Shown piece after piece: positions 1-20,268 of a stretch of 20,268 nt of DNA. The position numbers and the translations under genes were made by a program. The first letter of the stretch is position 1. The number at the start of each line of letters is the position of its first letter. A model generated the notes under the pieces. The model had not been told where the DNA came from, searched no databases, and saw only the letters and a list, made by a program, of their open reading frames with translations. The DNA comes from a virus, in the IMG/VR virus record IMGVR_UViG_3300027971_000273, positions 1 through 20,268 of that record; one strand, 5' to 3'.

Positions 1-47
1 GCCAAGATTTTGTGTGTTTTTTAGCCACGAACGGATTCAATCACTAA

Positions 48-2168
48 ATGGCGGTCCGATCCGATCAGAAACGCCGCACCGACGACGCCCAGGCGAAGCG
101 CGACGCCGAGCGGTACGACGACATCAAGTCCCGCACCGGCGAACGCTCTCGCCGAGTCTCAGCCGCCGGCCGCGACATCGGCCCGCCGCCGGCGATCGTC
201 GATCCGGCCCGCCGCGATTCATGCCGGCTCGACTTCCGGATGTTCTGCGAGACGTACCTTCCCGAATCGTTTCCGTTGGCGTGGTCGCCAGACCATCTCC
301 GCGCCATCTCCAAGATCGAGGCGGCGGTCCTCCGCGGCGAGCTGTTCGCCTTCGCCATGCCGCGCGGCTCCGGCAAGACGACGCTCTGTACCGCGGCCTG
401 CCTCTGGGCAATTGTCTTCGGGCATCGGCAGTTCATCGTCCTTGTCGGATCAGACCAGTCAATCGCCGAGCAGATGCTCGACAGCATCAAAAGTCACCTC
501 GAGCAGAACAACCTCCTGGCCGACGACTTCCCGCACACGGTCTACCCGGTTCGCGCTCTCGAGGGAATTAACGCCCGTGCCCGTGGTCAGACGAGCGAAG
601 GGGTGCCGACCAAGATTGAATGGACCGCGGATCAGATCACGTTCGCGGCGCTTCCTGGCTCACCGTCTTCCGGGGCGGCCGTTCGTGTCGCCGGCATCAC
701 CGGACGGATTCGTGGCCTCACGCACACCCGGCCAGACGGCAAGACCATCCGCCCCGACCTGGTGCTCGTGGACGATCCGCAGACAGACGAATCGGCGGAC
801 AGCCCGTCGCAGGTATCGAAACGTGAACGCACCCTTGACGGTGCCGTCCTCGGCCTCTGTGGCCCCGGTGTGGACATGGCCGGGCTCTGCACCGTGACGG
901 TAATCCGTGCCGACGATCTCGCCGATCGACTTCTCGATCGCCAGAGAAATCCAAAGTGGCAGGGCGAACGCACGAAGTTGGTCTACGAGTGGCCCGACAA
1001 CGAGGATCTCTGGAGCCAATACGCAGAACTGCGGCGAGAGGGGCAGCGAAGCGGCGTCGGCACTGCGGAGGCGGACGCTTTCTACAGAGACCACCGGGCG
1101 GCAATGGACGCAGGCAGCCGAGTTGCATGGCCTGAACGCAAGGCTCCGGGCGATCTATCCGCGATCCAACACGCCTGGAATCTGCGGATTGACCGGGGCG
1201 AATCGGCATTCAATGCCGAGTACCAGAACGAGCCGCTGACAGACGACATGACGACGGACAAGCTCGACCGTCGGCAGCTTGCCGACCGATCGACTGTTGT
1301 CGGCCGCGCCGTCGTTCCGCACGGACACACGAAGCTGACGGCGTTCATCGACGTGCAGAAGAATCTCCTCTACTGGATGGTCTGCTCGTGGTCTGAATCT
1401 TTCGGCGGTCAGTTGATCGCCTACGGCTCATACCCCGACCAGGGCGTGTCGTACTACGAGGCGCAGTCGGCAAAAAAGACGCTGGCTCTCGCCAAGCCTG
1501 GAGCGTCATTCGAGGCCGCTCTGTATGCCGGCCTTGAGGAAGCAACAAAGATGCTCCTCTCGCGCGAGTGGTTGCGGGAAGACGGGGTGCCGATGCGGAT
1601 CGCCCAGACGATGATTGACTCAAACTGGGGCACATCGACTGACACCGTCCGCAAGTTTTGCCGGTCGTCGCTGTTCTCCTCGACGATCCTCCCCAGCCGC
1701 GGCCGCGGTGTCGGGGCGACGAGTGCCCCGATGGGAGTGAGGCGCAATCGTGGCGACCGTGCCGGCTTGAATTGGGTGGTCGGCAAGACCGCGAGCGGCG
1801 TCCAGATCGAGTCGCAGTACGACACGAACTGGTGGAAGACGTTCGTCTCGGCCCGGCTCCGGCTCGGCCAGGGCGACCCGGAAGCGATCATGTTCCACGC
1901 CGGCTCACACGAGATGCTTATCGAGCACCTCGTCTCGGAGTTTCCGCAGCGGAAGGAAGCACGCGGCCGGATCGTTGACGAATGGAAGCTCCCGCCTGGG
2001 CAGGAAAACCATTGGTGGGACTGCCTCGTCGGATGCGCCGTCGCAGCGTCGATTTCTGGCCTCGAGGTGGCGTCGAGTGAGACGGGCACTCGAAAGCGGA
2101 AGAAGGTCAGCATCCCCACCGGCCCTGACGGCAAGCGGGTGATCGTGACCAAGCGCCACAAGGCGTAG
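48..2168 (+). CDS. Phage terminase large subunit (packaging ATPase-nuclease)
   Basis: This 706-residue protein is the motor that translocates phage DNA into the prohead through the portal and cuts it into genome lengths. The N-terminal ATPase shows a Walker A motif PRGSGKTT at residues 105-112 and a Walker B motif DLVLVDDP around 237-244. The C-terminal half looks like an RNase H-fold nuclease, with candidate metal-binding aspartates D435 (FIDVQ), D524 (MIDSNWG) and D658 (WWDCLVG). The C-terminus is basic. Length is normal for large terminases. The ATG at 48 has no strong Shine-Dalgarno, but the next in-frame Met codons would cut into the ATPase region. No small terminase subunit is visible in this window; it may lie upstream. 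Immediate downstream genes are connector and portal, as expected. The family role is confident; the exact terminase subfamily is not assigned. Confidence 0.93.
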   Translation: MAVRSDQKRRTDDAQAKRDAERYDDIKSRTGERSRRVSAAGRDIGPPPAIVDPARRDSCRLDFRMFCETYLPESFPLAWSPDHLRAISKIEAAVLRGELFAFAMPRGSGKTTLCTAACLWAIVFGHRQFIVLVGSDQSIAEQMLDSIKSHLEQNNLLADDFPHTVYPVRALEGINARARGQTSEGVPTKIEWTADQITFAALPGSPSSGAAVRVAGITGRIRGLTHTRPDGKTIRPDLVLVDDPQTDESADSPSQVSKRERTLDGAVLGLCGPGVDMAGLCTVTVIRADDLADRLLDRQRNPKWQGERTKLVYEWPDNEDLWSQYAELRREGQRSGVGTAEADAFYRDHRAAMDAGSRVAWPERKAPGDLSAIQHAWNLRIDRGESAFNAEYQNEPLTDDMTTDKLDRRQLADRSTVVGRAVVPHGHTKLTAFIDVQKNLLYWMVCSWSESFGGQLIAYGSYPDQGVSYYEAQSAKKTLALAKPGASFEAALYAGLEEATKMLLSREWLREDGVPMRIAQTMIDSNWGTSTDTVRKFCRSSLFSSTILPSRGRGVGATSAPMGVRRNRGDRAGLNWVVGKTASGVQIESQYDTNWWKTFVSARLRLGQGDPEAIMFHAGSHEMLIEHLVSEFPQRKEARGRIVDEWKLPPGQENHWWDCLVGCAVAASISGLEVASSETGTRKRKKVSIPTGPDGKRVIVTKRHKA

Positions 2169-2212
2169 CCACACCCCCTCTCGATCCGTTGCCGTCTCCG
2201 CGACTTTGGAGG
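2167..2212 (+). repeat. Intergenic element copy A (CACCCCC ... ACTTT, then GGAGG)
   Basis: The gap between terminase and connector carries AGCCACACCCCCTC (2167-2180), beginning within the stop codon. ACTTT lies 31 bases after the start of CACCCCC (2172 to 2203) and is followed by GGAGG. Three other non-overlapping junctions (9370, 13922, 19959) carry the same C-rich box with an AC..T box at the identical offset. This copy has the weakest second box (ACTTT rather than ACGAT). Function is unknown; a phage-specific late promoter or a module-boundary sequence is possible. Confidence 0.45.
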
Positions 2213-2213
2213 C

Positions 2214-2411
2214 ATGAGCGACGAACTTGCAAGCAAGATCGACACGGTGGCGCAGGGGCCGGCGTCCGTCCGCACCGACGCGGGCGAGGTCGTCGCGCAG
2301 TCGATCCCCGACATGATCGAGGCGGACAAGTACCTCGCCGCTCGGAACGCCACGGCCGCCAGCAATCGCGGGCTGCGTTTCAACAAGCTGATCCCGCCGG
2401 GGACCACCTGA
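2214..2411 (+). CDS. gpW-like head-tail connector, small
   Basis: A 65-residue protein between terminase and portal, exactly where lambda places gene W. Lambda gpW is a small head-completion protein that joins the DNA-filled head to the neck. The sequence shows an acidic helical stretch (MSDELASKID), a short segment VRTDAGEVV that could be the gpW beta-hairpin, then SIPDMIEADKYLAARN and a C-terminal GLRFNKLIPPGTT resembling gpW-type tails. The start has GGAGG at 2208-2212, only one base from the ATG, which is unusually close. The stop TGA abuts the portal ATG (TGAATG), so the two are probably translationally coupled. Position and size support the call; sequence similarity is judged by eye, so the assignment is moderate. 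Confidence 0.6.
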   Translation: MSDELASKIDTVAQGPASVRTDAGEVVAQSIPDMIEADKYLAARNATAASNRGLRFNKLIPPGTT

Positions 2412-4217
2412 ATGGCGAAGCGCACCGCACCGAAGGCGCGAGCGAGCCGCAAGGCACCGGCTCCCCGTGCGCCCCGGCAGGTGACGGTTGTCAAGCAGAC
2501 TGTCCGCGCCCGGTACGACGCCGCTCAGACGAGCGACGACGCTCGGCACTGGGCGAACGCCGACTCGCTGTCGGCCAACGCCGCTCTCGTGCCAGAGGTG
2601 CGGCGGATCATCCGTAATCGTGCCCGGTACGAGCGGGCCAACAACGCCTACGTCCACGGCATCTGCACCACGAAGAGCAACGACCTCATCGGCATCGGGC
2701 CGCGGGTTTTGCTCTTGACTGGCAATCCGGTGGCGGATCGTGCGATCGGCCGGGCTTGGTACGACTGGTCTTGGCACGTCCGTCTGGCCGACAAGCTCCG
2801 CGTTGCCACCGAGGCGAAGTTTTTGGACGGCGAAGCGTTCGCGCTGTTGTTCACCAATCCACGCCTCGACTCGCGCGGGGTGCAGCTCGATCTGCGGCTG
2901 ATCGAGGCCGATCAAGTCGCCTCTCCGGCCTACCAGTGGCAGCAGACCGTGTCGCCCGACGGGTCGCTCGTGGACGGAATCGAGCTTGACGTTCACGGCA
3001 ACGTGACCGCGTTCCACGTGCTCAAGACACACCCCGGCAGCAACTACCTTCTCGGCGTCAACGAGTACGACCGCATTGCCGCTCAGGACATGCTGCACTG
3101 GTTCCGCTCGACGCGGCCCGGCCAGCACCGCGGCATCTCCGAGTTGGCACCGTGCCTCCGGCTGACGGCGAACATGCGGCGCTACACGGAGGCCGTGATC
3201 CGGGCCGCCGAGATCGCCGCCGATCTCGCCGCGTTCGTCCACAGCAACTCGCCGGCCGCCCAGGTAGACGAGGTCGATCCGTTCGCCGCGATCGAGATCG
3301 AGAAGGGCACGCTGACAACGTTGCCCGAGGGGTGGGATATCTCCCAACTCAAGGCCGAACAGCCCACCAACACGCACCAAGCCTTCACGCGGACGATTCT
3401 CGGCGAGATCGCGCGGGGCGTCAATTTGCCGTACCACAAGGCGGCTTTCGACGCCTCGTCCTACAACTTCTCGTCGGCCCGCCTCGACGGCTCGCTGCAC
3501 GACCAAAACGTCCGAGTTGACCGCGACGAGCTCGAGCGATCCTGGCTCGACCGGATCTTCTCCGCGTGGCTCGACGAGGCTCTGCTCGTCCCCGGCATGA
3601 TCCCCGACGATATGCCGCCGGTGAGCGAGTGGAACTGGCAGTGGATCTGGAACGGAAACGACGGCATCGATCCGGTCAAGGAATCGAACGCCACCGAGAC
3701 GAAGCTTTCCACGCTCACCACCTCGCTCTCTGCCGAGTACGCGCGACAGGGGAAGCAATGGGACGAGGAATTGCGGCAGATCGCTGCCGAGCGGCAGTTG
3801 ATGGCAGAGCTTGGTCTGACGATCGGCAATCGGCCGTCGCAGATCGTTGTGCCGCAGTCGGACGCCGTCAACGCTACTGCCGTGCCGACCGTCACGGCCG
3901 CCGAGTCGTACCAGCCGACCGCCGAGATGCGAGCCGAGGCGGAACGTGGCCTCGCGTGGCGTCGTGAGTTCGGCCGCGGCGGCACCGAGATCGGCGTGGC
4001 CCGTGCCCGCGACATCGCCAACGGTCGGCCGCTCTCGCTCGACACCGTTCAGCGGATGGCGAGTTACTTCGCCCGGCACGAGGTGGATAAGCAGGGACAA
4101 GGCTGGAGCCAGGGCGAGGACGGCTATCCGTCCGCCGGCCGCATTGCCTGGGCGCTATGGGGCGGAGACGCCGGTCAGACGTTCGCCAACCGCATTACCG
4201 AGGGGGCCAACGCATGA
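2412..4217 (+). CDS. Portal protein, lambda gpB-type, with extra C-terminal domain
   Basis: This 601-residue protein forms the dodecameric ring at the capsid vertex through which DNA enters and leaves. Lambda-type portal features are visible: a basic N-terminus, the RYERANNAYVHGICTTKSND stretch near residue 75, DGEAFALLF, LRLIEADQV, the helix ISELAPCLRLTANMRRYTEA, and SYNFSSARL in the C-terminal half. After about residue 503 the protein continues with an extra domain: ERGLAWRREFGRGGTEIGVA, then RMASYFARHEVDKQG and GYPSAGRIAWALWGGDAG. I recall this pattern at the ends of assorted phage structural proteins but cannot name it. The ATG directly follows the connector stop, and its own stop overlaps the next start (ATGA). 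Confidence 0.92.
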   Translation: MAKRTAPKARASRKAPAPRAPRQVTVVKQTVRARYDAAQTSDDARHWANADSLSANAALVPEVRRIIRNRARYERANNAYVHGICTTKSNDLIGIGPRVLLLTGNPVADRAIGRAWYDWSWHVRLADKLRVATEAKFLDGEAFALLFTNPRLDSRGVQLDLRLIEADQVASPAYQWQQTVSPDGSLVDGIELDVHGNVTAFHVLKTHPGSNYLLGVNEYDRIAAQDMLHWFRSTRPGQHRGISELAPCLRLTANMRRYTEAVIRAAEIAADLAAFVHSNSPAAQVDEVDPFAAIEIEKGTLTTLPEGWDISQLKAEQPTNTHQAFTRTILGEIARGVNLPYHKAAFDASSYNFSSARLDGSLHDQNVRVDRDELERSWLDRIFSAWLDEALLVPGMIPDDMPPVSEWNWQWIWNGNDGIDPVKESNATETKLSTLTTSLSAEYARQGKQWDEELRQIAAERQLMAELGLTIGNRPSQIVVPQSDAVNATAVPTVTAAESYQPTAEMRAEAERGLAWRREFGRGGTEIGVARARDIANGRPLSLDTVQRMASYFARHEVDKQGQGWSQGEDGYPSAGRIAWALWGGDAGQTFANRITEGANA

Positions 4218-6097
4218 CGAATCTCTCGATCCAATCGGCAGTGCAGTTTCTACGCGCCGACGATCACGGCGGCGAGGGCGAAGGGCTTTCGACGCCGCGG
4301 ATTCCGCGGTTTTCGATGGTCGGCTACACGGGCGGCCTGATCCGCCAGGCTTGGAGCCGCGAGCCAGTCGTCATCGACCTCGCCGGCATGACCGTGCCGT
4401 CGGTGATCCCGATCGTCTTCGGCCACGACTACTCGCTCGAGGCGGTCCTCGGCCAGGGTACCGGCACCGTCGGCAACCAGCTCGTCATCGACGGCGCGAT
4501 CCTCTCCGTCTGCGACGCGGCCATGCAGGTCGTGCAGCTCGGCGACCGCGGCTACCAGTGGCAGGCGAGCGTCGGCGCTGACGTTGACGAGGACTACCTC
4601 GTAGCGTCTGGCGACACCGCACAAGTCAACGGGCAGACCTTCCAAGGTCCGGTCCGAATCGTAAAGCGCTCCACGCTGCGGGAGTGCTCGTTCGTCACTT
4701 TGGGGGCCGATGCAGCGACGGCCGTCACCATTACCGCCAACACGGCGGGGGAGTCTCCTATGTCCGCAGAGACGCAGGCCGCCGTCGACGTGATGCCGAC
4801 CGGCCCCGATGTTCAGCAGACCGACGCAATGCCAACCGGACCTTCTGACATGGCTTCGGCCGCGCCGAAGGTCGATCTCGCTTCGATTCGCGCCGAGATC
4901 GTGGCCGATGTCACCCGCGATGTGAAGGCCCAACTCCTCAAGGATCTCCGCGACGTGCGCGGCGGGCCGGCGATCCACGCCAGCAAGCCGGCCCTCGACG
5001 ACGATCAGGTCACGATCGCCGCCATGCAGGTCGTCGGCGGGCTCGGCAAGCAGATCGAAGCCAAGTACGGTGATTCGCCGATGGTCGAGGCCGCCAACAA
5101 GCGGAGTCGCACGATCGGCCTTCAGGAAGTCCTCGTCAGCGCCGCTCGCAAGGGCGGGTATGACGGTGTCCACAAGGTCACGGCGGGGAACATTGGGGTG
5201 ATTCTGCGGGCGGCTTTCGCCACCCACAACATCTCCAACATCCTCGCCGCGACGTACAACAAGTACCTCCTCAACGGCTTCGAGGCCGTCGAGTCGGTCT
5301 GGGATCAGATCTCGCTCGTTCGGCCGCTCAACGATCTGAAGGCCATCACCGGCGTTCGGCTCGACGGCGGATTCGTGTTCGACGAAGTGGCGGGCGACGG
5401 GCGTCTGAAGTCGGCGGATGCCGGCGATGCGACCCGCACGCTCCAGGCCAAGACATACGGCCGCATCTCGTCGATCTCAAGAGCCGACATCATCAACGAC
5501 GACCTCGGGGCTCTGACGGCGGTTCCCCGCCGGCTTGGCCGCGGTGCGGCGTTGAAGTTCAACTCGGTGTTCTGGACCGAGTTCCAGGTGGGTGCGACTG
5601 CCAACGCTAGCTACTACCAGGGGGCGACCGCTGGTGCGGGCAATGCGATGGCGATCGGGTCGGTCGAGACTGCTTACGCGGCGTACCGGTCGCTCAACGA
5701 TCCGGACGGCAACCCGCTCGGCATCACGCCGAGGATCCTGCTCGTCCCCGTCCAGCTCCGGATCACGGCCGACAAGATCCAAACCGGCAACACGCTCCTG
5801 GCCTCCTCGCTCGGCTCGACCTCGAGCCGCGTCGTCGAGCCCCAGGCCAACGTGCTCGCCGGGAAGTTCGTGATCGTCGATTCGGCGTACCTCACCTCGT
5901 CTACGACGTGGTGGCTGTGTGCCGATCCGAACGATCTGCCGGTCATGGAAGTCGGCTTCCTCAACGGGCAGCGGTCGCCGATCGTCGAGCAGGCGGAAGC
6001 CTCGTTCGACACCCTCGGCATCGAGGTCCGCGGGTACTTCGACTTCGGCGTTTCGAAGGCCGAGCCGCGGTCGTGCTACCGCATGGCGACATCCTGA
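4214..6097 (+). CDS. Prohead protease / major capsid protein fusion
   Basis: A 627-residue polypeptide joining a prohead protease to the major capsid protein. The protease part (about 1-175) has a candidate catalytic His in FGHDYS (H71) and Ser in ECSFVTLGAD (S159). Residues about 183-290 form a polar, acidic-basic helical scaffold-like segment including two MPTGP repeats. The rest is a capsid protein of the Mu gpT-like type, with SRADIINDDLGALT and RRLGRGAALKFNSVFW. Such fusions are a known phage arrangement. I start it at ATG 4214, which overlaps the portal stop (ATGA) and follows GAGGGGG; the longer open frame to 4157 would lie inside the portal gene. A strong internal ribosome binding site precedes in-frame Met183, see separate entries. 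A perfect hairpin follows the stop. Confidence 0.9.
   Translation: MTNLSIQSAVQFLRADDHGGEGEGLSTPRIPRFSMVGYTGGLIRQAWSREPVVIDLAGMTVPSVIPIVFGHDYSLEAVLGQGTGTVGNQLVIDGAILSVCDAAMQVVQLGDRGYQWQASVGADVDEDYLVASGDTAQVNGQTFQGPVRIVKRSTLRECSFVTLGADAATAVTITANTAGESPMSAETQAAVDVMPTGPDVQQTDAMPTGPSDMASAAPKVDLASIRAEIVADVTRDVKAQLLKDLRDVRGGPAIHASKPALDDDQVTIAAMQVVGGLGKQIEAKYGDSPMVEAANKRSRTIGLQEVLVSAARKGGYDGVHKVTAGNIGVILRAAFATHNISNILAATYNKYLLNGFEAVESVWDQISLVRPLNDLKAITGVRLDGGFVFDEVAGDGRLKSADAGDATRTLQAKTYGRISSISRADIINDDLGALTAVPRRLGRGAALKFNSVFWTEFQVGATANASYYQGATAGAGNAMAIGSVETAYAAYRSLNDPDGNPLGITPRILLVPVQLRITADKIQTGNTLLASSLGSTSSRVVEPQANVLAGKFVIVDSAYLTSSTTWWLCADPNDLPVMEVGFLNGQRSPIVEQAEASFDTLGIEVRGYFDFGVSKAEPRSCYRMATS
4747..4762 (+). 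promoter_or_regulatory. Internal ribosome binding site and in-frame ATG for scaffold-capsid product
   Basis: GGGGGAG at 4747-4753 is followed six bases later by ATG at 4760-4762. This ATG is in frame with the fusion gene (codon 183, exactly after the protease domain). Initiation here would give a 445-residue scaffold-capsid protein beginning MSAETQAAVDVM without the protease. The layout parallels lambda, where scaffold Nu3 starts inside protease gene C in the same frame. That the site is used is inference. Confidence 0.6.
4760..6097 (+). CDS. Nested scaffold-major capsid product (alternative start)
   Basis: This is the predicted second product of the fusion gene, 445 residues, started at the internal ATG 4760 with a strong upstream GGGGGAG. 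It would contain the scaffold-like segment and the whole capsid domain but no protease. A shell needs hundreds of capsid subunits and only a few protease copies, so an independent start would fix the ratio. The protein sequence across this start switches from the protease end (AVTITANTAGES) to a low-complexity linker, consistent with a domain boundary. It is supported by the Shine-Dalgarno and frame only; proteomics of virions would be needed to confirm it. Confidence 0.5.
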   Translation: MSAETQAAVDVMPTGPDVQQTDAMPTGPSDMASAAPKVDLASIRAEIVADVTRDVKAQLLKDLRDVRGGPAIHASKPALDDDQVTIAAMQVVGGLGKQIEAKYGDSPMVEAANKRSRTIGLQEVLVSAARKGGYDGVHKVTAGNIGVILRAAFATHNISNILAATYNKYLLNGFEAVESVWDQISLVRPLNDLKAITGVRLDGGFVFDEVAGDGRLKSADAGDATRTLQAKTYGRISSISRADIINDDLGALTAVPRRLGRGAALKFNSVFWTEFQVGATANASYYQGATAGAGNAMAIGSVETAYAAYRSLNDPDGNPLGITPRILLVPVQLRITADKIQTGNTLLASSLGSTSSRVVEPQANVLAGKFVIVDSAYLTSSTTWWLCADPNDLPVMEVGFLNGQRSPIVEQAEASFDTLGIEVRGYFDFGVSKAEPRSCYRMATS

Positions 6098-6118
6098 GCC
6101 CTTCCAGCGTAATCCGTG

Positions 6119-6151
6119 CCCGGCGGGCCAGGGGTGTCCTGGCCCGCCGGG
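6119..6151 (+). terminator. Perfect 14-bp hairpin after the capsid gene
   Basis: Arms CCCGGCGGGCCAGG (6119-6132) and CCTGGCCCGCCGGG (6138-6151) are perfectly complementary with a five-base loop GGTGT. It lies 21 bases after the capsid stop and 40 bases before the decoration gene start. No T-tract follows, so it is not a textbook intrinsic terminator. It could be an attenuator, an mRNA-stabilising 3' structure or a processing site that sets the capsid to decoration ratio. Confidence 0.55.
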
Positions 6152-6191
6152 GTGACGCTCACCAAACACTCAAGACCAATGAGGCTTTTCG

Positions 6192-6551
6192 ATGGCAACG
6201 CTCAAGCAAAACATCGGTGACAGTTGGGACTATACGCCGTCCACCGCGAAGGCGGTTGGCGACGTGGTGATCCTCGGGAAGGTGGTCGGTGTCGTCTCGC
6301 GGCCGATCGCCGCCAACGCCAAGGGCTCGATCAACGTCCGCGGCATCTTCACGTTCGACAAGGTGACCGGCGGCGCTCTCACCGCCGGCTCTGTGGGGTA
6401 TCTGCACTCCAACCTCAAGGTCACGGGCTCCGCGACGACGACCGGCATCGCCGGGCTCGTGGCTGTCGATGCGGCCGCCGGTGACACGACGGTCGATGTG
6501 TCGATCAACCACGGCATGCTCTACGACCTGAACTCCACCGGCCCCGCCTGA
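6192..6551 (+). CDS. Capsid decoration (cement) protein, DUF2190-like
   Basis: A 119-residue, beta-rich, small-residue protein with the pattern of the DUF2190 capsid cement family: an N-terminal MATLKQNIGDSWDY, then AVGDVVILGKVVGVV, NVRGIFTFDKVTG, AGSVGYLHSNLKVT, and a closing TTVDVSINH strand. These proteins, like lambda gpD, bind the outside of the expanded shell and stabilise it. It lies directly after the major capsid gene, the expected place. GAGG at 6181-6184 precedes the ATG by seven bases. It is the only gene in the window flanked on both sides by strong hairpins, which hints at separate control of its mRNA level or stability. Confidence 0.78.
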   Translation: MATLKQNIGDSWDYTPSTAKAVGDVVILGKVVGVVSRPIAANAKGSINVRGIFTFDKVTGGALTAGSVGYLHSNLKVTGSATTTGIAGLVAVDAAAGDTTVDVSINHGMLYDLNSTGPA

Positions 6552-6562
6552 CGTTTATCCCG

Positions 6563-6611
6563 CAAGCCGCCGGCGGTCGCTCCTCCTCGAGCACCGCCGG
6601 CGGTCTTGTGC
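6563..6611 (+). terminator. Long GC-rich hairpin after the decoration gene
   Basis: Core arms CCGCCGGCGGT (6567-6577) and ACCGCCGGCGG (6593-6603) pair perfectly over 11 bp. The stem continues inward with GCTC/GAGC (6579-6582 with 6589-6592) around a bulged C, and outward with CAAG/CTTG (6563-6566 with 6605-6608) around a bulged T. The loop is CTCCTC. There is no T-tract. It fills the 74-base gap between the decoration and head-tail joining genes. A terminator, a processing site or a 3' protective structure are all possible. Confidence 0.5.
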
Positions 6612-6625
6612 TTGCGAGGTGACCG

Positions 6626-7051
6626 ATGGCCGACATGCTCTCCGCCGGTGCCGCGTGGCTCGCCGACCAGTTCGCGGCGTCGGCGTCGCTCACCGTGGCA
6701 TACAAGCGGGGCGTGAACTCGTCGCAGTTCGTCGCCACGATCGGGAAGAGCATGTTTGAATCGAGCGGTCAGAACGGTGTCACAGAGCAATGGGAAAGCC
6801 GCGACTACATCGTCAAGACGGCCGATTTGCCGTACGGCGAGCCGCTGCGTGGTGACCTGATCGTCGAGGACATAGGCGGAGTGTCGGTGTTCTACGAAGT
6901 GACCGCACCTCGAGGCGTGCCGCTGTTTCACTACGGCGATGCCTTCCAGCAGCTCGTCCGCGTCCACACCAAGCGGACGGACAAGGATCAGACCTACATC
7001 ATCACCGACCAGGGCGAAGAGATCGTCGTGCCGCTCACCGCTCAAGGCTGA
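6626..7051 (+). CDS. Probable head-tail joining (head closure) protein
   Basis: A 141-residue protein following the decoration gene, the position of lambda FII-type head-tail attachment proteins. Visible features are an N-terminal amphipathic helix (MADMLSAGAAWLADQFAASA), then short beta strands: LTVAYKRG, FVATIGKSMFE, VTEQWESRDYIVKTADLP, GEPLRGDLIVEDIGG and VSVFYEVTAPRG, ending in a strand with RVHTKRT. The alternation of strands and the RGD-x-I/V turn resemble small neck proteins I recall from similar phages, in which the joiner caps the connector and receives the tail. GAGGTG precedes the ATG. The assignment rests on position and general pattern rather than a diagnostic motif. Confidence 0.5.
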   Translation: MADMLSAGAAWLADQFAASASLTVAYKRGVNSSQFVATIGKSMFESSGQNGVTEQWESRDYIVKTADLPYGEPLRGDLIVEDIGGVSVFYEVTAPRGVPLFHYGDAFQQLVRVHTKRTDKDQTYIITDQGEEIVVPLTAQG

Positions 7052-7055
7052 CATC

Positions 7056-7616
7056 ATGCCGCTTTTCAAGCGCGTCGATCAACTGCCAGCGGCGACCGGC
7101 GTTACCGGCACCGACTATCTGATTCTCTCGCGGCCTTCAGGCCCGACGGGGACGGTCGGCACGCGGGCTGTCAGGCTCTCGCAGATCCTCGCCCTCGCTA
7201 CGGGCGGTAGCGGCAGCGTTGGTGCTACCGGTCCCACGGGCAGCCCCGGAGCCGCGTCTACGATTACCGGGCCGACGGGCGTGGCGGGCAGCAACGGGGC
7301 GGCAGGAAGCAACGGCAGTGCCGGGGCCACGGGGCCGACGGGCGCGCCTGGGGCGGCGGGCAGCAACGGCAGCGCCGGGGCGGCTGGGGCAACCGGCCCC
7401 ACGGGCAGTCCGGGGGCGGCCGGCAGCAACGGTGCGGCGTCCACGGTTACCGGCCCGACCGGAGCGGCGGGGGCGGCTGGCACGAACGGCACGAACGGCA
7501 GCAACGGCGCGGCGGGGGCCACCGGCGCGACCGGCCCCACGGGCATCGTCTTTTCGTACGGCACGGCCTACCCGACGGGCGGGAATGCGGGCGACCTTTA
7601 CCTACGTCATTCGTGA
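7056..7616 (+). CDS. Collagen-like Gly-X-Y repeat fibre protein
   Basis: A 186-residue protein made of a short N-terminal head (MPLFKRVDQLPAATGVTG ... SQILALATGG), about 36 Gly-X-Y triplets (residues roughly 50-165) and a short tail ending AGDLYLRHS. The triplets are rich in GPT, GSN, GAA and GAT, and are broken twice by the four-residue insertions STIT and STVT. Collagen-like repeats form trimeric rods in phage fibres. GPT-rich collagen of Bacillus BclA is O-glycosylated on Thr, so the glycosyltransferase genes nearby are suggestive. I chose ATG 7056, four bases after the preceding stop; the open frame reaches further back but only inside the previous gene. The ribosome binding site is weak. 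Confidence 0.85.
   Translation: MPLFKRVDQLPAATGVTGTDYLILSRPSGPTGTVGTRAVRLSQILALATGGSGSVGATGPTGSPGAASTITGPTGVAGSNGAAGSNGSAGATGPTGAPGAAGSNGSAGAAGATGPTGSPGAAGSNGAASTVTGPTGAAGAAGTNGTNGSNGAAGATGATGPTGIVFSYGTAYPTGGNAGDLYLRHS
7200..7551 (+). repeat. GC-rich tandem repeat encoding Gly-X-Y triplets
   Basis: Degenerate 9-base-periodic repeats dominated by GGC/GGG, AGCAACGG and CCSACGGGC words encode the collagen-like segment. A larger unit (GATGPTG-S/A-PGAA followed by SNG or ST-I/V-TGPTG) recurs about three times. Such repeats typically change copy number by slippage or recombination, so fibre length may vary between relatives. Confidence 0.8.
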
Positions 7617-7623
7617 GGCCGCG

Positions 7624-8067
7624 ATGAACTTGTCCGCTCTTGCCTCCAAGATTGCAGAACCACAGTACCGCGGCATGGACAACCAGCTCCTGGCCGATGC
7701 GGTCAACGGGCTCCGCGTGTCCGTCCGTCGGCCGGTGCCGACGTGGCAAGTCCGTCAGACCGCAATCGAAGGCGGCTACTGGCCCGCGTTGATCGAGGCT
7801 CGAGAATCGACCACGCCGGCCGTTCGCGCTCTGGCGATCACCGTCCTCGCGTGGATCGACGATCAGTCGGGCACGATCCAGAGCGTCGACATGGACCGGG
7901 CCGCGGTGGTCAACATGCGGGCCGCGCTCGTTCAGGCTGGAATCTGTTCGCAGGCCCAGGCCGATGCGCTATCCGCTCTGGCCGACGCCTCGATCCCGTG
8001 GACGGAATCGGTGGGGCTCGGAGAGATCGGCATCGGCATGGTTATCAACGCTCGGAGGATTTCGTAA
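7624..8067 (+). CDS. Conserved phage protein of unknown function
   Basis: A 147-residue, mostly helical soluble protein beginning MNLSALASKIAEPQYRGMDN. It contains a RRPVPTWQVRQTAIEGGYWP segment, an Ala-rich helix (TPAVRALAITVLAWIDDQ), a block MDRAAVVNMRAALVQAGICS and a C-terminal WTESVGLGEIGIGMV. The PVP-x-x-x-V followed later by a Trp and a C-terminal E-x-x-GLG reminds me of an uncharacterised protein found in many phage tail-fibre neighbourhoods. I choose ATG 7624 because GAGG at 7615-7618 lies just upstream, overlapping the previous stop. It shares TAATG with the next gene. It could be an assembly factor or a structural accessory of the fibre genes around it. Confidence 0.7.
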   Translation: MNLSALASKIAEPQYRGMDNQLLADAVNGLRVSVRRPVPTWQVRQTAIEGGYWPALIEARESTTPAVRALAITVLAWIDDQSGTIQSVDMDRAAVVNMRAALVQAGICSQAQADALSALADASIPWTESVGLGEIGIGMVINARRIS

Positions 8068-8573
8068 TGGCGCTGATCTACCCCACATACGACGTAGCGG
8101 CCTACGGGCTCACGCTAACGACCGCAGGCATGACGAGCGACACCAACCTCCTTGCAGGGTGGCAGTCGAACGTCATCGATAACACGTCCACCAACTACGA
8201 CGATTTCATCCTTCAAGCCAGAGCAACAACCGGAACCAGCCCAACGGCTTCTCGGTCAATCGAATGGTGGCTGATCGGATCGGCAGACGGATCGCTCTGG
8301 CCCGACACGATCACTTCGGCTGGCACGGCTCAGAAGACGTTGACAAGCGCTGATATCAAGGCAGCGATCACTGTCTATATGCAGACCGTCGCAACGTCTG
8401 CGACAAGCAACCAAGCGTACAACACGCGCGTATGGTCTGCGAAAGCACTGTTTGGCGGGGAGCTTCCGCCAAAGTTCCTTGTCTGGCAAGTTCACAACAC
8501 TGGCGTTGCTCTGAACGCGACTGCCGGAAATCACTACGTGCAGGTTCAGCCGATCAAGCGCAACGTGAACTGA
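8067..8573 (+). CDS. Predicted virion structural protein (fibre-associated)
   Basis: A 168-residue protein beginning MALIYPTYDVAAYGLTLTTA. It is rich in Thr, Ser, Asn and Ala with regular beta strands, such as TSTNYDDFILQARATTG, RSIEWWLIGSADG and NHYVQVQPIKRN. The N-x-x-DD-F-I/L followed by a strand and a T-G-T-x-P-T turn resembles small phage appendage proteins I have seen, but I cannot name a family. The ATG overlaps the previous stop (TAATG), with GGAGG at 8054-8058. Its stop overlaps the next start (TGATG). Base composition falls visibly from here to about 9200 compared with the head genes, which suggests a more recently acquired appendage segment. Confidence 0.7.
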   Translation: MALIYPTYDVAAYGLTLTTAGMTSDTNLLAGWQSNVIDNTSTNYDDFILQARATTGTSPTASRSIEWWLIGSADGSLWPDTITSAGTAQKTLTSADIKAAITVYMQTVATSATSNQAYNTRVWSAKALFGGELPPKFLVWQVHNTGVALNATAGNHYVQVQPIKRNVN

Positions 8574-9367
8574 TGCCACGCTACGAATACCCATCGCTGC
8601 GGCAGGGGCTTGTGTTCGCCTGGAAGGGCGATTCGGCATCGACCGTCATGATCGATGAAGCCCAACGGAGCCGAGGAGCGTGGTCAGGGACAAACCCAAC
8701 GACTCAGTTCGGCGCGGCAAACTTTGATGCGGTCGGCAATTACGTTGCCATCACCGAGAAAACCGGACTGTCTGGAAATGTTCCGATCACCGTGTCGGCG
8801 TGGGCCAGACCGACCAGCACTGTTGCGGGAGGCATTTGTCGGCTAGGTGGCGTGTCCGCTGGCATCAGAATGGTGTCAGGGAGTTGGAGTTTTTTCGGTG
8901 ACGGCGCAACTGTGTTCGCGCCAACGTCAGGAAACTCCATCACGGCAAATGCGTGGCAACACGTTCTTTACACATACCCTGGAACTAAATACGAAGACTC
9001 GTTGTGCTATTTCAATGGTGCTGGCCCATTCACGGTCACGCGAACCAATGGAACAACTAATAGCGGCATGAACTGGGTGGCCGGTGGTGCGTCTCACATC
9101 GGCATGAACAACTTCACTGCCTATTTCCCAGGGCAGATCGCAGACGTTCGCGTCTACAATCGCGTGTTGACCCTTTCCGAAATCCGCCTCCTCGCCAGCC
9201 GTCGCGGGATCGGGCTCCAGCCGTTGCCGGATCGCGGCGGCGGGTTGCCGAGGAAGTTGAGCGTGAACGTGGGCGGGACTTGGCGAGACGGCGACGCCTA
9301 CGTCAACACCGGTTCCGGCTGGCGTCTCGGGATTCCGTCGGTCAACGTCGGCGGCACGTGGCGCTGA
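8573..9367 (+). CDS. LamG-like (concanavalin-fold) appendage protein
   Basis: A 264-residue protein with a LamG/concanavalin A-like lectin fold signature: an N-terminal YPSLRQGLVFAWKGD, NYVAITEKTGLSGNVPITVS, AWQHVLYTY, an internal FNG strand, and the typical closing QIADVRVYNRVLTLSEIRLL. Such domains usually bind carbohydrates or form part of receptor-binding appendages. The last 40 residues carry two copies of SVNVGGTWR (230-238 and 256-264), the second forming the exact C-terminus; similar GGTW repeats occur at the ends of phage fibre proteins. The start is ATG 8573, overlapping the previous stop (TGATG). Most of the gene is less GC-rich than its neighbours, while the C-terminal repeat part returns to high GC. 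Confidence 0.78.
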   Translation: MPRYEYPSLRQGLVFAWKGDSASTVMIDEAQRSRGAWSGTNPTTQFGAANFDAVGNYVAITEKTGLSGNVPITVSAWARPTSTVAGGICRLGGVSAGIRMVSGSWSFFGDGATVFAPTSGNSITANAWQHVLYTYPGTKYEDSLCYFNGAGPFTVTRTNGTTNSGMNWVAGGASHIGMNNFTAYFPGQIADVRVYNRVLTLSEIRLLASRRGIGLQPLPDRGGGLPRKLSVNVGGTWRDGDAYVNTGSGWRLGIPSVNVGGTWR

Positions 9368-9369
9368 CG

Positions 9370-9420
9370 CACCCCCTCCGCTCCCCCCGCCCCTCCCGGC
9401 ACGATTGCGAGCCGAGGAGG
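9370..9420 (+). repeat. Intergenic element copy B (CACCCCC ... ACGATTG, then GAGGAGG)
   Basis: The gap after the LamG-like gene starts with CACCCCCTC (9370-9378), three bases past the stop, runs through a C-rich stretch, and has ACGATTG at 9401, exactly 31 bases from the start of the first box. GAGGAGG follows at 9414-9420. Both boxes and their spacing match the copy at 19959. This junction is where the sugar cassette begins. Confidence 0.5.
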
Positions 9421-9425
9421 ACGAT

Positions 9426-10496
9426 ATGCACGAACACCTACACGCCCTGGCGATTCACGCCTTCTATTGCGGCGAGATAGACACCGGACGACGAGCCAGC
9501 GACCGGCTCTTGAACATGCCGCTGCCGGACGACCTCGAGCGGCAGGCTCGGGCGAACCGCACGTGGTACACGCCGCTCCTGGCCGACCTGGCGTTCCACA
9601 CGCCCCGGCGGATCGAAGTCGAGCCGGCCCACGCCGGCTGGACGACGTTCAACCCGACCGTCATCGCAGACGGAACCGGCCTCCTGGCGATCGTCCGGTC
9701 AAGCAACTACCGGATCGACGCGGCCGGGCGGTACGTGATCCCTCCTGAGGACGGCGGGTCGATCCGCACCGAGAACATCCTCTGCCGCATCGACAAGGAC
9801 GGGAACGCCTACGACCGGCGGGTCATCGTGCCGCCGGCCTACGAGCCGAACGGCTACCCGGTTCACGGGCTGGAAGACTGCCGGCTTCGCCGGACGCCCC
9901 GCGGCGTCAGCGTCTCCGCGACGGTCCGCGACGCGGCACCGTGGACGGGGCAATGCCGGATCGGGGTTGCCGACCTCGACGTGAGCGAGGCCCGGCTGCA
10001 CGGGCTCCGGGTGCTCGAGTGGGAAGGGCTCGAGCCGCATGAAAAGAATTGGATGCCGCTGCACGGTCAGGACGGCTGGCTGTACGCCGCCAACCACGCA
10101 GGCCAGACGGTCACCGTCGCAGCCGATGCCGACATGCCGGGCGTCTACGAGGTGCAGGCCCGCGGCCCGTCTCCGCACCTCGCCAAGGGCTTCCGGGGCG
10201 GCGGGCAGCTTGTGCCGGTCCGCGGTGGGTGGCTGGGAATCGTTCACGAGGTGGCGCACATCGAGGACGGCCGGCGAGCGTACGAGCATCGGTTCGTCTG
10301 GTTTGACGCTTCGTTCACGCTCCGTCGGTGGTCGCCGCTGTTCTCGTTCAAGGCCACCAAGTCGATCGAGTTCGCCGCCGGGCTGGCGGGGCTCGACGGG
10401 CAGATTGTCGTGGCGTTCGGCGTCAACGACGCGGAAGCCTGGACGACCTCAATCGCAGAGGAGGACGTATGCGAGCTGCTCGCGCCTGTCTCGTGA
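9426..10496 (+). CDS. GH130-like five-bladed propeller protein
   Basis: A 356-residue protein with a short helical N-terminus (about 1-50, possibly TPR-like) and a beta-propeller resembling glycoside hydrolase family 130 relatives, which include mannoside phosphorylases. Motifs are FNPTVIADG (75-83), SIRTENIL (112-119), HGLEDCRL (147-154), HEKNWMPL (205-212), FRGGGQLVPV, SIEFAAGLA and FGVNDAEAW (331-339). In GH130 enzymes the conserved E-D in this kind of motif is in the active site. The start is ATG 9426, five bases after GAGGAGG; an upstream ATG at 9405 lies before the ribosome binding site. It overlaps the next gene by 28 bases and opens the sugar cassette. Enzymatic activity versus glycan binding cannot be decided from sequence. 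Confidence 0.7.
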   Translation: MHEHLHALAIHAFYCGEIDTGRRASDRLLNMPLPDDLERQARANRTWYTPLLADLAFHTPRRIEVEPAHAGWTTFNPTVIADGTGLLAIVRSSNYRIDAAGRYVIPPEDGGSIRTENILCRIDKDGNAYDRRVIVPPAYEPNGYPVHGLEDCRLRRTPRGVSVSATVRDAAPWTGQCRIGVADLDVSEARLHGLRVLEWEGLEPHEKNWMPLHGQDGWLYAANHAGQTVTVAADADMPGVYEVQARGPSPHLAKGFRGGGQLVPVRGGWLGIVHEVAHIEDGRRAYEHRFVWFDASFTLRRWSPLFSFKATKSIEFAAGLAGLDGQIVVAFGVNDAEAWTTSIAEEDVCELLAPVS

Positions 10497-11134
10497 CCGG
10501 GTATATCCGTTTGGATCTACCAAACCGCTCGCACGACGAATACGAGCGGCTCGGCCGGCAGCTCGTCGGCGCTGCCGAGGCCGGCGGGCACCTCGTCAAC
10601 GTCTTCGGCGGCACGGTCGAGGACTGCTGGCACTACCATCTATCCGCCGGGGCAGAACTGCCGCTCGGGAATCCGGGCAAGGACTCGCGGGAGTTCCTTG
10701 CCGTGCAGCATCAGAAAACCGCCTGGGTGGCGGACGCCGCGACGATCACCGACGCCGACGTGCTCGTGTGGATGGACTACGGCCTGTTGCACGTGCCGGG
10801 GATTACGGCCGGCATGGTGCCGGCGTTCCTTGAGCGGGCCGCCGCGTCGGCCCCGCGGGACCGGGTCGGGATGGCATCGATCTGGGGGCCACCCCGGCGG
10901 ATTCCCGACTGGCGGTCGGTCGAGTGGTGGTGTGCCGGCGGCGTGTTCACGGTGCCGCGGTCGATGGCTTTTGCGTGGCACGACGCTGTCGTCGATCGGG
11001 CGACGGCGATCCGGGCGGCCGGGCACGTGACGTGGGAAGTCAACACGTGGGCGACCGCCTGGGCGAGGTGCAGCAACGTCGTCCGGCCGTGGATCTGTGA
11101 CCACAACGAGACGATCTTGGAGGCTGGGCCGTGA
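10469..11134 (+). CDS. Glycosyltransferase-like protein, resembling HtrL/YibB
   Basis: A 221-residue protein with features I associate with the HtrL/YibB-like group of putative glycosyltransferases: an N-terminal strand LVTGYIRLD (8-16), a polar region ending in WMDYGLLHV (101-109) that may hold the D-x-G sugar-nucleotide site, then EWWCAGGVFTVPRSM and TWEVNTWATAW near the C-terminus. I choose ATG 10469 because GAGGAGG ends four bases upstream; the longer open frame lies inside the preceding propeller gene. It overlaps that gene by 28 bases and shares GTGA with the next start. Neighbours are all sugar-related, which supports the role. The sequence similarity is loose, so the family call is tentative. 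Confidence 0.55.
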   Translation: MRAARACLVTGYIRLDLPNRSHDEYERLGRQLVGAAEAGGHLVNVFGGTVEDCWHYHLSAGAELPLGNPGKDSREFLAVQHQKTAWVADAATITDADVLVWMDYGLLHVPGITAGMVPAFLERAAASAPRDRVGMASIWGPPRRIPDWRSVEWWCAGGVFTVPRSMAFAWHDAVVDRATAIRAAGHVTWEVNTWATAWARCSNVVRPWICDHNETILEAGP

Positions 11135-11817
11135 ACGACTACGTCGTCATCATCCCCACAAGGAACCGCTACCGGCTCTGCCTGCGAGCGATCCGGTCGG
11201 CGCTGACGCAGACCGTCCCGCCGGCGGAAGTCTTTGTGGTGGACGACGGCTCGGACGACCCGCGGTATCAGTGGCTTGAGGAGATCGTCGGCAGTCCGCG
11301 GTTGACGGTCCTCCGGCGAACCGTCTCAAGCCGGGACGAAACCGGGGCGGGCTTCGCGGTCGGAACCGTGCGAAACGAAGCCATCCGGCACGTGCTCAAG
11401 ATCGGATTCAGCGGCTGGGTAGCGTTCCTCGACGACGACGACGAATGGCTGAAGACCAAGGCGGCGGTCCAGTTCGCGGCCGTCGGATCAAACGGCCGGT
11501 ACGGCGTTCTCTGTTCCAACGCCTTCAACCGCAACCCGGAAGGTGTGGTGAGCGGCTATCACCACGAAACGCAGGGCGTGCAGATCACCGACACCACCCG
11601 CGACGTGACCGCGATCTGCCGGGCCATGAATCCGGTCATCAACTCGACGGCGATGATCCACACGAAGATCGTCGAGCGGTTGGGCGATCAGCAAGCGGTC
11701 GGCTTCGGTGAGGACTGGGACTACTGGCAGCGGGCTGGCCGGCTCACCGGGATCATGCGGGTGGAAGAGCCGCTGGCGTGGTACACGGTGGGCAACCCGA
11801 AGGAATACACGCTATGA
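11131..11817 (+). CDS. Family 2 glycosyltransferase
   Basis: A 228-residue GT-A fold glycosyltransferase of family 2. It shows the N-terminal VVIIPTRNRYRLCLRAI, the nucleotide-binding VVDDGSDD (36-43), and the acidic metal-binding run FLDDDDEW (D101-D104). A late GEDWDYWQR matches the E-D-x-D region that in this family often carries the catalytic base. Such enzymes transfer a sugar from a nucleotide donor to an acceptor in the cytoplasm. The start is GTG 11131, in an overlap (GTGA) with the previous stop, with GGAGG at 11119-11123. The stop overlaps the next ATG (ATGA). It lacks membrane segments, so the acceptor is probably a soluble protein or sugar. Donor and acceptor cannot be read from sequence. 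Confidence 0.9.
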   Translation: MNDYVVIIPTRNRYRLCLRAIRSALTQTVPPAEVFVVDDGSDDPRYQWLEEIVGSPRLTVLRRTVSSRDETGAGFAVGTVRNEAIRHVLKIGFSGWVAFLDDDDEWLKTKAAVQFAAVGSNGRYGVLCSNAFNRNPEGVVSGYHHETQGVQITDTTRDVTAICRAMNPVINSTAMIHTKIVERLGDQQAVGFGEDWDYWQRAGRLTGIMRVEEPLAWYTVGNPKEYTL

Positions 11818-12848
11818 GGATCGGCGTTTACGCTCTCGCCAAGAACGAAGCCAAGCACGCGGCAGCGTGGGCCGCGGCGACTGCCGATGCCGATGTCCGC
11901 GTGGTCACCGATACTGGCTCGACCGACGGCACCGTCGAGCTGCTCCAGTCGGCCGGCGTGACCGTGGCTAGGTCGTACGTCGTCCCGTGGCGGTGGGATG
12001 TCGCCTGGACGCAGGCGCTCTGCAATCTGCCGCCGGATCTCGATGTCGCCTTCCGGGTCGATCTCGACGAGCGGCCCCAGCCCGGCTGGCGATCGGCGAT
12101 CGAGGCGGCGTGGGACGGCACAGCGAATAACCTCGTCTACGACTACTGGTGGAGCCTGGACGACGCCGGCCGTCCGCTGCTGCGGTTCCACTGCGATCGG
12201 GTCCACTCCCGGTCGGGCTTCTTATGGCGGCAGGCAACGCACGAAGGGCTCGTCTGCTGGGCCGGGGAGAAGGTGCAGCGGAAGTGCGACGGCCTGGTCG
12301 TGGAGCACCACCGCGACAAGGGCAAGGCCCACAAGACCGACCTCGATCTGCTGAAGGTCGCGGTCAACGAGTCGCCAACCGACGCACGGGCTCGGTGGTA
12401 CTACGCCCGCGAACTGGACTACGCGGGCATCCCGACCGCGGCGGGTGAGTTCGCCGGCTACCTGAAAATGCCTGGCGGATCGCCGACGGAGCGTGCTTAC
12501 GCGCTTCGCCGGCTGGCGTCGATCACCGGCGACGGGGCGTACCTCGAGCGGGCTGCGAAGGAATCACCGGGAGAGCCCGACGGCTGGGAACGGCTGGCGC
12601 TGGCCGCTCACCACGGCGAGGACTGGCCGAAGTCGCTTGAGTTTGCCGAGCGGGCGATTGCCTCGCCGGTGAGTACTCACGCCACCGACCCGCTGGCGAA
12701 GGCCAGGGCGGCAGAACTGGCGTCGATTGCTTTATGGCACCTCGGCCGCACGGCGGACGCCCTGACGCATGCCAGGGCCGCGGCGGCACAATTGCATTGG
12801 GACGAGCGGATCGTCGGCAACGCAGCGGCAATGGAGGCGAGTCTATGA
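11814..12848 (+). CDS. Glycosyltransferase with C-terminal TPR-like repeats
   Basis: A 344-residue two-part protein. The N-terminal half resembles family 2 glycosyltransferases: YALAKNEAKHAAAW (7-20), VTDTGSTDGTVELL (31-44), and an acidic RVDLDERP (81-88) in the position of the D-x-D metal site. A central W-x-x-H-x-x-EH region (FLWRQATHEG, LVVEHHRDKGK) probably binds the acceptor. From about 205 to 330 the sequence is helical and Ala-rich with TPR-like spacing (ARWYYARELDYAG, DGWERLALAAHHG, ALWHLGRTADALTHARAA). Proteins with this GT plus TPR layout are typical of bacterial glycosylation loci. ATG 11814 overlaps the previous stop. The stop overlaps the next start at 12845, so the cassette is translationally coupled into the tail genes. 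Confidence 0.85.
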   Translation: MRIGVYALAKNEAKHAAAWAAATADADVRVVTDTGSTDGTVELLQSAGVTVARSYVVPWRWDVAWTQALCNLPPDLDVAFRVDLDERPQPGWRSAIEAAWDGTANNLVYDYWWSLDDAGRPLLRFHCDRVHSRSGFLWRQATHEGLVCWAGEKVQRKCDGLVVEHHRDKGKAHKTDLDLLKVAVNESPTDARARWYYARELDYAGIPTAAGEFAGYLKMPGGSPTERAYALRRLASITGDGAYLERAAKESPGEPDGWERLALAAHHGEDWPKSLEFAERAIASPVSTHATDPLAKARAAELASIALWHLGRTADALTHARAAAAQLHWDERIVGNAAAMEASL

Positions 12849-13291
12849 GCGTCCAGAACGACATCATGACGGCGCTCGTCGCCTCTCTCGACGCGGTGAC
12901 GTGGACGGCAACGGCCGCGGCGGTTCTCGTCGAGACGAAGAACTTTCCGCAGTACGACATCGAGGATCTTGCCGATCCCGTGATCTGCATCACTGACGGG
13001 TCAATCGAGTCCGACCGGATCGCCCGGTCTTCGCACATGCGGGACTATGCGGTCGAGATCTACCTTGCCCGGCACACGCCGGAAGAGGCCGACTGCGACG
13101 TGATGCTCGATCTGCTCGAGGAGCTGCTCGGCAAGCTCGAGGATCACTCCTGGCCGGGGATCACGTGGCCGACAGGCGTCACGTCGCCGCAGACGATCGT
13201 CGTCGAGAAGAATCCCGGCGAGGCGCTGCAAGAGCGGAACGTGTGGCGGGCGGGGATCGTCGTGACGTTCCGCGTGCCGAGGAGTCACTGA
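12845..13291 (+). CDS. Probable tail terminator / tail completion protein
   Basis: A 148-residue protein beginning MSVQNDIMTALVASL. It has an amphipathic first helix, a central strand region (PVICITDGS), then SSHMRDYAVEIYLARHTPEE, an acidic helix MLDLLEELLGKLE and a final strand WRAGIVVTFRVPRS. That helix, strand, helix, strand order, and its place just before the neck/tail-completion and tube genes, fit the gpU-like or completion-type proteins that cap the tail tube and join it to the head. I select ATG 12845 over the longer open frame because GGAGG (12833-12837) lies seven bases upstream and it overlaps the preceding stop. No diagnostic motif is seen. Confidence 0.5.
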   Translation: MSVQNDIMTALVASLDAVTWTATAAAVLVETKNFPQYDIEDLADPVICITDGSIESDRIARSSHMRDYAVEIYLARHTPEEADCDVMLDLLEELLGKLEDHSWPGITWPTGVTSPQTIVVEKNPGEALQERNVWRAGIVVTFRVPRSH

Positions 13292-13292
13292 T

Positions 13293-13919
13293 ATGGGCGA
13301 GATCGTCCGCATCAAGCTCGACGGGCTTGGCACCGGAAAAGTGACGGGGCGGACGAAGTTCAAGTGGGGCCACGTCCTCGATCGCATGTCCGCCGGTCGG
13401 CAGAAGGCTCTGAAGATCGCCGGGGCCGAAGTTCGCCGCGGCGTTCAACGGTCGATGTCCAACCGCCGGCCGACGATGGAAAAACTGGTGGACATCGGCA
13501 CCGTCAACGGTCAGCGGCTTGTCGCACGACGGACGCAGATCCCCAAGTCAGACAGGGTGACGAGCTGGAAGACGGCGCAGTTCCCGAAAGGCTTCCTGCG
13601 GTCTGACATCCAATACGACTACGACTCGTCCACGGACAGCGTCGTGGTCGGGCCGGCAAAGCTGCCAAAGCTGAATAAGCTCCACGAGGTGGGCGGCACG
13701 ATCAATCTGTGGTTCGTGAAGACCGCCGCTCCGGCCAAGGTGCCGCGCAAGTTCTCTGGCGGGGCCGTGTTCGGCATCACGTCCAACCGACCGGTCGGCA
13801 AGCAGTCGATCAAGCTCGGGTCGCGCCGGGTGAAGGCGCGCCGGTACATGGAAACCGGTCTGAAGAACGGCATGGCCAAGATCCCAGAAGCCTTCCGCGA
13901 TTCGATCTCCGGCCCCTGA
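13293..13919 (+). CDS. HK97 gp10-like neck / tail completion protein
   Basis: A 208-residue protein with the pattern of HK97 gp10-like neck proteins: an N-terminal helix QKALKIAGAEVRRGVQRSMS, a basic loop, the K/N-K-L-H-E-V-G-G motif (NKLHEVGGTINLW), and a C-terminal helix with RRYMETGLKNGMAKIPEAFR. In this family the E-x-GG region and the terminal 'P-A' or 'G-x-x-K-I-P' helix are typical. It acts as an adaptor between head and tail. GAGGAG at 13279-13284 precedes the ATG at 13293 by eight bases. It lies after the tail-completion candidate; usually gp10-like genes come first, so the two roles could be swapped. Confidence 0.65.
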   Translation: MGEIVRIKLDGLGTGKVTGRTKFKWGHVLDRMSAGRQKALKIAGAEVRRGVQRSMSNRRPTMEKLVDIGTVNGQRLVARRTQIPKSDRVTSWKTAQFPKGFLRSDIQYDYDSSTDSVVVGPAKLPKLNKLHEVGGTINLWFVKTAAPAKVPRKFSGGAVFGITSNRPVGKQSIKLGSRRVKARRYMETGLKNGMAKIPEAFRDSISGP

Positions 13920-13921
13920 CC

Positions 13922-13984
13922 AGCCACACCCCCTCCGGGCTTGCCGCCCCGCCGCCGACGATAGAGCAACACCCCCAGCGGAGG
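13922..13984 (+). repeat. Intergenic element copy C (CACCCCC ... ACGATAG, then GGAGG)
   Basis: The gap between neck and tube genes begins with AGCCACACCCCCTC (13922-13935), identical over 14 bases to copy A. ACGATAG starts at 13958, again 31 bases from the start of CACCCCC (13927). A second CACCCCC (13970-13976) lies directly before GGAGG (13980-13984), and GGAGG to ATG is five bases. This is the start of the tail-tube module. Confidence 0.5.
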
Positions 13985-13989
13985 CTCTT

Positions 13990-14328
13990 ATGGCCGGCGA
14001 AACGATCGTTCTCGGGAAGAACGTCACCTACACGGGGATCAGCAACGTCAGCGACGGGTCGATCACGACCACCTTCACGGAGATCGACAAGACGAAGGCG
14101 GGCGACACCGAGCGGACGATTCTCCGCGGCTGGGCTGAGCAGACGCTTGACCTGACCTGCGTCGACGCGCCGGGCGTGACTGTCGGCAGCGTCGTTGTCG
14201 TGAGCGCCTCCGGGGCCAACGGGCACAACCTCTCTTCCGTGAAGTTCCTGGTCACGAGTGTCAGCCAGTCCGAGCCGCTCGACGACAAGACCACGTTTTC
14301 CGTCTCCTGCACCCGCGGCGTCCAATAA
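13990..14328 (+). CDS. Tail-tube-like protein, paralogue 1 of 3
   Basis: A 112-residue, all-beta protein beginning MAGETIVLGKNVTYTG and ending with VTSVSQSEPLDDKTTFSVSC. Two further genes downstream share this frame: an opening L-G-K/R-N/D and a closing VT-x-VS-x-(2)-x-PLDD followed by a final strand. A small beta-barrel protein just before tail chaperones and tape measure is expected to form the tail tube. Siphovirus tube proteins are often longer, and here three small paralogues exist, so which one polymerises is unclear. GGAGG at 13980-13984 precedes the ATG. The gap to the next start is 12 bases with its own GGAG. Confidence 0.6.
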   Translation: MAGETIVLGKNVTYTGISNVSDGSITTTFTEIDKTKAGDTERTILRGWAEQTLDLTCVDAPGVTVGSVVVVSASGANGHNLSSVKFLVTSVSQSEPLDDKTTFSVSCTRGVQ

Positions 14329-14340
14329 GGAGCGATCGAC

Positions 14341-14661
14341 ATGGCAGTGACTCTCGGTCGGGACGGCGGAACGCCAACGGGCGGCAACGGCGCGACGGGC
14401 GTTCTCAACGTGACGTGGAACCAAGAGGCGACCGCGATCGACGTGTCGCACCGCGGGCTCGTCAACGCGAGCGGCATTTCCTACAAGGCCGCGACCGGCG
14501 GATTCATTACCCGCACGGCGGAAATCGAGTGCCTTGACGCGACGGCGGTGATGACATCGCTGGCGTCGGCTGGCAGCGGCTACATCGTCACCAACGTGTC
14601 TGAAAACAGGCCGCTCGACGGTCCGGTGACGTTCACGCTGACCGCCAAGAAGACCTCCTGA
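14341..14661 (+). CDS. Tail-tube-like protein, paralogue 2 of 3
   Basis: A 106-residue all-beta protein beginning MAVTLGRDGGTPTGG and ending YIVTNVSENRPLDGPVTFTL. It is the most Gly-rich of the three paralogues and has a distinct insert after the opening LGRD. The PLDG in place of PLDD marks divergence. GGAG at 14329-14332 precedes the start by eight bases. As the middle gene of a tandem trio it could be the main tube protein, a tube-end variant or a surface decoration of the tube; the sequence does not settle this. Confidence 0.6.
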   Translation: MAVTLGRDGGTPTGGNGATGVLNVTWNQEATAIDVSHRGLVNASGISYKAATGGFITRTAEIECLDATAVMTSLASAGSGYIVTNVSENRPLDGPVTFTLTAKKTS

Positions 14662-14673
14662 ACGGAGGCGTCG

Positions 14674-15030
14674 ATGGCAATCTATCTCGGCCGAAACGCT
14701 GTTGTGACGTGGGACGGCGTGGCCGTTCCCGGCGTCCGCGACGTGCAGGTCAGCGTGGCCGGTACTACCCGCGAGATCACGCCGTTCGGCAGCCGGGCGA
14801 CGATCTCGTACCAGACCGGATACGCAGTGTCGATCACGCTCGACACAATCGACGACGCCGCGGCGACGACCGCTACCGCGGCAGCCATTGCCGGCACTGA
14901 GATCGCCGTCGTCACCACCGGCTACTCGTTTACGGCGGTCGTCACCAGCGTCAGCGATTCCATGCCGCTGGACGATGTCCGCGTCTGGTCGATTCAGATG
15001 ACGAAGACCCAAACAGGACTCCGCACATGA
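14674..15030 (+). CDS. Tail-tube-like protein, paralogue 3 of 3
   Basis: A 118-residue all-beta protein beginning MAIYLGRNAVVTWDGVAVPG and ending VVTSVSDSMPLDDVRVWSIQ. It carries VPGVRDVQVSV followed by a G-T-T-R-E-I-T strand; the V-x-D-V-x-V-x-x-x-x-T-x-E-I/V pattern, a strand pair followed by a turn, is what I recall from phage tail-tube families, making this the best tube candidate of the three. GGAGG precedes the ATG by five bases. The stop overlaps the chaperone start (ATGA at 15027), so tube and chaperone expression are probably coupled. Confidence 0.65.
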   Translation: MAIYLGRNAVVTWDGVAVPGVRDVQVSVAGTTREITPFGSRATISYQTGYAVSITLDTIDDAAATTATAAAIAGTEIAVVTTGYSFTAVVTSVSDSMPLDDVRVWSIQMTKTQTGLRT

Positions 15031-15542
15031 AAGAGTTTCGGGACGACCAGGGCCGCCCGTGGCACGTCGCATTGACGGTGTCTTCGGCCGCTCGGGTGAA
15101 GGACTTGGTGCGGGTGGTACTCCCGCCGAAGACCGCCGACGAGCCGGCCCCGACCGATGCTGTGCCGTTTGACTTGATCGACGCCGGCGAGATCGCCAGG
15201 ACGTTTCAGGTCTTGCGGTCGAACTTCTCCGCTCTCGGCGAGACGCTGGCGGCTCTGCTGCTGCCGCAGATCATCCAAAAGGGGCTCACCAAGGAAGAGT
15301 TCCTCGACGCTCTCCGCGGCGAGTCGCTCGAGCAAGGAGGGCTGGCAGTCGAAGAGGAGCTAGTCGCTTTTTTCCCCCCGCGCCTCCGCGGCGTGGTGAC
15401 CTCGCTGTCGGCTCGGATGACGGAGCTTGCCGACGAGGTGACCAAGCAGGCGGAGGCGGCGCTGCGGACTCCTGGGCCGTCGTCTGGGAGTGTGCAGGCA
15501 TCACCGGACTCGATCCCGACCACCGCACCCTCAGAGAGTTGA
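15027..15542 (+). CDS. Tail assembly chaperone, short form (gpG-like)
   Basis: A 171-residue protein directly upstream of the tape measure gene, where lambda has gpG. It opens with KEFRDDQGRPWHVALTVSSA, followed by a helical region (PFDLIDAGEIARTFQVLRSN, LGETLAALLLPQIIQKGLTK, EEFLDALRGE) and a low-complexity Ser/Pro C-terminus that looks disordered. These chaperones coat the tape measure during tail assembly and are not in the virion. A T6C6 run at 15368-15379 sits after codon 114, where a -1 slip would join this protein to the following frame. The ATG overlaps the third tube-like gene's stop. Function is supported by position and by the frameshift architecture. Confidence 0.72.
   Translation: MKEFRDDQGRPWHVALTVSSAARVKDLVRVVLPPKTADEPAPTDAVPFDLIDAGEIARTFQVLRSNFSALGETLAALLLPQIIQKGLTKEEFLDALRGESLEQGGLAVEEELVAFFPPRLRGVVTSLSARMTELADEVTKQAEAALRTPGPSSGSVQASPDSIPTTAPSES
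15368..15393 (+). promoter_or_regulatory. Predicted -1 programmed frameshift site (TTTTTTC CCCCCG)
   Basis: In the chaperone frame the codons are GCT TTT TTC CCC CCG, so T TTT TTC (15368-15374) and C CCC CCG (15374-15380) both match the X XXY YYZ slippery heptamer rule for -1 slippage. A short possible stem, CGCC/GGCG (15381-15384 with 15390-15393), starts six bases after the first heptamer. After a -1 slip the frame stays open to 15745. It is the longest homopolymer pair in this part of a GC-rich sequence. Confidence 0.6.
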
Positions 15543-15745
15543 TGGCGGCCCGCGATGCTCGGCTTGAGTCCGACTGGTGGCACACGGCACAGCAGCTCTC
15601 ACAGTTCTACAACGCGAATCGGGGCCAAGGTAAACCGGCGTTCGAGGCCGCGAAGTTCAACCCGTTCACGAAGTCGAAGCCGACACCGAAGAGAGAAGCA
15701 ACGCAAGCCGACCTCGAAGAACTGTTCGGCCCCGCCGGAGGATGA
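15542..15745 (+). CDS. Tail assembly chaperone extension (gpT-like), read by -1 frameshift
   Basis: The 67 residues from ATG 15542 (overlapping the previous stop, TGATG) include LESDWWHTAQQLSQFYNANR and a FNPF near the middle, typical of the C-terminal part of phage tail chaperones. The same frame is open upstream to the slippery run and there encodes WECAGITGLDPDHRTLREL, matching the G-I-x-x-L-D-P ... T-L-R-E-L pattern of that domain. So the real product is probably a 239-residue fusion of the first 116 codons of the upstream gene with 123 residues of this frame. No good ribosome binding site precedes ATG 15542, which argues against independent initiation. In lambda the equivalent gpG-T fusion bridges tape measure and tube protein. 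Confidence 0.65.
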   Translation: MAARDARLESDWWHTAQQLSQFYNANRGQGKPAFEAAKFNPFTKSKPTPKREATQADLEELFGPAGG

Positions 15746-15748
15746 CGA

Positions 15749-17257
15749 ATGAGTGCATCAGCAGTCCGCGGCGGTCAGGTCTACGTCGAGATCGGCGCGA
15801 ATCCGTCGAAGCTGCTGAACGCGCTGCGGATCGTCAACACGCAGATCGGCAACCTCGGCAGCGGGATGGCCAGCGTCGGCAAGACGATGGCTGTGGCCGG
15901 TTCGGCGATTTCCGGACCGATCATGGCGGCCGGCATGGCGTTCGCCAGCCAGAACGCCGAAGTCCTCCGGGCTCAAGCCTCGCTCGTCTCGCTCGGTGAG
16001 GCCGTCGGCAGTGCCGTCGCCCCAGCCGTTGTCGGGGCGTCAAACGCAATCGCCGGCATGGCGGAGGCGGCGGCCCGGTTCGTCCGCGAGAACGAAGAAC
16101 TCGTCCGCCAGGTGCTTGCCGTCGGCGGGGCTTTGGTCGGCGTCGGGACTCTGCTGTTCACGTTCGGCAAAGGGCTCTCGATCGTCTCTGGCATCGCCGG
16201 GAACATCGGCGGTCCGATTCTTTCGCTCGTAAAGATCATCGGCACGCTCGCCGGGGCGCTCATTACCATCGCCACCAGCGGCCCGGTGCTGGCGATTGCC
16301 GCCGTCCTCGGCGGCATCGCGGTCGCGGCCAACGTGGCCGGCGTCGATCTGGCGAAGATGGCCGGCTCGCTGCGGGGCTCGTTCGACGGGCCGATCAACG
16401 ACGCGAAGGCGCTGCTCGCCGACCTCGGCGAGACAACGTCAACGACGATCACCGGCGTTTACAACTCGATCGCGGCCGGGGACATCGCCGGGGCGATCGA
16501 CATTCTCTGGTCGGGCGTGCGGGCCGCGTGGCTCCGCGGGCAGGCGGCGATCATGGGGGTGATCGATCCGTGGGTGAGTCTGATTCAGAACACCTTCGAC
16601 GTGCTCGGCACGTACGTCGTGAGCGGGCTCGACTTGCTGTCCACCGATGCCGGGAACGCTGTCCGCAAAGTCTCCGCGGTCGTGATGGGCATCTTCGACG
16701 AGCTGGCGAACGGCGTGATGGCGACGTTCGACATGATGATCGGCAACATCCAAAAGGCATGGATTCGGATCACCGGCTTCCTGCAAGGCGCGACCGACAC
16801 GCAAAGCAAGCTGGACGCCATCGACAAGGAAAACCAGTCGAGGGCCGATCAGCGTGGCAAGGATCGCCCCGGCCTCGCCGCTCGTATGAATGAGGCGATC
16901 GGCACCAACGCCACCGAGTCGCAGGCGGCGAGCGATCGCCAGTCCGCGGCGATGTCCGACCTCGACAAGCGAATGATGGGCCGCGAGGACGCCAACCGGA
17001 AGCGTGCCGCCGACCGCATGGCGGCCGTCGATCAGGCCAAGGCGGCTCTCGATCAGAAGGTCGCCCAGACATCCGCCCCGGCGTCGATCTCGGGCGGGTC
17101 GGCTCCGAAGATGAGCACGAGCGTGGCCGGCACATTCTCGGCGTTTGGCGTCGGGCAGATGGGCGGCGGGAACGTGCAGAAGCAGCAGCTCGACGCGCTG
17201 CTCAAGATTCAGGCCGGCATTGACCAGGCGAACCGCGTCGGTGGCATCGTCGCATGA
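15749..17257 (+). CDS. Tape measure protein, short
   Basis: A 502-residue protein that by position and layout sets tail length and is later ejected. The N-terminus (GQVYVEIGANPSKLLNALRI, NTQIGNLGSGMASVGKTMAV) is the usual tape measure opening of minor-tail type. Residues about 123-200 are strongly hydrophobic (LAVGGALVGVGTLLFTFGKG; GPVLAIAAVLGGIAVAANVA), matching the membrane-active segment of tape measures. Residues 360-440 are charged and helical. The C-terminus carries SVAGTFSAFGVGQMGGG and LDALLKIQAGIDQA, common at tape measure ends. GGAGG at 15737-15741 precedes the ATG by seven bases. At about 0.15 nm per residue it would give a tail of roughly 75 nm, a short siphovirus tail. Confidence 0.85.
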   Translation: MSASAVRGGQVYVEIGANPSKLLNALRIVNTQIGNLGSGMASVGKTMAVAGSAISGPIMAAGMAFASQNAEVLRAQASLVSLGEAVGSAVAPAVVGASNAIAGMAEAAARFVRENEELVRQVLAVGGALVGVGTLLFTFGKGLSIVSGIAGNIGGPILSLVKIIGTLAGALITIATSGPVLAIAAVLGGIAVAANVAGVDLAKMAGSLRGSFDGPINDAKALLADLGETTSTTITGVYNSIAAGDIAGAIDILWSGVRAAWLRGQAAIMGVIDPWVSLIQNTFDVLGTYVVSGLDLLSTDAGNAVRKVSAVVMGIFDELANGVMATFDMMIGNIQKAWIRITGFLQGATDTQSKLDAIDKENQSRADQRGKDRPGLAARMNEAIGTNATESQAASDRQSAAMSDLDKRMMGREDANRKRAADRMAAVDQAKAALDQKVAQTSAPASISGGSAPKMSTSVAGTFSAFGVGQMGGGNVQKQQLDALLKIQAGIDQANRVGGIVA

Positions 17258-17265
17258 GGTGGTAG

Positions 17266-18195
17266 ATGGCTCTGACATGGATCGAAGACAGCAGCTCAAG
17301 GTCGTCAACGATCTTCCGTCTCGGACGGAAGGACGCGAGCACCCGCACCCGCGTCTTCAACGTCTTCGGCACCACGAACGAAGACACTCTGCACGCCGCT
17401 GCCAACGTGGCAATCTCGACGAGTTACCCATATTGGCAGTACCCCGGCCAGCCGACCGTGAAGCTGCGGGCGGAGTCCTACGGCGTCGAGTACCAGGGCG
17501 ACGATTCGTGGAAAGTCACGATCAATTACGAGAAGATCGGTGCCGACGATGCCACGCAGACGGCACCACTCAAGCGGGCGAGATCGTTCGACACGTCGGG
17601 CGGGACGCAGCACATCACCAACGCCTTGCAGGTGAAGAACTCCTTCGGTGCGGTGACCGACACCGGCGAGAAGGTCTACGGTCCTTCCGGGCTCGACGAC
17701 GGCGCGACCATGAAGGGGGCGATCAACGTCGATGACAACGGCGTCAACGGCGTGGACATCGTCGTCCCGTCGTTCCAGTTCCAAGAGTCCTACGACGTGC
17801 CGCTGTCGGTCCTGACCGACGCCTACATCCGGAAGCTCGGAGAACTGACCGGCACGGTCAACAACGCAGCCTTCCGCGGGTTCAAGGCCGGCGAGGTGCT
17901 GTTCGTCGGGGCCAGCGGGTCGCACGAATGGGACGAGCAGCGCGGCAACGGGCCGGGGGCGATCACGTTCAAGTTCGTGGCTTCACCGAGTGCCGGCGAC
18001 GGTAAGACGCTGCTGCCGCTCAAGGTCGGCGACATCAACAACATCGCCAAGGGCGGGCACGAATACCTCTGGGTGCGGTACGCCACCGTCGCTGACACGG
18101 CGAAAAATCAGATCACGAGGCAGCCGATCGCTGTATACGTCAATCGCGTCTACCAGGATGGCGACTTCTCCCAGCTCAAGATCGGCGTCGCATGA
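17266..18195 (+). CDS. Predicted tail structural protein, distal-tail type
   Basis: A 309-residue protein beginning MALTWIEDSSSRSSTIFRLG. It is beta-rich with no recognised motif. Visible blocks are FGTTNEDTLHAAANVAIS, YWQYPGQPTVKLRAESYGVE, WKVTINYEKIG, a segment with SFDTSGGTQHITNAL, and a strand pair FVGASGSHEWDEQ ... AITFKFVASPS towards the C-terminus. The gene follows the tape measure, where siphoviruses encode distal tail and baseplate hub proteins. The start is ATG 17266 after GAGGTGG, nine bases past the tape measure stop. Its stop overlaps the next start (ATGA). I recall related proteins from similar phage neighbourhoods but cannot assign a fold; a distal tail or hub role is inference from position. 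Confidence 0.6.
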   Translation: MALTWIEDSSSRSSTIFRLGRKDASTRTRVFNVFGTTNEDTLHAAANVAISTSYPYWQYPGQPTVKLRAESYGVEYQGDDSWKVTINYEKIGADDATQTAPLKRARSFDTSGGTQHITNALQVKNSFGAVTDTGEKVYGPSGLDDGATMKGAINVDDNGVNGVDIVVPSFQFQESYDVPLSVLTDAYIRKLGELTGTVNNAAFRGFKAGEVLFVGASGSHEWDEQRGNGPGAITFKFVASPSAGDGKTLLPLKVGDINNIAKGGHEYLWVRYATVADTAKNQITRQPIAVYVNRVYQDGDFSQLKIGVA

Positions 18196-18974
18196 GCGAA
18201 AAGGGCAGGCCAGGACGCATCGAGAAGGGACCGATCCGCGGGCAGATCAGTGCCCGCGCGTGGAACCGTGCGCAGGACGCCGCTGACAAGGTGCTAGGCC
18301 AGGGCGCTGACGGAGTGGCAGATGGTCCGTCGGCCGGGCCGCCGCCATACACGCCGATCCTTGCGAAGAACAACACGACCGGCACCGTCAACCGCTGGGG
18401 CGTCCTCTCCGTCGCCGGCGTCGTATTCACGCCGAGCGGTGCGACCGGCAACGCTACGCAGCAGTTTCAGGATCAGCCGGTGCTGAGCGGCGGCTTGCCG
18501 ACTGGCGGCTCGGCGTTCGTCGTGGCGGTCGAGCCGATCGCGGCCGGGAAGATCGGCAGAGTGGCGGTGGCTGGGGTGGTGCAGGCGAAGATCAACGTCG
18601 TCTCGGAGTCCGACACGTTCGCCACGGCGAAGGACGGCGACCTAACGCAGCTCACCAGCAGCTCGAACGGGGAAGCCACGATCCTTTGGAAGGAAAGCGG
18701 CACCGGGGCGAACAAGTGGGCGATCGTGCGGTTCGGGGCGGCGGGGGCTTCAATCCGGCTTGGCAAGGTTACGGGCACGTGGTCGAAGGGCAGCACGACA
18801 ACGGTGACTCAGTGGAAGGGCGACGGCTCCGCGGCAGTCAGCGGGCCGAGCGGGCCGGCGACGTTCACGGCGATCAACCGCGCACAGACGGTGACGGGGC
18901 CGACCGGAGGATTCTGGGTCGGATGCGAGAGCATCGACGGGACTTGGCACCTTGAATGGGCGGAGTGCAACTGA
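18192..18974 (+). CDS. Predicted tail-tip or fibre-associated structural protein
   Basis: A 260-residue protein starting at ATG 18192, overlapping the previous stop. It has a basic N-terminus (MSEKGRPGRIEKGPIRGQIS), a helix ISARAWNRAQDAADKVLG, a Pro-rich hinge (GPSAGPPPYTPI), and then a long beta-rich part with repeated V-A-V/G-x-V-x strands (GRVAVAGVVQAKINVV) and Gly-Ser-Thr-rich turns, ending with a Trp-containing strand GFWVGCESIDGTWHLEWAEC. The W-N-R-A-Q-D-A-A-D helix looks like a protein-protein anchor. The order after tape measure and distal tail fits an appendage. No enzymatic motif is seen. Its stop overlaps the next start (TGATG). Confidence 0.6.
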   Translation: MSEKGRPGRIEKGPIRGQISARAWNRAQDAADKVLGQGADGVADGPSAGPPPYTPILAKNNTTGTVNRWGVLSVAGVVFTPSGATGNATQQFQDQPVLSGGLPTGGSAFVVAVEPIAAGKIGRVAVAGVVQAKINVVSESDTFATAKDGDLTQLTSSSNGEATILWKESGTGANKWAIVRFGAAGASIRLGKVTGTWSKGSTTTVTQWKGDGSAAVSGPSGPATFTAINRAQTVTGPTGGFWVGCESIDGTWHLEWAECN

Positions 18975-19555
18975 TGCTGCTGGGAGGCGGGTCTTCGTGT
19001 CAGCAGTGCGGGTGCGTCGGCGATCCGTGCCCGGAGTGCCGGCACTACACGGTGGATACTTGGTATCTAACGGCGACGATGACTGTCACGATCAACGGCG
19101 TAAACATCCCCGTTTGGAATGGAACAGGAGCACCACCGGCTGCGGTTAAAATCACTCCTAACGGTGCTGTTCAATCAACATGCTTTCGTGTTGGAAGTTC
19201 AGCTAAAAAAGTCGCCTTCAGGGCGTCGTATTACCCAGATGTCGAAAGCGTGGAAAATCCATGCCTCAACTTCAGGACATATGGCACGATTTCGGCGTCG
19301 ATTGACGACCCAAACATCATCTACAGCACGATGACGACGTACCCAAAGTACGTCCTCGGCGCATGCTCTGATACCGGCGGTGTAGCTGGTATTTACATGC
19401 GATACAACGACACTACGCAGTATTCGGCCGCCGCATGGACAAACCCAGAGGCGATTTACCTGTACGAAGATTGTGAAATCGAATACAGGGATTGGCTCGC
19501 AGGATTGACCGTGGTCACCACATTTGCGTGGGACGCCTGCGTGTGCCCGCCATGA
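18974..19555 (+). CDS. Cys-rich predicted structural protein, low-GC gene
   Basis: A 193-residue protein with an N-terminal Cys cluster, C9, C12, C14, C19 and C22 (SSCQQCGCVGDPCPECRHY), and a CVCPP end, suggesting a metal-binding or disulphide-stapled domain. Between them lies a beta-rich region with many Thr, Tyr and Asn (TWYLTATMTVTINGVNIPVW; YSTMTTYPKYVLGACSDTGG). Composition is clearly less GC-rich from about 19060 to 19500 than in neighbours, as with the fibre genes at 8067-9200. The ATG at 18974 overlaps the previous stop (TGATG) with CGGAG upstream; an ATG at 18956 is possible but inside the prior gene. Its position and composition fit a host-range appendage. The function is unknown. 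Confidence 0.6.
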   Translation: MLLGGGSSCQQCGCVGDPCPECRHYTVDTWYLTATMTVTINGVNIPVWNGTGAPPAAVKITPNGAVQSTCFRVGSSAKKVAFRASYYPDVESVENPCLNFRTYGTISASIDDPNIIYSTMTTYPKYVLGACSDTGGVAGIYMRYNDTTQYSAAAWTNPEAIYLYEDCEIEYRDWLAGLTVVTTFAWDACVCPP

Positions 19556-19980
19556 TCGATCCCGTCCGTCTATCTCGCGCGGCTGTCTCTCGATTCGCAG
19601 ACAAGCGAAAGCCGGGATACGATTCGGCCATTGTCGATGCGGCTTTTGAAAGCGACGAGACGACCGTCACGATCAGCCGGGCAGATTACGACCGCCTCCG
19701 TGACGAGTTCGCGCTGCTCTGCGGCCCCGGCTGCCAACTGCGCCGCTCGCTGGCATGGTGGGGCATCCGCGACGACGGCTCCTGCGGCTGCGACTCCTAC
19801 GCGGCCCAGATGGACGCCTGGGGGCCGGACGAGTGCTTCCGGCGCATCGAGGAGATCGTCGAGCACCTTCGGGAAGCTGCCGAGAAGAAGGGCTTGCCGT
19901 TCATCGCCACCGCGGCCCGGATCATGGTCGGCCGCGTCATCGAAGCGGCACGGGCTGAAGCCACACCCCCGCCGGGGTGA
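19552..19980 (+). CDS. Small Cys-containing conserved protein of unknown function
   Basis: A 142-residue protein with ATG 19552 overlapping the previous stop (ATGA). The second half has C57 and C61 (LLCGPGCQLRRSLAWWGI), then C78 and C80 (GSCGCDSYAAQMDAWGPDEC with C95) and a helical IEEIVEHLREAAEKKGLPF. I recall a widespread family with the order G-P-G-x-L-x-x-L...C-x-C...A-x-x-M-D-x-W-G-P-D-x-C...I-V-x-x-L-R-E-E-A, found near phage structural and glycosylation genes, with no known function. The Cys pattern suggests a small metal or disulphide unit. The gene ends with element copy D (AGCCACACCCCC), which codes for the terminal ATPPPG. Confidence 0.65.
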   Translation: MIDPVRLSRAAVSRFADKRKPGYDSAIVDAAFESDETTVTISRADYDRLRDEFALLCGPGCQLRRSLAWWGIRDDGSCGCDSYAAQMDAWGPDECFRRIEEIVEHLREAAEKKGLPFIATAARIMVGRVIEAARAEATPPPG

Positions 19981-20011
19981 CCGTCCCCACCGTCACGATT
20001 GACCGCGGAGG
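19959..20011 (+). repeat. Intergenic element copy D (CACCCCC ... ACGATTG, then GGAGG)
   Basis: AGCCACACCCCC (19959-19970) ends the gene at 19552; the following gap carries ACGATTG at 19995, 31 bases after the start of CACCCCC at 19964, then GGAGG at 20007-20011. Both boxes and the spacing equal copy B. The following gene is an apparently unrelated metallopeptidase, so this may be the beginning of another module. Confidence 0.5.
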
Positions 20012-20016
20012 CGAGC

Positions 20017-20268
20017 ATGGCGAAGCGATCAGCCACGGTCCACATCGGCCAAAAGAAGTGGAAGATCCGCGTCTGCAAGGTGCCCGCCGACCGGCTCGGC
20101 GACTGCAACGACGAGACGGGCACGATCCGCGTCTCGGAGAAGTTGGTGGGCGTGGACTTCGTCGAAGTCTTGCTTCACGAACTGATTCACGCTCGGTGGT
20201 GGTGTCTGGACGAGGGCGAGGTGACGGAGTTCGCGGAAGAGGCGTCGGCCGTGCTCGAGGCGTTCGGG
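20017..20268 (+). CDS. HExxH zinc metallopeptidase-like protein, truncated by window end
   Basis: Eighty-four residues are visible before the sequence runs out with the frame still open. It begins MAKRSATVHIGQKKWKIRV and contains HELIH at 54-58, the HExxH zinc site of gluzincin-type peptidases, followed by WWCLDEGEVTEFAEEASAVL, where acidic residues downstream may supply the third ligand. Small proteins of this layout are common in phages and resemble stand-alone ImmA/IrrE-like or SprT-like peptidases in miniature. GGAGG is five bases upstream of the ATG. It follows element copy D, so it may start a new transcription unit. Substrate and full length cannot be judged. Confidence 0.7.
   Translation, partial: MAKRSATVHIGQKKWKIRVCKVPADRLGDCNDETGTIRVSEKLVGVDFVEVLLHELIHARWWCLDEGEVTEFAEEASAVLEAFG

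Follow-up and report, generated by a model that had tools for sequence, protein, structure and literature searches.

The analyzed window, by which we mean the whole 20,268-base virus record, contains a head gene cluster encoding terminase, a portal protein, a protease-scaffold-capsid fusion, a capsid decoration protein and a head-tail joining protein (Table 1). The lambda-family portal has an extra C-terminal domain (residues 501-595, positions 3912-4214) that matches phrog_2859, a family of unknown function, and an open reading frame just 3' of the head genes (6939-7616) encodes long collagen-like Gly-Pro-Thr and Gly-Ala-Ala repeats.

Table 1. Features of the head gene cluster and of the protease-scaffold-capsid fusion gene (SD, Shine-Dalgarno sequence; MCP, major capsid protein).
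Feature	Position	Strand	Evidence and remarks
Terminase	48-2168		Head cluster; open reading frame list and profile matches
Portal protein gene	2412..4217	+	PF05136, E=2.8e-56; open reading frame; overlaps fusion start (ATGA)
SD of primary start, GAGGGGG	4200..4206	+	Duplex -10.9 kcal/mol; family mean -10.4
Full-length protease-scaffold-MCP fusion	4214..6097	+	627 aa, 66.0 kDa; phrog_4523, E=4.6e-52
Prohead protease domain, residues 31-174	4304..4735	+	phrog_3244, head maturation protease; folded with high confidence; candidate catalytic H71, S119, E157
Codons 167-181, 15-codon window with fewest synonymous changes in gene	4712..4756	+	Observed 27, expected 74.3, ratio 0.36; ends at SD
Variable linker, probably disordered, residues 176-222	4739..4879	+	pLDDT < 50; length and sequence differ among relatives
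Internal SD, GGGGGAG	4747..4753	+	Duplex -8.6 kcal/mol; codons 178-180
Internal in-frame ATG, codon 183	4760..4762	+	Kept in 57/57 at fixed distance from SD
Predicted nested CDS, protease-free scaffold-MCP	4760..6097	+	Open in frame to common stop; 445 aa, 47.0 kDa
Helical stretch, residues 222-316	4877..5161	+	Helices in model, modest confidence
HK97-fold MCP, residues 327-625	5192..6088	+	PF25209, E=2.5e-36; Foldseek matches
Capsid decoration (cement) protein	6192..6551	+	PF09956, E=1.2e-13
Head-tail joining protein	6626-7051		PF25138

The fusion gene joins a prohead protease and an HK97-fold MCP in a single open reading frame, as seen from profile matches, the structure model and Foldseek. 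Since phrog_4523 ("major head and protease protein") matches the whole protein, fusions of this sort are already known; in the profile search, the match to the head maturation protease family covers residues 62-173 and that to the PF25209 capsid family covers residues 335-623. The structure model was built from a 48-sequence alignment of fusions; the 16 sequences of a close-family alignment gave a poor model (pLDDT 44.9), which was not used. The model is confident for the protease (31-174), whose last folded strand stops at residue 174, and for the capsid domain (about 340-625), which resembles the capsid proteins of HK97 and other phages by structure (Foldseek, E about 1e-8); it is weak over the helical residues 222-316 and of low confidence at residues 176-222. 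H71, S119, and E157 are invariant in 49 fusions, most of which share just 17-25% identity with the window protein; they provide the conserved His/Ser/acidic residues of an S78/HK97-type prohead protease and constitute the candidate active site. The helical stretch is likely an HK97 delta-like scaffold domain, as judged from the model. A sequence search of the PDB found no fusion: the capsid part retrieved Mu gpT-like capsids only, and the protease part of the mEp460 fusion retrieved ClpP only.

A preliminary description of this DNA had proposed that a second, in-frame start at the end of the protease domain yields a capsid protein free of the protease. The proposed signal is present as described, with GGGGGAG at 4747-4753 followed, after a six-base spacer, by the ATG at 4760, which is codon 183 if the conserved start at 4214 is taken as codon 1. 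Its placement exactly at the end of the domain holds to within about eight residues of the last protease strand. The part upstream of the internal ATG accounts for 19.0 kDa, and the frame downstream of it stays open to 6097 and includes the whole MCP, in agreement with the proposed content of the nested product. The ATG at 4760 has the strongest SD among the 19 ATG codons in any frame within the fusion gene, and among the 29 in-frame ATG, GTG, and TTG codons its SD ranks second, behind the true start only. The host of the window virus probably uses SDs, since many other window genes carry them. When synonymous codons were resampled with the peptide held fixed, an SD as strong as that of 4760 arose 9% of the time, and the window's own site shows average mRNA folding (z about 0), in contrast to the mean of the group given below. 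Taken alone, the internal SD of this single sequence is thus modest evidence, and the case for the internal start is built on conservation and on comparison across families.

Close relatives were represented by 56 IMG/VR loci with 59-97% identity, which were codon-aligned with the window sequence to give a set of 57. The ATG and the GAG codon that forms the SD core are present in 57/57, the codons ahead of GAG are always GCG and then GGG or GAG, and the spacing between SD and ATG is identical in all 56 sequences for which it was measured. On a substitution tree of the 50 unique sequences, with 3.8 substitutions per site, codons 178-180 have undergone no third-position (synonymous) change, against 15.9 expected. 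Within these codons, Gly179 has been exchanged with Glu at least five times, switching the motif between GGGGGAG and GGAGGAG; because the third base stays G, the SD is kept through the exchange. The gene therefore has a conserved in-frame internal start signal with an SD after its protease domain, as nested-start genes do, and selection acts on this signal at the nucleotide level.

The same signal was found at the junction of most remote fusions, an extension across many families that the preliminary description had not noticed. The conservation of SD and Met, whose absence would by that description have refuted its proposal, supports it both within and beyond the close family. The junction also carries an in-frame ATG with an SD in each of six further fusions from known phages (mEp460, Shewanella 1/44, Stenotrophomonas S1, Pseudomonas MD8, Bordetella PBb001, and Vibrio 1.049). 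IMG/VR homologues of five of these six were anchored at the protease end and clustered at 60% identity, which gave 56 representatives (40 S78-type, 14 ClpP-type, and two window-type) that span two unrelated protease folds. To count as positive, a representative needed an in-frame ATG 20-60 codons past the protease end whose SD pairing was -5 kcal/mol or better. In this junction bin, 47 of the 56 representatives (84%) are positive, versus 4-20% in other 40-codon in-frame bins of the same genes and 0-23% in out-of-frame bins; clustering at 70% and 90% identity gives 84% and 89%, respectively. Nine representatives lack an ATG with SD in the tested bin. Two of them have GTG with a strong SD (L307 and L358), one has a strong SD and ATG slightly outside the bin (offset 68), and in the remaining ones the same place holds an ATG whose SD is weak or absent; these rescues are post hoc and are excluded from the 84%.

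A Met codon occurs in the junction bin of 54/56 representatives versus 60% of other bins, and mRNA folding is relaxed at the junction ATG (mean z +1.19, n=51) in comparison with 205 other sites with ATG and SD (mean z -0.07; Mann-Whitney p=7e-12). In the 47 positive junctions, the internal Met is followed mainly by P, D, A, T, S or K, and these second residues look like those of protein N-termini. In the ClpP-type family, the ATG is kept in 124/124 unique sequences, and no other five-codon window inside the gene varies less at synonymous sites than that of the SD codons (KRMQE), the lower windows lying upstream of the gene start; for the very divergent S78 set, the synonymous-site scan is saturated (tree length 39). 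Synonymous-change deficit, bin comparison and codon resampling together led us to reject chance as the source of the internal SD.

Phages lambda (C/Nu3) and Mu (I/Z) are known to nest an in-frame start behind a protease domain, in both cases for a scaffold product, and served as positive controls together with Gifsy-2. The same scan recovered the Z start annotated at codon 179 of Mu gene I (AACAGGAGA), an in-frame ATG at codon 309 of lambda gene C with a very strong SD (TCAGGAGGG), and a site at codon 221 of the Gifsy-2 gene (TTGAGGAGT). The lambda record annotates the Nu3 start at codon 239 of gene C, which has no SD; the gpNu3 product of ~13 kDa fits a start at codon 309. Mu likewise has an in-frame internal ATG with an AGGAG SD just past the protease domain and an annotated nested product consisting of the protease-free C-terminal part. 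The Mu product, however, ends with the scaffold, and its capsid protein T is encoded by a separate gene. Lambda also nests a scaffold gene in frame within a protease gene, but its protease is of the S49 type, and capsid protein E and decoration protein D are encoded separately. Neither scheme of a scaffold-only nested product with a separate MCP applies to the window, where the nested frame includes the MCP. The tripartite genes of Gifsy-2, MD8, and mEp460 combine protease, scaffold and MCP in one gene, as here, and have an internal ATG with SD at the junction, but their protease is of the ClpP type, whereas that of the window fusion is S78-like. HK97 gp4/gp5 share with the window a similar type of prohead protease and an HK97-fold MCP with an N-terminal helical region; in HK97 these are separate genes, gene 5 directly following gene 4 (PMC8508860).

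Fused protease-capsid genes pose a stoichiometry problem, as a shell needs hundreds of subunits and far fewer proteases, and a conserved internal start, if used, would be a simple answer to it. We consider it highly probable that the window gene works from two in-frame starts, giving a 66-kDa fusion and a 47-kDa protease-free scaffold-MCP that assemble together. In this scheme, initiation at 4214 would produce the protease-scaffold-capsid protein, and initiation at the internal SD and ATG 4760 would produce a scaffold-capsid protein without the protease. The long and short forms would co-assemble into the procapsid with only some subunits bearing the protease, so that capsid protein would not be tied one-to-one to protease, and the protease would later remove the linker/scaffold region, as in HK97. 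From the sequence and by analogy with Mu I/Z and lambda C/Nu3, we infer that translation does begin at the internal start, that procapsids take up both products, and that the arrangement serves to make capsid protein in excess over protease; the nested product would supply most of the capsid.

The sequence gives no sign that the nested product is in excess, since in the window family the primary SD is as strong as the internal one or stronger (mean -10.4 vs -8.7 kcal/mol). This fits a different division of labor, in which both starts are active, the internal one contributing little, and the bulk of the capsid protein derives from the full-length fusion through self-cleavage by the protease at the junction. 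The intact protease residues and the unstructured linker, a junction open to protease cutting, are in line with it, as are published accounts in which Gifsy-2-type genes are reported as single composite capsid genes (the title of Effantin 2010, as cited in PMC8538268; the MD8 paper, PMC8508860). Predominant self-cleavage nevertheless does not account for the synonymous selection on the SD or for its presence across families, unless the minor product matters, and we regard it as unlikely.

It is far less plausible that the junction is conserved as protein, such as a linker or cleavage site, with the SD look-alike arising as a by-product of Glu and Gly codons. The 9% frequency of an equally strong SD under a fixed window peptide is compatible with such a by-product, and peptide-preserving codon resampling of the 56 representatives shows how far the peptides alone can go, with 30.9±2.9 passing. 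The 47 observed positives nonetheless exceed every one of the 200 trials (maximum 39), which indicates selection on the nucleotide sequence in addition to that on the protein. Moreover, the base pattern in the window family is kept while Gly/Glu exchange is tolerated, and the positive junctions share a common GAGGA-like motif at -12 to -8 and the ATG but little else, their peptides having little in common across families except Met. The deficit of synonymous changes (0 vs 15.9) and the excess of positive representatives (47 vs 30.9±2.9) led us to reject protein-only conservation. Least probable of all, and likewise rejected, is that the signal is left over from a capsid gene that once stood by itself and lost the stop ahead of it. 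Related systems with protease and MCP in separate genes do exist, such as Vibrio phage K268 and Paenibacillus phage Rani (their MCPs are not assigned to the same family, and the boundary comparison is not counted as evidence), but a leftover signal would decay, whereas this one has persisted through 3.8 substitutions per site in the window family and between families that are about 20% identical.

Single genes for protease, scaffold and MCP are already known from Gifsy-2 and MD8, and the MD8 paper treats such a three-in-one gene; a search of that paper for the term "internal" gave no match (PMC8508860). Our literature search found no report of an internal start yielding a protease-free capsid protein in such fusions; Gifsy-2 capsid work lay outside the search, and an earlier report there is possible. 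Relative to lambda C/Nu3 and Mu I/Z, the apparent new element is the extension of the nested-gene logic to the shell protein itself, probably general to protease-capsid fusions. We lean toward the broader view that ClpP- and S78-type fusions are dual-start genes in general, each fusion being retained together with an internal start for protease-free capsid protein; in that case the annotated capsid protein of many phages would be the minor long form and the real precursor would begin at an internal Met that annotations lack. Capsid-precursor N-termini would then have to be re-annotated in many phages.

Elsewhere in the window, two glycosyltransferase-like genes are located amid structural genes (11131-12848), one of which (11778-12848) matches the beta-1,4-glycosyltransferase family phrog_13126 (E=1.6e-59). 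Far from the head cluster, the region 18192-18974 has a weak match to the head decoration family phrog_122 (E=0.0015) and encodes a possible second decoration-like protein.

What the first reader, a model, noticed from the sequence alone, without database searches (positions are those of the whole stretch)
7056..12848. Collagen-like fibre with its own glycosylation cassette
Seen: a GPT/GSN-rich Gly-X-Y protein (7056), two structural proteins (8067, 8573), then a GH130-like propeller protein and three glycosyltransferase-like genes (9426-12848) in one overlapping run inside a virion operon. Known: BclA-type GPT collagen is O-glycosylated on Thr by dedicated transferases. Inferred: the phage glycosylates its own collagen-like fibre, or uses the sugar genes to modify host surface glycans. 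A self-contained phage 'glycosylated collagen fibre' system would be new to me.
Basis: partly seen in the sequence, partly recalled or inferred. Interest (0 to 1): 0.78.

Follow-up and report, generated by a model that had tools for sequence, protein, structure and literature searches.

The report
Phage collagen fibre with glycosylation genes
A large family of mostly unstudied (mainly freshwater) phages carries, inside its particle-building operon, a collagen-like fibre gene together with a conserved set of sugar-attaching enzymes related to the enzyme that decorates collagen on bacterial spores, so the phage probably sugar-coats its own fibre, though no chemistry has been shown.

Summary
A Gly-X-Y protein (7056-7616), three further genes (7624-9367) and four overlapping sugar genes (9426-12848) lie in one virion operon. 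The 'GH130-like' protein folds like GH130/GT108 mannoside enzymes; the next protein is GT-A-like; then a GT2; then a GT-A+TPR protein. In related phages the GH130-like and GT-TPR pair is a core feature: it holds its place between fibre module and tail genes, its divergence tracks that of the virion genes (Mantel r 0.78-0.92), and it is better conserved than they are. The middle slot varies (GTs, methyltransferases). Relatives of the GT-TPR protein in Clostridia sit next to collagen genes far more often than expected, and the profile aligns end to end with a protein matching the published description of C. difficile SgtA, which attaches GlcNAc to Thr of collagen BclA3. Limits: one clade keeps the collagen fibre without the cassette (6 of 6), a deep clade keeps the cassette with little or no collagen, so co-occurrence alone proves nothing; no sugar-nucleotide synthesis genes were seen; host and chemistry are unknown. 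Best reading: virion-protein O-glycosylation, with the collagen stalk the likeliest target. Known kind, new variant.

The parts
6626..7051 (+). head-tail joining protein; 4 bases upstream of the fibre gene
   Evidence: Pfam Phage_H_T_join_3 5e-27; gap 4 b
7056..7616 (+). collagen-like fibre: conserved N-terminal anchor (aa 1-47), Gly-X-Y stalk (about aa 53-165), short C-terminal tip; likely glycan acceptor
   Evidence: Pfam Collagen 1.3e-13; PHROG tail fibre families; shuffles and anchor comparison
7624..8067 (+). 147-aa protein, unknown, in the fibre module; absent from some relatives
8067..8573 (+). 168-aa protein, unknown, probably structural
8573..9367 (+). LamG/concanavalin-like protein with C-terminal SVNVGGTWR repeats, probable fibre or adhesin part
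   Evidence: Pfam Laminin_G_3 1.6e-19
9426..10496 (+). GH130/GT108-like five-bladed propeller with N-terminal helical extension; probable mannoside-type transferase (core cassette gene)
   Evidence: AF2 pLDDT 92, Foldseek 1e-11 to Uhgb_MS and GH130, 1.5e-6 to GT108; invariant GxED.R motif
10469..11134 (+). GT-A-fold glycosyltransferase-like protein (distant HtrL/YibB link through a homologue)
   Evidence: AF2 pLDDT 94.5; Foldseek 1e-5 to GT6 enzymes; homologue L094 PF09612 1.7e-4
11131..11817 (+). GT2 glycosyltransferase (variable middle slot)
   Evidence: Pfam Glycos_transf_2 7e-16
11814..12848 (+). GT-A + TPR glycosyltransferase, SgtA-like; probable protein O-glycosyltransferase (core cassette gene)
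   Evidence: relatives in Clostridia beside collagen genes; hhalign 97.6% to L414 SgtA-like protein; invariant DTGS, D.DE motifs
12845..13291 (+). next virion gene, overlapping the cassette by 4 bases; marks the right border in relatives

Best explanation
The four genes are a virion-protein O-glycosylation cassette. Proposed steps: (1) the GT-A+TPR enzyme (11814-12848) binds the newly made fibre protein through its TPR part and puts the first sugar on Thr (perhaps Ser) side chains, chiefly in the Gly-X-Thr stalk encoded at 7056-7616; (2) the GH130/GT108-like enzyme (9426-10496) adds a mannose-type residue; (3) the two middle genes (GT-A-like and GT2) extend or cap the glycan, and related phages swap this slot for methyltransferases or other GTs, giving each phage a different glycan; (4) the coated stalk is built into the particle, where it would stiffen or protect the fibre or tune adsorption. 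Shown here: gene content, folds, the conserved core pair and variable slot, co-inheritance with virion genes, relatedness to collagen-adjacent transferases. Inferred: acceptor, linkage, sugars, order of steps and benefit. Donor sugars must come from the host.
For: Folds: GH130/GT108 and GT-A; GT2. Conserved position between the fibre block and g12845 in 51 distinct contigs, with head-tail-joining identity down to 19%. Pair divergence tracks HTJ and g12845 (Mantel r 0.78-0.92, 0 of 2000 permutations), and the pair is more conserved (minimum identity 0.46 and 0.42) than HTJ (0.19) or g12845 (0.15); dN well below dS. 44 of 51 have Gly-X-Y runs of five or more. Independent line: 27 of 39 Gly-X-Y ORFs around 74 Firmicutes GT-TPR loci lie within 2 kb of the GT, 2 beyond 5 kb; in 394 genomes of one order, 4 of 5 genomes with close relatives and 17 of 25 loci of distant relatives have a collagen ORF within 1.5 kb. 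The phage profile aligns over 323 columns with L414, a 358-aa, 10-Cys GT2+TPR protein just upstream of a collagen gene, as described for SgtA, which puts beta-O-GlcNAc on Thr of BclA3 collagen peptides (PMC7157674). Nearest solved GT domain to the A6 profile: GmaR, 2.6e-6. GPT share of triplets 0.04-0.31 in listed cassette phages against 0-0.04 in the clade without it (one clade only).
Against: Collagen fibre without cassette in 6 of 6 contigs of one clade; cassette with little or no collagen in seven contigs and no Pfam collagen in L368, L373, L384, L385. 48 of 74 Firmicutes loci show no collagen ORF within the flank held. GT-TPR to SgtA-like identity is about 25%, so the donor sugar cannot be transferred. 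No mass spectrometry or activity data. Soluble GTs could also act on host glycans.
Confidence: 0.57

Rival explanations
1. The enzymes glycosylate a virion protein, but not mainly the collagen stalk: another fibre, LamG or Fn3-like protein, or the capsid or tail tube, as in mycobacteriophages.
For: Cassette kept where collagen is absent or tiny; those phages have Thr/Ser-rich or Fn3/LamG-like fibres by inspection; a clade with collagen but no cassette exists.
Against: Relatives of the GT-TPR enzyme in Clostridia lie beside collagen genes; most cassette phages have GPT-containing stalks.
Confidence: 0.25
2. The genes remodel host surface glycans (superinfection exclusion), as proposed for GTs of aquatic phages.
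For: Usual reading of phage GTs (PMC7029224, PMC10202952); the GT2 gene resembles polysaccharide GTs such as WcaA and TuaG (below the curated cut-offs).
Against: Cassette lies between head-tail and tail genes, is overlapped by a virion gene and is inherited with virion genes, unlike a moron; GT-TPR relatives include SgtA-like collagen transferases.
Confidence: 0.13
3. The enzymes glycosylate phage DNA.
For: Some phage GTs do so.
Against: No base-hypermodification gene was seen in the 20-kb window; place in the virion operon; TPR architecture and collagen-adjacent relatives.
Confidence: 0.03

Closest known systems
SgtA-BclA3 of Clostridioides difficile spores (PMC7157674)
   Same: GT-A + TPR transferase encoded with a Gly-X-Thr collagen protein; remote full-length homology to a protein fitting SgtA's description
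   Different: Phage virion instead of spore; about 25% identity; the phage adds a GH130/GT108-like enzyme and variable GTs; fibre and GT are 4 kb apart in one operon; no activity shown
Mycobacteriophage virion glycosylation (Freeman 2023, cited in PMC12619734; original paper not read)
   Same: Phage-encoded GTs thought to modify virion proteins
   Different: There capsid and tail tube C-termini are modified; here the proposed target is a collagen stalk, and the set includes GH130-like and TPR-GT enzymes
Mimivirus L230 collagen lysyl hydroxylase/glucosyltransferase (PMC4691112)
   Same: A virus glycosylates its own collagen-like proteins
   Different: Eukaryotic giant virus; glucose on hydroxylysine by an unrelated bifunctional enzyme; here Thr is the expected site and no hydroxylase was found
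GH130 phosphorylases/hydrolases and GT108 mannosyltransferases
   Same: Predicted five-bladed propeller fold, GxED.R motif
   Different: No sequence-family match; extra N-terminal helical domain; reaction unknown

Membership tests
Prokaryotic collagen-like proteins | Long Gly-X-Y repeat | tested here: met
   38 triplets, longest run 19 (shuffle maximum 9), Pfam Collagen 1.3e-13
Prokaryotic collagen-like proteins | Forms a triple helix | not testable with these tools
   needs circular dichroism or structure
SgtA-type collagen O-GlcNAc transferase | GT-A domain followed by TPR, about 350 aa | tested here: met
   344 aa; GT motifs DTGS and DLDE invariant, TPR at 242-324 (TPR hits are weak, below curated cut-offs)
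SgtA-type collagen O-GlcNAc transferase | Homology to SgtA | tested here: inconclusive
SgtA-type collagen O-GlcNAc transferase | Gene beside a collagen gene | tested here: inconclusive
   same operon, 4.2 kb apart; immediate neighbour in many Clostridial relatives
SgtA-type collagen O-GlcNAc transferase | Transfers GlcNAc to Thr of collagen peptides | not testable with these tools
   needs an enzyme assay
GH130 / GT108 | Five-bladed beta-propeller fold | tested here: met
   Foldseek 1e-11 to GH130-type enzymes, 1.5e-6 to GT108 MPT-2/MPT-4
GH130 / GT108 | Match to the family sequence profile | tested here: not met
   no Pfam, PHROG, NCBIfam or PDB profile match; not filed as a member, only as fold-related
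GH130 / GT108 | Catalytic Asp | tested here: inconclusive
   invariant E150-D151-x-R153 resembles the GxEDPR motif known to me; no superposition was made
Phage virion glycosylation systems | GT genes in the virion gene cluster | tested here: met
Phage virion glycosylation systems | Sugar present on virion proteins | not testable with these tools
   needs mass spectrometry; the phage is known only from metagenomes

The most novel reading that the evidence does not exclude
A family of phages, widespread at least in freshwater samples, has as a core virion-assembly function a dedicated collagen O-glycosylation pathway: an SgtA-like TPR transferase, a GH130/GT108-like propeller mannosyltransferase and a swappable extension slot that diversifies the fibre glycan from phage to phage, homologous to spore-collagen glycosylation in Clostridia.
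Probability: 0.4. Interest if true: 0.78.

Novelty: new variant of a known kind. Interest (0 to 1): 0.62.

Why it matters
Glycosylated virions are known for few phages, and collagen glycosylation by a virus only for a giant virus. Here the sugar genes behave as core virion genes of a whole phage family, better conserved than the structural genes beside them, and link phage fibres with spore collagen decoration by a shared enzyme type. It gives a directly testable enzyme-substrate pair and suggests that many aquatic phages may carry family-specific glycan coats affecting adsorption, protease resistance and decay.

Tried and rejected
Co-occurrence as sole evidence: rejected after finding a clade with collagen and no cassette. 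Thr content of the stalk as a discriminator: overall Gly-X-Thr does not separate the groups; only GPT does, with one independent clade. phrog_13126 as a name for the GT-TPR protein: its profile matches all 14 control genomes, so it is not specific. Direct sequence match of the GH130-like protein to PDB: none. Host: isolate phages share only distant TerL/MCP; the window is a viral record, and relatives could not be drawn, so the host stays unknown. No isolate phage has the whole cassette (only 26-33% matches to single proteins). DNA glycosylation was considered and rejected.

Full report
What was checked. The window is a linear 20,268-base virus record without a host genome. It reads left to right as one virion operon: terminase large subunit, lambda-type portal, fused protease-major capsid protein, cement, head-tail joining, then the reported region, then tail genes. 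The reported region is real. P0001 has 38 Gly-X-Y triplets with a longest run of 19, against at most 9 in 20,000 shuffles of the same residues, and matches Pfam Collagen at 1.3e-13. Its first 47 residues form an anchor that is conserved in most relatives compared, with and without the sugar genes. Three genes, not two, lie between it and the sugar genes; the last has a LamG domain.

The sugar genes. The protein at 9426-10496 has no family match by sequence, but its confident model (pLDDT 92) matches GH130-type mannoside enzymes (best 1e-11, Uhgb_MS mannoside synthase) and, more weakly, Leishmania GT108 enzymes (1.5e-6). A G-x-E-D-x-R motif is invariant in the E-D-R positions. The protein at 10469-11134 models confidently (pLDDT 94.5) as a GT-A fold; a distant homologue in L094 hits HtrL_YibB at 1.7e-4, below the curated cut-off. 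11131-11817 is a GT2 enzyme. 11814-12848 has N-terminal GT-A motifs (DTGS, DLDE) and a C-terminal TPR part. Genes overlap by 28, 4, 4 and 4 bases, the last overlap being with the next virion gene.

Relatives. Scans of IMG/VR with the GH130-like and GT-TPR proteins found about 75 contigs with the same arrangement. Broader scans reached forms with head-tail-joining identity as low as 19%. In nearly all of them (exceptions are large-phage contigs such as L052, 197 kb) the pair sits between the fibre module and gene g12845. The pair is constant; the middle slot holds the GT-A protein, GT2s, a second GT-A-like protein, or a methyltransferase. Pairwise identity of the pair follows that of the flanking virion genes (Mantel r 0.78-0.92, no permutation of 2000 as high), and the pair is more conserved (minimum 0.46 and 0.42) than the head-tail gene (0.19) or g12845 (0.15); dN is well below dS for every sugar gene. 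This is the behaviour of a core virion function, not of a recently gained accessory gene.

Does the cassette go with collagen? Of 51 distinct contigs spanning head-tail joining to the GH130-like gene, 44 have a Gly-X-Y run of at least five triplets, 5 have three or four, and 2 have none. Four contigs of 22-42 kb from the deep clade have no Pfam collagen anywhere. Conversely, one clade lacks the cassette (no GT-TPR or GT2 match in contigs up to 43.5 kb; methyltransferase-like and other ORFs by inspection in the slot) yet all six of its contigs have a Gly-X-Y fibre with the same anchor. So within this family the co-occurrence reflects common ancestry and cannot by itself show that the fibre is the substrate. 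The clade without the cassette has almost no GPT triplets (0-0.04 of triplets against 0.04-0.31), which fits the idea but is one evolutionary event.

Independent evidence from bacteria. The GT-TPR alignment found relatives almost only in Clostridia and Paenibacillaceae. Around 74 such loci, 39 Gly-X-Y ORFs were found within 10 kb; 27 are within 2 kb of the transferase and 2 beyond 5 kb, although flanks were searched nearly evenly. The 1.2-kb gaps are explained by tandem copies of the transferase. In an even draw of 394 genomes of one order, 4 of 5 genomes with close relatives and 17 of 25 loci with distant relatives have a collagen ORF within 1.5 kb; some of these genomes are close kin, so the counts are not fully independent. 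One distant type (L414) is 358 aa with 10 cysteines, GT2 plus TPR, directly upstream of a collagen gene; this is how SgtA of C. difficile is described, the enzyme shown in vitro to add beta-O-GlcNAc to threonines of BclA3 collagen peptides (PMC7157674). The phage profile aligns with it from end to end (hhalign 97.6%, 4e-12). The nearest solved GT domain to the joint profile is GmaR (2.6e-6), known to me as a flagellin O-GlcNAc transferase.

Interpretation. The best reading is that the cassette glycosylates a protein of the virion, and that the Gly-X-Thr stalk is the likeliest acceptor, with the GT-TPR enzyme starting the glycan and the others extending it. I put about 0.57 on this form, 0.25 on virion glycosylation with another main acceptor, 0.13 on host glycan remodelling. 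The cassette brings no sugar-nucleotide synthesis genes that I could see, so it depends on the host for donors and is not self-contained.

Novelty. Viruses that glycosylate their own collagen (mimivirus L230, PMC4691112) and phages that glycosylate virion proteins (mycobacteriophages, cited in PMC12619734) are known; spore collagen glycosylation is known. I found no paper describing this combination in phages, in a library that lacks most subscription journals. It is a new variant of a known kind. 'Freshwater' is my reading of contig names from memory; sample sources were not looked up.

Noticed in passing
L239-L312 (Clostridia, Paenibacillaceae), e.g. L268, L256, L288: A second, apparently undescribed SgtA-like GT-TPR subfamily, often in tandem pairs beside collagen genes, distinct from the SgtA-type proteins in L412-L419.
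   Followed up: partly
L139, L145, L153, L157, L160, L161: A clade of related phages lacks the sugar cassette; the slot holds methyltransferase-like and other ORFs.
   Followed up: partly
L052 coordinates 8001-12182 (197-kb contig): A large phage contig has the GH130-like gene and one long ORF fusing a methyltransferase, a GT34-like domain and the GT-TPR enzyme.
   Followed up: no
window 4157-6097: The protease and the major capsid protein appear to be one fused gene overlapping the portal gene by 61 bases.
   Followed up: no
window 13990-15030: Three consecutive small genes look like tandem paralogues (the profile of the first cross-matches later ones in relatives), possibly tail tube or decoration proteins.
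   Followed up: no
window 9262-9364 (end of the LamG gene): The protein ends in repeats of the type SVNVGGTWR, shared with PHROG 21772 of unknown function.
   Followed up: no
A6 profile and L414 protein: The TPR part weakly matches the TPR-like peptide-substrate-binding domain of prolyl 4-hydroxylase (PF23558 8.6e-5 for L414; PDB 6evl 0.0018 for the profile), a hint, no more, of how such transferases might hold collagen chains.
   Followed up: no
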